DNA of 64,000 nt from Psychrobacillus vulpis (GTDB lineage: Bacteria > Bacillota > Bacilli > Bacillales_A > Planococcaceae). Where the stretch lies: NCBI RefSeq assembly GCF_006861825.1, contig NZ_VDGI01000003.1, forward strand, positions 133,989 to 197,988, given 5' to 3'. Of this stretch, positions 1 through 64,000 are shown piece after piece (position 1 is the first letter of the stretch; every line of letters begins with the position of its first letter). The notes under the pieces are model-generated. The model searched no databases. It was not told where the DNA came from and saw only the letters and a list, made by a program, of their open reading frames with translations. Both the position numbers and the translations under genes were made by a program.

Positions 1-191
1 GTGTCATCGTTAGACAAGAGAAAGAAGATTTACATATTGATATGTATATAATTGTTAGTTACGGAACAAAAATTTCTGAAATAGCTTATCAAGTGCAATC
101 GAAAGTGAAATATACACTTCATAAATCTCTTGGTATGTCAGTGAAATCCGTAAATGTGTTTGTACAAGGAGTTCGCGTGGCAAACGTGTGA
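1..191 (+). CDS. yloU: Asp23/Gls24 family protein YloU, C-terminal fragment
   Basis: The reading frame is open from base 3 to a TGA at 189-191, so only about the last 62 residues are present and the start lies outside the window. The peptide has the Asp23/Gls24 (DUF322) pattern of an amphipathic beta-strand segment followed by a helix and a terminal V-F-V-Q-G-V-R strand. The family is associated with the cell envelope and alkaline stress, and its exact role is unknown. The gene immediately precedes fakA, as yloU precedes yloV in B. subtilis, which supports the name. Confidence 0.8.
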   Translation, partial: VIVRQEKEDLHIDMYIIVSYGTKISEIAYQVQSKVKYTLHKSLGMSVKSVNVFVQGVRVANV

Positions 192-208
192 GTGAGGGAG
201 AGAAAATA

Positions 209-1864
209 ATGAAATCAATCAATGGTATACAATTTGCGGATATGATTAAAATGGGAGCGCATCATCTTTTTCAGAATGCAGATTACGTAGATGCTTTAAA
301 TGTGTTTCCTGTTCCAGATGGAGATACAGGTACAAATATGAACTTATCCATGACTTCTGGAGCGAAAGAAACAGCTGCACATACGGTAGAGCATATTGGA
401 AAAACAGCTCAAGCTTTATCGAAGGGGTTGTTAATGGGAGCTAGAGGAAACTCTGGAGTCATTTTATCTCAATTGTTCCGTGGCTTTGGAAAGTCTGTTG
501 AGCAACAAGGAACATTAGATGCAAAACAATTTGCGCAAGCATTAAACTATGGTGTAGAAACTGCCTATAAAGCAGTAATGAAGCCAGTAGAGGGTACTAT
601 TTTAACGGTAGCAAAAGACTCTGCAAAGAAGGCTGTTGAAGTAAGTGAAAAGGAAGAAGATATTCGTTTACTAATGGAAGCGGTTGTGAAAGAAGCAAAA
701 CAATCTTTGAACAGAACACCAGACTTACTTCCTGTTTTAAAAGAAGTAGGTGTAGTAGATAGTGGTGGACAAGGGCTTGTATTTGTTTATGAAGGATTTT
801 TGGCAAGCTTAAAAGGTGAAGCCTTACCTGAAAAAACAGTAAATACGTCAATGGATGACTTAGTAAACGCGGAACATCATAAAAATGTCCAAGGTTTCAT
901 GGATACAGCAGATATCGAGTTTGGCTTCTGCACAGAATTCATGGTTCGATTAGATCATGGCAAAAAAGCTTTCGATGAAACTGATTTTCGAAATGTTTTA
1001 AGTGCATATGGAGATTCTCTCTTAGTTATATCTGATGAAGAAATGGCTAAAGTCCATATTCACTCGGAAACTCCTGGCGAAGTTTTAACATATGGTCAAC
1101 AATTTGGAGAACTAATTAAAATAAAAATAGAAAATATGCGTCAACAGCATACTGAAATCGTTGGAGAGGGTTATTCGAAAGAGGTTCCGACGAAAAAAGC
1201 AGAAGTACATCCTTATGCGGTAGTAACAGTTGCAATGGGATCAGGTGTTTCGGAACTACTAAAAAGTCTTGGAGCATCCGTTGTCATTGAAGGCGGACAA
1301 ACGATGAACCCTTCCACAGAGGATTTTGTAAAAGCAATTGAAGCTGTTGGAGCTGAACGGGTGTTAATTCTACCAAATAATAAAAACATTATTATGGCGG
1401 CAGAACAAGCAGCAGAAGTTTTAGGCATTGAAGCGGCTGTTGTACCGACAAAGACAATACCTCAAGGAATGTCTGCTATTTTAGCGTTTAATGGACAAGC
1501 TTCAGTGGAAGAAAATAAAAAGTATATGACGGAAGCATTTGCACATGTGAAAACTGGCCAAATTACTTTTGCGGTTCGAGATACATCCATTGATGGTGTT
1601 GAAATTAAAAAAGATGATTTCATGGCAATTGCAGAAGGTAAAATTATTCTTTCTAATTCTTCTAGAGAAGAAGCTGTAACGAAGCTCGCACAAGAATTGA
1701 TTGATGAAGATGCAGAAATAGTTACAATCATTTACGGTGAAGATGTGACGGAGGAAGAAGCAACAAAACTAGCTGCATTTATTGAAGAACAATTTGAAGA
1801 TGCTGAGATTGAATTGTATAACGGTAAACAACCTCTATATCCATACATCTTATCTGTTGAGTAA
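209..1864 (+). CDS. fakA: Fatty acid kinase ATP-binding subunit FakA (YloV)
   Basis: FakA is the kinase subunit that phosphorylates fatty acids held by a FakB binding protein, giving acyl-phosphate for PlsX/PlsY phospholipid synthesis. The 551-residue product has an N-terminal DhaL/Dak2 nucleotide domain with the DGDTGTNMNLSM metal/ATP motif near residue 40, a middle linker, and a C-terminal DAK1/DegV-like half ending in PLYPYILSVE. The frame is open from a GTG at 188, but ATG 209 follows GAGGGAGAG at a good distance and matches the family start. No fakB is in the window. A stem-loop terminator follows directly. The plsX gene 5 kb downstream works in the same acyl-phosphate pathway. Confidence 0.93.
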   Translation: MKSINGIQFADMIKMGAHHLFQNADYVDALNVFPVPDGDTGTNMNLSMTSGAKETAAHTVEHIGKTAQALSKGLLMGARGNSGVILSQLFRGFGKSVEQQGTLDAKQFAQALNYGVETAYKAVMKPVEGTILTVAKDSAKKAVEVSEKEEDIRLLMEAVVKEAKQSLNRTPDLLPVLKEVGVVDSGGQGLVFVYEGFLASLKGEALPEKTVNTSMDDLVNAEHHKNVQGFMDTADIEFGFCTEFMVRLDHGKKAFDETDFRNVLSAYGDSLLVISDEEMAKVHIHSETPGEVLTYGQQFGELIKIKIENMRQQHTEIVGEGYSKEVPTKKAEVHPYAVVTVAMGSGVSELLKSLGASVVIEGGQTMNPSTEDFVKAIEAVGAERVLILPNNKNIIMAAEQAAEVLGIEAAVVPTKTIPQGMSAILAFNGQASVEENKKYMTEAFAHVKTGQITFAVRDTSIDGVEIKKDDFMAIAEGKIILSNSSREEAVTKLAQELIDEDAEIVTIIYGEDVTEEEATKLAAFIEEQFEDAEIELYNGKQPLYPYILSVE

Positions 1865-1870
1865 ATTAAA

Positions 1871-1902
1871 GCCACGGGAAACAACAAGTCCCGTGGTTTT
1901 TC
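1871..1902 (+). terminator. Rho-independent terminator after fakA
   Basis: CCACGGGA (1872-1879) pairs perfectly with TCCCGTGG (1889-1896) around a 9-base loop and is followed by five T. It ends the yloU-fakA transcript. Confidence 0.9.
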
Positions 1903-2229
1903 TATGTGATTTTTGAGATGTAGCTAATCGGAATTACTCAGAAAATAAGTCATGTATATTTCGATAATTTCCAATTGTTCTAGAGTGAATTCTATTGCTA
2001 AGCATTTTGGTAATCGTATGGCTGTAATCTGGCCATCGCAATCCACGATACAATTTTTGGCTACTTAGGCGACATGCAAATCGTGGAATCACATTACACG
2101 AACTATCTAAATTGTAAATCCATTATGTCATTAATTTGGTTAAGGATATTATCTTTTGGCACAAATTATTTAGTTCTGTATATGGGATTGTCTCTTCCAC
2201 AATTTCCTCCACGCTATTTATTTATTTCT

Positions 2230-2531
2230 AGAAAATCGTTGAAAAGGGCAACACCCGTGGAAAGAGAGGGCCTGAAAAACTCTAAAAAGTATTTTGGTAG
2301 GAACTATTTGCTGTATTTATTTAAGAGAATTTAGCGCGACGCATGAGACTCCTGCGGGAAATCGAGACAGACGAGACCCCGCACGAAGCAGAGCGAAGGA
2401 GGAGGCTCGTCGCTCGCCCGCGGAAAGCGAATGCCAAAGCGATAAATTCTCTTAAAAACTATTTGATAGAAATTATTAGAATAAAACTTTTTCAGGACCC
2501 CGCGGAAAGGGAGCCGTTTCAACGATTTTCT
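2230..2531. repeat. Large nested inverted-repeat element with GC-rich dispersed-repeat core
   Basis: Three complementary blocks nest symmetrically: 2230-2244 with 2517-2531 (15 bp, AGAAAATCGTTGAAA), 2271-2279 with 2488-2496 (9 bp, CCTGAAAAA) and 2320-2333 with 2443-2456 (14 bp, TTTAAGAGAATTTA). The centre (about 2335-2430) is a GC-rich sequence related in reverse orientation to 27200-27305. As RNA it would be one long branched hairpin, and as DNA it is MITE-like. No coding content is visible. Confidence 0.75.
2335..2430 (+). repeat. GC-rich dispersed intergenic repeat, copy 1
   Basis: Contains GACTCCTGCGGGAAA near the left end, GACCCCGCACG in the middle, and GAGGCTCGTCGCTCGC followed by CCGCGGAAAGCG at the right end. 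The reverse complement of 27200-27305 has the same blocks in the same order. This pattern resembles an intergenic repeat I know from Bacillaceae/Planococcaceae genomes; function unknown. Confidence 0.8.
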
Positions 2532-2758
2532 TATCTATTGGGTTATTGTACAACTCCGTCTGTCAAAGCTAATTATGGAGACTTTTTCAGTACACTCTAA
2601 GTGAGGAGAGGACAGAAAAGTTGTCAATTTTTTAAGATAAACCTTTTTCATTTCTCCCAAAACGAACCGAAAACGTACATTTACAAAAGAGTCTAGCTTT
2701 TTTCTTAGAGATCTTTGATGGAATAAATTATCCAACTAAGCCTTGTAATTTAATACTT

Positions 2759-2787
2759 TTGTTAAATTCGTATATTAAGTGTAAAAT
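2759..2787 (+). promoter_or_regulatory. Candidate sigma-A promoter for sdaAB
   Basis: TTGTTA (2759-2764), a 17-base spacer, then TAAAAT (2782-2787), about 36 bases before the sdaAB start and after the repeat element. Confidence 0.6.
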
Positions 2788-2823
2788 AGAAAGTAAATAT
2801 ATTTTTAAATGGAGGTCTATGAA

Positions 2824-3486
2824 TTGAAATTCAAATCCGTTTTTGACATAATTGGACCCGTTATGATTGGACCATCCTCTTCACATACAGCTGGGGCAGC
2901 TCGTATAGGTAGAGTAGCGAGAGATTTATTTGGAAAACAACCAACATGGGCTAAAATCTATTTATATGGATCTTTTGCAGAAACGTATAAAGGTCATGGG
3001 ACAGATGTAGCTATCATTGGTGGATTATTAGATTATGATACATTTGATGAACGAATAAAAACTGCATTTGAAGATGCTGAAAAAGCTGGACTTTCATACG
3101 AATTTATTCCTGAAACAGCAAACACAGAACATCCAAATACAGCTAGAATTGTCATTGGCGATGGAGAACAAGAAATGTCAATGGTCGGTATATCAATTGG
3201 CGGAGGGAAAACAGAAATTACGGAGTTAAACGGTTTTCCTCTTCGTCTATCTGGTAACTTAGCCGCAATTCTAGTAGTACATGAAGACCGTTCTGGATGT
3301 ATAGCAAATGTAGCTAACTGTCTAGCGAAATATGATATTAATATAGGTCATATGGAAGTTTCTCGAAAAGAAAAAGGAAATATGGCGTTAATGATTATCG
3401 AAGTAGATCAAAATGTTGATGAGAATATACTAGAAGAAATTACCAAATTACCTAATATAACGCAAGTAACAAGAATTGCAGACTAA
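2824..3486 (+). CDS. sdaAB: L-serine ammonia-lyase, iron-sulfur-dependent, beta subunit
   Basis: Beta chain of the two-subunit [4Fe-4S] L-serine deaminase that converts serine to pyruvate and ammonia. Residues 1-130 form the serine dehydratase beta domain, with the conserved GPVMIGPSSSHTAGAARIGR run near residue 11. The C-terminal part (about residues 148-220) is an ACT domain. An in-frame ATG at 2809 overlaps the SD. TTG 2824, seven bases after GGAGGT, gives the family N-terminus and 220 residues, the B. subtilis length. It is followed by sdaAA after 12 bases. Confidence 0.93.
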   Translation: MKFKSVFDIIGPVMIGPSSSHTAGAARIGRVARDLFGKQPTWAKIYLYGSFAETYKGHGTDVAIIGGLLDYDTFDERIKTAFEDAEKAGLSYEFIPETANTEHPNTARIVIGDGEQEMSMVGISIGGGKTEITELNGFPLRLSGNLAAILVVHEDRSGCIANVANCLAKYDINIGHMEVSRKEKGNMALMIIEVDQNVDENILEEITKLPNITQVTRIAD

Positions 3487-3498
3487 GGAGGATTACGA

Positions 3499-4398
3499 AT
3501 GGAAGTTTTATTTCATAATGTTCGTGAATTAGTTGAATTAGCTAATAGCGAAAATAAACTGATTTCAGAAATCATGATTGAGCAAGAAATAATGATTACA
3601 GGACGTTCGCGTGAAGAAATTATTGCGCAAATGGATCGTAATTTAACCGTGATGGAAGAAGCAGTTGAAAAAGGATTAAATGGAGTTCGATCTACTTCTG
3701 GTTTAACTGGTGGAGATGCAGTACTTCTTCAAAATTATATGAAGCAAGGAAACACGTTATCTGGTGAATTAATGCTAGATGCTGTAAGTAAAGCGGTTGC
3801 TACAAATGAAGTTAATGCGGCAATGGGAACTATTTGTGCAACTCCTACTGCAGGTTCAGCTGGGGTAGTGCCTGGTACACTCTTTGCAGTAAAAAACAAG
3901 CTGAATCCAACGAGAGAACAAATGATTCGTTATTTATTTAATGCTGGTGCATTTGGTTTTGTAGTTGCTAATAATGCATCTATTTCAGGTGCGGCGGGTG
4001 GCTGTCAAGCAGAGGTTGGTTCTGCAGCAGGTATGGCAGCGGCTGCGATTGTGGAGATGGCTGGTGGAACTCCCGAGCAAAGTGCACAAGCGTTCGCTAT
4101 TACACTAAAAAATATGCTTGGATTAGTTTGTGATCCTGTAGCTGGTCTTGTAGAAGTGCCTTGTGTAAAACGTAATGCGATGGGCGCTTCCAACTCTTTA
4201 GTAGCTGCAGATATGGCGCTTGCTGGTGTTACTAGTCGTATTCCATGTGATGAAGTTATCGATGCGATGTATAAAATTGGTCAAACAATGCCAACATCTT
4301 TGAAAGAAACTGCTCAAGGCGGACTCGCTGCAACTCCTACTGGAAAATGGTTAGAAGCTAAAATTTTTGGTGGAGCTGTCTTGAATAGTGGTAACTAA
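3499..4398 (+). CDS. sdaAA: L-serine ammonia-lyase, iron-sulfur-dependent, alpha subunit
   Basis: Catalytic subunit of the L-serine deaminase. The 299-residue protein carries the cysteines expected to hold the iron-sulfur cluster in the contexts TICATPTAGSAG, GGCQAEVGSA and LVCDPVAGLVEVPC, and it has the glycine/alanine-rich core of the SDH alpha family. ATG 3499 follows AAGGAGGA. Its 3' end overlaps recG by 11 bases, so the two are probably co-translated. Confidence 0.94.
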   Translation: MEVLFHNVRELVELANSENKLISEIMIEQEIMITGRSREEIIAQMDRNLTVMEEAVEKGLNGVRSTSGLTGGDAVLLQNYMKQGNTLSGELMLDAVSKAVATNEVNAAMGTICATPTAGSAGVVPGTLFAVKNKLNPTREQMIRYLFNAGAFGFVVANNASISGAAGGCQAEVGSAAGMAAAAIVEMAGGTPEQSAQAFAITLKNMLGLVCDPVAGLVEVPCVKRNAMGASNSLVAADMALAGVTSRIPCDEVIDAMYKIGQTMPTSLKETAQGGLAATPTGKWLEAKIFGGAVLNSGN

Positions 4399-6436
4399 GA
4401 AAGATGAGTTAGTTACTTCCTTAAAAGGAGTGGGGAGTGGAACGGCTAACGCGTTAGAAGAATTAGGGATAGTCACGTTAGAAGATTTAATAGAGACATT
4501 CCCTTATCGTCATGAAGATTTTCGGTTAAAAAATTTAGCTGAAACCGCACATAATGAAAGAGTAACAGTAGAAGGAAGGGTCGAAAGTGAGCCTTCTCTT
4601 CTTTTTTTAGGAAAAAATAAATCTAGAATGCAAGTACGTCTATTAGCAGGACAACATCTTATTAAAGCAGTATTTTTCAATCAAGCGTATTTAAAAACAA
4701 AAATTGTTCCTGGTTCCATCATTACAGTTACAGGGAAATGGGATAGAGGTAGACAAGTTATTAATGTTTCTACTTTTACAGCAGGTCCTAAAACAGATCA
4801 ACAAGACTTTGAACCTGTATATTCTTTAAAAGGCTCAATTAATCAAAAGACTTTCCGAAAATTTATGAGACAAGCTTTAGATGAAATGAGTGGACATTTA
4901 ATCGATCCATTACCTGAGTCCATACGAACAACCTACCGTTTACCAAATATTGCGGATTCGTTAGAAGGGATTCATTTTCCACAAAATGTGGAGCATTCCA
5001 AAAATGCAAGACGTCGTTTTGTATACGAGGAGCTACTTGTTTTTCAACTTAAAATGCAAGCTATAAAAAAAGCCCGGAAAGAACAAAACGTTGGAAACAG
5101 TATTTTGTTCCATAATGACTTATTGAAAAAGTTAATTGATTCTCTACCGTATGAGCTTACAAATGCGCAAAAACGAGTGGTCAACGAGATTTGTCGTGAT
5201 TTAAAAGAACCACATCGTATGAATCGGCTTTTGCAAGGAGATGTAGGTTCAGGGAAAACAATCGTTGCAGCTATTTGTTTGTATGCTGCCATTACTGCAG
5301 GCTATCAAGGAGCTCTTATGGCTCCTACTGAGATTTTAGCGGAGCAGCATGCAAGCTCGCTAGATGAGTGGCTTTCTCCGATTGGGGTAAAAATTGCTTT
5401 ACTTACTGGTTCAACAAAAGTGAAAGCAAGGCGAGCAGTTCTAGAAAACCTTGCAGCAGGGAACATAGATTTGTTAATCGGAACGCATGCACTCATACAA
5501 CCTGATGTAACATTTAAACAACTTGGGTTAGTCATTACGGATGAACAACATCGATTTGGTGTCGAACAACGTAGAGTTTTAAAGGAAAAAGGGGAAAATC
5601 CTGATGTTCTGTTTATGACGGCGACCCCAATACCAAGAACGTTGGCCATAACTGCTTTTGGAGAGATGGATGTATCAATAATTGATGAAATGCCAGCTGG
5701 ACGAAAAAAAATTGATACGCATTGGATGAAACATGATCAACTGCATAAACTGATCGTGCGGTTAAAAAAAGAGTTGGCAAACGGTCGACAGGCCTATATT
5801 ATCTGTCCTCTTATTGAAGAGTCGGAAAAACTAGATGTACAAAATGCAGTAGATGTATACAATATGATGGCAGCTGATTTAGGAGATGGGTATAAGGTTG
5901 GGTTAATGCATGGCCGACTTCATCCTGATGAAAAAGAAGAAGTAATGAGAGATTTTTCTGAAGGAAAAGTGCAAGTTCTTGTTTCTACAACAGTAGTTGA
6001 GGTTGGAGTGAATGTACCGAACGCTACTTTTATGATTATTTTCGATGCAGAACGTTTTGGACTTGCGCAACTTCATCAACTCCGTGGTAGAGTAGGGCGT
6101 GGTGAACATCAATCTTACTGTATTCTTCTTGCTGATCCTAAATCTGAAGAAGGAAAAGAACGAATGGTGTCCATGACTGAAACGAATGACGGATTTGTTT
6201 TAGCAGAAAAAGATTTAGAGTTGCGAGGTCCAGGTGATTTCTTTGGACGAAAACAAAGCGGATTACCTGAATTTAAAGTGGCAGATCTTGTACACGACTA
6301 TCGTGCACTTAATACAGCAAAAGTTGATGCGGAAAGACTTTTGAGCTCTGATGAATTTTGGAAATCGGAGGAAATGGAAGGTCTTCGAACGATATTAATA
6401 AACTCAAAAGCATTGGACGGAGAACGAATTGATTGA
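4388..6436 (+). CDS. recG: ATP-dependent DNA helicase RecG
   Basis: Branch-migrating helicase that remodels stalled forks and Holliday junctions. The 682-residue product has the wedge/OB domain in the first 150 residues, then SF2 helicase motifs: Walker A GDVGSGKT near residue 285, DEQH box near 385, MTATPIPRT, and the C-terminal LHQLRGRVGRG motif. The GTG start at 4388 lies inside sdaAA. The nearest SD-like TGGAG is about a dozen bases upstream, so initiation probably relies on coupling to sdaAA. A strong terminator follows. Confidence 0.95.
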   Translation: MVTKKDELVTSLKGVGSGTANALEELGIVTLEDLIETFPYRHEDFRLKNLAETAHNERVTVEGRVESEPSLLFLGKNKSRMQVRLLAGQHLIKAVFFNQAYLKTKIVPGSIITVTGKWDRGRQVINVSTFTAGPKTDQQDFEPVYSLKGSINQKTFRKFMRQALDEMSGHLIDPLPESIRTTYRLPNIADSLEGIHFPQNVEHSKNARRRFVYEELLVFQLKMQAIKKARKEQNVGNSILFHNDLLKKLIDSLPYELTNAQKRVVNEICRDLKEPHRMNRLLQGDVGSGKTIVAAICLYAAITAGYQGALMAPTEILAEQHASSLDEWLSPIGVKIALLTGSTKVKARRAVLENLAAGNIDLLIGTHALIQPDVTFKQLGLVITDEQHRFGVEQRRVLKEKGENPDVLFMTATPIPRTLAITAFGEMDVSIIDEMPAGRKKIDTHWMKHDQLHKLIVRLKKELANGRQAYIICPLIEESEKLDVQNAVDVYNMMAADLGDGYKVGLMHGRLHPDEKEEVMRDFSEGKVQVLVSTTVVEVGVNVPNATFMIIFDAERFGLAQLHQLRGRVGRGEHQSYCILLADPKSEEGKERMVSMTETNDGFVLAEKDLELRGPGDFFGRKQSGLPEFKVADLVHDYRALNTAKVDAERLLSSDEFWKSEEMEGLRTILINSKALDGERID

Positions 6437-6439
6437 GGA

Positions 6440-6482
6440 GAATGCAAGAGTGATTATGAATCAATTCTTGCATTCTTTTTTT
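6440..6482 (+). terminator. Rho-independent terminator after recG
   Basis: GAATGCAAGA (6440-6449) pairs with TCTTGCATTC (6466-6475), with an inner TGATT/AATCA helix (6451-6455/6459-6463) and a run of T. The 3' arm overlaps the -35 box of the fapR promoter. Confidence 0.92.
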
Positions 6483-6496
6483 AATGTTTATATACT
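6468..6496 (+). promoter_or_regulatory. Sigma-A promoter of the fapR-plsX-fabD-fabG operon
   Basis: TTGCAT (6468-6473), a 17-base spacer and TATACT (6491-6496). The expected start site falls inside the FapR operator directly downstream. Confidence 0.8.
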
Positions 6497-6500
6497 GATA

Positions 6501-6517
6501 TTAGTACCAAGTGCTAA
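6501..6517. promoter_or_regulatory. FapR operator
   Basis: TTAGTACCAAGTGCTAA is an imperfect 17-bp palindrome matching the FapR box pattern TTAGTACC-N-CTAA known from B. subtilis lipid genes. It sits just downstream of the -10 box and 16 bases before the fapR start, so bound FapR should block its own operon until malonyl-CoA or malonyl-ACP releases it. Confidence 0.9.
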
Positions 6518-6532
6518 AATGGTGGTGATTGG

Positions 6533-7099
6533 ATGAAATACTCAAAAAAAGAACGACAAAAACTACTTTTAGAAACGCTAGAGAAAAACCCATTTATCAC
6601 AGATGAAAAATTAGCGTCCTCATTTAATGTAAGCGTTCAGACGATACGTTTAGATCGAATGGAACTAGCTATCCCAGAATTGCGAGAGCGCATAAAAAAT
6701 GTAGCAGCACATAATTTTGGAGAAGAGGTTAAATCTCTTCCGATAGATGAAGTGATTGGAGAAATTATTGATATTGATTTAGACAGACAAGCCATTTCTT
6801 TATTAGATATTACACAAGACCACGTCTTTGCAAGAAATGGAATAGCGCGTGGACATCATTTATTTGCACAAGCGAATTCATTGGCAGTTGCGGTTATAAA
6901 TGATGAATTAGCTTTAACGAGAAAGTCTAATATAACATTTGTAAAACCAGTAAAAGCTGGTGATCGAGTAATTGCTAAAGCTATTGTAGTTTCCAGTGAT
7001 ACGGAAAAGAATAGCACACTAATCGAAGTGACGAGTAAGGTAGAAAATGACACGGTGTTTGTTGGTCATTTTAGTATGTATCGAGTAACAAAGTCTTAA
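6533..7099 (+). CDS. fapR: Transcription factor FapR, malonyl-CoA-responsive repressor of lipid synthesis
   Basis: Global repressor of fatty-acid and phospholipid genes, released by malonyl-CoA or malonyl-ACP. The 188-residue protein has an N-terminal winged helix-turn-helix (about residues 5-50, containing [23 protein letters not shown]), a linker helix, and a C-terminal hot-dog ligand domain (about 70-188) with the [19 protein letters not shown] segment. The ATG at 6533 follows GGTGGTGATTGG. Its own operator lies immediately upstream, and plsX starts 15 bases after its stop. Confidence 0.95.
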
Positions 7100-7114
7100 A
7101 AAAGGTGATGACTA

Positions 7115-8110
7115 ATGAAAATTTCCATTGATGCGATGGGTGGAGACAATGCCCCACACGAAATAGTAAAAGGTGTATACGAAGCATTACAAGCATTTGA
7201 TGATATAAACATCCAGTTATACGGTGATGAGGGGAAGTTAACTCCATTAATAACTGCGCATGAGCGATTAACGGTTATACATACAGATGAAGTAATTGAA
7301 GGGACGGATGAGCCAGTAAGAGCTGTTCGAAGAAAGAAAAATTCTTCTATGGTGAGAATGGCGGAATCCGTAAAAACTGGAGAAGCAGATGCATGTGTTT
7401 CTGCTGGGAATACAGGGGCTCTAATGGCTGCAGGATTATTTGTAGTTGGTCGTATTGACCAGGCAGATCGTCCAGCATTAGCACCGACATTACCTACACT
7501 CGATGGTAAAGGATTTGTTATGCTTGATTTAGGAGCAAATTCGGATGCTAAACCAGAACATTTGCAACAATTTGCAGTTATGGGTAGCGTTTATGCGGAA
7601 AAAGTTCGCGGCATCGAAAACCCACGAGTTGGACTATTGAATATTGGGACAGAAGATAATAAAGGAAATGAACTTACAAAAGAGGCTTTTTCTTTATTAA
7701 AAGAAGCTCCAATAAACTTTATCGGAAATGTGGAATCTAGAGATTTGTTAACAGGGGCTGCGGATGTAGTCGTAACCGATGGATTTACAGGGAATATGGT
7801 ATTAAAAACAATCGAAGGTACTGCGTCTGGTATTTTTACGATGTTGAAACAAGCATTTACTGCTTCAACGAAAGCTAAAATTTCATCGCTTTTAGTAAAA
7901 GATGAACTTAGAGGTCTAAAACAAAAATTAGATTACACGGAATACGGTGGAGCTGGATTGTTTGGCTTGAAAGCTCCAGTTATTAAAGCGCATGGTTCTT
8001 CCAATGCAAATGCTATTTTTCATGCTATTCGACAAGCCAGAACAATGGTAGAATATGATGTTTGTGGCATTATACAAAGTACTTTACGAAAGGAATCTTC
8101 CAATGACTAA
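7115..8110 (+). CDS. plsX: Phosphate acyltransferase PlsX
   Basis: Converts acyl-ACP and phosphate to acyl-phosphate and ACP, feeding PlsY at the membrane. The 331-residue protein starts with the signature [20 protein letters not shown] and carries the family segments [40 protein letters not shown] and [11 protein letters not shown]. It overlaps fabD by 8 bases, which suggests translational coupling. It shares the acyl-phosphate intermediate with FakA encoded upstream. Confidence 0.96.
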
Positions 8111-9053
8111 AATTGCATTTATCTTTCCAGGACAAGGTTCACAATCTGTTGGAATGGGTCAACCATTCATTGAAAATGATACAGAAAGTAAAAAATACTA
8201 TGAACAAGCAGACGAAGTATTAGGGTTTTCCTTATCTAAGATTATGTTAGAGGGACCTGCTGAAGAGTTGACGAAAACATATCATGCACAACCTGCATTA
8301 CTTACGACAAGTACTATGATTGCCAAAAAGTTATTGGCAGCGGGTATCTCTCCAGGCTATACTGCTGGTCATAGCTTAGGAGAATATACAGCGCTAGTTG
8401 CATCCAATGTATTGAGTTTTGAAGATGCGGTTTTATTAGTTCATAAAAGAGGTTTATTTATGAATGAAGCAGTACCTGCTGGAGAAGGCGCAATGGCTGC
8501 GATTTTAGGGTTAGATAAAGAATCGTTAACTGAAGTAACGAAAGAAGTTTCTAGTAAAGGTGAAACTGTACAAGTAGCGAATCTGAATTGCCCAGGCCAA
8601 ATTGTAATATCAGGAACGGCTGCAGGAGTAGAACAAGCTTCCGTAAAAGCGAAAGAAGCAGGAGCAAAAAGAGCTATACCGCTAGTTGTAAGTGGACCAT
8701 TCCATTCAGAATTGATGCGACCAGCAGCACATAAATTAGATGACGCCATATCATCACTTGGATTAGAAGACGCAGTAACTCCAGTTATTTCAAATGTTAC
8801 TGCTAATCCAGTATCATCTGCCTCAGAGATTAAAAACCTATTAGTAGAACAGTTATATTCGCCAGTTCGATGGGAAGAATCCGTACAAAAAATGATCGAG
8901 CTTGGAGTTACTGTATTTATCGAATGTGGACCTGGCAAAGTACTCAGCGGATTAGTGAAAAAAATCGATCGCTCAGTTACTACTTATTGCGTGTACGATG
9001 AGGAAACTTTGCAACAAGTAATTACTGAAATAGGAGAGGTTATAAATGGGTAA
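8103..9053 (+). CDS. fabD: Malonyl-CoA:ACP transacylase FabD
   Basis: Transfers malonyl groups from CoA to ACP for fatty-acid elongation. The 316-residue product has the oxyanion motif [12 protein letters not shown] near the N-terminus, the nucleophile elbow GHSLGEY near residue 90, and the His/Gln region PFHSELM near 200. The frame is open further upstream (from 8055), but ATG 8103 gives the standard start, [12 protein letters not shown]. Malonyl-ACP, its product, is also a FapR effector, so it links flux to regulation of this operon. Confidence 0.95.
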
Positions 9054-9792
9054 ATTAGACGGAAAAACTGCTATAGTAACAGGCGCGTCTCGTGGAATAG
9101 GAAAAGATATTGCGCTTTATCTTGCTAAAGAAGGCGCGAAAGTTGCTGTAAACTACAGCGGTAGTAAAGAAAAAGCAGAAGCAGTAGTAGAAGAAATTAA
9201 GTCTCTTGGTGGAGAGGCATTTGCGATTCAAGCAAACGTGGACCAAGCGGAGGATGTTCAAAACTTAGTAAGTGCGACTTTAGAACATTTTGGTTCGATT
9301 GATGTTTTAGTAAATAATGCGGGAATTACACGTGATAATTTATTAATGCGAATGAAAGAACAAGAATGGGACGATGTACTAAACACGAACTTAAAAGGTG
9401 TATTCCTATGTACGAAATCCGTTACTCGTCAAATGATGAAGCAGAGACACGGGCGTATTATTAATATCACTTCTATCGTAGGGGTATCAGGTAATCCTGG
9501 ACAAGCAAACTATGTAGCTGCTAAAGCAGGAGTAATTGGTTTAACAAAAACGACAGCTTTAGAGCTTGCGAGCCGTAATATTACTGTTAACTCTGTTGCA
9601 CCAGGCTTCATTACAACAGATATGACAGAAGCTCTACCTGAAGAAGTAAAAACTCAAATGTTAAGTCAGATTCCACTAGCTAAGTTTGGGAATCCAGAAG
9701 ATATTGCAAAAGCAGTTGCATTTTTGGCTTCTGATGATGCAAATTACATTACTGGCCAAACGATTCATGTAAACGGTGGAATGTTCATGTAA
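9046..9792 (+). CDS. fabG: 3-oxoacyl-ACP reductase FabG
   Basis: NADPH-dependent beta-ketoacyl-ACP reductase, second step of each elongation round. A 248-residue short-chain dehydrogenase with the cofactor motif GASRGIG (about residues 14-20), NNAG near 90, catalytic Ser in NITSIVG and the YVAAKAG catalytic Tyr-Lys pair, and the usual C-terminal [17 protein letters not shown] 9046 follows GGAGAGG and overlaps fabD by 8 bases. Confidence 0.96.
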
Positions 9793-9820
9793 TAGACTTT
9801 TATTGAGCAAAGAAATTCTG

Positions 9821-9826
9821 TATAAT
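9821..9826 (+). promoter_or_regulatory. Possible internal promoter -10 box before acpP
   Basis: TATAAT with an immediately preceding TG lies in the 55-base fabG-acpP gap. A convincing -35 box is absent (TTTTAT at 17 bases). It could give acpP extra transcription apart from the FapR-controlled start. Confidence 0.4.
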
Positions 9827-9847
9827 CATTGAGGGGAGGTGACAAAT

Positions 9848-10084
9848 GTGTCAACAGTTTTAGAACGCGTAACAAAAGTAATCGTTGATCGTCTAGGTGT
9901 AGACGAGAGCGAAGTAAAATTAGAAGCATCTTTCCGTGAAGATCTAGGTGCTGATTCTCTAGATGTAGTAGAATTAGTTATGGAACTTGAAGATGAGTTC
10001 GATATGGAAATTTCAGATGAAGATGCTGAAAACATTTCAACTGTAGGAAGTGCAGTTAGCTATATTGAAAGCAAACAAGGCTAA
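9848..10084 (+). CDS. acpP: Acyl carrier protein
   Basis: Carrier of growing acyl chains on a 4'-phosphopantetheine arm. The acidic 78-residue helical protein contains [19 protein letters not shown], with the modified serine at residue 37. Two in-frame GTG codons are possible. That at 9839 lies inside the SD GAGGGGAGGTG, whereas GTG 9848 is six bases behind it and gives the family N-terminus [10 protein letters not shown] terminator follows. Confidence 0.95.
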
Positions 10085-10097
10085 TTTAAATAGCGGA

Positions 10098-10152
10098 AGA
10101 GACGTTCTACCTATTCCATGTGAATAGAGATAGGACGTCTCTATTTCTTTTT
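10098..10152 (+). terminator. Terminator after acpP
   Basis: AGAGACGT (10098-10105) pairs with ACGTCTCT (10135-10142), and the inner CTACCTATT/AATAGAGATAG arms extend the stem imperfectly. A T-rich tail follows. Confidence 0.8.
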
Positions 10153-10265
10153 GCACAAAGCCATAGAAACAGGTAAACTAAAGAGCATAGATGATAATGC
10201 ATGAAAGCAGAAGACACCGCCAATCTGGTGTATAAAGCTAGACAAGTTAGGAAGGCAGATTATTC

Positions 10266-11024
10266 ATGAAAGTAAATCGTAAAAGTATTCATCCGAAAAA
10301 AATAGTTTTTCCCGATAATGTGAAGGAACAATTTGAACACTTTCAAAAGCATTTCCAAGTTCAATTTGAAAATCCCACGTTATTGTATCAAGCCTTTACC
10401 CATTCATCCTATGTGAATGAGCATCGTCGAAAATTTTTTACCGATAATGAAAGATTGGAATTTCTGGGAGACGCGGTTCTAGAATTGTCTGTATCTCAAT
10501 TTCTATTTCAGCAATATACAACTATGAGTGAAGGAGAGCTTACAAAGCTTCGTGCTGCAATTGTTTGTGAGCCATCACTTGTACTATTTGCGAATGAACT
10601 TAACTTCGGAAAATATGTGTTGCTTGGAAAAGGGGAAGAACAAACAGGCGGTCGTGAAAGACCTGCGTTGCTTGCAGACGTATTTGAGGCATTTATCGGT
10701 GCTTTATATTTAGATCAGGGATTATCAACGGTTGTTTCATTTTTAGAAAAAATCGTCTTCCCGAAAATCGAACTCGGTGCTTTTTCGCATGTGATGGATT
10801 ATAAAAGTCAGCTACAAGAAGTTATTCAACAACAAAACAATGGTATGCTAAGCTATGAAATTGTCGAGGAAAAAGGTCCCGCGCATAATCGCACCTTTGT
10901 TTCTCGTGTCATGTTAAACTCGAAAGAACTAGGGATTGGCAATGGTCGATCAAAAAAAGAAGCGGAACAACAAGCAGCAAGACTAGCAATTCTTGCATTA
11001 AAGGATTATGAACGGGAGGAATAA
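10266..11024 (+). CDS. rnc: Ribonuclease III
   Basis: Double-strand-specific endoribonuclease that processes rRNA precursors and small cytoplasmic (SRP) RNA. The 252-residue product has an RNase III domain with the signature [14 protein letters not shown] (near residue 60) and a second metal site in [16 protein letters not shown], followed by a C-terminal double-strand RNA-binding domain from about residue 175. ATG 10266 follows AGGAAGG. It is followed by smc after 2 bases, as in other Bacillales. Confidence 0.95.
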
Positions 11025-11026
11025 TA

Positions 11027-14000
11027 TTGTTCCTTAAAAGATTAGAAATAGTTGGATTTAAATCATTTGCTGACCGAATTGGAATAGATTTTGTCCCAGG
11101 GGTTACAGCAGTTGTTGGTCCAAATGGTAGTGGAAAAAGTAATGTAACGGATGCGATTAGATGGGTTTTAGGAGAACAATCTGCTAAATCACTTCGTGGT
11201 GCAAAAATGGAAGATGTTATTTTTGCTGGAAGTGATTCAAGAAAAGCGTTAAATTTTGCAGAAGTTACATTAATATTAGATAACTCGGATAATCGAGTTG
11301 CACTTGATTTTGCAGAGATTAGTGTAACAAGGAGGGTTTTTCGATCTGGGGATAGTGAGTACCTGTTAAATAAGCAAACGTGTAGGTTGAAAGATATCAC
11401 CGATTTATTTATGGACTCTGGACTCGGAAAAGAAGCGTTTTCGATTATTTCTCAAGGTCGTGTGGATGAAATATTAAATAGCCGTCCAGAAGATAGAAGA
11501 ACTATTTTTGAAGAGACTGCAGGTGTACTTAAATATAAACAGAGAAAAAAGAAAGCGGAATTCAAGCTAATTGAGACAGATGATAATTTAAATAGAGTGT
11601 TAGATATACTACACGAATTAGATGGACGTATGGAGCCACTTCAAATTCAATCATCTCTTGCATCTGATTACTTAAGAATGTCTGAAGAACTCAAAGATAT
11701 CGAAATTGCAGTAATTGCACACGATTTAAGACTGTTCGTTCAGGAAAGTTCTGATTTACATACAAAACTACAAACATTGGAAGAAAAAAAACAAGTTCTT
11801 CTATCGAAAATAAAAGAAATCGAAACGAGTATTCAAAAAGACAGAAAAGTAATGTCTGAAATAGATGAGCAATTGGATTCCGAGCAAAGTGAGCTAGTAG
11901 AGGCAAGCTCCGAATTAGAGCGTTTGGAAGGTAGAAAATTGTTGCTTGCGGAAAAAAAGCAAAATGCTAGTCAACAAATTTCTCAGTTGCGAGGAGCATT
12001 GGAAGAAGAACAGGAAAGACTGGAGTTACTCAACCAGCAGCTGGAAGAAAACAATGTATCTAAATCAGAAAAACAAACTCTTCTAAAGGAACTTCGCTCG
12101 AAAAAGCTTCAAATAGAAAATGTATTAAGCAAATCAGCTTCAGAAGTAGAAGAAGAAATAGAGGATTTAAAAAGTACGTATATCGATCTTTTAAACGAAG
12201 AAGCAACTATGAAGAATGAAATGAAGCATATGGAGCAACAACTTCATCTCGAATTAGTATCTTCAGAAAAAATGATTGAAGAATATACAGAAATAAAAGA
12301 AGAACTTGAAAAACTGACGAAACGAAAAATCGAATCAGATCAGATGTTGGTTATTTGTCAGTCGGAACTTGAACAAAAATTATTAGATTTTAAAACGAAG
12401 CGGGAAGCATCTGAACGTCTAGAAAATGCATTTGAAGAGCAACAAACTATGCTTCAACAAGCTTATCAAATGAAGCATCAAATGCAAGCACGGAAGGATT
12501 CACTAGAGGAGCTTGAATCTGAGTTTTCTGGGTTCTTCCAAGGAGTAAAAGAGGTGTTGATTGCCCGAGACAAGAAAGAACTGAGTGGGATTCATGGTGC
12601 AGTAGCGGAATTAATCCAAATACCGCATGAGTATATGAATGCCATTGATACAGCAATTGGGCAACAGTCTCAGCATATTATTACAGATTCAAGTCAAGAT
12701 GCGCGATTAGCGATTGAATGGTTGAAAAAGAAGAGAGTAGGAAGAGCTACTTTCCTTCCACTCCAAGTTATGAAGTCTCGTAAACTAAATGAGCAAACAT
12801 TAGCGATGATTAAAGAACATCCTTCTTTTGTAAATACTGCGGATAAGCTAGTTCATTATAATGAAGGTTATCAAATTATTGTAGAAAATTTGCTCGGAAA
12901 TATTGTTGTTGCAAAGGATTTAAAAGGTGCAAACGAGATGGCATCCAGAGTGCAATACAAATTTCGCTTTGTCACTTTAGAAGGCGATGTTGTAAATGCA
13001 GGTGGTTCATTAACGGGTGGTTCTGTTAAACAACAATCTTCTTTATTCACGCGTAAAGTAGAGCTTGAGCAGTTAAATGATAAGTTAGTAGAGTTAGAAA
13101 AGTCTGTATTACAAGCAGAAAAATCTGTTGCTTCTAGAAAACAAGAAGTACAGCTCTTGAAAAAAGAGTTGGAAGATACAAGGCTCGCTGGAGAAACTTT
13201 ACGGGAGCAAGAACATAAATTACTTTCGGAGACAAGAGAATACGCTGCAATTATTTCCCGTCTGACAAATCAAATACTTGGATACGATGAAGAAAAAACA
13301 GAAAAAAATAATTTGCATGAGGACTTGTTACGTAAAAAAGAACAAACTGCAACAAGAAATGCAGAGATTAAGGAATCACTAGCATCTATTCAACAGACGA
13401 TTGATCAGCTGCAAATGCTAAAACAGCAATCAATTGAAGAGAAAGATAAATTTCAAAATGAGCTTGGTGAGCTGTTATCGCTTATTGCAGTAGTCAATGA
13501 ACAAGTCTCACAGCAAGAAAAAGAAAAAGTGCAATTTGTCAATTCCATCCAAACGAGCAATCAAAAAATAAGTTCGCTACAAAAAGAGATTGCATGGTAT
13601 GAAAATGATGACTTGGGAGGCACTTCAGTAGAAGAACTAACAAATCTAATTGCTCGACACAAAACGACAAAAGATCATTTAATCGAGCAAATTCAAATTG
13701 GTAAAACAAAGCGAATAGAGCTTGTTCAAAATATTGGAAACTCAGAAGACTCACTAAAACAATTACAACATCAAGCGGGAATCCAAACAAATGAAGAACG
13801 TTCTATCGAGATAAAACTAAGTAAATTAGAAGTAGAATTGGACACTTTACAAACTCATCTAGAAGATACGTATGAATTAACTTTAGAAGAAGCAGAACGC
13901 GACTTCCCATTTGAAATGGAGGAGGAGCTTGCACGTAAAAAAGTAAAGTTACTTAAACGTTCTATTGAAGAACTTGGACCGATTAATCTAGGCTCTATCC

Positions 14001-14581
14001 AAGAATTTGAACAAGTAAGTGAACGTCATTCATTCTTAACAGAACAACGGGAAGATTTACTTTCCGCACAAGAAACGTTGCATGAAGTGATAAGAGAAAT
14101 GGATGAGGAAATGACCATTCGATTTGAAACGACATTCAATGAAATACAGCGACATTTTAAAGTTGTTTTCCGCGAATTATTTGGTGGTGGTCAAGCGGAT
14201 TTAGTTCTAACGGATCCAACTTCGTTGCTTGATACTGGTATTGATATTGTGGCACAACCTCCTGGTAAAAAATTACAAAATCTTTCTCTGTTATCCGGAG
14301 GAGAGCGTGCTCTAACAGCGATTGCTTTATTGTTTTCTATACTGCATACTCGTCCCGTGCCATTTTGTATTTTAGATGAAGTGGAAGCAGCACTTGATGA
14401 AGCAAATGTTACTCGCTATAGCGATTACCTGAAAAAATTCAGTCATGATACACAATTTATCGTTATTACGCATCGAAAAGGTACTATGGAAGGAGCGGAT
14501 GTATTGTATGGTATTACAATGCAAGAATCCGGTATTTCCAAATTAGTTTCTGTAAAATTAGAAGAGCAATTAGTAACGTAA
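11027..14581 (+). CDS. smc: Chromosome segregation ATPase SMC
   Basis: Condensin ATPase that organises and segregates the nucleoid with ScpA/ScpB. The 1184-residue protein shows Walker A GPNGSGKS at residues 31-38, a long coiled coil, a central hinge (about 515-670, with LTGGSVKQQSSLF at its end), a second coiled coil, and the C-terminal signature LSGGERALTAIALLF with Walker B ILDEVEAALDEANV. The start is TTG, six bases after GGGAGGA. It lies between rnc and ftsY, the conserved arrangement. Confidence 0.97.
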   Translation: MFLKRLEIVGFKSFADRIGIDFVPGVTAVVGPNGSGKSNVTDAIRWVLGEQSAKSLRGAKMEDVIFAGSDSRKALNFAEVTLILDNSDNRVALDFAEISVTRRVFRSGDSEYLLNKQTCRLKDITDLFMDSGLGKEAFSIISQGRVDEILNSRPEDRRTIFEETAGVLKYKQRKKKAEFKLIETDDNLNRVLDILHELDGRMEPLQIQSSLASDYLRMSEELKDIEIAVIAHDLRLFVQESSDLHTKLQTLEEKKQVLLSKIKEIETSIQKDRKVMSEIDEQLDSEQSELVEASSELERLEGRKLLLAEKKQNASQQISQLRGALEEEQERLELLNQQLEENNVSKSEKQTLLKELRSKKLQIENVLSKSASEVEEEIEDLKSTYIDLLNEEATMKNEMKHMEQQLHLELVSSEKMIEEYTEIKEELEKLTKRKIESDQMLVICQSELEQKLLDFKTKREASERLENAFEEQQTMLQQAYQMKHQMQARKDSLEELESEFSGFFQGVKEVLIARDKKELSGIHGAVAELIQIPHEYMNAIDTAIGQQSQHIITDSSQDARLAIEWLKKKRVGRATFLPLQVMKSRKLNEQTLAMIKEHPSFVNTADKLVHYNEGYQIIVENLLGNIVVAKDLKGANEMASRVQYKFRFVTLEGDVVNAGGSLTGGSVKQQSSLFTRKVELEQLNDKLVELEKSVLQAEKSVASRKQEVQLLKKELEDTRLAGETLREQEHKLLSETREYAAIISRLTNQILGYDEEKTEKNNLHEDLLRKKEQTATRNAEIKESLASIQQTIDQLQMLKQQSIEEKDKFQNELGELLSLIAVVNEQVSQQEKEKVQFVNSIQTSNQKISSLQKEIAWYENDDLGGTSVEELTNLIARHKTTKDHLIEQIQIGKTKRIELVQNIGNSEDSLKQLQHQAGIQTNEERSIEIKLSKLEVELDTLQTHLEDTYELTLEEAERDFPFEMEEELARKKVKLLKRSIEELGPINLGSIQEFEQVSERHSFLTEQREDLLSAQETLHEVIREMDEEMTIRFETTFNEIQRHFKVVFRELFGGGQADLVLTDPTSLLDTGIDIVAQPPGKKLQNLSLLSGGERALTAIALLFSILHTRPVPFCILDEVEAALDEANVTRYSDYLKKFSHDTQFIVITHRKGTMEGADVLYGITMQESGISKLVSVKLEEQLVT

Positions 14582-14593
14582 AGGAGCTTAAAA

Positions 14594-15616
14594 ATGAGTT
14601 TTTTTAAAAAGTTTAAAGAAAAAATGATGGGAACAACTCAAGAAAAAGAAGAAACGATTTCTATTACAAATAAATTTAAAGAAGGTCTGGCTAAAACTAG
14701 AAACCAATTTACTTCTAAAGTAAATGATCTTGTTGCAAAATACAGAAAAGTAGATGAAGACTTTTTCGAAGAGTTAGAAGAAATATTACTTCAAGCAGAC
14801 GTAGGTTTTGAAACAGTTCTGGAGTTAATGGACTCCTTACGCTTTGAAGTACAACGCAAAAATATTAAAGATACTGCCGGTATTCAATCCGTTATCTCTG
14901 AAAAGCTTGTAGAAATATATGAGGCTGGCGAGGACAATGTAACGGAGCTACAACTAGAAAAAGAAGGGTTATCCGTAATATTGTTCGTTGGTGTAAATGG
15001 AGTAGGAAAAACTACTACAATTGGGAAGCTTGCACACCGTTTAAAAAGTGAAGGTAAAAAAGTGATGCTTGCAGCAGGTGATACATTCCGTGCAGGCGCA
15101 ATTGATCAGCTTCAAGTTTGGGGCGATAGAGTAGGCGTAGAAGTGATTAAACAAGCGGAAGGTTCTGACCCTGCTGCGGTAATGTATGACGCTATTAGAG
15201 CGGCAAAAACAAGAGATGCAGACGTTTTAATATGTGATACTGCAGGACGTCTTCAAAATAAAGTGAACTTAATGAATGAATTGGAAAAAATTCACCGCGT
15301 TATTTCTCGGGAAATACCGAGTGCTCCTCACGAAGTATTATTAGCGCTTGATGCAACAACTGGCCAAAATGCCCTTGTCCAAGCGCAAACTTTTAAAGAA
15401 GCAACGAACGTTACAGGTATTGTATTAACGAAGCTAGATGGTACTGCAAAAGGTGGTATCGTTTTAGCCATTCGCAATAAGCTACATATTCCTGTCAAAT
15501 TTGTAGGCTTAGGTGAACAAATGGACGATTTACAACCATTTGATGCAGAGAAATATGTGTATGGACTTTTTGCAGATGGACTAGAACTTGAAAGTGAAAA
15601 TGAAGATAAAGAATAA
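14594..15616 (+). CDS. ftsY: Signal recognition particle receptor FtsY
   Basis: SRP receptor GTPase that docks ribosome-Ffh complexes at the membrane. The 340-residue protein has a short basic/acidic N-terminal region, an NG domain with G1 GVNGVGKTTTIGKL near residue 136, DTFRAGAIDQL, DTAGRLQNK, TKLDGTAKGG and GLGEQMDDLQPF. ATG 14594 follows AAAGGAG. The partner gene ffh is 580 bases downstream but appears to be driven from a separate promoter at 15665. Confidence 0.96.
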   Translation: MSFFKKFKEKMMGTTQEKEETISITNKFKEGLAKTRNQFTSKVNDLVAKYRKVDEDFFEELEEILLQADVGFETVLELMDSLRFEVQRKNIKDTAGIQSVISEKLVEIYEAGEDNVTELQLEKEGLSVILFVGVNGVGKTTTIGKLAHRLKSEGKKVMLAAGDTFRAGAIDQLQVWGDRVGVEVIKQAEGSDPAAVMYDAIRAAKTRDADVLICDTAGRLQNKVNLMNELEKIHRVISREIPSAPHEVLLALDATTGQNALVQAQTFKEATNVTGIVLTKLDGTAKGGIVLAIRNKLHIPVKFVGLGEQMDDLQPFDAEKYVYGLFADGLELESENEDKE

Positions 15617-15664
15617 AATTTTGTCTTGATAGTTTTAAGAAGAGGTTGAGACAAGTAAAAATAC

Positions 15665-15693
15665 TTGACAGATGTATGTTCTATTACTAAACT
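15665..15693 (+). promoter_or_regulatory. Sigma-A promoter for ylxM-ffh
   Basis: Consensus TTGACA (15665-15670), a 17-base spacer and TAAACT (15688-15693). The transcript would carry about 150 bases of leader containing the repeat at 15743-15834. Confidence 0.75.
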
Positions 15694-15742
15694 AGAGGAT
15701 GACAATTAATTTTGTGAATTACAAAACACTCACATAATTACA

Positions 15743-15834
15743 ACCCACCGGCGGATGTCACAGATTTTGAAAGGAATCAATTGTGCAAGCACAATTCAAA
15801 ATCTGGACGCAATTACTCCGAGGCGTAATTGATT
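15743..15834 (+). repeat. Hairpin-forming intergenic repeat in the ylxM-ffh leader
   Basis: Begins near CCACCGGCGGATGTCA. CAGATTTTGAA (15761-15771) pairs with TTCAAAATCTG (15795-15805) around a nested TTGTGC/GCACAA hairpin (15781-15786/15789-15794). A second hairpin CAATTAC/GTAATTG (15810-15816/15825-15831) follows. It looks like a dispersed repeat of this group of bacteria; no other copy is in the window. Confidence 0.65.
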
Positions 15835-15853
15835 TTGGTAAGGAGAGATGGGA

Positions 15854-16183
15854 ATGATTGAAAAAACAACTCGTATGAATTTTCTCTTCGATTTTTACCA
15901 GGCTTTATTAACAGATAAACAAAGAAGCTATATGGAGCTATATTATTTAGATGATTTATCACTTGGAGAAATAGCAGAAGAATACGAAGTTTCGAGACAG
16001 GCAGTTTATGATAATATTCGTCGAACAGAGGCAATGCTAGAAGAGTATGAAGAAAAGTTGAATCTGTTTACGAAATTTGATAAACGGCAAGAAACGATTG
16101 AGCAGTTGCTCCAAGTAGAGGTGAATCAATCATCTGAAGAAACACTAATTCAACTCATTAATCAATTAAAAGAATGGGATTAG
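15854..16183 (+). CDS. ylxM: Putative SRP-associated DNA-binding protein YlxM
   Basis: UPF0122/YlxM family, a small helix-turn-helix protein always found beside ffh and linked genetically to SRP function. The roughly 109-residue product contains [12 protein letters not shown], then [41 protein letters not shown], a sigma-70 region 4-like HTH, then a glutamate-rich tail. An in-frame ATG at 15848 is only two bases from AGGAGA. ATG 15854 has proper spacing, so I use it. It ends 13 bases before ffh. Confidence 0.88.
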
Positions 16184-16196
16184 GAGGCGGGCATGC

Positions 16197-17552
16197 ATGG
16201 CGTTTGAAGGATTAGCTGAGCGACTCCAAGGGACGATTCAGAAAATCAAAGGAAAAGGAAAAGTTTCTGAAGCAGACGTAAAAGAAATGATGAGAGACGT
16301 TCGTTATGCGCTTCTTGAAGCGGACGTTAACTTAAAAGTAGTTAAAGAATTTGTTAAAAACGTATCAGACCGAGCAGTAGGCCAAGAAGTGATGAAAAGC
16401 TTAACTCCTGGTCAACAAGTCATTAAAATAGTAAAAGATGAGTTAACGGAGTTAATGGGTGGAGAGCAAAGTCATATTGCTTTTTCACAGAGACCGCCAA
16501 CTGTTATTATGATGGTAGGTCTTCAAGGTGCTGGTAAAACAACAACTACTGGTAAGCTTGCGAATGTACTACGCAAAAAGTACAACAAAAAGCCTTTATT
16601 AGTAGCGGCAGATATTTATCGTCCAGCAGCTGTAAAGCAGCTTGAAACACTAGGTAAGCAGCTATCTTTACCTGTATTTGCTTTAGGAACAGATATTTCA
16701 CCTGTCGAAATTGTAAAACAAGCAATGGAGCATGCAAAAGCAGAGCATCATGATGTAGTAATCATCGATACTGCAGGTAGACTTCATATTGACGAAACAC
16801 TTATGCAAGAGCTTAAAGATATTCGTGCAATTAAAGAGCCAGATGAGGTGTTCTTAGTTGTAGATGCGATGACCGGGCAGGATGCAGTCAACGTGGCCAA
16901 TAATTTTAATGAAACTATTGGTATTACTGGCGTTGTATTAACGAAGCTTGATGGGGATACTCGAGGTGGAGCAGCTTTATCTATCCGTTCTGTAACACAA
17001 AAGCCTATAAAATTTGTAGGTATGGGTGAAAAGATGGATGCTTTAGAACCATTCCATCCCGAGCGAATGGCTTCCCGTATTTTAGGTATGGGAGATATGA
17101 TGTCTCTTATCGAGAAGGCGCAAGCAAATGTAGATGAAGAAAAAGCGAAGGAATTAGAAGAAAAATTCCGTACGCAGTCTTTTACATTCGATGATTTTTT
17201 AGAACAAATTAGCCAAGTGAAAAAAATGGGACCATTAGATGAAATCTTAAAAATGCTTCCAGGAGCAGGTAAAATTAAAGGTCTTGAAAATGCCAAGGTC
17301 GATGAAAAGCAAATGGATCGTGTAGAAGCGATTATTTACTCGATGAATACGCAAGAAAAAACAACACCTGAAATTATAAATGGCCCAAGAAAAAAACGAA
17401 TTGCAAAAGGTTCTGGTACGACTATACAGGATGTTAACAGATTGTTAAAACAATTCGAAGATATGAAAAAAATGATGAAACAGATGACGAACATGCAACA
17501 AAAAGGGAAGAAAAAGATGAAAATGCCAGGTTTGGACTCCCTTTTCAAATAA
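16197..17552 (+). CDS. ffh: Signal recognition particle protein Ffh
   Basis: SRP54 homologue that binds signal sequences and the SRP RNA and targets nascent membrane proteins to FtsY. The 451-residue protein has an N-terminal four-helix bundle, a G domain with GLQGAGKTTTTGKLA near residue 105, DTAGRLHIDE, TKLDGDTRGG and GMGEKMDALEPF, and a methionine-rich M domain from about residue 300. The M domain ends in KKMMKQMTNMQQKGKKKMKM. ATG 16197 follows GGAGGCGG. Confidence 0.97.
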   Translation: MAFEGLAERLQGTIQKIKGKGKVSEADVKEMMRDVRYALLEADVNLKVVKEFVKNVSDRAVGQEVMKSLTPGQQVIKIVKDELTELMGGEQSHIAFSQRPPTVIMMVGLQGAGKTTTTGKLANVLRKKYNKKPLLVAADIYRPAAVKQLETLGKQLSLPVFALGTDISPVEIVKQAMEHAKAEHHDVVIIDTAGRLHIDETLMQELKDIRAIKEPDEVFLVVDAMTGQDAVNVANNFNETIGITGVVLTKLDGDTRGGAALSIRSVTQKPIKFVGMGEKMDALEPFHPERMASRILGMGDMMSLIEKAQANVDEEKAKELEEKFRTQSFTFDDFLEQISQVKKMGPLDEILKMLPGAGKIKGLENAKVDEKQMDRVEAIIYSMNTQEKTTPEIINGPRKKRIAKGSGTTIQDVNRLLKQFEDMKKMMKQMTNMQQKGKKKMKMPGLDSLFK

Positions 17553-17589
17553 TTTTTCCAGAAAAAAATAGGGTGTTAAGAAAAAACAC

Positions 17590-17928
<339 letters not shown>

Positions 17929-17942
17929 TCGGAGGGGACAAT

Positions 17943-18176
17943 GTGGAGCAGCTGATCGAAGCAATCGTAAAACCATTAGTTGATTATCCGGATAAAGTTC
18001 AGGTTGAAAAAGAAGAAAATGTGAACCGTATAGTTTACAAGCTTTCTGTTCATCCTGAAGATATGGGAAAAGTAATTGGCAAACAAGGGCGAGTAGCGAA
18101 AGCAATTCGTACTATTGTTTACTCAGCAGCAGGCAGTCACCAGAAGAAAAAAACATATGTCGACATTTTAGATTAA
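17943..18176 (+). CDS. khpA: KH-domain RNA-binding protein KhpA (YlqC)
   Basis: Small RNA-binding protein that pairs with KhpB/Jag in several Firmicutes and affects cell elongation and division. The 77-residue product has a single KH domain with the GKQG loop in [20 protein letters not shown]. Translation starts at GTG 17943 after GGAGGGG. The gene lies 14 bases after rpsP and is followed by a strong hairpin before rimM. Confidence 0.92.
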
Positions 18177-18181
18177 TGGTC

Positions 18182-18215
18182 AAAAAGGAAGAACACTGTG
18201 TTCTTCCTTTTTTGT
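18182..18215 (+). terminator. Terminator-like hairpin between khpA and rimM
   Basis: A 14-bp perfect stem (18182-18195 with 18199-18212, arms AAAAAGGAAGAACA and TGTTCTTCCTTTTT) with a CTG triloop and a T-rich 3' arm lies just ahead of the rimM SD. It should reduce read-through and set a rpsP/khpA to rimM/trmD ratio. Confidence 0.8.
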
Positions 18216-18229
18216 TAGGAGGTATCTTG

Positions 18230-18745
18230 ATGGAATGGTATAACGTTGGAAAGATTGTGAACACACATGGAATATGGGGTGAAATCCGTGTGATTTCAAC
18301 AACAGACTTTGCAGATGAACGCTATGAAGTAGGCAGTGAGCTAGCTATTTTTAAAGCGGATGGATCGAAACCAATCCTTGTTAAAGTAGCAAGCCATCGT
18401 AAGCATAAAAACTTTGATTTATTAACATTTGAAGGTTATTCATTGTTAAAAGATGTAGAAGTTTTTCGTGATGCAACATTAAAGGTTTCTGAAAAAAATC
18501 TTTCTGATTTAGAAGATAATGAGTTCTATTATCATGAAATCATCGGCTGTACAGTTGTATCGACGGAAGGTGAAGAAATCGGAAAAGTTACGGAAATTAT
18601 TCAAACTGGAGCAAATGACGTATGGGCAGTGCAACCAGCGAAAGGGAAAACTCATTACATTCCATATATTGAGGATGTAGTAAAAAACGTGGATGTTAAC
18701 AACAAAAAAATCATTATAGAAGTTTTAGATGGTTTATTATCATGA
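18230..18745 (+). CDS. rimM: Ribosome maturation factor RimM
   Basis: 30S maturation factor acting on the head region and S19. The 171-residue product has an N-terminal RimM domain ([19 protein letters not shown]) and a C-terminal PRC-barrel with [24 protein letters not shown] and the [17 protein letters not shown] segment. The frame is open from 18176 but that reads through the hairpin; ATG 18230 follows AGGAGG. It overlaps trmD in an ATGA arrangement. Confidence 0.95.
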
Positions 18746-19479
18746 TGAACATTCATATTCTCTCGCTTTTCCCTGAAATGTTTACTGGTGTCTTTGGGTC
18801 ATCTATTTTGAAAAAAGCGCAGGAAAAGAATGAAGTTGCTCTAAATGTAGTAAATTTCAGAGATTTCTCTGGCAATAAACATCATAAAGTGGATGACTAT
18901 CCATACGGCGGTGGTGCAGGGATGGTTTTAAAGCCAGAACCACTTTTTAACGCAATTGATTCTCTAACTACGAATAAAGAGCAAAAGCGACGAATAATCT
19001 TACTTTGCCCTCAAGGGGAGCGATTCACGCAACAAAAAGCGGAAGAACTTGCTAAAGAGGAAGAACTTATTTTTATATGTGGACACTATGAAGGCTACGA
19101 TGAGCGAATTCGAGAGCATTTAGTAACTGATGAGCTTTCCATCGGAGATTTTGTACTTACCGGTGGAGAATTAGCTGCAATGACAATCGTGGATAGTGTC
19201 GTAAGATTATTACCAAATGTTTTAGGGAATGCTGAATCGCATGAAAAAGATTCTTTTTCTACTGGCCTTCTTGAACATCCGCAGTATACGAGGCCAGTTG
19301 AGTACCGTGGACACAAAGTTCCGGATGTTTTATTATCAGGCAATCACGCAGAGATTGAAAAATGGAGAAGAGAACAATCTTTGCAACGCACATTAAATAG
19401 AAGACCTGAATTATTGGATCAAGTAGACTTGAGTGATTTAGATATGAAAGTAATCAAATCATTAAAAGAACAACAATAA
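18742..19479 (+). CDS. trmD: tRNA (guanine37-N1)-methyltransferase TrmD
   Basis: SPOUT-fold methyltransferase that makes m1G37 in tRNA and prevents frameshifting. The 245-residue product has LFPEMF at the N-terminus, [17 protein letters not shown] near residue 50, the trefoil-knot segments [20 protein letters not shown] and [11 protein letters not shown], and a C-terminal tRNA-binding domain. Two adjacent ATG codons (18742, 18745) are possible and differ by one Met. Confidence 0.96.
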
Positions 19480-19488
19480 AAAATTACC

Positions 19489-19517
19489 TTGCATATAGAA
19501 AAAAGTTATGATATATT
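19489..19517 (+). promoter_or_regulatory. Sigma-A promoter of rplS
   Basis: TTGCAT (19489-19494), a 17-base spacer and TATATT (19512-19517) right after the trmD stop. Transcription from near 19525 would start at the hairpin GTACTTT/AAAGTAC (19525-19531/19537-19543). Confidence 0.7.
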
Positions 19518-19549
19518 CTACTATGTACTTTTATGTAAAGTACTGATTT

Positions 19550-19601
19550 TGGGTGTTCCGCTGCAACAGTTTATGTGTGTATGAGCATTCTATAGAAGGA
19601 G
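19550..19601 (+). ncRNA. Candidate L19 (rplS) mRNA leader element
   Basis: The segment GGGTGTTCCGCTGCAACAGT through TGTATGAGCATTCTATAGAAGGAG resembles the L19 leader motif found before rplS in Bacillales (Rfam L19 leader, recalled from memory). It ends in the SD of rplS, as expected for L19 autoregulation. Confidence 0.65.
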
Positions 19602-19609
19602 AGAAAATG

Positions 19610-19954
19610 ATGCAAAACATTATTTCAGAAATCACTAAAGAACAATTACGTACGGATCTTCCTACTTTCCGCCCTGGTGACACAGTTCGTGTACACGTTA
19701 AGGTTGTAGAGGGTACTCGTGAACGTATCCAAATGTATGAAGGTATTGTTATTAAACGTCGTGGTGGCGGAGTGAGCGAAACTTTCACAGTTCGTAAAAT
19801 CTCTTACGGTGTAGGTGTTGAACGTACATTCCCTGTACACACACCAAAAATTGCAAACCTAGAAGTTGTACGTCGTGGTAAAGTTCGTCGTGCTAAATTG
19901 TACTACTTACGTGAACTACGTGGTAAAGCAGCTCGTATTAAAGAGCGTCGCTAA
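19610..19954 (+). CDS. rplS: 50S ribosomal protein L19
   Basis: Large-subunit protein at the 30S-50S interface. The 114-residue product has the L19 core [35 protein letters not shown] and [38 protein letters not shown] (described by segment). Two ATG codons in tandem (19607, 19610) follow AAGGAG; the second has 8-base spacing and matches the MQ start of relatives. It has its own promoter, leader and terminator. Confidence 0.96.
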
Positions 19955-19966
19955 TAGTAAAAAAGT

Positions 19967-20015
19967 AAATGTTGTAGTGAAGGTGGTTCACCTTTGCTAC
20001 AACATTTTTTCTTTT
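19967..20015 (+). terminator. Terminator after rplS
   Basis: AAATGTTGTAG (19967-19977) pairs with CTACAACATTT (19997-20007), with an inner AAGGTG/CACCTT helix, then a T-run. Strong. Confidence 0.93.
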
Positions 20016-20076
20016 CAAACCGCACACTCGAAACAGAGTCTATTAATAATTTCATACATAATTTTGTTCTTTCTTT

Positions 20077-20105
20077 TTGCTTGAATGAGATTTTCCTTGT
20101 ACAAT
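20077..20105 (+). promoter_or_regulatory. Candidate sigma-A promoter of lepB
   Basis: TTGCTT (20077-20082), 17-base spacer, TACAAT (20100-20105), 28 bases before the lepB start and after the rplS terminator. Confidence 0.6.
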
Positions 20106-20133
20106 ATAAGGAGTATATAAAGGGGGCAAGTTG

Positions 20134-20694
20134 ATGGAACGAGTGAAGAAAGAGAAGAACGAATTGTGGGAATGGTCCAAAGCATTGCTGATTGCATTTG
20201 GTATCGCTGCGATTATTCGTTTCTTTTTATTTACACCAATTGTTGTAGACGGTGAATCAATGATGCCGACTTTAAAAAATGGTGATCGAATGGTTGTTAA
20301 TAAGATTGGTTATATGGTTGGTGAACCAGATCGTTTTGATATTGTAGTATTTCATGCACCAGAGCAAAAAAATTACATCAAACGTGTAATTGGTCTACCT
20401 GGTGATCATGTCGAGTATAAAAATGATCAGCTATATATTAACGGAAAAGCAATTGAAGAACCATATTTAGATCGATACAAAAGTGAGATTACTGAAGGTT
20501 CTTTAACAGATGACTTCACATTGGAAGACATTACCCAGGAGAATGTAATTCCTGAAGGTTATATTTTCGTAATGGGGGACAATAGAAGGTACAGTAAAGA
20601 TAGTAGACATATCGGTCTTGTTGCCATTGATGAGGTAATTGGAAATACGAACCTCGTTTTTTGGCCAATGAAAGAAATCGGCTTTGTTAAATAA
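20134..20694 (+). CDS. lepB: Signal peptidase I
   Basis: Type I signal peptidase that removes signal peptides from exported proteins. The 186-residue product has one N-terminal membrane segment (about residues 16-36, ALLIAFGIAAIIRFFLF), the catalytic serine at residue 42 in GESMMPT, the general-base lysine at residue 83 in KRVIGLPGD, and the GDNRRYSKDSRHIG box near 145. TTG 20131 is in frame, but ATG 20134 fits the AAGGGGG SD. Only one transmembrane helix, as in Bacillus SipS/T. Confidence 0.93.
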   Translation: MERVKKEKNELWEWSKALLIAFGIAAIIRFFLFTPIVVDGESMMPTLKNGDRMVVNKIGYMVGEPDRFDIVVFHAPEQKNYIKRVIGLPGDHVEYKNDQLYINGKAIEEPYLDRYKSEITEGSLTDDFTLEDITQENVIPEGYIFVMGDNRRYSKDSRHIGLVAIDEVIGNTNLVFWPMKEIGFVK

Positions 20695-20730
20695 TACAAA
20701 GCGTTAGAAGAATGAACTTGTAAAAATAAA

Positions 20731-20998
20731 AAAGTATATACTCAGTTTGAAGACAAATCTATATTCGAAGATGTCACATTAGACTGTCTTGAGAACACTT
20801 TTCGGTCAAGGTGGCTAGGATGACCTAAGGATTACAGCATAACTTTGCCACATCATTTGGCAAAGGCTGTATGTTTTACTTCCTGGGAGCTCATAAATAG
20901 AACTTCTATTTATGACCTTACAACGAAGTGCAAGCAATTCTCGTGTCTGACGCAACGAAGAATTCGAACGTTTGTCATCAGTCTGAAGTATATACTTT
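20731..20998. repeat. Structured intergenic element between lepB and rbgA (MITE-like or unassigned RNA)
   Basis: The two ends are complementary over about 28 bases: 20731-20758 with 20970-20998, sharing AAGTATATAC and a CAGnnTGA-GACAAA block, with a few mismatches and one bulge. Inside are hairpins at 20788-20810 (CTTGA/TCAAG), 20833-20871 (TACAGC/GCTGTA outer, CTTTGCCA/TGGCAAAG inner), 20892-20914 (CATAAATAG/CTATTTATG, perfect) and about 20937-20965 (AATTCT/AGAATT type). No coding potential. I could not match it to a riboswitch or T-box. Confidence 0.6.
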
Positions 20999-21025
20999 CT
21001 TTTTCTTTGCAAAAGGAGGTACGTA

Positions 21026-21874
21026 ATGGCAATACAATGGTTTCCGGGTCATATGGCCAAGGCAAGAAGAGAAGTAACCGAAAATTTAAAGCTAGTGGAT
21101 ATTATATTTGAATTAGTGGACGCGCGTTTACCATTATCCTCAAGAAATCCAATGATTGATGAAGTAGTTCATCAAAAAACGAGATTGCTTATTTTAAACA
21201 AAATGGATATGGCAGACGAAGTAGAGACGAAAAAATGGATAGCCTATTTTGACTCAAAAGGACTCCCTGCTGTGGCGATTAACTCTTTAGAAGGAAAAGG
21301 TCTCCAAACTGTTTTCAAGGCTGCTAAAGAGCTTCTAAAGCCGAAATGGGATCGAATGAGAGAAAGAGGTATAAAACCTCGAGCAATTCGAGCAATGATA
21401 GTTGGGATTCCAAACGTTGGGAAATCTACTCTTATTAATCGATTTGCAAAAAAGAATATTGCGAAAACAGGAAATACACCTGGGGTTACGAAAAGACAGC
21501 AATGGATAAAAGTCGAAAAGGAAATTGAATTACTAGATACTCCTGGTATTCTTTGGCCAAAGTTTGAAGACCAAGAGGTTGGCTATAAACTTGCATTAAC
21601 TGGTGCTATTAAAGATGCAGTGATAAATATGGAAGATTTAGCTGTATACGGTCTTCGATTTCTACAAGAACATTATCCGAATCGAATGGAAGAAAGATAT
21701 CAAATGACAGAAGTTAGTGAAGATTTAGTGGAGACTTTCGATCATATCGGAAAGTTAAGAAGATGCTACGCTAGTGGTGGAGAAATTGATTATGACCAAG
21801 TAGCTGAACTTATTGTCCGTGATGTTCGTAATCTTCATTTGGGACGACTGACTTTTGATTATGTAACAGAATAG
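21026..21874 (+). CDS. rbgA: Ribosome biogenesis GTPase RbgA (YlqF)
   Basis: Essential GTPase for late 50S assembly (45S to 50S maturation, uL16 incorporation). The 282-residue protein is circularly permuted: G4 NKMD at residues 58-61 precedes G1 GIPNVGKST at 127-135 and G3 DTPG near 174. The start [15 protein letters not shown] contains the conserved GHM. A C-terminal helical domain recognises rRNA. ATG 21026 follows AAAGGAGGTA. Confidence 0.96.
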
Positions 21875-21885
21875 AACATAGAATT

Positions 21886-21930
21886 TACCCTTTTTGCCAT
21901 ATGGTGAGAAGGGTTTTCTCGATTTTTTTT
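21886..21930 (+). terminator. Probable terminator after rbgA
   Basis: ACCCTT (21887-21892) pairs with AAGGGT (21909-21914) around a partly paired interior with CCATATGG, followed by TTTCTCG and eight T. Confidence 0.55.
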
Positions 21931-21970
21931 CATAATTGCCGATACATATATTAAGAAATGGAAAGTTGAT

Positions 21971-22747
21971 GTGAATGATGTGTTAAGTTTAAAAGAAATA
22001 AAAGAAAAATTGGAGATTGCTGCTGCTTGGGAGCCATGGATGAGGGAACTAGAAAGTGATAGCAGAATTGGTGCTAATAAGTTATTGCAAACATGGAAGA
22101 ACAAGCAAAATCATTTGGAAATTGAAAAGTTGGAACATAAAGAGAAGATTTTATTTGATGGTAGTTATTGTAAAAGTGAAAATGATTTAGTCGCTGGAGT
22201 TGATGAGGCGGGTCGGGGTCCCTTAGCGGGTCCGGTAGTAACTGCGGCAGTTATTTTAAGGAAGAATACGGAAGAATTGATAGGTTTAAATGATTCCAAG
22301 CAAATTTCAAAAAAGAAGCGAAGCGAGCTTGCAAATAAGATCAAGAATAATGCTATAAGCTATTTCATCCATTTTCAATCAGTTGAAAAAATAGACCAAT
22401 TGAATATTTATGAAGCTACAAAGCAGTCGATGACCGAGTCTGTTTTATGCTTACAAAAGCAACCTTCCGTTGTTTTAGTTGATGCAATGGAGCTCCCTAT
22501 AGACATCGAAACACATTCGATTATTAAAGGGGATGCAAAGAGTTTAGCCATCGCAGCTGCTTCTATTTTAGCTAAAACAGCACGAGATGAGTATATGGAT
22601 CAATTACATGATGAATACCCTCAATATTTATTTAATAAGCATGCAGGGTATGGAACTAAACAACATATTGAAATGTTACATAAATATGGTCCAACGATAC
22701 ATCACAGAAAAACATTCGAGCCTATTAAGTCTTTACTAATAAAATGA
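21971..22747 (+). CDS. rnhB: Ribonuclease HII
   Basis: Removes single ribonucleotides from DNA and RNA primers. The 258-residue product has an N-terminal extension typical of Firmicutes (about 70 residues) and the RNase HII core with GVDEAGRGPLAGPV (first Asp-Glu pair near residues 78-79), LNDSKQISKKKR, VLVDAMELP and SIIKGDAKSLAIAAASILAK, which supply the remaining catalytic acidic residues. GTG 21971 gives the family N-terminus; the SD is weak. Confidence 0.94.
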   Translation: MNDVLSLKEIKEKLEIAAAWEPWMRELESDSRIGANKLLQTWKNKQNHLEIEKLEHKEKILFDGSYCKSENDLVAGVDEAGRGPLAGPVVTAAVILRKNTEELIGLNDSKQISKKKRSELANKIKNNAISYFIHFQSVEKIDQLNIYEATKQSMTESVLCLQKQPSVVLVDAMELPIDIETHSIIKGDAKSLAIAAASILAKTARDEYMDQLHDEYPQYLFNKHAGYGTKQHIEMLHKYGPTIHHRKTFEPIKSLLIK

Positions 22748-22756
22748 GGTGAATAA

Positions 22757-24601
22757 ATGACTTCTACATCTTTTTCGTCTATACAATCACAAACATCTCA
22801 ATCCATTGCTTCGAGTATTCAAGCACAAATGAAAGAAGGGCAGGTAATCCACGGAACTATTAAACAATTGTTTCCAAATCAAATGGCAGAAGTGCAAATA
22901 GGTAACCAAAAGATAATTGCAAAACTTGAAACTCCGTTAAAAGCAGGAGACGCACACTTTTTCCAAGTTACTAAATCTGAGCCGGAACTTCAATTAAAAG
23001 TTGTCAGTGGACCATTGACAACAGGAAATAGCATTTCCCAACAAGCACAAAAGTTGTTGCAAGCTATGAATTTAACAAAAACTACCGAAATGCAAGCGGC
23101 TATTCAGTTTTTCTTAAAAGAACAAATACCAATTTCAAAAGAATTACTAGTGCAAGTAGAACAACTACTCAAACAATTGCCTCCCGATGTATCGATGAAA
23201 TCAGCATTAGAAGCTATTCAAAAAATGATGGAACTTAAGATCCCTTTAACGAAACAACTTTTTGAATCTGTAATTAGTGGAAAAAGTACGAATGGACTAC
23301 TCTCCATCATAGATAATTTTAGCCAAGCTCTGCAACTGGATTCATCTATTTCTTCTAGTACAAAAAATAATTTATTTCAAAGTTTGCAAAAGGTGGCAGA
23401 ACCTTTTAGATTACCGGTAGCAGGCTCGATACTCGGTAAACTAATTGAAATGATTCAAAATCCGCAAACAAGTATGTCAACTAAGTTATCTATATTACAA
23501 GATTTAAAAGGTGTAGCAGTTTTACCATCACAGGCGACTTTAACGAATCTAAATCCTATGTTGAATCAGGTTTCTATACCAAATTCTGCAGGCGAATTTA
23601 TAACGCAGCTCTTACAATCTGCTCCTAGTGAAAAAGTAGTAGTAATGGAGGGTCTACGAAATTGGGTAATTGATCAAACATTATTAACTAGTCAACAAAA
23701 GAATGATATATTGACTTTGCTAAAAAATACTGGACAACCACTAGAGGTGAATAATGCACTTGTCAAAGTTTTTGCAGAACAAAGCCAACAAGCTATTTTT
23801 TCAAAGGATTCAAATGGCCTTTCCGCGAAAGATCATCTAATATCATTGCTTGGTAAAGGTCCAACAAGCGAAGCAATATCTCAAACATTACAGCATGTAG
23901 CAACATTAAGTAAAAATAGTAATAGTATAGTCTATCAACAAGTAATAGAGTCTGAGCAAACTGTAATGAATCAACTAAATGGTAAAGCTTTTGAGCATGC
24001 GATGAAGGATGTATTAACATCACTTGGTTTTAGTTATGAAGCGAAACTTAGTAGTAATAGCGAGGAAGTTAGACAATTGGCATCACAGCTAAAGCCGCAG
24101 TTAGTAGAGTTATTACAAAATCAAACAATTTCACTCCCACTAAAGGATCAAGCCAATCAACTACTAAATAGGATGAATGGCTTACAAATATTATCAAGTG
24201 AAAATGGTCCTCAGCATCAATTATTAATGCAAGTTCCTTTAGAATTTTTAGGAAAGAAAATGGATGCTACTTTAGAGTGGAACGGCAGAATGAAAGAGAA
24301 TGGTAAAATAGATTCAGATTTTGCGCGGATTATGTTTTATTTGCAGTTAGACTCCTTAGAAGAGACAGTTATAGATATGCAGGTTCAAAACAGAGTTGTT
24401 ACGATTTCATTGTTCAATAATGACACACGATTGCAACCTATAGCGAATACATTCAAAGATTCTTTAAAAGACGGTCTCATATCTATTGGTTATCAATTAT
24501 CAGGTGTGTTTGTGAAAACATTCGAAAATCATAAACTAGCCTCACAAATGAAGGTCAAATTACCTGGGATAGAGTCGCAAGGAGTAGATATTAGAATATG
24601 A
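22757..24601 (+). CDS. ylqG: YlqG-like protein with FliK-like C-terminal region
   Basis: A 614-residue protein of unknown function in the position of B. subtilis ylqG. It is rich in Gln, Ser, Thr and Leu with little order predicted by eye in the first half. The segment GQVIHGTIKQLFPNQMAEVQIG near residue 30 looks like a small beta-barrel. The last 125 residues (from about 490) have the pattern of FliK hook-length-control C-terminal domains: MQVPLEFLGKKMDATLEW, YLQLDSLEETVIDMQVQNR, and a final segment near GYQLSGVFV. It overlaps the FlhB-like ylqH by 4 bases, which mirrors the FliK-FlhB partnership. The functional link is inference. Confidence 0.65.
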   Translation: MTSTSFSSIQSQTSQSIASSIQAQMKEGQVIHGTIKQLFPNQMAEVQIGNQKIIAKLETPLKAGDAHFFQVTKSEPELQLKVVSGPLTTGNSISQQAQKLLQAMNLTKTTEMQAAIQFFLKEQIPISKELLVQVEQLLKQLPPDVSMKSALEAIQKMMELKIPLTKQLFESVISGKSTNGLLSIIDNFSQALQLDSSISSSTKNNLFQSLQKVAEPFRLPVAGSILGKLIEMIQNPQTSMSTKLSILQDLKGVAVLPSQATLTNLNPMLNQVSIPNSAGEFITQLLQSAPSEKVVVMEGLRNWVIDQTLLTSQQKNDILTLLKNTGQPLEVNNALVKVFAEQSQQAIFSKDSNGLSAKDHLISLLGKGPTSEAISQTLQHVATLSKNSNSIVYQQVIESEQTVMNQLNGKAFEHAMKDVLTSLGFSYEAKLSSNSEEVRQLASQLKPQLVELLQNQTISLPLKDQANQLLNRMNGLQILSSENGPQHQLLMQVPLEFLGKKMDATLEWNGRMKENGKIDSDFARIMFYLQLDSLEETVIDMQVQNRVVTISLFNNDTRLQPIANTFKDSLKDGLISIGYQLSGVFVKTFENHKLASQMKVKLPGIESQGVDIRI

Positions 24602-24894
24602 TGGATGAAAAACATACTCGAAAAGAAGCGGTCGCTTTAAGTTATAAGCCAGGTGTCATTCATGCGCCATCCGTTGTAGCAAAAGGAAAAGGGAAGATTG
24701 CAGAAAATATTTTGCTGAAGGCGAAAGAGCATAATGTTCCGATACAAGAAGATGCAAGTTTAGTAGAACTTCTTGGTCAATTAGATATAAATCAATCCAT
24801 TCCAGAGGAATTATTTCAAGCAGTTGCAGAAGTATTTTCATTTGTATATAAAATAGATAAAGAAAAAGGAAAAAACACGAAATCATTCTTGTAA
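24598..24894 (+). CDS. ylqH: FlhB C-terminal domain-like protein YlqH
   Basis: A 98-residue soluble protein matching the FlhB/EscU/YscU cytoplasmic C-terminal domain: AVALSYKPG followed by APSVVAKGKGKIAENILLKA, VPIQEDASLVELL, and IPEELFQAVAEVFSFVYKI. These align with the FlhB in this window (APTVVAKGADFVAQKIKLIA, IPDEFFKAVAEVLAYVYRI). The membrane part and the self-cleaving NPTH are missing; the aligned place has a residue run without Asn-Pro. It may bind export substrates or the YlqG partner; its role is not established. Confidence 0.8.
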   Translation: MMDEKHTRKEAVALSYKPGVIHAPSVVAKGKGKIAENILLKAKEHNVPIQEDASLVELLGQLDINQSIPEELFQAVAEVFSFVYKIDKEKGKNTKSFL

Positions 24895-24946
24895 ATTCGA
24901 CAAAATTTCCGAATATTCGTTGTTTCAGTGAAATAGATTACTTATG

Positions 24947-24975
24947 TAGACAAGATGTGACGGTTTTATTACAAT
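24947..24975 (+). promoter_or_regulatory. Sigma-A promoter of sucCD
   Basis: TAGACA (24947-24952), 17-base spacer, TACAAT (24970-24975), about 50 bases before the sucC start. Confidence 0.6.
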
Positions 24976-25023
24976 GGGATAGGTAGTAAATTACTTGACA
25001 CAAGTTTGATTGGAGGATGCAAG

Positions 25024-26184
25024 ATGAATATCCATGAATATCAAGGGAAACAACTCCTCAGACAATATGGCGTAGCAGTTTCAAACGGAATTGTTGCTTT
25101 TTCACCTGAAGAGGCAGTTAAAGCAGCAAAAGAGTTAAACTCAAGCGTTTATGTTGTTAAAGCTCAAATTCACGCGGGTGGTCGTGGTAAAGCTGGTGGG
25201 GTAAAAATCGCAAAAAGTTTAGATGAGGTACGTGAGTACGCGAAGGAACTATTAGGAAAAGTGTTAGTAACACACCAAACAGGTCCTGAAGGTAAAGAAA
25301 TTAAACGTCTACTTATCGAAGAAGGTAGCGATATTAAAAAGGAATATTATGTAGGTTTAGTATTAGACCGCGCAACTTCTCGTGTTACATTAATGGGCTC
25401 TGAAGAGGGCGGTATGGACATTGAAGAAGTAGCAGCTAATTCTCCTGAGAAACTTTTCTATGAAGAAATCGATCCGGTTGTAGGTTTAACAGGCTTCCAA
25501 GCTCGTCGTATGGCTTTCAACATGAATATTCCTGCGAAACTTGTCAATAAAGCAGCGAAATTTATGCTTGGTTTATATCAAGTGTACAAAGAAAAAGATG
25601 CTTCAATCGTTGAGATTAACCCGTTAGTAGTAACTGCGGATGACAACGTATTAGCACTTGATGCTAAATTTAACTTCGATGCAAATGCTTTATATCGTCA
25701 CGCTGACATTCTTGAAATGCGCGATTTTGACGAAGAAGATGCAAAAGAAATCGAAGCTTCTAAATACGACTTAAGCTATATTTCATTAGACGGAAATATC
25801 GGTTGTATGGTTAATGGAGCAGGACTAGCAATGGCTACAATGGATACTATTAGCTATTACGGCGGTTCACCCGCAAACTTCCTTGACGTTGGGGGCGGTG
25901 CTACAGCTGAGAAAGTTACTGAAGCGTTCAAAATCATTCTTTCTGACCAAAACGTTAAAGGTATTTTCGTTAATATCTTTGGTGGTATTATGAAGTGTGA
26001 CGTTATCGCAGAAGGAGTTATTATTGCTGCGAAAGAAGTTGGACTTGCTGTACCATTAGTAGTTCGTCTAGAAGGAACAAACGTAGATCTAGGTAAAAAA
26101 CTATTAAATGAATCTGGCTTAAACATTATCGCTGCTGACTCTATGGCAGACGGTGCTCAAAAAATCGTTAATCTTGTAGGATAA
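25024..26184 (+). CDS. sucC: Succinyl-CoA ligase (ADP-forming) beta subunit
   Basis: TCA-cycle enzyme, beta chain with the ATP-grasp nucleotide site. The 386-residue protein starts [17 protein letters not shown] and has [25 protein letters not shown], and the CoA-ligase domain with [25 protein letters not shown] and [13 protein letters not shown]. An in-frame ATG at 25006 precedes the SD GGAGG, so ATG 25024 is used. It is followed by sucD after 18 bases. Confidence 0.96.
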
Positions 26185-26202
26185 GAAAGGCAGGGACATA
26201 AA

Positions 26203-27105
26203 ATGGGCGTATATATTAATAAAGATACGAAAGTAATCGTACAAGGAATTACGGGCTCAACTGCTCTTTTCCATACAAAACAAATGCTTGAATACGGTAC
26301 TAAAATCGTTGCTGGGGTTACTCCTGGTAAAGGTGGTACTGAAGTAGAAGGCGTTCCAGTATTCAACACAGTTGAAGACGCTGTTAAAGCAACTGGCGCT
26401 AACGTTTCTGTAATTTATGTACCAGCACCATTTGCTGCTGATGCGATTATGGAAGCTGTAGATGCTGAACTAGATATGACAATTTGTATTACTGAACATA
26501 TTCCAGTACTAGACATGGTTAACGTTAAACGTTACATGGAAGGAAAGAAAACTCGTTTAGTAGGACCAAACTGCCCAGGTGTTATTACAGCTGACGAATG
26601 TAAAATCGGTATTATGCCAGGATACATTCATACAAAAGGTCACGTAGGCGTTGTATCACGTTCTGGTACATTAACTTACGAAGCTGTTCACCAATTAACA
26701 CAAGCTGGAATTGGTCAAACAACAGCTGTTGGTATCGGTGGAGACCCTGTAAACGGGACTAACTTTATTGATGCATTAACTGCATTCAATGAAGATGAAG
26801 AAACATATGCAGTAGTTATGATTGGTGAGATCGGTGGAACAGCAGAGGAAGAAGCTGCAGCATGGATTAAAGCTAACATGAAAAAACCAGTAGTAGGATT
26901 TATTGGTGGTCAAACTGCTCCTGAAGGTAAACGTATGGGACATGCTGGAGCAATTATCTCTGGTGGTCAAGGTACTGCTGAAGGAAAAATTCAAGCGATG
27001 AAAGATGCAGGAATGAAAGTTGCTGCAACTCCATCTGTTATCGGTGAAACTTTAATCGAAGCAATTAAAGAAGCAGGTCTTTACGACGCTTGTAAAACAC
27101 ATTAA
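26203..27105 (+). CDS. sucD: Succinyl-CoA ligase (ADP-forming) alpha subunit
   Basis: Alpha chain carrying the phosphohistidine and the CoA site. The 300-residue product has [14 protein letters not shown] near the N-terminus, the CoA-binding [10 protein letters not shown], and the phosphorylated histidine at residue 247 in [12 protein letters not shown]. It forms a two-gene operon with sucC and ends in a strong terminator. Confidence 0.96.
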
Positions 27106-27108
27106 TAT

Positions 27109-27150
27109 AAAAGTACGGCACATCTAATGGTGTTGCCGTACTTTTTTTTT
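27109..27150 (+). terminator. Terminator after sucD
   Basis: AAAAGTACGGCA (27109-27120) pairs with TGCCGTACTTTT (27134-27145), followed by more T. Confidence 0.95.
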
Positions 27151-27199
27151 AAGATAAGAAAGTACCCAGTATTCATGGTCTTTTGTTAAAGGATTCCGT

Positions 27200-27305
27200 T
27201 ACAAGCGGACGCTTTCCGCGGGCGAGCGACGAGCCTCCTCCTACGCTTCGCTACGTGCGGGGTCTAGTCTGCCTCGCTTTCCCCCGCAGGAGTCGCCGCT
27301 TTTCA
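27200..27305 (-). repeat. GC-rich dispersed intergenic repeat, copy 2
   Basis: Runs from AAGCGGACGCTTTCCGCGGG to CCCGCAGGAGTCGCCGCTT. Read on the minus strand it shares ordered blocks with copy 1 at 2335-2430 (ACTCCTGCGGG, GACCCCGCACG, GGAGGCTCGTCGCTCGC, CCGCGGAAAGCG). AAGCGG/CCGCTT at the ends gives a terminal stem. Confidence 0.85.
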
Positions 27306-27542
27306 CTCCATCCATGGAATCATGTTCTGTCTATTTATTGGTTTTACGGAGTACTTCCATCTGAATATTATTGTGATCATTGTATATATTCAGCGATGAG
27401 TCGATCTTCTGAGCAAGTTGTTCTCTTTTAGAAATAGAGTAAAAGAAGTAATCAGTCTATCTTTGTTACGCTCAGGATTCAAATGATCGTCATTCTACTT
27501 ATAAACAGCTGCAATTATAATAGATCCATATAAGTTGATTAG

Positions 27543-27748
27543 AGCGTAGGCGGCGACTTCTGCGGGAATAGCATATGTTTTCTGCACCGAAAGCGAAGTG
27601 ACAGGTGCATGAGCATAAGGCCCCGTAGGAAAGACACTGGCCGAACTTTGTTTGGCCAGTGTCTTTGCGACGAGTAACCGCAGGAGCACATGTTTTTACA
27701 GTGACGAGGAGACTGTAGCCATGCCCGCGAAAAGCGTCCGCCGTAGCG
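27543..27748 (+). repeat. GC-rich dispersed intergenic repeat, copy 3 with internal hairpin
   Basis: Starts GGCGGCGACTTCTGCGGG (27549 on) and ends CCCGCGAAAAGCGTCCGCC (27742), the outer GGCGG/CCGCC closing it. Inside are a TGCACC/GGTGCA hairpin (27583-27609) and a 13-bp perfect hairpin AAAGACACTGGCC/GGCCAGTGTCTTT (27630-27642/27654-27666). This is a longer member of the same family as copies 1 and 2. Confidence 0.8.
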
Positions 27749-27893
27749 AAAATCGACGGTATTTCTACGGTTACTCTTCTTATAAGGACAGGGCGTCTTT
27801 TACCCGGTTTTTCTTATTCGATGAGAAAGTAGAACCAGCAATAACTACTCATAGTAAAAACTTTTACCACTTTACTACTAACGGAGGGAAGAT

Positions 27894-28796
27894 ATGCGTA
27901 ACAATGAGCAATGGTTAAATCGTTTTTTAGCACTACATTATGTGTTTCCTGTTCCAATGAATAAGGTGTCCCCATTATTAGAATATGACCCCGAACTTTC
28001 TCATTTAGTTAAAATGGAACTAAGTTTGCTTTCTAGCATACTTAAGATTTCACAAAATCGTGCGTTACAATTGCAAAAAATGTATCAAAAATTTGTTGAC
28101 ACCCCATTTCTACAAATCTATGAAAAACATCACATTACCCCTATTAGCTATACCAATCCAAATTATCCATTAAGTTTAAAAACTCTCTTTGATCCGCCTT
28201 CAATGATATACACAAAAGGAAATATTAACCTATTAAATAATCCGAAAAAACTAGCTATTATCGGTTCAAGAGATGCTACTGACTATTCTAAACAAAGTAT
28301 AGAAAAGATTTTACCTCCATTAATAGAGCAAAATTTTGTTATAGTAAGTGGTCTTGCAAAAGGGGCAGATACGTTTGCACATGAAATTACTATGAATCTA
28401 GGAGGAAAGACAATAGCTGTACTAGGTACGGGATTACTTCATATATACCCTAAACAAAATGTAAATCTTGCAGAAAAAATGTCGAAAAATCATTTATTAG
28501 TAACAGAATATCCCCCGTATATAACACCAAAAAAGTGGAATTTTCCAATGAGAAATAGAATAATTAATGGATTATCAAGAGGTGTTGTTATTACAGAAGC
28601 AAAACAAAAGAGTGGTACAGTTTATACAATGGAGCATGCATTGGAAAATGGAAAAGAAATATTTGCAATTCCAGGATCTATTCATTCACCATTATCAGAA
28701 GGTCCACATCTCCTTATTTTAGAAGGCGCAAAGCCTGTTTGGAATGGTTATCAAATCCTTGAAGAACTAAAAGATTATGAACAAATCACCAATTAA
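27894..28796 (+). CDS. dprA: DNA-processing protein DprA
   Basis: Protects incoming single-stranded DNA and loads RecA in natural transformation. The 300-residue protein has a short N-terminal helical region and the Rossmann-like DprA core: IIGSRDATDYSKQS near residue 122, VSGLAKGADTFAHE, IAVLGTGLLHIYP, RNRIINGLSRGVVITEA and a C-terminal IPGSIHSPLSEGPHLLI. ATG 27894 follows GGAGGGA. It sits in its usual place between sucD and topA. It is AT-rich like its neighbours and appears intact. Confidence 0.94.
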   Translation: MRNNEQWLNRFLALHYVFPVPMNKVSPLLEYDPELSHLVKMELSLLSSILKISQNRALQLQKMYQKFVDTPFLQIYEKHHITPISYTNPNYPLSLKTLFDPPSMIYTKGNINLLNNPKKLAIIGSRDATDYSKQSIEKILPPLIEQNFVIVSGLAKGADTFAHEITMNLGGKTIAVLGTGLLHIYPKQNVNLAEKMSKNHLLVTEYPPYITPKKWNFPMRNRIINGLSRGVVITEAKQKSGTVYTMEHALENGKEIFAIPGSIHSPLSEGPHLLILEGAKPVWNGYQILEELKDYEQITN

Positions 28797-28809
28797 AAAA
28801 TGAAAAGCC

Positions 28810-28838
28810 TTGCAATTCTAGGAAATCTGTTATACATT
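28810..28838 (+). promoter_or_regulatory. Weak candidate promoter for topA
   Basis: TTGCAA (28810-28815), 17-base spacer, TACATT (28833-28838). TATACA overlaps with a 15-base spacer. There is no terminator between dprA and topA, so read-through is also possible. Confidence 0.35.
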
Positions 28839-28898
28839 TTGCAACAGGTATTTGTTTTGTAGAGTAAAGCGAGTTACCTTCTATAAGGAGGCATATTT

Positions 28899-30974
28899 AT
28901 GTCGGATTATTTAGTGATTGTAGAATCGCCAGCAAAGGCAAAAACAATTGAGCGTTATCTTGGGAAAAAGTATAAAGTTAAAGCATCCATTGGTCATGTG
29001 AGAGATTTACCAAGAAGTCAGATGGGTGTAGACGTAGAAAATAACTATGAACCAAAATATATTACAATACGTGGAAAAGGTCCCGTATTACAGGATTTGA
29101 AAAATGCTGCAAAAAAAGCGAAGAAAGTTTATCTCGCGGCCGATCCCGACAGAGAAGGGGAAGCGATTGCTTGGCATTTGGCTAATTCTTTAAACGTCGA
29201 TATCGATTCCGATTGTCGTGTAGTATTTAATGAAATAACAAAAGATGCGATATTAGAATCATTTAAACATCCGAGACCTATTAATATGGATTTAGTAGAT
29301 GCACAACAAGCGCGAAGAATTTTGGACCGCCTAGTTGGTTACAACATTAGTCCTATTCTTTGGAAAAAAGTAAAAAAGGGACTTTCAGCAGGCCGAGTGC
29401 AATCTGTCGCATTACGACTAATCATTGACCGAGAAAATGAAATAAATCAATTTGTCCCAGAAGAGTATTGGTCTATCGAAGGACAGTTCGAAAAAAGTAA
29501 AAAAGCATTTGATGCTCTTTACTACGGAACTGAAAAAGATAAAGTGAAACTTTCCAATGAGGATGAAGTAAAAGAAGTATTAAATGTAATGAAAGGCAAA
29601 AAGTTTGAAGTGACAAATGTAGTAAAAAAGGAACGTAAAAGAAATCCAGCGCCGTCTTTTACTACATCATCACTTCAACAAGAAGCTGCTCGTAAACTAA
29701 ACTTTAGAGCAAGAAAAACAATGATGCTTGCCCAACAATTGTACGAGGGAATTGATCTTGGGAAAAAAGAAGGAACTGTTGGGTTAATAACTTATATGCG
29801 AACAGATTCTACTAGAATTTCGGACAGTGCAAAGGCAGATGCACTTACTTACATTCAAAATGAATACGGTTCGGAATATATAGCAAGTAAGAAAGCAGAA
29901 AAACAATCGAAAAAAGCACAAGATGCCCACGAAGCTGTTAGACCTACTAGTGTTTTAAGAACACCAGATCAAGTGAAAAATATTTTATCAAGAGATTTAT
30001 TTCGTTTATATAAATTAATCTGGGAACGATTTGTTGCAAGTCAAATGGCTTCAGCAATATTAGATACTGTTGCGGTTGATTTGAAAAGCGGAGAAGCGAT
30101 ATTTCGTGCGAACGGTTCACAAGTAAAGTTTTCTGGGTTTATGAAGGTTTATGTAGAAGGAACAGACGATAAAACAGATGATAAAGATAAGCTATTACCC
30201 ATTTTAGAAGTTGGAGACAAAGTAAATGCTTTATCGATCGAACCAAAGCAACATTTTACACAGCCGCCACCAAGATACTCAGAAGCTAGACTCGTAAAAA
30301 CGCTTGAGGAACTTGGCATAGGAAGACCGTCCACATATGCTCCAACATTAGATACGATTCAAAAAAGAGGCTATGTTGCACTAGAAACGAAGCGATTTGT
30401 GCCAACTGAACTTGGAACAATAGTACACCAACTTGTTTTAGAATTTTTCCCTAACATACTGGATATCGAGTTTACAGCTCAAATGGAACGAGATTTAGAT
30501 AGTGTGGAAGAAGGACAGGTAAAATGGGTCCAAGTAATAGATGGCTTTTACAAGGACTTTGAAAAACATGTTGAGCATGCGGATAAAGAGATGGAAAAAA
30601 TAGTTATCAAAGATGAGCCGACAGGTGAGGATTGTGAAAATTGTGGCTCGCCAATGGTATATAAATTAGGCAGATTTGGAAAATTTATGGCTTGTAGTAA
30701 TTTCCCGGATTGCCGAAATACGAAAGCAATCGTGAAAGAAATCGGAGTCCCGTGTTCATCTTGTGGAGAAGGGCAAATAGTGGAGCGTAAAAGTAAAACA
30801 AAACGTATTTTTTATGGCTGTGATCGCTACCCAACTTGCGATTTTGTTTCGTGGGACAAACCAATAAATAGACCATGTCCTAAATGTAATGATATGTTAG
30901 TAGAGAAGAAATTGAAAAAGGGTATTCAAATTCAATGTGTTTCATGTGACTATAAAGAAGACCCACAGAGTTAA
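28899..30974 (+). CDS. topA: DNA topoisomerase I
   Basis: Type IA topoisomerase that relaxes negative supercoils. The 691-residue protein has the TOPRIM domain ([31 protein letters not shown]), the catalytic tyrosine at residue 299 in [14 protein letters not shown], and the [13 protein letters not shown] segment. Three C-terminal four-cysteine zinc-finger modules begin [16 protein letters not shown] and [11 protein letters not shown] 28899 follows AAGGAGG. It is followed by trmFO after 18 bases. Confidence 0.97.
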
Positions 30975-30992
30975 AGGAAAGAAGGATTCAAC

Positions 30993-32303
30993 ATGACTGA
31001 ACTAGTGAACGTAATTGGTGCAGGACTTGCAGGTAGCGAGGCTGCTTGGCAAATTGCAAAGAGAGGTATAAAGGTTCGACTTTATGAAATGCGTCCTGTT
31101 AAACAAACACCAGCCCATCATACGGATAAATTTGCAGAGTTAGTATGCTCTAATTCACTACGTGCAAATAATTTAACGAATGCTGTAGGCGTTATTAAAG
31201 AAGAAATGCGAATGTTAGATTCTCTAATTATTCAATCTGCTGATAATAGTAGCGTACCCGCTGGTGGTGCATTAGCTGTAGACAGACACGATTTTGCAGG
31301 GAGAGTAACGGATGCAATTCGAAATCATCCTTTGATCGAAATTGTGAATGAAGAAGTAACTGAAATTCCTAGCGGTATTACAGTTATTGCTACTGGACCA
31401 TTAACTTCACCTGCTCTAGCAGAAAAGGTTAGAGAAATAACAGGTTACGATTATTTATACTTCTACGATGCGGCAGCTCCAATCGTGGAAAAAGATAGCA
31501 TTGATATGGAAAAAGTGTATTTGAAATCGCGTTATGATAAAGGGGAAGCTGCGTATTTAAATTGTCCAATGACAGAAGAAGAGTTTAATCGTTTTTACGA
31601 TGCACTAGTAGCAGCAGAAGTAGTACCTTTAAAAGAATTTGAAAAAGAGGTATACTTTGAAGGTTGTATGCCAGTAGAAGTAATGGCTGAGAGAGGTCGT
31701 AAAACGTTACTGTTTGGACCGATGAAGCCAGTCGGCCTAGAAGATCCAAAGACAGGAAAACGTCCATATGCAGTAGTTCAATTAAGACAAGATGATGCTG
31801 CTGGTACACTCTACAATATTGTTGGATTCCAAACGCATCTTAAATGGGGACCACAAAAAGAAGTGCTTCGTCTAATTCCAGGATTAGAAAATGTCGAAAT
31901 CGTTCGTTATGGTGTTATGCATCGTAATACGTTTATTAATTCCCCATCGGTATTGCAACCGACGTATCAACTAAAGGCAAATCAGCAAATTTTCTTCGCA
32001 GGTCAAATGACTGGTGTAGAAGGATATGTTGAATCTGCAGGAAGTGGACTACTAGCCGGTATTAATGCTGCTAAGCTTGCAAAAGGGGAAGAGTTAGTAA
32101 TTTTCCCTAGCGAAACAGCGCTTGGAAGTATGGCTAGATATATTACTGAAGCTAATCCTAAAAGCTTCCAACCTATGAATATTAACTTTGGTTTGTTCCC
32201 AGAGTTACAACCGAAAGTTAGAGACAAAAAAGTAAGAACAGAGCAGTTAGCTAATCGAGCATTAACAACAATTCAAAATTTTATGAAAAATACATCGATT
32301 TAA
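30993..32303 (+). CDS. trmFO: Methylenetetrahydrofolate-tRNA uracil-5 methyltransferase TrmFO (Gid)
   Basis: Folate- and FAD-dependent enzyme that makes m5U54 in tRNA in Gram-positive bacteria. The 436-residue product has the FAD motif [14 protein letters not shown] at residues 9-22, and two conserved cysteines, Cys52 in [11 protein letters not shown] and Cys225 in FEGCMPVE, of the catalytic centre. The C-terminal [21 protein letters not shown] binds FAD. It lies between topA and xerC as in B. subtilis. Confidence 0.96.
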
Positions 32304-32310
32304 TTGCTTT

Positions 32311-32346
32311 AAGCCTCTAAAGGTTGTATACTTTTAGAGGCTTTTA
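32311..32346 (+). terminator. Terminator after trmFO
   Basis: AAGCCTCTAAA (32311-32321) pairs with TTTAGAGGCTT (32333-32343). The T-tail is short, so partial read-through to xerC is likely. Confidence 0.75.
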
Positions 32347-32373
32347 CTATGGAAAAGAATCGGAGTTGTTTAG

Positions 32374-33267
32374 ATGATTGGAATAAATGAACTACATTCA
32401 TTTATTGATTATATTCAATTGGAGAAAAATTACTCTATTCTAACTGTACGTGAATATAAAAAAGATATTGAACAGTTTTTAAACTTTTTGGAAACAGAAG
32501 GTGTTGGTCATTTAAATGACGTGGAATATGTGCATGCAAGATTATTTGCGACAAAGCTCTATGAAACTAAATTAGCGAGAACTTCCATATCTCGAAAGAT
32601 TTCTTCTATTCGTTCTTTTTATAAATTTTTGCATAAAGAATACAATATTAGTGAAGAAGCATTTAGATCTTTATATCATCCTAAAAAAGAAGGTAAATTA
32701 CCTCATTTTTTTTACGAAGAAGAGATGGAAAAATTGTTTGAAGGGAATAGAGGAAAAGACCCGCTATCTATTCGAAATATAGCATTACTTGAATTATTAT
32801 ATGCAACTGGAATACGCGTAAGCGAACTTATTTCCATCGAATTGAGTCATATAGATATGAGTTATGGGATTGTCCGTGTAATGGGGAAAGGAAGAAAAGA
32901 ACGATATGTACCTGTGGGAGATTATGCGCTTTCTGCCATTGAGGAATATATTGCAAATAGTAGATCTAAATTAATGAAATCTACTTCTCATCCATTTCTA
33001 TTTGTGAATAGTAGAGGTGCGCATTTAACTGCGGGTGGGGTTGCACATATTCTGAATGAAATGATGAAGAAAGCATCTCTTCATTCTACCATTTATCCAC
33101 ATATGCTAAGACATACTTTCGCTACGCATTTATTAAATAACGGAGCAGATTTAAGAAGTGTGCAAGAATTATTAGGACATTCTCATCTAACTTCTACTCA
33201 AGTTTATACGCATGTCACAAAGGAACATTTAAGAAAAACGTATATGAATGCTCATCCAAGGGCATAA
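32374..33267 (+). CDS. xerC: Tyrosine recombinase XerC (CodV)
   Basis: Site-specific recombinase that resolves chromosome dimers at dif with XerD. The 297-residue protein has an N-terminal SAM-like DNA-binding domain (residues 1-90) and a catalytic domain with the full set: Arg148, Lys172, His243, Arg246, His269 and nucleophile Tyr278 (in [45 protein letters not shown]). First gene of the cod group (xerC, hslV, hslU, codY). ATG 32374 follows CGGAG. Confidence 0.95.
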
Positions 33268-33286
33268 GTATGGGAGGTATAGAAAT

Positions 33287-33835
33287 ATGGCTGGAATTCA
33301 TGCAACAACAATCTTTGCAGTAAGCCATAAGGGAAGCTATGCAATGGCGGGAGATGGTCAAGTTACGCTAGGTAATCAAGTAGTAATGAAGCATACTGCC
33401 AAAAAAGTAAGAAGGCTATTTAATGGTCAGGTTGTTGCTGGTTTTGCTGGTTCTGTAGCAGATGCTTTTACATTGTTTGAAATGTTTGAAGGCAAGCTAT
33501 TAGAATACAACGGTAATTTACAACGAGCAGCAGTGGAATTAGCAAAACAATGGCGTGGAGATAAAATGCTGCGTCAATTAGAAGCCATGCTTTTAGTGAT
33601 GGACAAAAGTAATTTATTGCTTGTTTCGGGTACTGGGGAAGTAATAGAACCAGATGATGGCATACTTGCGATTGGCTCCGGCGGCAATTATGCTCTAGCA
33701 GCAGGAAGAGCCCTGAAACAATACGCAGGTGAAAAAATGACTGCGAAAGAAATAGCAGTCGCTTCTTTAACTACTGCTGCAGATATTTGTGTATTTACGA
33801 ATCATCAAATAATCGTGGAGGTTTTAGGTGAATGA
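33287..33835 (+). CDS. hslV: ATP-dependent protease proteolytic subunit HslV (ClpQ/CodW)
   Basis: Peptidase of the two-component HslUV (ClpYQ) protease. The 182-residue product has the N-terminal-hydrolase core [30 protein letters not shown] and [16 protein letters not shown]. The frame is open from 33248, but ATG 33287 follows GGGAGGT. The predicted chain begins [10 protein letters not shown], so five residues (A-G-I-H-A) separate the initiator Met from the conserved Thr-Thr pair. It overlaps hslU by four bases. Confidence 0.94.
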
Positions 33836-35226
33836 AAGAAAATAACTTAACACCAAAGCAAATAACAGAGCATTTAAACAAGTATATTGTTGGGCAGGAA
33901 GCTGCAAAAAAAGCAGTCGCTGTTGCTCTTCGTAATAGATATAGAAGACAATTACTAGACGAAGATATAAAAAATGAGATAATTCCTAAAAACATTTTAA
34001 TGATAGGTCCTACTGGAGTAGGGAAAACAGAAATAGCAAGAAGAATTGCAAAGCTAACTAAAGCACCTTTTGTAAAAGTGGAAGCAACTAAATTTACGGA
34101 AGTTGGGTATGTAGGTAGAGATGTTGAATCGATGGTGAGAGATTTAGTCGAAGCAGCGATTCGAATTGTGAAAGAAGAGAAAATGGAAGAAGTGAAGGAT
34201 CAGGCAATCCGATTAGCAGATGATGCTATTGTAAAGCTACTAGTCCCTTCCTTAAAGAAGAAGAATGCTAACCAAAATCCATTTGAAGCATTATTTGGAG
34301 GTAAAGTAGAAGAAGAAACTTCGGATAAAGATGATACAGAAGTTCGTTTAAAACGCTCTCAAATAGCAGAAGATTTAAGAGATGGTAAGTTAGAAAATGA
34401 AATCGTCACAGTAGAAGTTACAGAACAAGCTCCATCCCTATTTGACGCTTTACAAGGCGGCGGTATGGAAAGTATGGGGATGAATATGCAAGATGCCCTT
34501 TCTAGTCTAATGCCAAAGAAAAAAAAGAAAAGAAAAATGAAAGTAAAAGATGCTCGTAAAGTATTAATGCATGAAGAAGCGAGCAAATTAATGGATAACG
34601 ATGAGTTATCTCAAATTGCAATCGAAAAAACAGAACAGTCAGGTATTATTTTTATTGATGAAATGGATAAAATAGCGAGTAGAAGTGGAAGTGGTTCTTC
34701 TGCCGATGTTTCGAGAGAAGGTGTTCAGCGAGACATTTTACCAATAGTCGAGGGCTCTACCGTTAGTACGAAATATGGGGCCGTTAAAACGGATTATATC
34801 CTATTCATAGCAGCAGGAGCATTTCATATGTCTAAACCATCTGATTTAATCCCAGAGCTGCAAGGGAGATTTCCGATTCGTGTTGAGTTAGAGAAGCTCA
34901 CAAAAGAAGACTTCGTACGGATTTTAAAAGAACCTCAGCATTCTTTAACGAAACAATATGAAGCATTGCTTCGAACGGAAGGTATAACTATTTCGTTTTC
35001 GGATGATTCTATAGAGAGAATCGGCGAAATAGCTTATGAAGTGAATCAAGAGACCGATAATATTGGTGCAAGACGACTTCATACAATATTGGAGAAGATT
35101 TTAGAAGAGCTTTCGTATGAAGCATCCGACATTTCTCCAGCACATATCCAAATAACACCAGCATATATCGACCAAAAACTTGACAATATTGTGAAAAATA
35201 AAGATTTATCGCAATTTATACTGTAA
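33832..35226 (+). CDS. hslU: HslU (ClpY) ATPase subunit of the HslUV protease
   Basis: AAA+ unfoldase feeding HslV. The 464-residue protein starts with the family [17 protein letters not shown], has Walker A GPTGVGKT at residues 59-66, an intermediate (I) domain about 110-240 with a lysine-rich run ([11 protein letters not shown]), Walker [12 protein letters not shown], and a C-terminal tail ending NKDLSQFIL, which docks into HslV. The start ATG lies in an ATGA overlap with hslV. Confidence 0.96.
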
Positions 35227-35308
35227 AATAGAATTTTATCGGTTCCCAAAACAATTGAAAACCTTTAGAATATTAAAATAAATATGAAAATTATTGGAGG
35301 ATCTACTC

Positions 35309-36088
35309 ATGAATTTATTAGACAAAACAAGAAAGATTAACTCAATGTTACAAGCATCAGCTGGAAAACCGGTTAATTTTAAAGAAATGGCAACAACACT
35401 AAGTGATGTTATCGAGTGTAATGCGTTTATCGTAAGTAGAAAAGGGAAGTTACTTGGATTTGAAGTTCATCAGAAAATCGAAAACGATCGTATTATTAAA
35501 ATGATGGAAGAGCGTCAATTTCCAGAAGAATATACAAAAAACTTATTTAGTGTGAGTGAAACTTCTTCCAACCTAGATGTGTATAGTCAACATTCTGTAT
35601 TCCCAGAGGATAATCGCGAATTATTTAAAGATGGTCTTACGACTATTGTACCAATCATTGGTGGTGGTGAGCGTCTAGGAACATTAGTACTAGGACGTTT
35701 TAAGCAGGAGTTTCATGATGATGATTTAATCCTTGGTGAATATGGTGCAACTGTAGTAGGGATGGAAATTTTACGCGAAAAATCAGAAGAGATTGAAGAA
35801 GAGGCAAGAAGTAAAGCGGTAGTACAAATGGCTATCAATTCTCTTTCATACAGTGAATTAGAAGCTATCGAGCATATTTTTGAAGAATTAGATGGGCACG
35901 AAGGTTTACTTGTTGCATCGAAAATTGCTGACCGAGTTGGTATTACTCGCTCTGTAATCGTAAATGCACTACGTAAATTAGAAAGTGCTGGAGTTATTGA
36001 GTCACGTTCGTTAGGGATGAAAGGAACATATATTAAAGTATTAAATGATAAATTCCTACCTGAATTAGCGCACTTAAAAATGAAATAA
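35309..36088 (+). CDS. codY: GTP-sensing pleiotropic transcriptional repressor CodY
   Basis: Global repressor responsive to branched-chain amino acids and GTP, controlling nutrient uptake, competence and, in B. subtilis, the fla/che operon immediately downstream. The 259-residue protein has an N-terminal GAF domain (isoleucine site) and the C-terminal winged helix with [20 protein letters not shown], which is identical in most Bacillales. TTG 35294 is in frame, but ATG 35309 follows TTGGAGGAT. A terminator follows. Confidence 0.97.
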
Positions 36089-36102
36089 TTGAAGAAACAG
36101 TC

Positions 36103-36137
36103 AAAAACCTCCTACTTACCGTAGGAGGTTTTTTTTG
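36103..36137 (+). terminator. Terminator after codY
   Basis: AACCTCCTAC (36106-36115) pairs with GTAGGAGGTT (36121-36130) around TTACC, followed by six T. Strong. Confidence 0.95.
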
Positions 36138-36401
36138 ATGTTTATAATTTCATTAACTTCCCTTAATTATATTAACCTCCATTTATTAGAAAAAATCATC
36201 TGAATAGGTTGTAAGAATCACTTAATCTACATTTTCGACACATGATACCGAAAAATATCGAAAAAAAAGGAAAAATGTACTATTAATTATGGAAAAAGAG
36301 AATAGACACTATGTTACATTTTCATTACAATTAAATTATTATGATATTCACAGATAATTATTAAAAATATGTCGCTAAGAAACAAAAAGAGGGTGTAATT
36401 T
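36138..36401 (+). promoter_or_regulatory. fla/che operon promoter region
   Basis: A 264-base AT-rich non-coding stretch ahead of flgB. The best sigma-A candidate is TTACAT (36314-36319), a 17-base spacer and TATTAT (36337-36342), giving a roughly 50-base leader. I found no convincing sigma-D box (TAAA-N15-GCCGATAA) and no good CodY box by eye. Confidence 0.5.
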
Positions 36402-36794
36402 TTGGGGATTTTTGGTGGAACAATATCGAATTTAGAACGAGGATTGGCTTTTTCTGCGACGAAGCACAAAGCGATTGCGCAAAATATAGCAAATGTCGAC
36501 ACGCCGAATTATAAAGCTAAAAGTGTTAGTTTTGAAGAAATCTTTTCAGAAGTAAAACGAAATGGGATCTCTGCAAACCGTACGGAAGAAAAGCATTTTA
36601 ATTTTCAAATGCGTGGAAATTCTCCGGGAGTTTTTAATTATGCGAATTTCAGGTACAGTCATAATGGGAACGGGGTAGACATGGACAAAGAGCAAGCTAA
36701 CCTTGCTACGAACCAAATTTACTACAATGCATTAGTTGATCGAGTAAGTGGTAAGTTAAATACATTACAAACAGTAATTAGAGGAGGTAGCTAA
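36402..36794 (+). CDS. flgB: Flagellar basal-body rod protein FlgB
   Basis: Proximal rod subunit, first gene of the fla/che operon. The 130-residue protein contains the rod signature near the N-terminus, KAIAQNIANVDTPNYKAKSVSFEEI, and a C-terminal helix ending RVSGKLNTLQTVIRGG. It starts at TTG 36402, about six bases after GAGGGTG. It is followed by flgC with one base between. Confidence 0.94.
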   Translation: MGIFGGTISNLERGLAFSATKHKAIAQNIANVDTPNYKAKSVSFEEIFSEVKRNGISANRTEEKHFNFQMRGNSPGVFNYANFRYSHNGNGVDMDKEQANLATNQIYYNALVDRVSGKLNTLQTVIRGGS

Positions 36795-36795
36795 T

Positions 36796-37257
36796 ATGTC
36801 GATTTTTACCGGGATGAACACTACGGCATCTGCATTAACTGCTCAACGACTTCGTATGGACGTTATCTCTTCTAATATGGCCAATGTAGATACTACTCGT
36901 GCGAAACTTGTCGATGGTGAGTGGCAAGCATATAGAAGAAAAACAGTAACGCTACAGCCCTTAGAAGGTAAATTCTCCAGTTTTTTAAACTCAGCAATGG
37001 GTACACACAATAATAAGGCTACTGGTAACGGTGTAAAAGTTACACGAATCAAAGAGGATACAGAAACTCCATTTAAACTAGTTTATGATCCTACACATAT
37101 AGATGCGAACGCAGAAGGATATGTGGCAATGCCAAATGTAGATCCACTAAGAGAAATGGTAGATTTAATATCTGCTACACGCTCTTATGAAGCAAATGTA
37201 ACAGTGTTCAATGCAAATAAATCAATGCTATCAAAAGCTTTAGAGATAGGTAAATAG
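36796..37257 (+). CDS. flgC: Flagellar basal-body rod protein FlgC
   Basis: Rod subunit. The 153-residue product has the rod N-terminus TTASALTAQRLRMDVISSNMANVDTT and the C-terminal MVDLISATRSYEANVTVFNANKSM helix of the FlgB/C/F/G family. ATG 36796 follows GGAGGT. It sits between flgB and fliE. Confidence 0.95.
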   Translation: MSIFTGMNTTASALTAQRLRMDVISSNMANVDTTRAKLVDGEWQAYRRKTVTLQPLEGKFSSFLNSAMGTHNNKATGNGVKVTRIKEDTETPFKLVYDPTHIDANAEGYVAMPNVDPLREMVDLISATRSYEANVTVFNANKSMLSKALEIGK

Positions 37258-37281
37258 ATATGAAGGAAGGTCCAACTAATA

Positions 37282-37587
37282 ATGGCAATTGAATCTATTT
37301 CGTTATTTAATCCTGCACAAGTAAATGTCACTACTGCTCCTAAAAAAATGACATCTTTCGAAGCTCAACAAAACTTTGGAGATTTTTTGAAAAGTGCAAT
37401 TGAATCCGTTAACGAAGATCAAAAAGCTTCAGATGTAATGACGGAGAAGTTAATTCGCGGTGAGGATGTAGAATTGCATGATGTAATGATTGCTTCTCAA
37501 AAAGCTAGTATTACTTTAAATGCAACATTAGAAATTAGAAATAAAGTAATTGAAGCGTATCAAGAAATAATGCGTATGCCAGTATAA
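37282..37587 (+). CDS. fliE: Flagellar hook-basal body complex protein FliE
   Basis: Adapter between the MS ring and the rod. The 101-residue product has the FliE segment FGDFLKSAIESVNEDQKASDVMTEKLIRGEDVELHDVMIASQKA and ends YQEIMRMPV, the usual terminus. SD AAGGAAGG precedes the ATG. A 57-base gap with a weak ctcg/cgag hairpin separates it from fliF. Confidence 0.94.
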   Translation: MAIESISLFNPAQVNVTTAPKKMTSFEAQQNFGDFLKSAIESVNEDQKASDVMTEKLIRGEDVELHDVMIASQKASITLNATLEIRNKVIEAYQEIMRMPV

Positions 37588-37644
37588 ACCCTCGGTTATC
37601 GCTAAATATCGAGCCAAAATATTCACCATAGCCGGAGGATACAA

Positions 37645-39234
37645 ATGAATGAACGTATAAAAAAAATCACAAGTGATGTTTCAGCATTTTGGACAAGTAG
37701 GTCAAAAGCACAAAAAGGAACAATTATTGGTAGTGGAATTGCTGTCATTTTGATAGCTGCAATTATAACATTTTTTTCGACAAAGACTGAGTTTGTTCCT
37801 TTATACTCGGATGTTGCTCCTTCAGAGATAGGTCGAATAAAGGAAACATTAGATGCACAAGGTGTTCAAAACAAAATAGCTCCTGGAGGAACGTCTATAC
37901 TAGTCCCTTCTAATCAGGTTGATTCATTGTTAGTGCAACTTGCAGCGGAAGGATACCCACAATCAGGCATGATCGATTATAGTTTTTTCTCACAAAATGC
38001 TGGGTTTGGTATGACAGATAATGAATTTAATGTTTTAAAATTAGCATCTACTCAAACAGAGATTGCTAATCTAATGAAGGGTATTAAAGGTGTAAAAGAT
38101 GCAAAAGTAATGATTTCGTTACCAGAAGAAGGGGTATTTTTATCACAAAGCAATCAAAAGGCGAGTGCCTCTATTGTGTTAAATACCGAACCAGGTTATC
38201 AATTTACTGATACAGAAATACAGACATTATATAATTTAGTTTCAAAATCAGTACCTAATTTATCGACTGAAGATATTGTTATAACAAATCAATACTTCGA
38301 ATACTTTGATATTCAAACAGCATCTTCTAATTCAAATGGAGCAAATGTTACCGATCAAATGTCGATAAAAAAGAATATCGAACGTGACTTACAAAGACAA
38401 GTACAAACGATGTTAAGTACTTTAATGGGGCAAGATAAAGTAGTAGTTTCTGTAACAACAGATATTGATTTTCAACAAGAAAAACGAGAAGAAAATTTAG
38501 TAGAGCCAGTAGATGTAGAAAATATGGCAGGCATCCAAATAAGTGCTCAACGTATTTCCGAAACATTTACAGGTAATAACCCAATTGCTGGTGGAACTCC
38601 ACAAGGAGAAGATGCTACGGATAATTTTACAAATTATGTAGAAGGATCGACAGCAAATGGTGATTATGAAAGAATCGAAGATACGATTAATAATGAAGTA
38701 AATCGAATTCGAAAAGAAATCGTAGAAAGTCCATATAAAATAAGAGATATTGGAATTCAGGTAATGGTAGAACCTCCAACACCTGATGATATTACTTCTA
38801 TGCCAGCTGGGGTTCAAGGAGATATCGAACAAATACTTTCAACGATTATTCGAACTTCCATCGACAAAGATGCAGTTGGTGAACTTACCGAACAACAGTT
38901 GCAAGAAAAAATTGTTGTATCTGTCCAACCGTTCAACGGTAAAGCTCAAACAATTGTTGCGCAAAATTCTACAATACCATGGTGGATATATGTAGTCGTA
39001 GGTATTCTACTTGCTGCAATAATTCTATTAGTAATCTTTATGATTAGATCTAGAAGAAACCAAGAGGAAGAACTTGTGATTCTAGAGGAGCAAAAAGAAG
39101 AACTAAAAGTGGATGATATTAATAATGAAAAAGAGACAGAAGCTAGCTTAAGACGCAAACAACTAGAAAAAATGGCGAAAGATAAGCCAGAAGATTTCGC
39201 TAAATTGTTACGTACTTGGATAGCAGAGGATTAA
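37645..39234 (+). CDS. fliF: Flagellar MS-ring protein FliF
   Basis: Forms the membrane-embedded MS ring that houses the export gate and holds the C ring. The 529-residue protein has a first membrane segment near residues 29-48 (IIGSGIAVILIAAIITFF), two periplasmic ring-building motifs (FVPLYSDVAPSEIGRIK, LASTQTEIANLMKGIKGVKDAKV), and a second membrane segment near 452-472 (YVVVGILLAAIILLVIFMI). The cytoplasmic FliG-binding tail ends LLRTWIAED. ATG follows CGGAGG. Confidence 0.96.
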   Translation: MNERIKKITSDVSAFWTSRSKAQKGTIIGSGIAVILIAAIITFFSTKTEFVPLYSDVAPSEIGRIKETLDAQGVQNKIAPGGTSILVPSNQVDSLLVQLAAEGYPQSGMIDYSFFSQNAGFGMTDNEFNVLKLASTQTEIANLMKGIKGVKDAKVMISLPEEGVFLSQSNQKASASIVLNTEPGYQFTDTEIQTLYNLVSKSVPNLSTEDIVITNQYFEYFDIQTASSNSNGANVTDQMSIKKNIERDLQRQVQTMLSTLMGQDKVVVSVTTDIDFQQEKREENLVEPVDVENMAGIQISAQRISETFTGNNPIAGGTPQGEDATDNFTNYVEGSTANGDYERIEDTINNEVNRIRKEIVESPYKIRDIGIQVMVEPPTPDDITSMPAGVQGDIEQILSTIIRTSIDKDAVGELTEQQLQEKIVVSVQPFNGKAQTIVAQNSTIPWWIYVVVGILLAAIILLVIFMIRSRRNQEEELVILEEQKEELKVDDINNEKETEASLRRKQLEKMAKDKPEDFAKLLRTWIAED

Positions 39235-39250
39235 TGGAGGGACGGCTAAA

Positions 39251-40261
39251 TTGAAGAAAGATAAAGATCTAAGTGGCAAACAAAAAGCCGCGCTCTTATT
39301 GATTTCTCTTGGACCAGAAGTGTCAGCTTCCATTTATAAACATTTAAATGAAGAAGAAATCGAGCGTTTAACATTAGAAATTTCAGGTGTTAAAAAGGTT
39401 GAACCTGAAATAAAAGAAGATATTATTGAAGAATTTCATAATATAGCACTTGCACAAGATTATATTTCCCAAGGTGGTATTGGGTACGCTAAAACAGTTT
39501 TGGAGAAAGCGCTTGGAACAGAACATGCTCAAGCGATTATTAATCGCTTGACTTCTTCCTTGCAAGTTAGACCATTTGATTTTGCAAGACGAGCTGAACC
39601 ATCGCAGTTACTTAACTTTATTCAGCATGAGCATCCACAAACAATTGCACTTATTTTGTCTTACTTAGAAGCTCAACAAGCTGGTATTATACTTTCTTCT
39701 TTACCGCAAGAAGTGCAAGCGGATATTGCGAAGCGGATTGCAACAATGGATTCTACATCGCCGGAAGTCATTAGTGAAATTGAATCTGTACTTGAGCGGA
39801 AATTGTCTTCTACAGTTACGCAAGACTACACAGAAACTGGCGGAGTCGATGCAGTGGTAGAAGTATTGAATGGCGTAGACCGAACAACAGAAAAAACAAT
39901 CTTAGATGCGTTAGAAATACAAGATCCAGAACTTGCAGAAGAGATTAAGAAAAGAATGTTTGTATTCGAGGATATTGTTACGTTGGATAATCGTTCGATT
40001 CAACGGGTTATTCGTGATTGTGAAAACGAAGATTTAATTCTTTCTATGAAAGTATCTAGTGAAGAAGTAAAGGATATTATTTTCCGTAATATGTCTTCGC
40101 GTATGGCGGAAACATTTAAAGAAGAAATGGAAATTATGGGGCCAGTACGATTGCGAGATGTAGAAGAGGCACAGTCTCATATTGTCGCTGTCATTAGAAG
40201 ACTGGAAGATGCTGGTGAAATCATTATCGCACGTGGTGGAGGAGATGACATTATTGTCTAG
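39251..40261 (+). CDS. fliG: Flagellar motor switch protein FliG
   Basis: C-ring protein that contacts the MotA stator and sets rotation direction. The 336-residue product starts at TTG (eight bases after GGAGGG) with LSGKQKAALLLISLG, has the EHPQ motif in NFIQHEHPQTIALIL near residue 126, and the C-terminal torque helix with RSIQRVIRDCENEDLILSMK, ending IARGGGDDIIV. The 3' end overlaps fliH. Confidence 0.96.
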   Translation: MKKDKDLSGKQKAALLLISLGPEVSASIYKHLNEEEIERLTLEISGVKKVEPEIKEDIIEEFHNIALAQDYISQGGIGYAKTVLEKALGTEHAQAIINRLTSSLQVRPFDFARRAEPSQLLNFIQHEHPQTIALILSYLEAQQAGIILSSLPQEVQADIAKRIATMDSTSPEVISEIESVLERKLSSTVTQDYTETGGVDAVVEVLNGVDRTTEKTILDALEIQDPELAEEIKKRMFVFEDIVTLDNRSIQRVIRDCENEDLILSMKVSSEEVKDIIFRNMSSRMAETFKEEMEIMGPVRLRDVEEAQSHIVAVIRRLEDAGEIIIARGGGDDIIV

Positions 40262-41024
40262 AATTTTCCGAAGCGTTCAAATGAAAGAAAACAGTGAACA
40301 GATTCGACCGATTCAAATTATAAATCTTAATGAGCCAAAAGACTTGCAAATAGATCAAAATCTTTCTCTAGATGTAATTCTGAAAGAAAGAGACAAAATG
40401 GTTCGTGAGGCAAACGAAGAAATTGACTTTCAAAAAGAAGAGCTTGCGAAGGAAATAGAACAAAGCAAGCAATTTATATCCGATCAACTAAACGCTTGGG
40501 AAGAACAAAAATCAGTATTTCAACAAGCTGCTTATGACGAAGGTTTTGCACTAGGACAAGAAGAAGGAAGAAACAAGGCGAAGGCAGATATGCAGCAAGA
40601 TTTAGCGCTAGCTAATGAAACAATTCAAACTGCTCACGAGAATGCCGCGAACTATGTAAAACATCAAGAACAGGTTATTTTAGAACTTGCTATTCGTACA
40701 GCAGAGCGAATTATTGGAGCGAAGCTTGAGGAAAACGAGGAACTCTTTTTATCCATTGTAAAAAGAGGAATCAAAGAGGCAAGAGAGATGAAAGAAATCA
40801 AGTTGTATGTTTCACCAACTTATTTTGCTTTAGTATCAAGTAATCGTGACGAACTTGCTTCTATTTTTCCAGTTGATGTTCCATTTATGATATTTGTGGA
40901 TGAAGATATGAACTCAAGAGACTGTTATATAGAAACAAACCACGGAAGAATTGTTGTTAGTATAGATGAACAACTACAAGAATTACGACTAAAACTAGTT
41001 GATATGCTAGATAGCATGGAGTGA
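40245..41024 (+). CDS. fliH: Flagellar assembly protein FliH
   Basis: Regulator and docking factor of the FliI export ATPase. The 259-residue protein is mostly charged coiled coil with an FliH/V-ATPase E-like C-terminal part (LAIRTAERIIGAKLEENEELFLSIVKRGIKEA). The start is uncertain: ATG 40245 gives M-T-L-L-S-R-I-F, matching relatives, but overlaps the AGGAG; TTG 40254 has standard spacing. The frame upstream to 40182 lies inside fliG and is not used. Confidence 0.9.
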   Translation: MTLLSRIFRSVQMKENSEQIRPIQIINLNEPKDLQIDQNLSLDVILKERDKMVREANEEIDFQKEELAKEIEQSKQFISDQLNAWEEQKSVFQQAAYDEGFALGQEEGRNKAKADMQQDLALANETIQTAHENAANYVKHQEQVILELAIRTAERIIGAKLEENEELFLSIVKRGIKEAREMKEIKLYVSPTYFALVSSNRDELASIFPVDVPFMIFVDEDMNSRDCYIETNHGRIVVSIDEQLQELRLKLVDMLDSME

Positions 41025-41029
41025 AAGTG

Positions 41030-42352
41030 ATGAAAGCAGTAGATTTAATTCAACATATCCCGAACTTGTCTACATTTAAAAAATATGGGCGTGTGAATCG
41101 CGTAGTTGGATTAATGATAGAATCACAAGGTCCAGAAAGCTCGATAGGTGACGTTTGTAAAATTCATATTAATTCTTCGAAAAATGGATATTCAGTCATT
41201 CTTGCTGAAGTAGTTGGGTTCAAAGAAGAAATTGTAGTATTAATGCCATATACAAATATACGTGAAATTTCTACAGGTTGTTTAGTGGAAGGGACTAATC
41301 GTCCATTAGAAGTAAAAGTTGGTCCTGAGTTAATCGGAAAAGTTTTAGATTCCATGGGAAATCCAATTGATGGAACAGTATTACCTAAAGGGTTGAGGAC
41401 AGTTGGTACAGAACAAGATCCCCCTAACCCACTAACAAGGCCACCAATTCATGAGCGAATGGAAGTAGGAGTTAAAGCAATAGATGGGATGCTAACAGTT
41501 GGTAAAGGACAAAGGGTAGGTATTTTTGCTGGATCTGGTGTAGGGAAAAGTACATTACTTGGAATGATTGCTAGAAATACAAATGCAGACTTAAATGTCA
41601 TAGCACTCATTGGTGAACGTGGAAGAGAAGTGCGGGAATTTATTGAGCGGGACTTAGGTAAAGAAGGCTTAGCAAAATCTATCGTAGTTGCAGCAACCTC
41701 TGATCAACCTGCATTAATGCGTATAAAAGGTGCTTTTACAGCAACAGCTATTGCAGAGTATTTCCGAGATAAAGGTTTGAATGTCATGCTAATGATGGAC
41801 TCGGTTACCCGTGTTGCAATGGCTCAAAGGGAAATTGGGCTAGCTGTAGGGGAGCCCCCTGCAACAAGAGGATATACTCCATCTGTATTTTCCATTTTAC
41901 CGAAATTACTTGAACGTACAGGTACAAATGAGCACGGTTCTATTACAGCGTTTTACACCGTTTTAGTAGATGGTGACGACATGAATGAACCGATAGCTGA
42001 TACCGTTCGTGGAATATTAGATGGCCACATAGTACTGGATCGGTCCCTTGCTAATAAAGGACAGTATCCTGCCATAAATGTACTAAAAAGTATTAGTCGG
42101 TTAATGAATCACATTTCGGAAGAAAAACATATAAAAGCTGCAGAGCGTTTACGAGATTTATATTTCACATATAACAAATCCGAGGACTTGATCAATATTG
42201 GAGCATATAAGCGTGGTACATCAAAAGAAATTGACGAAGCGATTCTATATGAGCCTTTGATTACTTCCTTTTTAAAACAAGGTTATATGGACAAAGTGTC
42301 ACTTGTGGAAAGTGTGAATGAATTAGTGACTTTATCTGATGGTGGTGTATAA
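41030..42352 (+). CDS. fliI: Flagellum-specific ATPase FliI
   Basis: Hexameric ATPase of the flagellar type III export apparatus, related to F1 beta. The 440-residue product has Walker A AGSGVGKST near residues 167-175, GERGREVREFIE, Walker B LNVMLMMDSVTR and the GEPPATRGYTPSVF segment. The in-frame GTG at 41021 sits inside fliH without an SD of its own. ATG 41030 is eight bases after GGAG and gives the family N-terminus. Confidence 0.95.
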   Translation: MKAVDLIQHIPNLSTFKKYGRVNRVVGLMIESQGPESSIGDVCKIHINSSKNGYSVILAEVVGFKEEIVVLMPYTNIREISTGCLVEGTNRPLEVKVGPELIGKVLDSMGNPIDGTVLPKGLRTVGTEQDPPNPLTRPPIHERMEVGVKAIDGMLTVGKGQRVGIFAGSGVGKSTLLGMIARNTNADLNVIALIGERGREVREFIERDLGKEGLAKSIVVAATSDQPALMRIKGAFTATAIAEYFRDKGLNVMLMMDSVTRVAMAQREIGLAVGEPPATRGYTPSVFSILPKLLERTGTNEHGSITAFYTVLVDGDDMNEPIADTVRGILDGHIVLDRSLANKGQYPAINVLKSISRLMNHISEEKHIKAAERLRDLYFTYNKSEDLINIGAYKRGTSKEIDEAILYEPLITSFLKQGYMDKVSLVESVNELVTLSDGGV

Positions 42353-42354
42353 GC

Positions 42355-42804
42355 ATGGTCGTTTTTCATTATAAATTTGATAATGTTTTAACTGTTCGGG
42401 AACAAGAAAAGTCAGAGACAGAAATAGCTTATAAAGAGTCTGTCATGACCTTTGAAAGAATTGCTACTGAGCTATACGATCTTTTAAAGAAAAAAGAAGA
42501 CACAACAGACTTTCATAATAGCATGCTTACTCAAGGTTTATCTGTAGATAGTATTCATCACTATACGAGTTATATAGATGGATTACAGAAAAGAATAGAT
42601 GTTGTCCAAAAGGATGTAATTCAAGCGCGTTCTAAAATGAACTGGTTTGAAGAAAAACTTCTAGAGAGAACATTAGAAGTTCGTAAGTTTGAAAAAATGA
42701 AAGAAAAAGACTTTGATCATTTCCAGCAAGAACAACAAAGACTTGAGACAATTCAATTGGATGAAATATCTTCCTTAAAGTTTCAAAACAAAGAGATTAG
42801 GTGA
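42355..42804 (+). CDS. fliJ: Flagellar export chaperone/ATPase stalk FliJ
   Basis: Central-stalk-like coiled-coil protein of the export ATPase. The 149-residue product is a continuous antiparallel coiled coil of charged helices, starting FHYKFDNVLTVREQEKSETEIAY and ending in a Glu/Gln-rich helix (EKDFDHFQQEQQRLETIQLDEI). It is placed two bases after fliI. Confidence 0.92.
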   Translation: MVVFHYKFDNVLTVREQEKSETEIAYKESVMTFERIATELYDLLKKKEDTTDFHNSMLTQGLSVDSIHHYTSYIDGLQKRIDVVQKDVIQARSKMNWFEEKLLERTLEVRKFEKMKEKDFDHFQQEQQRLETIQLDEISSLKFQNKEIR

Positions 42805-42812
42805 GTAGAAGC

Positions 42813-43412
42813 ATGGCTACACGGAACAAACCGATTAAAAGCATTAATATAGTTAAAGATGAGTCAAAAGGAATAGGAAAAATGAAAATGTTTTTATATT
42901 TGTTTATTATTCCTTTACTTTTTGCTATAGCTCTCCTATTGATTGGTGCACAAATATACAATGTAAATGTTTTTGAAAAAGCGAAAGAACTTACTGGTAG
43001 CGGCAAACCACCAGTAGTAACAGAAGAAATAAAAACAGAACGTTTAGAAAAACAAGTTGTTTCGCTACAAGCTGAAATACAAGAAAAAGAAGCGAAAATT
43101 GATAAATTACAAATAGAAATAGATAACTCTGCAAAAACAAATGAAGCATTATTAGTTGAGCAACAACGACTGCTAGACGAAATAGAAGCGCTTCAAAGAG
43201 AGCAATCAAGTACTCAGCAAGAATATACTGAAATTGTTTCTACTTTCGAAAAAATGTCTGCTAAAACGGCAGCACCTGTGCTGACTAAAATGAGCGATGC
43301 GGAAGCATTACGAATTTTAACAAGTTTAAAACCTGATACCGTAGCAAAGATTTTTGAAAAAATGTCTCCTGAGGCTGCTGCTAAATATACAGAGCTAATG
43401 TCGAAACAATAG
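42813..43412 (+). CDS. ylxF: Flagellar operon protein YlxF (FlxF-like), membrane-anchored with MgtE-N-like tail
   Basis: In the slot of B. subtilis ylxF. The 199-residue product has a basic N-terminus, one membrane helix near residues 30-50 (MFLYLFIIPLLFAIALLLIG), a coiled coil about 75-150, and a C-terminal MgtE-N-like segment (MSDAEALRILTSLKPDTVAKIFEKMSPEAAAKYTELMSKQ). Function is not established in this family. The frame is open from GTG 42801, but ATG 42813 is nine bases behind AGGTGA. Confidence 0.8.
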   Translation: MATRNKPIKSINIVKDESKGIGKMKMFLYLFIIPLLFAIALLLIGAQIYNVNVFEKAKELTGSGKPPVVTEEIKTERLEKQVVSLQAEIQEKEAKIDKLQIEIDNSAKTNEALLVEQQRLLDEIEALQREQSSTQQEYTEIVSTFEKMSAKTAAPVLTKMSDAEALRILTSLKPDTVAKIFEKMSPEAAAKYTELMSKQ

Positions 43413-43465
43413 GATTCTTTTAAACGAGTATTTTTCGAATTTCAAACTTGGAAGGAGGTGAAATA

Positions 43466-44659
43466 TTGAATATCGCAGCAGTTGTAAATATGGGGAATAA
43501 TATTGCGGTCCAATCAAAAGGGCAGCAACAATCAAATCCAGCAAGCAATCAATTGTTTGGAAATGTTTTCGGCCAAGTATTATCCAATCAACAAGTACAG
43601 CAATCACTTACGAAAATTCCAAATAGTTCAGAACAAAATCTTATAGAAGAGTTAATTTCTATTTTAAATTCTGAATCAATGGAAGAAGTAGAAACTTTAC
43701 TGGGTGTAAATGAATTGACAGTCAATCCAAAAGAACTGAAAGAGTTATTGAATGAGCTTTTAGCGGAAGAAACTAATTCTCAGGAAGAACTGACAGAATC
43801 GAATGTTTGGGATATTTTAGCAGGTACCAACGGACAAGCTAACCAACTTGTTGAAGCAGTCATTAGTTCTCTAAATGGCCAAGGACCTACCACTCCTGTA
43901 GATTCAAAACGAGCATTACAATTACTGAAAGTTGTGCAACTCATAGGCAATAAATCAGATTTGACATTAAAACAAGAATCTACCCTATTCGATTTGAAAC
44001 AATTATTAGACGATGTGAAAGAATCGGTTGCGAAAGCGGGATCAATGACGACTCAAAATCCTGTAATCATTCAAGGTATGAAACCAGTTGTTCAACAAGT
44101 AATCATTAAGCAAATGACTAATCATACTGATACGGTTGTAGAGACAAAAGAAGTAACAACAAATACACAAGGTCCAACTTCTACTATTATACAAACAAAA
44201 GTAGAAACAGTATCTGTAACTTTGCCAACTGAAAAACCTGCTCAATCAGAAGAATTCGTGAAGGAACTTCAAAAAGCGATGAATCGTGTGCAGTTTGGTC
44301 AAGCAGGCGGAGCAAATCGTCTAGTCATTAAGCTTTACCCAGAACAGCTTGGAACAATTCGAATTGAATTAGTTCAAAAAGATGGAATGCTTACTACTAA
44401 AATGCTTGCTTCAACAGCGCTTGGAAAAGAATTATTAGATTCCAACTCGAATCAATTAAAACAAGGCTTAGCAAATCAAAATATTCAAGTAGAAAAACTT
44501 GAAATTACACAAGCTTTACAAGATCCTACAAGACAGCAACGGAATCAATCATTCCAAGAATCATTTAGACAGCAACAACAAGAACAGCAGGAAACGAATA
44601 CTGAAGAGCATGAGGATATTGCTACTTTCGAAGACTTTTTAAAAGAAATGGAGGTTTAA
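43466..44659 (+). CDS. fliK: Flagellar hook-length control protein FliK
   Basis: Secreted ruler that tells FlhB to switch from hook to filament export. The 397-residue product is Gln/Asn-rich and disordered for about 270 residues, then has the FliK C-terminal domain near 275-360 (NRLVIKLYPEQLGTIRIELVQ, KMLASTALGKELLDSNSNQLKQGL), and a Gln-rich tail. TTG 43466 follows AAGGAGGTG by five bases. A candidate TTG at 43448 lies before the SD. Confidence 0.92.
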   Translation: MNIAAVVNMGNNIAVQSKGQQQSNPASNQLFGNVFGQVLSNQQVQQSLTKIPNSSEQNLIEELISILNSESMEEVETLLGVNELTVNPKELKELLNELLAEETNSQEELTESNVWDILAGTNGQANQLVEAVISSLNGQGPTTPVDSKRALQLLKVVQLIGNKSDLTLKQESTLFDLKQLLDDVKESVAKAGSMTTQNPVIIQGMKPVVQQVIIKQMTNHTDTVVETKEVTTNTQGPTSTIIQTKVETVSVTLPTEKPAQSEEFVKELQKAMNRVQFGQAGGANRLVIKLYPEQLGTIRIELVQKDGMLTTKMLASTALGKELLDSNSNQLKQGLANQNIQVEKLEITQALQDPTRQQRNQSFQESFRQQQQEQQETNTEEHEDIATFEDFLKEMEV

Positions 44660-44662
44660 ATA

Positions 44663-45307
44663 GTGGCAGGAATGAATCCTATTAGTAAAGATATGTATCT
44701 GTCTAACAAGCAGCAAGCAGGCCGAAAAACTGGGAATAGTACACTTGGAAAAGATGATTTTTTGAAAATTTTAATGGCTCAGCTACAAAATCAGGACCCA
44801 ACAAACCCAATGAAAGACAATGAGTTTATCGCACAAATGGCTCAATTCTCCTCTTTAGAGCAGATGACAAACTTAACACAAGCATTTGAAAAGTATGCTG
44901 CAGCGCAGGATCAGACTCAAATGATTCAATATAGTAACTTCGTTGGAAAAGGTGTGAAATGGCACGAACTGACAGATAAGGTTGATGAAAAGGGTAAACC
45001 AGTAATTATTGAAGGAACAGGTAAGATTGTTGGTGTTAAGTTTGTAAAGGGTGGCGTAGAATTCACTCTTGAAGATGGAAAAGTCATTAATCCAGGTAAT
45101 ATTTCTGAAATTTTGTCTAGCAATTCCAATTCGAATAACCTTGTAGAAGCTAGTATGATGATTGGAAAAACTGTTACTTACAATGACGGTACAGCAGACA
45201 TAACTGGACAAGTTGAGTCAGTATCTACAAAAGATGGGAAGATTGTCTTTAATTTAGCAGGTGGAGCAACAATTACTTCTGACCAAATTATATCTATTAG
45301 TAAATAG
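44663..45307 (+). CDS. flgD: Flagellar hook assembly (capping) protein FlgD
   Basis: Scaffold cap for hook polymerisation. The 214-residue product has the FlgD core [21 protein letters not shown] and [19 protein letters not shown], followed by a C-terminal beta domain. GTG 44663 is seven bases after GGAGGT. It is followed by the TIGR02530-like gene and then flgE, the usual hook order. Confidence 0.94.
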
Positions 45308-45321
45308 AACGGAGAAGAGCG

Positions 45322-45702
45322 ATGGGCAAAATTAATATAAATCGCGTCCCGCTGCAACCTAGTATCCGTCAACCGATCACAACGAAACAAGTAACTTCAC
45401 CTAAACAATCGTTTTTACAGCATTTGCATGAAGCAACTGTTAAAACGGAATTAAAGGTAAGTAAACATGCTAATCAGCGTTTAGCTGAAAGAAATATTCA
45501 CATATCAGATGCAGAATGGCAACTTGTGAGTGAAAAAGTAGCAGAAGCACGCTCAAAAGGTGTGAATGACTCATTAGTATTGATGGATCAAGCAGCATTA
45601 ATCGTCAGTGCAAAAAATGCAACAGTGATTACTGCAATGGATCGCACGGAAGCGAAAAATCAATTATTTACAAATATTGATGGCACAATTGTGCTGAACT
45701 AA
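45322..45702 (+). CDS. Flagellar operon protein, TIGR02530 family
   Basis: A 126-residue protein with the features of the TIGR02530 flagellar-operon family, found between flgD and flgE in many Firmicutes. Its N-terminus is basic and proline-rich and the central part is SKHANQRLAERNIHISDAEWQLVSEKVAEARSKGV, which resembles a small DNA- or protein-binding fold. Function unknown; the location suggests a hook-stage role. ATG 45322 follows CGGAGAAGAG. Confidence 0.82.
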   Translation: MGKININRVPLQPSIRQPITTKQVTSPKQSFLQHLHEATVKTELKVSKHANQRLAERNIHISDAEWQLVSEKVAEARSKGVNDSLVLMDQAALIVSAKNATVITAMDRTEAKNQLFTNIDGTIVLN

Positions 45703-45780
45703 TAATAGCAGGACCTGCAAAGGATGCTATGTGCAGCTGAATGATAGACGCTAGCACTTAATTTGAAGGGAGAACACATA

Positions 45781-47040
45781 ATGATTCGCTCAATGTACTC
45801 AGGAATTTCAGGTTTAAAAAACTTCCAAGTAAAACTAGACGTAATTGGTAACAATATTGCCAATGTAAACACATATGGATTTAAAAAAGGTCGTACCATT
45901 TTTAAAGACTTAATCTCACAAACGACATCTGGAGCATCTGGGGCTACTGCAAATCGTGGAGGAGTTAATCCAAAACAGGTCGGACTTGGTTCTCAAATCG
46001 CTGCAATTGACACAATTCATGCAGGTGGGTCCACTCAAACTACTAATAATACGTTAGACCTTGCAATTTCAGGAGACGGATTTTTCCAGGTAGCTGACTC
46101 TACCAATGCTAATCGTGACGGATTTGTTAATCCATTATATACACGTGCTGGTAACTTCTATATGGATAATCAAGGTTACTTAGTAAATGGAGATGGATTG
46201 TTTTTAGTTGGTGGCGTTACTAAGGTAGATCCTACAATTCTGGGACAAGCACAAGCAGACCTTGCTACTGCAGAAACTGATTACACTACTGCAGCAGAAG
46301 CGGCTGCTTTAGCAGCAAAAACATTTGCTGATGCATTAGGATTATTAGAAGTCGATCTTGCGACAGCAAAAGCAGCCCTTGCAGCAGACCCTACTAATAC
46401 GGGGTTACAAACTGCAGTTGCCGATGCTGAAAAAGCAATAAAAGACTACAAGGATCCTACTTTAAGTACAGATGCAGCAGATGTTGATACTACGGCTAAA
46501 GCTGCAGACGCAGCGTCTAAAGTTTTAAAAAATGCGGAAGCAGCTGTCGCTAATTTAATTAATCCAGAACCTAAAAATGTGATGAAAAATCCGCTAGCAA
46601 ATGGTAATTTAGATACTGGTGGCGGTTATTTACCGGACGTACCTCTTACTGTAGGTGGAGAGTATAGACCAATCAAAATACCTACCGATGCGCAAAGTAT
46701 GAACATTGGACAAGATGGTACAGTTACGTTTGTTGATAAGGAAGGAACATTACGTTGGGCTGGCCAACTTGTTCTTGCGAAGTTTCCAAATCCAGGTGGG
46801 TTAAATAAAGTTGGCGCTAACTATTTCAAAGATACCTCGAATTCAGGGGCACCAATTATCCAAACTGCTACTTCTTCGGGTATTGGTACGGTTAACTCAG
46901 GTTTCCTAGAAATGTCGAACGTTGACTTATCTGAAGAATTCACTGATATGATTGTTGCACAACGTGGATTCCAAGCAAATACACGTATTATTACAACATC
47001 TGACCAGATTTTAGAAGAGCTTGTAAACTTAAAACGTTAA
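45781..47040 (+). CDS. flgE: Flagellar hook protein FlgE with alanine-rich insertion
   Basis: Hook subunit, 419 residues. The N-terminus MIRSMYSGISGLKNFQVKLD and C-terminus FTDMIVAQRGFQANTRIITT with EELVNLKR form the conserved D0 helices. Middle beta domains are at about 70-150 and 290-360. Residues about 155-262 are an Ala/Asp/Thr-rich, helix-prone segment (QADLATAETDYTTAAEAAAL, VDLATAKAALAADP, ADVDTTAKAADAASKVL). The B. subtilis hook protein is about 264 residues and lacks it. ATG 45781 follows GGGAG. The ORF upstream of it is leader. Confidence 0.95.
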   Translation: MIRSMYSGISGLKNFQVKLDVIGNNIANVNTYGFKKGRTIFKDLISQTTSGASGATANRGGVNPKQVGLGSQIAAIDTIHAGGSTQTTNNTLDLAISGDGFFQVADSTNANRDGFVNPLYTRAGNFYMDNQGYLVNGDGLFLVGGVTKVDPTILGQAQADLATAETDYTTAAEAAALAAKTFADALGLLEVDLATAKAALAADPTNTGLQTAVADAEKAIKDYKDPTLSTDAADVDTTAKAADAASKVLKNAEAAVANLINPEPKNVMKNPLANGNLDTGGGYLPDVPLTVGGEYRPIKIPTDAQSMNIGQDGTVTFVDKEGTLRWAGQLVLAKFPNPGGLNKVGANYFKDTSNSGAPIIQTATSSGIGTVNSGFLEMSNVDLSEEFTDMIVAQRGFQANTRIITTSDQILEELVNLKR

Positions 47041-47063
47041 CTTATTAAATTTATTTGTAAGGG

Positions 47064-47095
47064 AGGGTTGGGCCGTTCCTTTATGGCCCGGCCCT
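47064..47095 (+). other. Strong hairpin between flgE and flbD
   Basis: AGGGTTGGGCC (47064-47074) pairs with GGCCCGGCCCT (47085-47095) over 11 bp including two G-T pairs, with a 10-base loop. It carries no T-tail. It lies between the purine-rich GGGAGGG (47061-47067) and the ATG of flbD at 47100, so it covers the only SD-like sequence. Confidence 0.7.
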
Positions 47096-47099
47096 TATC

Positions 47100-47321
47100 A
47101 TGATTAACTTAACACGTTTAAACGGCAGTGAGTTTACGTTAAATGCTCTATACATAGAAAAAGTAGAGTCCTTTCCAGATACGACGATAACACTAACAAC
47201 TGGAAGTAAATACGTTACGTTAGATACTAGGGAAGAAGTAGCTTATAAAATTGCTCAATTTTATAAAGAAATACATATATTATCGAACCCCCATATAAGA
47301 GGTGAAGAACATGCAGAATAG
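47100..47321 (+). CDS. flbD: Flagellar protein FlbD family (SwrD/YlzI)
   Basis: A 73-residue member of the FlbD/YlzI family: MINLTRLNGSEFTLNALYIE with FPDTTITLTTGSKYVTLD. In B. subtilis the homologue SwrD increases motor torque and is needed for swarming. No SD is found within 20 bases of ATG 47100; the hairpin at 47064-47095 lies there instead. It overlaps fliL by 11 bases. Confidence 0.88.
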   Translation: MINLTRLNGSEFTLNALYIEKVESFPDTTITLTTGSKYVTLDTREEVAYKIAQFYKEIHILSNPHIRGEEHAE

Positions 47322-47742
47322 AAATAAGCTCCTAACCATCATGCTAATTATATTAGTTTGTATAACTTTAATAGGTGTTGTTGCATTACTCATTGTGTCT
47401 CAATTAAAAGAAAAAGATGAAAATGCAGAACCTACAATAGACGAAATTGTGGAATCTTCGATAGATATACCTGAAATTACGACAAATCTAACCGGCAATA
47501 AATTCATTCGAATTTCGTTGAAAGTGCAAACGGATAGTCCTGAAGCGGCAGAAGAATTAACAAAACGAGATTTCCAAATAAAAAATATAGTTATTGCAGA
47601 GCTTTCCGAGATGACTCCACAGGATTTAGAAGGAAAACAAGGAAAATCAACGTTCCAAGCATCAATTAAAACTAAAATAAATGAGTTAATGGATGATGGA
47701 GAAGTTCAACAAGTTTATATAACTTCTTATATCATTCAGTAA
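47311..47742 (+). CDS. fliL: Flagellar basal body-associated protein FliL
   Basis: Stator-associated membrane protein. The 143-residue product has one N-terminal membrane segment (LLTIMLIILVCITLIGVVALLIV, about residues 6-28) and a periplasmic domain related to stomatin/SPFH folds. ATG 47311 is six bases behind AGGTGA; the GTG at 47302 lies within the SD. It overlaps the end of flbD. Confidence 0.92.
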   Translation: MQNRNKLLTIMLIILVCITLIGVVALLIVSQLKEKDENAEPTIDEIVESSIDIPEITTNLTGNKFIRISLKVQTDSPEAAEELTKRDFQIKNIVIAELSEMTPQDLEGKQGKSTFQASIKTKINELMDDGEVQQVYITSYIIQ

Positions 47743-47771
47743 AGAAACTTTTTTGAATGGAGGTGGGCAGA

Positions 47772-48770
47772 TTGGCAGGAGATATATTATCTCAATCAGA
47801 AATAGATGCGTTGTTAAGCGCGCTTTCGACGGGGGAAATGACCGCAGATGAAATGAAAAGCGATCAAGAATCACGAAAAGTAAGAGTATATGACTTTAAA
47901 CGTGCGCTTCGTTTCTCTAAAGATCAAATCCGAAGTTTAACTCGTATACACGAAAATTTTGCCCGATTATTAACAACATTTTTTTCTGCCCAGTTAAGAA
48001 CTTATGTACAAATTTCTGTAGTGTCCGTAGATCAAATTCCATTTGAAGAATTTATTCGATCGGTACCTCATATGACACTAATAAATGTTTTTGAAGTTCC
48101 GCCACTCGAAGGTAATATTTTAATGGAGATTAACCCGAATATTGCTTATTCCATGTTAGATTTTCTTATGGGTGGAAAGGGAGATACACATACAAAAGTT
48201 GATAATTTAACCGAAATTGAAACGAAAATTATGACTAACTTGTTTGAACGTTCATTTGATAATCTTCGTGAAGCGTGGGCTAATATTGCGGACATAGATC
48301 CTATCCTTTCGGAACTTGAAGTTAACCCGCAATTTTTACAAATGATTTCACCAAATGAAACAGTTGTTGTTATTTCGTTCAATACAGTTATTGGAGAAAC
48401 AAGTGGGATGATTAATATTTGTATACCACATGTCGTTTTAGAGCCTATTGTCCCGAACTTATCTGTTAGATACTGGATGCAAACTAACAAAAAAGAAGTT
48501 TCTCCTGAACAGCTAAAAGTATTGGAGAGACGTGTAAAAGCAGCTGAGATTCCAATCGTTGCAGAGTTAGGAAATACAGAAATATCGATGGAAGACTTAC
48601 TGTATTTGCAATTAGGTGATGTCATTCAATTGAATGCTAAAATTGATGATTCATTACTGATAAAAGTTGGAGATATTCCAAAATTTAAAGCACAACCTGG
48701 TAAACTAAAAAAACGAATGGCTGTACAAGTCATCGAAACTTTGAAAGGAGGAGAGGATGATGATGAGTGA
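47772..48770 (+). CDS. fliM: Flagellar motor switch protein FliM
   Basis: C-ring protein that binds CheY-P. The 332-residue product has the N-terminal CheY-binding peptide (DILSQSEIDALLSAL), a CheC-like middle domain with DFKRALRFSKDQIRSLTRIHENF, and a C-terminal SpoA domain (IPIVAELGNTEISMEDLL). ATG 47757 overlaps the SD GGAGGTGGG; TTG 47772 has good spacing. It overlaps fliY. Confidence 0.94.
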   Translation: MAGDILSQSEIDALLSALSTGEMTADEMKSDQESRKVRVYDFKRALRFSKDQIRSLTRIHENFARLLTTFFSAQLRTYVQISVVSVDQIPFEEFIRSVPHMTLINVFEVPPLEGNILMEINPNIAYSMLDFLMGGKGDTHTKVDNLTEIETKIMTNLFERSFDNLREAWANIADIDPILSELEVNPQFLQMISPNETVVVISFNTVIGETSGMINICIPHVVLEPIVPNLSVRYWMQTNKKEVSPEQLKVLERRVKAAEIPIVAELGNTEISMEDLLYLQLGDVIQLNAKIDDSLLIKVGDIPKFKAQPGKLKKRMAVQVIETLKGGEDDDE

Positions 48771-49908
48771 TGATATGCTCTCCCAAGAAGAAATTGAAGC
48801 CCTCCTTAGAGGAACGACAATTGAAGAAGAAAGAAAAAATGATGTAAGCGAGATAAATGTAGAAGATTATTTAGATACTTTTGCACAAGATACGCTTGGG
48901 GAGATAGGTAATATCTCTTTCGGGAGTTCTGCAACAGCATTATCTGCTCTTTTAGGGCAGAAAGTTGAGATTACAACTCCTAATATCAATATGATTAATC
49001 GATCCAAGTTAAAAGAGGAGTTCCCTCATCCTTATGTGGCGGTCCAAGTGCAATATACTGCTGGACTAATTGGGATGAACCTGCTTGTTATAAAGCAATC
49101 TGATGCAGCGATTATCGCGGATTTAATGCTTGGAGGAGATGGTACTAACCCAAATCCTGAACTAAGTGAGATTCAGTTAAGTGCCGTGCAAGAAGCAATG
49201 AACCAAATGATGGGTTCTGCAGCAACTTCTATGTCGACAGTATTTAATAAAAAAGTGGATATATCCCCTCCTTCAATCGATTTGATGAATCTTCAAGTTG
49301 ATGAAGGTGTAGATGCTCTTCCAAATGAAGATTTACTTATTAAAGTGTCTTTCCGATTAAAAATAGGAGAACTAATTGATTCTAATATTATGCAATTATT
49401 GCCGCTTGATTTTGGATTAAAACTAGTAAAATCTTTAATGGGGGCAGATGAAGATCAGCAAGAAGTAGCTGCAACGCTTGTAGAAGAAAGAGTAGAAACT
49501 AGACCGGTTGCAACGCAAAAGGTTCAGGAAAAAGCTGCGCCACAAGTGCAAATGCAGTTTACTCAACCCCGTGCACAAACACCACAAGTGGAAGTGCAGC
49601 AAGCTCAATTTGCTAGTTTTGATGCACCTAGCTTAACACAAAATGAATCAAGAAATTTGAATTTACTACTTGATATACCACTTCAAGTAACAGTAGAATT
49701 AGGTCGTACAAAACGAACTGTGAAAGATATTCTGGAACTTACGAATGGATCCATCATTGAACTTGATAAACTAGCAGGCGAACCGGTAGATATTCTAGTA
49801 AACAATAGACATATTGCTAAAGGTGAAGTTGTTGTCATTGATGAGAATTTTGGAGTTCGAATTACAGATATTTTAAGCCAAGCAGAGCGTATTCATAATT
49901 TAAGATAA
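48760..49908 (+). CDS. fliY: Flagellar motor switch phosphatase FliY
   Basis: CheY-P phosphatase of the switch, a fusion of CheC-like and FliN-like parts. The 382-residue product has the FliM-like N-terminal peptide (MLSQEEIEALL), two phosphatase motifs (DTLGEIGNISFGSSATALSALL and SAVQEAMNQMMGSAATSM), a Gln/Pro-rich linker near 255-290, and a C-terminal SpoA/FliN domain (PLQVTVELGRTKRTVKDILELT). Three ATG codons in tandem (48757, 48760, 48763) are possible; 48760 is eight bases behind AAGGAGG. Confidence 0.92.
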   Translation: MMSDDMLSQEEIEALLRGTTIEEERKNDVSEINVEDYLDTFAQDTLGEIGNISFGSSATALSALLGQKVEITTPNINMINRSKLKEEFPHPYVAVQVQYTAGLIGMNLLVIKQSDAAIIADLMLGGDGTNPNPELSEIQLSAVQEAMNQMMGSAATSMSTVFNKKVDISPPSIDLMNLQVDEGVDALPNEDLLIKVSFRLKIGELIDSNIMQLLPLDFGLKLVKSLMGADEDQQEVAATLVEERVETRPVATQKVQEKAAPQVQMQFTQPRAQTPQVEVQQAQFASFDAPSLTQNESRNLNLLLDIPLQVTVELGRTKRTVKDILELTNGSIIELDKLAGEPVDILVNNRHIAKGEVVVIDENFGVRITDILSQAERIHNLR

Positions 49909-49926
49909 CACTGGAGGAGACATAAT

Positions 49927-50289
49927 ATGTCGAAAAGAATTTTAATAGTTGATGATGCAGCATTTATGCGCATGATGATCAAAGATATTTTATCCAAAAA
50001 TGGTTTTGAAGTAGTTGGAGAAGCTGGAGATGGTGTTCAAGCAGTTGAAAAATATGCAGAATTAAAACCAGATTTAGTAACAATGGATATTACAATGCCT
50101 GAAATGGATGGAATTGCTGCTTTAAAAGAAATTAAAGCAAAAGATCCAAATGCTGTTATTATTATGTGTTCTGCTATGGGACAACAAGCGATGGTTATTG
50201 ATGCAATCCAAGCTGGTGCAAAAGACTTTATCGTAAAACCATTCCAAGCAGATAGAGTAATTGAAGCTATTTCAAAAGCTATCGGGTAA
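49927..50289 (+). CDS. cheY: Chemotaxis response regulator CheY
   Basis: Single-domain receiver that binds FliM when phosphorylated by CheA. The 120-residue product has the acidic pair D9-D10, phosphoacceptor Asp54 in VTMDITMPEMDG, Ser82 and Lys104 in the KPF motif. ATG 49927 is behind GGAGGAGACA. It precedes the export-gate genes. Confidence 0.95.
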   Translation: MSKRILIVDDAAFMRMMIKDILSKNGFEVVGEAGDGVQAVEKYAELKPDLVTMDITMPEMDGIAALKEIKAKDPNAVIIMCSAMGQQAMVIDAIQAGAKDFIVKPFQADRVIEAISKAIG

Positions 50290-50293
50290 TGAA

Positions 50294-50983
50294 ATGAAGA
50301 GGAAGACTACCCTCATATATAGTATCATTTGTATTCTATTAATATTTTCGTTTCAGGTGGAGGTTCATGCAGCAACTGATCCAACTGAAACGGTTGAAGA
50401 GAATCTTAAAAAGCTACAAAATAAGACAGATAAAGACTCTACTCCAGTAATAGAAGATGAACCAACGACAGAAACAGATATTCCTTCTGAAGGAGTTTCT
50501 GTTTCAGTCTGGGATTATGTGAAAATAATTTTTGCATTATTATTTGTTATTTTATTGCTGTATGGGTTGTTACGTTTTGTTAATAGTAAAAATAGAAGCT
50601 TTCAACAAAATCAGCTTATTCAAAACCTTGGTGGAGTCGGACTTGGTCAAGGGAAATCTGTACAGCTGCTTCAAGCAGGAAACTCATTGTTTTTAGTAGG
50701 TATTGGGGAGGATATTTATTTGTTAAAAGAAATATCGGATCCTGATGAGATAGACAAGCTCACGAAAATTTATGAGGATAAGCAAGATATCGGAAAGTCG
50801 ATACCATATATAGCTGAACTTTTTAGTCATTTAAAAGGTAAGAATCTTTCTAAAGGAAAGAATAACGAAAAAAACAATTCTTCATTTAACGAAACGTTCC
50901 AAAAAAGATTACAAGAAATCAAAAAAGACCGTAGCGATGTATTGAACGATTGGAAGACAAAGGAGCGAGAAAAAAATGAATGA
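50294..50983 (+). CDS. fliZ: Flagellar biosynthetic protein FliO/FliZ
   Basis: Gate-assembly membrane protein of the Bacillus FliZ type (FliO functional equivalent). The 229-residue product has a cleavable-looking signal (RKTTLIYSIICILLIFSF, ending VHA), an acidic external stretch, a membrane helix near residues 77-99 (VKIIFALLFVILLLYGLLRFV), and a cytoplasmic beta-rich FliO domain (LGGVGLGQGKSVQLLQAGNS). The charged tail (about residues 160-229) is rich in Lys/Glu. It overlaps fliP by eight bases. Confidence 0.88.
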   Translation: MKRKTTLIYSIICILLIFSFQVEVHAATDPTETVEENLKKLQNKTDKDSTPVIEDEPTTETDIPSEGVSVSVWDYVKIIFALLFVILLLYGLLRFVNSKNRSFQQNQLIQNLGGVGLGQGKSVQLLQAGNSLFLVGIGEDIYLLKEISDPDEIDKLTKIYEDKQDIGKSIPYIAELFSHLKGKNLSKGKNNEKNNSSFNETFQKRLQEIKKDRSDVLNDWKTKEREKNE

Positions 50984-51641
50984 TTTCGTCCAGTTTTTTT
51001 CGGACAGTGATCCGTCAAATGTCTCCACTTCCATCAAATTGATGCTATTGCTTACGGTTTTATCTTTGGCACCTAGTATTCTCATATTAATGACTTCTTT
51101 TGCTAGAATCGTCATAATACTATCATTTGTTAGAACGGCACTCGCTACTCAGCAAATGCCCCCGAACCAAGTAATTGTAGGACTAGCATTATTTTTAACT
51201 TTTTTCATCATGGCACCAACATTCCAGCAAGTGAATGAAGAAGCACTAACACCTCTTTTTAATGAAGAGATAACATTGGAAGAGGCGTATGAGAATGCAA
51301 GCGGTCCATTTAAAGAATTTATGAGTAAACATACTAGGCAAAAAGATTTGGAACTGTTTTTAAGGTACGCAGAAGCAGAACAACCAGAAACAATAGACGA
51401 TATTCCATTAACTGTTATGGTTCCTGCATTTGCGTTAAGTGAAATTAAAACGGCATTTCAAATTGGTTTTATGATTTTTATACCTTTTTTAGTTATTGAT
51501 ATGATTGTGGCCAGTGTTTTAATGTCTATGGGTATGATGATGTTGCCGCCGGTAATGATATCTTTACCGTTTAAAATATTATTATTTGTTTTAGTAGATG
51601 GTTGGTATTTAGTCATGAAATCCATCTTACAAAGTTTTTAG
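50976..51641 (+). CDS. fliP: Flagellar export gate protein FliP
   Basis: Core of the FliPQR export gate. The 221-residue product has four hydrophobic segments and the family signatures FARIVIILSFVRTALATQQMPPNQV, FMSKHTRQKDLELFL and the closing SMGMMMLPPVMISLPFKILLFVLVDGW. Length equals that of B. subtilis FliP. It overlaps fliZ by eight bases and precedes fliQ by 12 bases. Confidence 0.96.
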   Translation: MNDFVQFFSDSDPSNVSTSIKLMLLLTVLSLAPSILILMTSFARIVIILSFVRTALATQQMPPNQVIVGLALFLTFFIMAPTFQQVNEEALTPLFNEEITLEEAYENASGPFKEFMSKHTRQKDLELFLRYAEAEQPETIDDIPLTVMVPAFALSEIKTAFQIGFMIFIPFLVIDMIVASVLMSMGMMMLPPVMISLPFKILLFVLVDGWYLVMKSILQSF

Positions 51642-51653
51642 GAGCTGATCGTA

Positions 51654-51923
51654 ATGAGTAATGAAATGGTAATTTCGATTGCAGAGCGAGCGATTTGGGT
51701 CATTCTTCTTACATCAGGTCCCCTACTTTTAATCGCATTAATAACTGGTCTTGCCGTAAGTATTTTCCAAGCAACGACGCAAATTCAAGAGCAAACGTTA
51801 GCATTTGTCCCGAAAATTGTCGCTGTATTAGTTGCCATCGTCTTTTTTGGACCGTGGATGTTATCGCAAGTGACATCCTATGCTTCGGATATCTTTGAAA
51901 ATTTAATAAGATACATTGGTTGA
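51654..51923 (+). CDS. fliQ: Flagellar export gate protein FliQ
   Basis: Small gate subunit, 89 residues, with two membrane helices (about residues 17-38 and 53-73) and the family segments VSIFQATTQIQEQTLAFVPKI and GPWMLSQVTSYASDIFENL. SD AGGAG precedes the ATG by nine bases. Confidence 0.95.
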   Translation: MSNEMVISIAERAIWVILLTSGPLLLIALITGLAVSIFQATTQIQEQTLAFVPKIVAVLVAIVFFGPWMLSQVTSYASDIFENLIRYIG

Positions 51924-51927
51924 TTCT

Positions 51928-52704
51928 ATGGAAGAAATATTACCAAAGTTAACTGTATTATTGCTTGTTATTGCACGTGTTTCTGCCTTTTTCGTAACAT
52001 TACCACTCTTTTCACATCGTACTATCCCTGCTACACATCGTATTGCCTTTGCTGTAGTTATTTCTTGGATGATGTACTATACAATCGATGTGGAACCATT
52101 TGAAGTAAATGGAGATTACATATTATTAATAATGAAAGAAGTAATCGTTGGATTATTCATCGGATTACTTGCTTATATCATCATGTCTGCGATTCAAATC
52201 GCCGGTGGATTTATCGACTTTCAAATGGGCTTTGCCATTGCGAATGTAATAGATCCACAAACCGGAGCACAAAGTCCGCTTATAGGACAATTTTTGAATA
52301 CGTTAGCACTCCTACTATTATTAGCGTTGAATGGGCATCACCTATTATTAGATGGAATTTTTTATAGTTATCAGTTTGTACCAATGGAGCTATCCTGGCC
52401 TCCTTTTGGAGAGGAACATTATGTTGAATTTATTGTGAAAACTTTTGCTGGTGTATTTGCGGTAGCATTTCAAATGTCTATACCGGTTGTAGCAACTCTT
52501 TTCTTAGTAGATATTGCATTAGGTATTACAGCAAGAACAGTACCCCAATTAAATATCTTCGTCGTAGGTTTTCCTATTAAAATTGGCGTTAGCTTTTTAG
52601 TGCTTCTTGTGATGATGGGGGTCTTAATGGCGCTTGTTCAAAAATTATTTAATATTATGGTCATAAGTATGCGTGATTTAATGATAATTTTAGGTGGTGG
52701 CTAA
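51928..52704 (+). CDS. fliR: Flagellar export gate protein FliR
   Basis: Third component of the export gate. The 258-residue protein has about six membrane helices, with IARVSAFFVTLPLFS and MGFAIANVIDPQTGAQSPLIGQFLNTLALLLLLALNGHH. The start is uncertain: TTG 51916 (in fliQ) and ATG 51928 are both in frame, neither with a clear SD. I use the ATG. It overlaps none of flhB and leaves one base between them. Confidence 0.93.
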   Translation: MEEILPKLTVLLLVIARVSAFFVTLPLFSHRTIPATHRIAFAVVISWMMYYTIDVEPFEVNGDYILLIMKEVIVGLFIGLLAYIIMSAIQIAGGFIDFQMGFAIANVIDPQTGAQSPLIGQFLNTLALLLLLALNGHHLLLDGIFYSYQFVPMELSWPPFGEEHYVEFIVKTFAGVFAVAFQMSIPVVATLFLVDIALGITARTVPQLNIFVVGFPIKIGVSFLVLLVMMGVLMALVQKLFNIMVISMRDLMIILGGG

Positions 52705-52705
52705 T

Positions 52706-53791
52706 ATGTTCATGCTCCGATTGGATTTACAATTTTTTGCCGGGGAAAAAACGGAAAAAGCGACACCTAAAAAGCGACAAGACTCTCGTAAAAAAGGACA
52801 AGTACTAAAAAGTCCTGATGTAACAAGTGCGATTGTATTATTATCCGTTTTCTTGTTTCTATTTTTCAGTGCAGGATTTTTAAGAACAGAAATATTTTCT
52901 TTTTTCAGTGTTACCTTTACAAAATATATGTTAATAGAAACTCTTTCTATTGAAACAACTGTACAAATATATAAAGATTTACTGATGGAAATGGCCGTTA
53001 TTTTACTACCAATAATGGGGGTTGCAGTTGTTGCTGCTATTGCAGCTAATTTCTTTCAATTCGGGTTATTGTTTACAACGGAGCCATTAAAGTTTGATTT
53101 GAAAAAAATTGATCCAATTAAAGGATTAAAAAGAATATTTTCGCTTAAAGCGATTATTGAACTTTTGAAGTCTATACTAAAAATATCTTTTATCGGTTCC
53201 GTTACAACTCTTGTTTTATGGATGAATTTAGAACAAGTACTTTCATTATCATTTAAAACGCCTTGGGATACTCTTTCTACAGTTGGTTGGTTAACAGGAA
53301 TGATGGGAATAGCTGCTTCTATTGTTTTATTATTTATCTCTGTCTTAGACTATTTTTATCAACGGTTTGACTACGAAAAAAATCTAAAGATGTCGAAACA
53401 AGACATTAAAGATGAACATAAAAATTCCGATGGCGATCCGATTATTAAATCTCGTATTAGGCAGAGACAAAGGGAAATGGCTATGCGTCGAATGATGCAA
53501 GAGGTTCCTACTGCAGATGTAGTTATCACAAATCCGACTCACTTTGCAATTGCTCTTAAATACGATGATGAGTCCATGGATGCTCCAACAGTTGTTGCTA
53601 AAGGTGCTGATTTTGTTGCACAAAAGATAAAGCTTATCGCAAAAGAAAATGATGTAGTAATGGTAGAGAACCGTCCACTTGCTCGTGCTATGTTCGATCA
53701 AGTAGAAGTTGGTCAACGAATTCCGGATGAATTTTTCAAAGCCGTAGCTGAAGTACTTGCTTATGTATATCGTATTAAACAAAAAATTTAA
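52706..53791 (+). CDS. flhB: Flagellar export switch protein FlhB
   Basis: Export-gate protein with the self-cleaving cytoplasmic domain that changes substrate specificity under FliK control. The 361-residue product has an N-terminal basic segment (QFFAGEKTEKATPKKRQDSRKKGQV), four membrane segments, and Asn276-Pro277-Thr278-His279 in TNPTHFAIALKY, the autocleavage motif. C-terminal FlhBCC ends IPDEFFKAVAEVLAYVYRI. The upstream GTG lies within the SD. Confidence 0.95.
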   Translation: MFMLRLDLQFFAGEKTEKATPKKRQDSRKKGQVLKSPDVTSAIVLLSVFLFLFFSAGFLRTEIFSFFSVTFTKYMLIETLSIETTVQIYKDLLMEMAVILLPIMGVAVVAAIAANFFQFGLLFTTEPLKFDLKKIDPIKGLKRIFSLKAIIELLKSILKISFIGSVTTLVLWMNLEQVLSLSFKTPWDTLSTVGWLTGMMGIAASIVLLFISVLDYFYQRFDYEKNLKMSKQDIKDEHKNSDGDPIIKSRIRQRQREMAMRRMMQEVPTADVVITNPTHFAIALKYDDESMDAPTVVAKGADFVAQKIKLIAKENDVVMVENRPLARAMFDQVEVGQRIPDEFFKAVAEVLAYVYRIKQKI

Positions 53792-53815
53792 AGGTAAAGA
53801 TTGAGGTGGAAGTAT

Positions 53816-55849
53816 ATGCAAGTCCGCGATATAACTGTATTAGCATCTGTAATATCAATTGTGGCGATGCTAGTAATACCTCTTCCTCACTGGTTATTGA
53901 GCTTCCTAATAATTATTAACATAACCATCGCATTGCTCATATTAATGACTGCAATGAACATGCAAGAGGCTCTTCAATTTTCTGTATTCCCTCCTTTACT
54001 TTTGCTAGTTACTTTGTTCCGACTTGGACTAAATGTATCGACAACGAGAGCGATATTGTCGGAAGGGGATGCTGGAAAAGTTGTTGAAACCTTTGGTACT
54101 TTTGTAACTGGAGGCAACATTCTAGTAGGTTTAGTTGTATTCTCAATATTAGTGATTATTCAATTCATTGTTATTACTAAAGGTGCGGAGCGAGTATCTG
54201 AAGTAGCTGCTCGATTCACATTAGATGCAATGCCTGGTAAACAAATGAGTATTGATGCGGATTTAAACGCTGGAATGATTTCAGAGAAGGAAGCAAGAGA
54301 AAGACGAGAGAAGGTTAGTAGAGAAGCAGACTTTTACGGAGCAATGGATGGAGCAACAAAATTCGTAAAAGGTGATGCTATCGCAGGTATTATTATTGTT
54401 CTCATAAACTTAACAGTTGGAATTATTATTGGTGTAGTACAGTTAGGACTTCCATTCGGAGAAGCCGCAGTATTGTTCTCTACCTTGACGGTTGGGGATG
54501 GATTAGTTTCTCAAATTCCTGCATTATTAATTTCAACTGCAACTGGTATTGTTGTTACGAGAGCAGCTTCTGAAGGAAATCTAGGTAGTGATATTACGAG
54601 TCAGTTATTTTCACAACCTAAATTACTTTATGTTGCAGCAGGTACGATTGCTTTACTTGGTATAGTTACTCCAATTGGAGTATTTATTACTTTTCCAATT
54701 GCGATTGCATTAGCAGCTGGAGCATATGTCATGAATAAGTCTAGTAAAGAAGATCCAAGTGAAATCGAAGAATATGAAGAAGAAGCTACTACAGACAATA
54801 TGAAAAGTCCTGAAAATGTTATTAATCTATTAAACGTAGATCCAATCGAGTTTGAATTTGGATATGGGCTAATTCCTTTAGTAGACGCTGCTCAAGGTGG
54901 AGATTTGCTCGACCGTGTAGTTATGATTCGTCGACAGCTAGCATTAGAACTTGGAGTAGTTATTCCTGTTGTACGTATTCGCGATAACATCCAATTACAG
55001 CCAAATGAATATCGGATAAAAATAAAAGGAAATGAAATGGCACGTGGTGAACTGTTGTTAGATCATTATTTAGCTATGAGTCCTGGAGATGATGATTCGA
55101 TTGAAGGAATTGACACAATCGAGCCTTCCTTTGGATTGCCGGCTAAATGGATTTCGGAATCAGTAAAGGAAGAAGCTGAAATACTCGGCTATACTGTTGT
55201 CGATCCTCCGAGTGTTGTTTCTACACATATGACAGAGATTATTCGAAATAACGCGAATGAATTACTAGGTCGTCAAGAAACAAAACAACTTATCGATCAC
55301 ATTAGAGAAACGTACCCGATACTTGTGGACGAATTAACTCCTACACCATTAACAGTAGGAGAGATACAAAAAGTGTTAGGGAATTTATTGCGTGAGCATG
55401 TGTCGATTCGAAATTTGCCAATTATCTTTGAAACACTTGCAGATTATTCAAAAATGACTTCTGATGTCGATATATTAACTGAATATACACGACAGTCATT
55501 GGCAAAACAAATTACATCACAATATGCTGGAAATAGTCATATATTAAAAGTTCTTACTGTTTCAGGTAGAGTGGAGAAATTAATAGCAGATAGCATTCAG
55601 CAAACTGAACATGGAAATTATTTATCCGTAGATCCAAATGATTCACAAACAATATTGGAATCTATGGCAAGAGAAGTAGAACGAGCATCATTATTGGAAC
55701 AATCACCAATTATTTTATGCTCACCAGCAGTTAGAATGTATTTACGTCAAATGACAGAACGATATTTTCCTCAAATACCGATTCTATCTTACAACGAATT
55801 AGAATCTTCCATTGAAGTACAAAGTGTTGGGGTGGTGAACATAGAATGA
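53816..55849 (+). CDS. flhA: Flagellar biosynthesis protein FlhA
   Basis: Largest gate component; its cytoplasmic ring accepts export substrates and chaperones. The 677-residue protein has an N-terminal seven-to-eight-helix membrane part (residues 1-315) with FRLGLNVSTTRAIL, ALPGKQMSID type FHIPEP motif (here AMPGKQMSIDADLNAGMI), and a C-terminal cytoplasmic domain. ATG 53816 follows AGGTGGAAG; TTG 53801 precedes it. It equals B. subtilis FlhA in length and overlaps flhF by four bases. Confidence 0.96.
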   Translation: MQVRDITVLASVISIVAMLVIPLPHWLLSFLIIINITIALLILMTAMNMQEALQFSVFPPLLLLVTLFRLGLNVSTTRAILSEGDAGKVVETFGTFVTGGNILVGLVVFSILVIIQFIVITKGAERVSEVAARFTLDAMPGKQMSIDADLNAGMISEKEARERREKVSREADFYGAMDGATKFVKGDAIAGIIIVLINLTVGIIIGVVQLGLPFGEAAVLFSTLTVGDGLVSQIPALLISTATGIVVTRAASEGNLGSDITSQLFSQPKLLYVAAGTIALLGIVTPIGVFITFPIAIALAAGAYVMNKSSKEDPSEIEEYEEEATTDNMKSPENVINLLNVDPIEFEFGYGLIPLVDAAQGGDLLDRVVMIRRQLALELGVVIPVVRIRDNIQLQPNEYRIKIKGNEMARGELLLDHYLAMSPGDDDSIEGIDTIEPSFGLPAKWISESVKEEAEILGYTVVDPPSVVSTHMTEIIRNNANELLGRQETKQLIDHIRETYPILVDELTPTPLTVGEIQKVLGNLLREHVSIRNLPIIFETLADYSKMTSDVDILTEYTRQSLAKQITSQYAGNSHILKVLTVSGRVEKLIADSIQQTEHGNYLSVDPNDSQTILESMAREVERASLLEQSPIILCSPAVRMYLRQMTERYFPQIPILSYNELESSIEVQSVGVVNIE

Positions 55850-56961
55850 AAATGAAAAAATATTCTGCAAGCACAATGCCTGAAGCGATGAAACAAATAA
55901 GAAAAGAGCTAGGCGAGGAAGCAGTAATTTTAAATTCTAAGGTTGTTTATTCAAAAGGGTTTTTAGGTTTGTTTAAAAAGAAGTCTATTGAAGTGTTAGC
56001 AGGTATGGATACATTTGAAAGTCATTCGAACATAATAGATACTCCAACTATACAAATAGATTATCCAGAAAAAATGTCTGACGACATTAAGAGAGAATTA
56101 GAAGACTTAAAGCAAATGGTTAAATCAATTCAACGCCCACGGATGAATGATAATTATCCAGAACAATTTGGAGCAATTATTGATTATCTGAAGGAACAAG
56201 AGTTAGCAGAGGAGCTTATCACAACAGTAAGTGATGAGCTTTTTGTGCATATGAAACAAAAAAATGAAGAAGTTGAGTTGGAAGATCAAATTCATCTTAC
56301 TGAAAAATGCTTAGCTGCACATCTTAATGAGTTACCATTTGGCGGAATCTCATATCAGAAGAAATATATTAATGTGCTAGGTCCTACCGGTGTTGGAAAA
56401 ACAACGACTATTGCAAAAATGGCTGCAAGAGCAGTATTAGAGAAAAAGAAAAAAGTAGGTTTCATAACGACCGATACATACCGAATTGCAGCTATTGAAC
56501 AATTAAAAACATATGCTGGATTACTTCAAGCACCCATTGAAATAGTTTACAGTGAAAAAGATTTACAGGAAGCGATGAAAAAGTTTGAATTGCTTGATAT
56601 TGTATTTATCGATACTGCTGGTCGAAATTATAAAGAAATAAAATTTGTAGAAGACTTACAGAAGTTGATTGACTTTAAGGAGAATACGGAAACTTTTCTC
56701 GTTCTCTCATCAACGTCCAAACAAAAAGATATGGAAGTAATTATTGAACAATTTATTGACTTCCCAATTGAAAAATTCATTTTTACAAAGCTAGATGAAA
56801 CAAATTCTATTGGCTCAATTATTAATTTAATGGTTAAATATAAGAAGGGACTTGCTTACTATACGGATGGTCAAGAAGTACCGGAAGATATTGTGGAATC
56901 TAATCTAAATGAATTACTCAGTTTATTTTTAAAGGGGATTCGTTATGAGAGATCAAGCTGA
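55846..56961 (+). CDS. flhF: Flagellar placement GTPase FlhF
   Basis: SRP-type GTPase that sets the position of flagella. The 371-residue product has an N-terminal basic B domain (SASTMPEAMKQIRKELGEEA), an N domain, and a G domain with G1 [18 protein letters not shown] near residue 180, TTDTYRIAAIEQLKTYA, DTAGRN and TKLDETNSIGS. The start is in an ATGA overlap with flhA; the 3' end overlaps flhG. Confidence 0.95.
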   Translation: MKMKKYSASTMPEAMKQIRKELGEEAVILNSKVVYSKGFLGLFKKKSIEVLAGMDTFESHSNIIDTPTIQIDYPEKMSDDIKRELEDLKQMVKSIQRPRMNDNYPEQFGAIIDYLKEQELAEELITTVSDELFVHMKQKNEEVELEDQIHLTEKCLAAHLNELPFGGISYQKKYINVLGPTGVGKTTTIAKMAARAVLEKKKKVGFITTDTYRIAAIEQLKTYAGLLQAPIEIVYSEKDLQEAMKKFELLDIVFIDTAGRNYKEIKFVEDLQKLIDFKENTETFLVLSSTSKQKDMEVIIEQFIDFPIEKFIFTKLDETNSIGSIINLMVKYKKGLAYYTDGQEVPEDIVESNLNELLSLFLKGIRYERSS

Positions 56962-57811
56962 AGAATTAAGAATGCAAATGCTTCGTAGTCAAAATAAGTT
57001 AGGGCGTTCCATCGCAGTTGTAAGTGGAAAAGGCGGAGTTGGAAAAAGTAATTTTTCGATGAACTTTACAACAACTTTAAGTTCTATTGGTAAAAAAGTC
57101 GTTTTAATTGATATGGATATTGGTATGGGAAATATTCATATTTTACTTGGGAAAACAGTCCCTACTAATTTGAAAGACTATTTAGTAGGGGAAGCATCAA
57201 TTGAAGAAGTAATGTTTGAAGGTCCAAATGGTCTTCAATACATTTCTGGAGGATCTGGATTATCCGGTGTATTGGAATGGACGGATGCCATGTTTAATCG
57301 ACTAGTAGAAGCTTTTGAGTTTTTACAAAAAAACTTCGATTATATTGTGTTTGATATGGGAGCTGGTGCTACAAATCAAACGTTGGATTTGCTAGTTTCA
57401 GTAGATGATATTATTGTCATCACAACCGCAGAACCGACTTCAATAACAGATGCTTATTCGATGATGAAATTTATTTATTACAAGGACCAAGATAAAAACT
57501 TCTTTCTTTTATGTAATAGAGCCTTCGATGAGGAAGAAGCAACGGATACGACTTCTAGGTTAAAATTGGCAATGTCTAAGTTTTTATCGAAAGAAATTGT
57601 CATCCTAGGGTCGTTACCTGAAGATGCAGTCGTTCGAAAAGCAGTAAAAGAGCAGGTCCCATTCTCAATTCTATATCCTCATGCGGAAATAACCAAAAAA
57701 TTGAAACAGATCGTTAGTAGATTCACCGAATTTGAGCTCGACGTAGATGACGTTCCTAAACAAAGTAAATTCATATCTCGATTGAAAAAAATTTTTTCGA
57801 GGAGGTTGTGA
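56945..57811 (+). CDS. flhG: Flagellar number regulator FlhG (MinD-like ATPase, YlxH)
   Basis: ParA/MinD-type ATPase that activates FlhF GTPase and controls flagellar number. The 288-residue product has an N-terminal FlhF-activating helix (DQAEELRMQMLR) and the deviant Walker A SGKGGVGKSN near residues 27-36, then DMDIGMGNIHILLG and DMGAGATNQTLDLL, and a C-terminal amphipathic helix (SKFISRLKKIFSRRL). It overlaps flhF by 17 bases. Confidence 0.94.
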   Translation: MRDQAEELRMQMLRSQNKLGRSIAVVSGKGGVGKSNFSMNFTTTLSSIGKKVVLIDMDIGMGNIHILLGKTVPTNLKDYLVGEASIEEVMFEGPNGLQYISGGSGLSGVLEWTDAMFNRLVEAFEFLQKNFDYIVFDMGAGATNQTLDLLVSVDDIIVITTAEPTSITDAYSMMKFIYYKDQDKNFFLLCNRAFDEEEATDTTSRLKLAMSKFLSKEIVILGSLPEDAVVRKAVKEQVPFSILYPHAEITKKLKQIVSRFTEFELDVDDVPKQSKFISRLKKIFSRRL

Positions 57812-57815
57812 ACCG

Positions 57816-58925
57816 ATGGAGCTGTTGCAAAAAAAGAAACTTCTGATTGTCGATGATTCTGCCTTTATGCGGAAGCTAATAACAGACTTCTTCAGCGAAA
57901 GTAAGCTTATTGAAGTTATTGGGATTGCAAGAAATGGGAAAGATGCCATTCAAAAAATAAAATCTCTTCATCCAGATGTAGTAACAATGGATGTAGAAAT
58001 GCCAGAAATGAATGGTTTAGATGCACTAAAACAAATTATGTCTGAAACTCCTGTTCCAGTAGTTATGTTATCAAGTACTACACAACGAGGTACAGAGAGT
58101 ACGCTTCTTGCGATGGAATCTGGGGCAGTTGACTTTATTGCAAAACCGAGTGGAACGATCTCATTAGATTTACATAAAATTAAAGAAGAGTTAGTAGAAA
58201 AAGTTGAAAATGCAGCAAATGTTTCCATTACAAAAATGAAAAAAACTTTTAGCAAGAGTGAAACAAAATTAGCAAGTAGTTTTGTGGATAATAACGTGAT
58301 AGAAACTATTCAAACTTCGATTACGAAAGTGCAAAGTTGGAATAAAACCAAGAAAAATATGGTATTAATTGGCACTTCTACAGGTGGACCAAGAGCACTT
58401 CAAGAAGTAATTACAAACCTTCCAAAGGACATAAAAGCCCCTGTGCTTATTGTTCAACATATGCCGGCAGGATTTACAAAATCTCTAGCAGATCGACTAA
58501 ATCAATTGTCAGAGATAGAAGTAAAGGAAGCGCAAAATGGTGATATTTTACACGATGGACATGCATATATAGCTCCTGGAGGATATCATTTACGAATAAA
58601 AAGAACTGGAAATGTTTATACAATTGTTTTAGATAATATAGAGCCACCTAGAGCTGGGCATCGTCCATCAGTAGATGTTCTATTTGAAGATAATAGTAAT
58701 TTTAATGATTTTGATAAAATAGCTGTCATTATGACAGGGATGGGTTCTGATGGAGCCAAAGGATTGCAAAAATTAAAGGAAAACGGAAATGTAGTTGCAA
58801 TTGCAGAATCAGCAAACACATGCATCGTTTACGGTATGCCAAAAGCAGCCGTGGAAACCAACTTGGTAAATGAAGTAACTGATCTAGAAAATATAGCAAA
58901 AGTAATTAAACAATACTTGCCTTAA
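57816..58925 (+). CDS. cheB: Protein-glutamate methylesterase CheB
   Basis: Removes methyl groups from receptors and deamidates glutamines. The 369-residue protein has a receiver domain (Asp59 in TMDVEMPEMNG), a linker, and a catalytic domain with Ser188 in GTSTGGPRAL, His215 in VQHMPAGF and Asp312 in MTGMGSDGAKG. ATG 57816 follows GAGGAGG. It is next to cheA in the operon. Confidence 0.96.
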   Translation: MELLQKKKLLIVDDSAFMRKLITDFFSESKLIEVIGIARNGKDAIQKIKSLHPDVVTMDVEMPEMNGLDALKQIMSETPVPVVMLSSTTQRGTESTLLAMESGAVDFIAKPSGTISLDLHKIKEELVEKVENAANVSITKMKKTFSKSETKLASSFVDNNVIETIQTSITKVQSWNKTKKNMVLIGTSTGGPRALQEVITNLPKDIKAPVLIVQHMPAGFTKSLADRLNQLSEIEVKEAQNGDILHDGHAYIAPGGYHLRIKRTGNVYTIVLDNIEPPRAGHRPSVDVLFEDNSNFNDFDKIAVIMTGMGSDGAKGLQKLKENGNVVAIAESANTCIVYGMPKAAVETNLVNEVTDLENIAKVIKQYLP

Positions 58926-58939
58926 AGGGGTGCTAATTA

Positions 58940-60994
58940 ATGGATACGAACCAATATTTAGAAATGTTTATAGAAGAAAGTAAAGAACATTTACAAGCTT
59001 GTAATGAACATTTATTAGAACTAGAAAAAAATCCATCAGACATTGCTATTGTAAATGAAGTTTTTCGATCTGCTCATACATTAAAAGGTATGTCGGCGAC
59101 AATGGGTTATGAAGATATCGCCAACTTAACTCATAAAATGGAAAATGTTTTAGATATCATTCGAAATAATGGATTGCAGGTAACTCCTGAATTACTAGAT
59201 GTTGTATTTATAGCAGTTGATCAATTAGAGGAAATGGTATTAGATATTGCCGCGGGTGGAGACGGAAAGTTGAACGTAGCAGATACTGTTCAAAAGCTTC
59301 ATTTGATTGAAACAGGTGAAGAAGTTCCTGTAGCAGCTACAATTGTTGAAGCGAAAGTGGAAGCAGAAACGTCTCAGGATAATTGGTTATCCTATGATGA
59401 TTATGAGTTAACAGTAATTCAGCAATCATTTGAGCAAAATTATCAGACTTATGAAATTTCAGTAGAATTGAGAGAAGATTGTCTTTTAAAAGCGGCTCGA
59501 GTTTATATGGTTTTTGAATTATTAGAAAAAATGGGAGACGTCATTAAATCTTCCCCGCCAGTTGAAAAGTTGGAAGATGAAGAATTCGACAACTTATTCT
59601 ATATCGCACTTGTTACCAATGAACCTAAGGACGATGTACAAAAGAAACTTATGAAAGTTTCAGAAGTAACAGAAGTTAAAGTAATTCCAGTTACTATTGA
59701 ACAATTAAAAAATCGTCAAAATAATGCATTAGACTTAGTGGAAGAAAAACTACAAAAAGAAGTGCATAATGAGGCAAAAGCAAATATAACTAAATCACAA
59801 CCGACTGAAGCTGAAAAGTCAACTCCGTCTAAAGGTCAAACAGCAGGGAACAAAACAATTCGTGTAAATATTGAACGTTTAGATATTTTGATGAATTTAT
59901 TTGAAGAGCTTGTAATTGATAGAGGACGACTTCAATCTATCTCGGAGGATTTGAGTAATAGTGAATTAGATGAAACAGTCGAACGAATGTCACGTATCAC
60001 TGGAGATTTACAAAACATTATTTTAAATATGCGTATGGTTCCTGTAGAAACAGTATTTAATCGTTTCCCACGGATGGTACGACAATTAGCAAGAGATCTC
60101 AATAAGAAAATTAATCTAGAAGTTATTGGGGCAGAAACAGAACTTGATCGTACAGTCATTGATGAAATTGGAGATCCACTAGTTCATCTAATTCGAAACT
60201 CTTTAGATCATGGAGTAGAAAGCCCAGAAATCCGAAAAGCAAACGGTAAACCAGAAGAGGGAACAGTTGTTCTTCGAGCATACCATAGTGGAAATCATGT
60301 CTTTATTGAAATTGAGGACGATGGAGCAGGGATAAATCGCCAAAAAGTACTGAAAAAAGCTATCTCAAAAGGAATTGTATCCGAAGAAATGGCTACTACT
60401 TTAACCGATAAACAAGTAGCTGAGCTAATACTATCTTCAGGTTTTTCGACTGCGGATGTAATTTCAGATGTTTCAGGTCGTGGTGTAGGTTTAGATGTTG
60501 TGAAAACAACGATTGAGTCTCTAGGTGGAACAATTGACATTACTTCAACAGAAGGAAAAGGATCGTTATTTTCCATTCAGCTACCATTAACATTATCCAT
60601 TATTTCTGTCATGTTAGTGGAACTTGGAGAAGAAATTTATGCAATTCCATTATCGTCCATAATAGAAACTGCTATCATTCGATCTTCTGATATATTAAAT
60701 GCACATAATCAGAAAGTAATTGACTTCCGTGGAAAAGTTGTTCCATTAGTATTTTTAGAAGATGTGTTTGATGTACCAAAAGAAAGTAATGAAGATGAAT
60801 TCCATTCAGTAGTTCTTGTACGTAAAGGAGATAAGCTTGCTGGATTAGTTGTAGACTCATTTATTGGCCAACAAGAAATTGTATTGAAATCACTTGGAAC
60901 ATACTTGACTAGTGTATTTGCTATTTCAGGAGCAACTATTTTAGGGAATGGTAAAGTCGCACTAATTGTTGACTGTAATGCATTGATAATTTAA
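58940..60994 (+). CDS. cheA: Chemotaxis histidine kinase CheA
   Basis: Kinase that phosphorylates CheY and CheB. The 684-residue protein has the P1 domain with phosphorylated His46 in SAHTLKGMSATMG, a P2 segment about 150-260, P3 dimerisation (INIL type, near ERLDILMNLFEELVIDRGRL), a P4 kinase domain with N-box HLIRNSLDHGVE, G-box DVSGRGVGLDVV and STEGKGSLF, and a C-terminal CheW-like P5. ATG 58940 follows AAGGGG. Confidence 0.96.
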   Translation: MDTNQYLEMFIEESKEHLQACNEHLLELEKNPSDIAIVNEVFRSAHTLKGMSATMGYEDIANLTHKMENVLDIIRNNGLQVTPELLDVVFIAVDQLEEMVLDIAAGGDGKLNVADTVQKLHLIETGEEVPVAATIVEAKVEAETSQDNWLSYDDYELTVIQQSFEQNYQTYEISVELREDCLLKAARVYMVFELLEKMGDVIKSSPPVEKLEDEEFDNLFYIALVTNEPKDDVQKKLMKVSEVTEVKVIPVTIEQLKNRQNNALDLVEEKLQKEVHNEAKANITKSQPTEAEKSTPSKGQTAGNKTIRVNIERLDILMNLFEELVIDRGRLQSISEDLSNSELDETVERMSRITGDLQNIILNMRMVPVETVFNRFPRMVRQLARDLNKKINLEVIGAETELDRTVIDEIGDPLVHLIRNSLDHGVESPEIRKANGKPEEGTVVLRAYHSGNHVFIEIEDDGAGINRQKVLKKAISKGIVSEEMATTLTDKQVAELILSSGFSTADVISDVSGRGVGLDVVKTTIESLGGTIDITSTEGKGSLFSIQLPLTLSIISVMLVELGEEIYAIPLSSIIETAIIRSSDILNAHNQKVIDFRGKVVPLVFLEDVFDVPKESNEDEFHSVVLVRKGDKLAGLVVDSFIGQQEIVLKSLGTYLTSVFAISGATILGNGKVALIVDCNALII

Positions 60995-61027
60995 GAGTAA
61001 TTCTCTTTGGAAGGATGCGTAATCTAT

Positions 61028-61483
61028 ATGACAGAAACTGTGGATGTTAAAAATTTAAAAGTTGTTGTTTTTCAATTAGCGGATAAAGAATATGTAATTC
61101 CTGTAAGTCAAGTGCAAGGCATTGAAAAATTAATTCATATTACACGTGTACCTAAAACACCTTCATATGTAAAAGGTGTCATTAATTTAAGAGGTGTCGT
61201 AACCCCTATTATCGATTTAAAAAACCGCTTTGGTCTTGGGGAGAGTGTATTAAACGAATCTTCCAGAATTATAATTATTACATTAGAAGATATGCACGTA
61301 GGCGTAATAGTAGATTCTGCTAACGATGTATTAGATATTCCAATGGATGCAATTGAGCCTCAGCCAGAAGTAGTTGGAGGATTAGAGCAAGATTTTATTG
61401 CAGGTGTAGCAAAACTAGACAGTCGTTTGTTAATACTTCTCCATTTAAATCTTGTATTAAACCCAATAAAGTCAGGTGTTTAA
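61028..61483 (+). CDS. cheW: Chemotaxis coupling protein CheW
   Basis: Couples receptors to CheA. The 151-residue product is a single CheW domain with VFQLADKEYVIPVSQVQGI, the KTPSYVKGVINLRGVVTPIIDLK motif and the VDSANDVLDIP segment. The frame is open from TTG 61007, which lies at the SD; ATG 61028 gives the family start, though the GGAAGGA is 12 bases away. Confidence 0.94.
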   Translation: MTETVDVKNLKVVVFQLADKEYVIPVSQVQGIEKLIHITRVPKTPSYVKGVINLRGVVTPIIDLKNRFGLGESVLNESSRIIIITLEDMHVGVIVDSANDVLDIPMDAIEPQPEVVGGLEQDFIAGVAKLDSRLLILLHLNLVLNPIKSGV

Positions 61484-61486
61484 GCT

Positions 61487-62116
61487 ATGTATGAGAAAAA
61501 TATCACTTCTATGCATTTAGATGTATTAAAAGAGATAGGAAATATAGGTGCTGCGCACGCAGCTACATCATTATCCACACTATTGAATAAGAAAATAGAT
61601 ATGAAAGTTCCAAAAGTCGAAATGGTAACTTTTGATGAAATGATGGATCTCGCAGGTGGGCCAGAAAATGTTGTGGCTGGAATCTATCTTCGTATTGAAG
61701 GAGATGTTACTGGTAGTATGTTTTTTGTGTTGCCAGTTGAACAAGCTAATCGTTTTATTAGAAGGTTAGTTCAAGATGAGCATTTTGATTTTCAAACTGG
61801 AGAAATTTCTGATATTGGTGCATCTGCAATGCAAGAACTCGGTAATATTCTTTCAGGTTCTTATTTATCGGCTCTTTCTGATTTCACACAGCTGAAAATC
61901 TATCCTACCGTTCCTGCGCTAAGTGTAGATATGGTAGGAGCAATTATTAGTTTTGGTTTAGTAGAAGTTTCTCATGTAAGCGATTATGTAATTGTAATCG
62001 ATACAGCAATTAATGAGGAAGATGTACCGAACGAAGAAAGTGTAAGAGGACACTTTTTCTTATTACCTGATCCTGAATCATTTGAAGCTATTTTTAATGC
62101 ATTAGGAGTAAACTAG
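61487..62116 (+). CDS. cheC: CheY-P phosphatase CheC
   Basis: Phosphatase for CheY-P, activated by CheD. The 209-residue protein has two phosphatase motifs: DVLKEIGNIGAAHAATSLS near residue 9 and SAMQELGNILSGSYLSAL near 110, each with the Glu-x-x-Asn pair. It is adjacent to cheD, its partner. Confidence 0.94.
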   Translation: MYEKNITSMHLDVLKEIGNIGAAHAATSLSTLLNKKIDMKVPKVEMVTFDEMMDLAGGPENVVAGIYLRIEGDVTGSMFFVLPVEQANRFIRRLVQDEHFDFQTGEISDIGASAMQELGNILSGSYLSALSDFTQLKIYPTVPALSVDMVGAIISFGLVEVSHVSDYVIVIDTAINEEDVPNEESVRGHFFLLPDPESFEAIFNALGVN

Positions 62117-62117
62117 T

Positions 62118-62615
62118 ATGATTGGACAAGGACAAGTAGTCAAAGTCGGTATTGCGGATATGAACATTGTAAAATCACCGAATACAATTAGAACTTCTGG
62201 TCTTGGATCATGTGTTGGTGTTGTTCTTTATGATGAAAAATCACAAACAGCAGGATTAATCCATGTAATGTTACCAGATTCTAGTTTGGGTAGAGCGGAA
62301 AATATCAATATAGCGAAATTTGCAGATACAGGTATTTCGGCAATGGTAGAACAACTTAAATTAGAAGGTGTACAACCGTATAAATTGCGTGCGAAAATCG
62401 CTGGAGGAGCACAAATGTTTCAATTTACCTCAAGTAAAGACACGATGCGAATTGGACCCAGAAACGTTGAAGCAGTAAAAGAACAGTTGAAAAAATTTAC
62501 AATTCCGATTATATCCGAAGAAACAGGTGGTAACAGTGGAAGAACGATAGAATTTAATCCTTCCACAAGTGTGTTAAATATCCGAACTGTTAACCAAGGG
62601 GTGAGAGAAATATAA
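62118..62615 (+). CDS. cheD: Chemoreceptor glutamine deamidase CheD
   Basis: Deamidates receptor glutamines and stimulates CheC. The 165-residue product has Cys32 in GLGSCVGVVLYD, His49 in AGLIHVML and the IAGGAQMF segment, the catalytic triad region. ATG 62118 follows AGGAG within the cheC end. The stop overlaps the next gene start by one base (TAATG). Confidence 0.94.
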   Translation: MIGQGQVVKVGIADMNIVKSPNTIRTSGLGSCVGVVLYDEKSQTAGLIHVMLPDSSLGRAENINIAKFADTGISAMVEQLKLEGVQPYKLRAKIAGGAQMFQFTSSKDTMRIGPRNVEAVKEQLKKFTIPIISEETGGNSGRTIEFNPSTSVLNIRTVNQGVREI

Positions 62616-62908
62616 TGGTAGGAACAATTCTATCAAACTTTTGGGCTGCACTCTTTGCTTTTAGTATTTACTTTTTTTCCACTTATCCTTTTATTAATGC
62701 TGTAAATATTTTATTCAATGCAAGTGTAATTGCTATTATTGTATTTTTTGTCACTTTTATAATACGTGCTATTATTGCTTTTGTAATGGAAACACCCGTT
62801 GTATCAAGAGAAATAATTGGTTCATCTAATGTAGTAGGACATTCCCAGACTCCTTCATCAGAAGAAATGGCGAAAGTTATTAAATCTATGCTGAATGAAG
62901 ACGAATAA
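62615..62908 (+). CDS. Small membrane protein of unknown function between cheD and sigD
   Basis: A 97-residue protein not recognised. It has two hydrophobic segments (about residues 7-27, FWAALFAFSIYFFSTYPFI, and 33-58, ILFNASVIAIIVFFVTFIIR type) and a short polar C-terminal tail (SREIIGSSNVVGHSQTP, ending SMLNEDE). GGGTGAGAG lies about 8 bases upstream and the start overlaps the cheD stop, so it should be translated with the chemotaxis genes. In B. subtilis cheD is followed directly by sigD. Confidence 0.6.
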   Translation: MVGTILSNFWAALFAFSIYFFSTYPFINAVNILFNASVIAIIVFFVTFIIRAIIAFVMETPVVSREIIGSSNVVGHSQTPSSEEMAKVIKSMLNEDE

Positions 62909-63069
62909 TATTTATACGTAGGCTCCTTGAAAACGCCTAGTAGTCAATACGTGTCAAGTAACGATGAATGTTGCGTTTCTTTGGCAGTAAGAGGGGGTCG
63001 AATATTGTTTCGACTCCCCATTTTTTATAAAATAAGAAACTATAAACTTTTTTACTCAGTATGGATCCA

Positions 63070-63213
63070 GCTCCAGCGCCTAGCCCCTCGAGGTCAAATA
63101 ACCTTCCCCATTGAAGTCAAAGAACGACTTCTTTGGGGAAGAACATTTGCTCCTGCGCAAGCTCGTCGCAGCAAAAGAGCGTGCTTGTCGGGGCAGACAA
63201 AGGCGCTTGCGCA
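63070..63213. repeat. Dispersed intergenic repeat upstream of sigD
   Basis: Begins CCAGCTCCAGCGCCTAGCCC and ends AGGCGCTTGCGC. AGCGCCT (63075-63081) can pair with AGGCGCT (63201-63207). A central hairpin has TTCCCCA/TGGGGAA (63104-63110/63134-63140) and GAAGTC/GACTTC (63113-63118/63126-63131). The sequence resembles an intergenic repeat I recall in many Bacillaceae genomes. Confidence 0.75.
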
Positions 63214-63228
63214 TTTCATATATTAATT

Positions 63229-63237
63229 TGTTATAAT
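63229..63237 (+). promoter_or_regulatory. Candidate extended -10 promoter for sigD
   Basis: TGTTATAAT is a perfect extended -10 (TG-n-TATAAT). A weak -35, TTGCGC, lies 19 bases before it at the end of the repeat. The start of transcription would be about 35 bases before the sigD GTG. Confidence 0.55.
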
Positions 63238-63276
63238 AAACATATACATACGATATATTCGGAGAGGGGGACAATT

Positions 63277-64000
63277 GTGGGAAAACATAATTCGACAGAA
63301 GAGCAACTTCTTTGGGAAAAATGGATAGAAAGCAAAGATCCTCAAGCTGGAGATTTACTAATACGTAAATATACACCACTTGTTACCTACCATGTTCAAC
63401 GTATTGGTGCAAGTATCCCTAAAAATATATCTAGAGACGAACTTAAAAGCCTAGGAATGATGGGTTTATTTGATGCTCTCAATAAATTTGATTATTCGAG
63501 AGATTTGAAATTTGATACATATGCTTCATTTAGAGTTAGAGGAGCGATAATTGACGGATTAAGGAAAGAAGATTGGCTTCCAAGATCTTCTCGTGAGAAA
63601 GCGAAAAAACTAGAATTGAAAATTGAAGAACTTGAACAAAGATTGATGAGACATGCTACTGCAGAAGAAATTGCAGACTTTGTAGAAATGCCAGTAGACG
63701 ATGTATATCAAACTGTTCAAGAGCATTTTTTTTCTAATGTTTTGTCCATTGATGAGCAACTACAGGATAATGAGGAAATGGAAAGTAAATCATTCGTTAT
63801 TAGGGATGATACACAGAAAACACCAGAGCAACAAATGGTTAAACGAGAATTGCTTCATGATCTTGCCAATCAAATCCACTTATTAAACGAAAACGAACAG
63901 CTAGTTTTGAGTCTTTTTTATACAGAAGAGCTAACCCTTACAGTGATTGGTGAAATGCTTGGGCTATCTACTTCAAGAATTTCGCAAATCCATTCAAAAG
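63277..64000 (+). CDS. sigD: RNA polymerase sigma factor SigD (FliA), 3' end outside the window
   Basis: Flagellar/autolysin sigma factor that transcribes late motility genes. The visible frame runs from GTG 63277, six bases after GGAGAGGGGG, to the window end without a stop, about 241 residues. It shows LLIRKYTPLVTYHVQRIGA, the region 2 segment FDALNKFDYSRDLKFDTYAS FRVRGAIIDGLRK, a region 3 stretch, and region 4 ELTLTVIGEMLGLSTSRISQIHSK. The protein is close to full length; a short tail is missing. Confidence 0.94.
   Translation, partial: MGKHNSTEEQLLWEKWIESKDPQAGDLLIRKYTPLVTYHVQRIGASIPKNISRDELKSLGMMGLFDALNKFDYSRDLKFDTYASFRVRGAIIDGLRKEDWLPRSSREKAKKLELKIEELEQRLMRHATAEEIADFVEMPVDDVYQTVQEHFFSNVLSIDEQLQDNEEMESKSFVIRDDTQKTPEQQMVKRELLHDLANQIHLLNENEQLVLSLFYTEELTLTVIGEMLGLSTSRISQIHSK

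Follow-up and report, generated by a model that had tools for sequence, protein, structure and literature searches.

A predicted helical outer domain in the hook protein of Psychrobacillus vulpis and its probable exchange between species as part of an flgE cassette

The flagellar hook gene flgE of Psychrobacillus vulpis encodes an alanine-rich segment predicted to fold as an accessory outer helical domain. We consider it probable that this domain and the D1-coding sequence on both of its sides form a cassette that has been exchanged between species, likely favoured for the changed hook surface that it would provide. The gene (45781..47040, forward strand, from an ATG at 45781 to a stop codon ending at 47040, 419 amino acids) lies in the window analyzed here, a 64,000-nucleotide stretch of contig NZ_VDGI01000003.1 (assembly GCF_006861825.1). 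Its neighbours on the same strand are, in order, flgD (44663..45307, 214 amino acids, Pfam FlgD and FLgD_tudor), encoding the hook cap and assembly protein, and a gene for a TIGR02530 family flagellar protein (45322..45702, 126 amino acids, over the cut-off of this NCBIfam model) ahead of flgE, and a gene for an FlbD-type flagellar protein (47100..47321, 73 amino acids, Pfam FlbD) behind it. The flgE product matched three Pfam families over their cut-offs, Flg_bb_rod (PF00460, 45.5 bits), FlgE/F/G D1 (PF22692, 61 bits) and Flg_bbr_C (PF06429, 63.9 bits, residues 373-417), and hmmer found FlgE and FlgG as its relatives in the PDB. The NCBIfam FlgE models scored below cut-off (e.g. 313 vs 469), and the sole equivalog over cut-off was NF009278 (263 positions), which is named FlgG, presumably an old label for Gram-positive hooks. 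We retained the name FlgE because of the gene position and because separate FlgF/FlgG-like genes, about 32-33% identical to the hook protein, are found at other sites of the same genome (C12). As NF009278 puts the FlgG name on 45781-47040, automatic annotation may mislabel hook genes of this kind.

The initial annotation described an alanine-rich insertion of about 110 residues at 46243-46566 (residues 155-262), with both sides aligning well to the Bacillus subtilis hook, and our analysis agrees with this description. About 110 residues are absent from the shorter hooks of the genus, and hook proteins of 264-276 amino acids from the same genus and from other Bacillales align on both sides leaving a gap at the segment; the hook protein of Bacillus subtilis is about 264 residues long. 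Residues 150-262 (n=113) comprise 34 Ala, 18 Asp+Glu, 14 Thr and 8 Lys. The AlphaFold2 model, computed from 30 aligned hook proteins, just four of which contain the segment, predicted a three-helix bundle at residues 151-260 (46231..46560), with helices at residues 151-202 (46231-46386), 207-224 (46399-46452) and 230-260 (46468-46560) and block mean pLDDT values of 92-98. The whole model had a mean pLDDT of 75.5 and a pTM of 0.62, and D0 was modelled poorly (block means of 39-49 over the first 80 residues). At a rise of 1.5 A per residue, helix 1 would be about 78 A long. With one long helix and two shorter ones bundled together, the prediction differs from a simple coiled coil of two strands. 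Hence, of the proposed coiled-coil insertion in an exposed domain, the helical nature and the outer-domain position are borne out by the model and the alignment, and the coiled coil gives way to a predicted bundle. The heptad-like spacing likewise found partial support, since periodicity exceeded that of 1000 shuffles in two of the four known copies, those of the window (helical, 100 degree, p 0.014; heptad, p 0.019) and of P. faecigallinarum (p 0.001 and p <0.001), and did not in those of P. antarcticus (p 0.198 and 0.115) and P. soli (p 0.134 and 0.110).

Based on hmmer alignments, residues 301-418 correspond to residues 286-403 of Salmonella FlgE, and residues 306-419 or similar to other hooks, so that the insert sits between the two D1 halves as D2 does. 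Behind the helices, a linker (residues 261-293, 46561..46659) aligns with the 45-53 residue inserts of helix-less sister species (L045, L046, L047), which share the stretch YP-x-A...GNLDT that follows the helices. This shared stretch suggests that the helical part is nested in an older insert of about 50 residues, into which the bundle would have been placed. The Salmonella D2 occupies the same chain position and is a beta domain, whereas segment 151-260 is predicted to be all-helical; hmmer gave no sequence match of the segment to D2 chains of the PDB beyond an unreliable low-accuracy extension. The bundle would stand where other hooks have their beta-type D2, with the D0/D1 tube left intact. 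In Salmonella, the outer hook layer consists of D2, whose removal is reported to give a straight, still flexible hook (PMC6874566). Since D2 is outermost and its loss is tolerated, a domain added between the D1 halves should by analogy be tolerated and face outwards, and we infer that the bundle probably does so.

We looked for relatives of the segment in several collections. Neither Pfam (best E 0.78) nor, by phmmer, the PDB sequences (best E 0.1) gave a credible match; among the latter no FlgE chain appeared up to E 5, and so no similarity to the D3 and D4 domains of the Campylobacter jejuni hook at that limit. When the whole model was used as a Foldseek query, FlgG and FlgE chains were matched on the conserved part, and the matches to the C. 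jejuni hook chains 5jxl and 5az4_A spanned 126 and 80 columns, too few to reliably include the 110-residue bundle and D1 together. The segment is a credible candidate for a new outer-domain fold of the hook protein, as far as prediction goes. We also considered local origins. Within its genome the segment matched only itself at E<=1; this lack of a second copy set aside both a duplication from elsewhere in the genome and a phase-variable gene with silent cassette copies. A tandem repeat origin was discarded as well, for there was no tandem array and the direct repeats were only short ones.

A hook match was present in all 19 Psychrobacillus genomes searched, over the full length 1-419 in four of them, and a profile of the segment picked out those same four (4/19). 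Among 261 genomes of the order, no carriers other than these four were detected at E<=1e-4, so the insertion is, as first supposed, not an ordinary feature of the Bacillales searched. The carriers are G000, G001, G002 and G008, the last three with hook proteins identical to those of P. antarcticus, P. faecigallinarum and P. soli, respectively, which are the closest named relatives. The three other carrier proteins are 76, 77 and 74% identical to the window hook over the whole length, and the segment itself shows 33-51% identity among the four. An assembly artefact or chimeric read join, a possibility raised at the outset, deserves practically no credence: a homologous segment lies in frame at the same site in four separate assemblies, the three further ones excluding a chimeric join, and we found nothing in its favour.

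The rarity of this segment contrasts with the variation in length at its site. Of 250 family genomes, at least 180 gave a hook match at E<=1e-40. Across 105 unique hook proteins, pooled from our two collections and with spirochaete and clostridial outgroups among them, the middle region measured 0-1 residues in 29, 2-30 in 30, 31-70 in 17 and 71-206 in 29, the values for L042 and L119 being not strictly comparable as their insert is anchored in a different loop. The suggested comparison of FlgE lengths therefore sets this particular segment apart and leaves length variation as such a common trait. Within Psychrobacillus, the hooks have 264-276 residues in six genomes, 303-329 in eight, 413 in one (G003) and 418-429 in the four with the bundle. 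The G003 hook, beta-rich as judged by eye only, fits none of the three insert classes, and we excluded it from the class counts and retained it in the trees. At this site some hooks thus have no insert and others a short one, one large domain of non-helical appearance, or the predicted three-helix bundle. Covariation between hook cap and insert was also considered: the lengths of FlgD and of the insert, compared for 104 of the 105 unique hook proteins with distant outgroups included, gave rho 0.21 and p 0.035 uncorrected for kinship, which we treated as no support.

On trees made outside the D1-coding part, the four carriers are scattered. On the rpoB tree they need four changes, and a single clade was rejected (AU p 2.4e-6); four changes are also required on the tree of the adjoining fliM+fliY genes, where the single clade was rejected as well (AU p 7.5e-5), and on the tree of the D0-coding ends, residues 1-50 (45781..45930) joined with residues 373-419 (46897..47037). 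By contrast, the D1-coding sequence with the insert left out placed the carriers in one clade, with support of 98/99 for residues 51-149 + 294-372 and 100/99 for residues 51-142 + 297-372. The three insert classes need two changes on this tree vs nine on that of fliM+fliY. With the D1 data, the topologies of fliM+fliY and of rpoB were both rejected (lnL differences of 367 and 367; AU p 1.4e-4 and 9.4e-6). The D1 topology had an advantage here, having been drawn from those very data (516 columns kept, a short alignment), but the margin is large. The D0 data accepted both of these topologies (p 0.11 and 0.89) and rejected that of D1, so the two ends track the species tree. The background is not one clean species tree, since the fliM+fliY data rejected the rpoB topology by AU (p 3.4e-4) and not by SH (p 0.29); the fliM row of G014, used unchanged, has 299 residues vs 336-337 elsewhere. 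Among single parts, the second half of D1 (residues 294-372, 46660..46896) fitted the insert class best, residues 297-372 alone giving two changes for the three classes and a helical clade at 95/95. Residues 51-105 and 106-142, in the first half (residues about 51-146, 45931..46218), did not recover the classes on their own (six and five changes; four and three for the helical class). Third positions alone gave four changes and a helical clade at 76/87.

Synonymous divergence was followed in pairs of other sister species, the window genome having no close sister in the sample. Between G012 and G011, with hooks of 320 and 270 amino acids, most 150-base bins of a 12 kb region were 0.93-0.99 identical; the five bins at 150-899 of flgE were 0.64-0.82 identical, and the lowest value elsewhere was 0.78, in the fliY region. 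Their dS was 0.17 in fliM, 0.31 in fliY, 0.29 in flgD and 0.44 and 0.27 in the D0-coding ends (residues 1-50 and 373-419), and in the middle it was 0.88 (residues 51-105), 2.25 (117-144) and saturated (296-372). The same-class pair G014/G005 had dS of 0.06-0.28 across all five flgE segments. In G015/G013 and G008/G018, identity falls within flgE as it does in G012/G011. Since dS in G012/G011 is high or saturated in the middle segments and low outside, the middle has been replaced and not merely relaxed. The flgE gene thus shows both local tree conflict with its neighbours and raised dS in the presumably exposed part, as expected of a mosaic gene. Another stretch of low identity was noted in the fliK region (window 43448-44659), with 0.74 in G015/G013 and 0.67 in G008/G018, and not in G012/G011. 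As a separate observation, the flgD dS of G001 vs G007 (L171, L177) was 0.13 despite 0.63 in fliM, and that of G001 vs G017 was 1.81. Exchange thus seems to have reached flgD, the gene of the hook cap, as well.

Four scattered carriers with one homologous segment at one site could also result from an ancestor that had the bundle and lost it repeatedly along vertical descent, in which case the tree conflict would be an artefact of fast D1 evolution in a short alignment. We regard this as very improbable, for it leaves unexplained both the high or saturated dS restricted to the middle of the gene between close relatives and the clade formed by the D1-coding sequences of the carriers. Tree conflict and middle-only synonymous divergence together point instead to a cassette, the middle of flgE, swapped by homologous recombination between conserved ends. 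The allelic unit would comprise the segment and the flanking D1-coding sequence and would move between Psychrobacillus species, perhaps also into that of the window, with the conserved D0-coding ends and the neighbouring genes serving as recombination arms. Judging from these sequence comparisons, the downstream break is near residue 372 and the upstream break varies with lineage. In G002 vs G012, residues 51-105 look vertical (dS 0.59 vs 0.56 for residues 1-50), and in G001 vs G017, residues 117-144 are not raised (dS 0.59 vs 0.61 in fliM). In keeping with this variable upstream break, the parts 51-105 and 106-142 alone miss the classes that 297-372 recovers.

Concerning the cause of the exchange, approximate dN/dS in the six carrier pairs was 0.33-0.63 for the helical segment and 0.08-0.54 for the linker, compared with 0.02-0.07 for both flanks. 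These ratios are rough, dS often being close to or over 1 and, for many pairs, close to or at saturation. Between close relatives, the D0-coding dN was near 0. With dN/dS below 1, the rates fit relaxed constraint without diversifying selection equally well. It may be, then, that any sequence which can be exported and does not get in the way is tolerated in the loop joining the D1 halves, that Ala-rich low-complexity helices accumulate there and that recombination merely shuffles them. The high, if below 1, dN/dS is what such neutral variation would give, and so are insert lengths of 0-206 residues in the 105 unique hook proteins and the apparently unrelated helical inserts, which lie in the same loop in L040 and in a second D1 loop in L042 and L119. 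We nonetheless find neutrality an unlikely account, if one to be taken seriously. Divergent alleles have replaced the middle of the gene in several close pairs, the flanking D1-coding DNA of each class stays together, and flagellin presents a similar pattern; these observations suggest that the versions are kept, and do not prove it.

The central hypervariable region of flagellin resembles the flgE arrangement in having conserved ends for assembly and a variable exposed middle, and differs in belonging to the filament and not to the hook. Two of three ortholog-like flagellin comparisons (G013/G015 and G008/G018; genes L201/L192 and L196/L199) had the flgE-like pattern of a variable middle between conserved flanks, with flanks mostly 0.85-0.99 and middle 0.48-0.68 identical. 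The lengths were 570/542 and 639/284, frames as read, that of G008 being perhaps cut by the locus end. The third comparison (G012/G011) may not involve orthologs, as the two G011 loci align poorly even outside the gene; the pair G005/G014 was left out because G014 had no frame. Among other flagellin matches, frames of 1072 residues (G003 C1:4289586) and 1155 residues (G010 C11:402781) with a flagellin N-terminal match may encode giant flagellins, and a flagellin-like match at G007 C15:13884-14273 contains an in-frame TAA and is possibly a broken copy.

Similar situations have been described in other hooks. The hook, a short structure of about 120 subunits, is said to combine one common part with another whose size and structure are hyper-variable, and in C. 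jejuni the latter includes D3 and D4, beta or alpha/beta domains nested in D2, which can be grafted into Salmonella FlgE with the cells remaining motile (PMC5069557). The C. jejuni flgE is listed as a hot region of recombination, its hypervariability being ascribed to host immunity (PMC4866539, citing Luneberg 1998). In both cases extra domains lie between conserved halves of the hook protein, recombining and on the surface in C. jejuni and, as we infer, also here. Unlike C. jejuni, where D2 is present, the Psychrobacillus hook lacks D2, its extra domain is predicted to be all-helical, and close relatives have no domain at all at the site. In Escherichia coli, FlgE is a mosaic with intragenic recombination and a local hypervariable stretch (PMC12175518), alike in these respects and, as far as that source describes it, different in that the variation concerns mosaic sequence types and not the presence, absence or change of fold of a whole domain. 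Hypervariable FlgE and recombining flgE are thus already known from C. jejuni, and mosaic FlgE from E. coli; the novelty here lies in how the carriers are distributed. Titles and beginnings of abstracts, mostly outside subscription papers, contained no account of such an insert or of flgE exchange in Bacillales or Psychrobacillus hooks. The present case extends flgE exchange to a free-living Gram-positive genus.

To our knowledge, Psychrobacillus is not a pathogen. The likely benefit of the exchange would be an altered outer hook surface, as with flagellin, against phages, predators or antibodies, and selection for surface diversity may be its cause. Phage chi reportedly attaches to polyhooks (PMC10399903), so an agent acting on the hook surface is conceivable. 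More specifically, we suggest tentatively that outer-domain versions of different fold circulate between species and are maintained by an outside agent able to recognise the surface of the hook, for instance phages or predators that use the flagellum. If this is true, the hook as well as the filament would be a diversified recognition surface in this genus. The insert could also act mechanically, the bundle packing on neighbouring subunits and altering the bending stiffness or supercoil of the hook, with variants adapted to viscosity or temperature. It does occupy the place of D2, whose mutual contacts set the supercoil in Salmonella (PMC6874566), and D3/D4 of C. jejuni have been proposed as hook stiffeners (PMC5097172). 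As the main cause this seems to us rather improbable, since tree neighbours differ in insert class and 33-51% identity among carriers is more divergence than expected for conserved subunit contacts; a mechanical effect might accompany the surface change, either as a by-product or as an additional cause. Hooks are commonly regarded as mechanical parts; here close relatives differ in whether an entire domain is there and in its predicted fold, with a polymerising core that hardly varies. The Psychrobacillus hooks are therefore a natural series for asking what outer domains of hooks do.

Helical inserts were also observed in other Bacillales hooks. Bacillus sp. PAMC26568 (L040, 501 amino acids) has a larger insert in the same loop as the window segment, with predicted helices at residues 172-225, 233-277, 283-303 and 317-353 (block means of 56-92), nested, as judged by eye, in a short insert common to L092. 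In L042 (Lederbergia) and L119, of the same family, the inserts are rich in Ala and look helical by eye; they sit in a different loop of D1, close to window residues 319-323 and not at the D2 position. With hhalign, the window insert matched those of L040 and L042 with probabilities of 0.06% and 0.54%. Shuffle tests, the only comparison made for L119, gave p<0.05 in four of 12 cases against L119, L042 and L040 vs p 0.003 in 4/4 within-class controls, mixed results that leave distant homology or shared helical composition as possible explanations. By these comparisons the inserts are apparently unrelated to the window bundle, which suggests that helical outer domains have originated more than once in Bacillales hooks.
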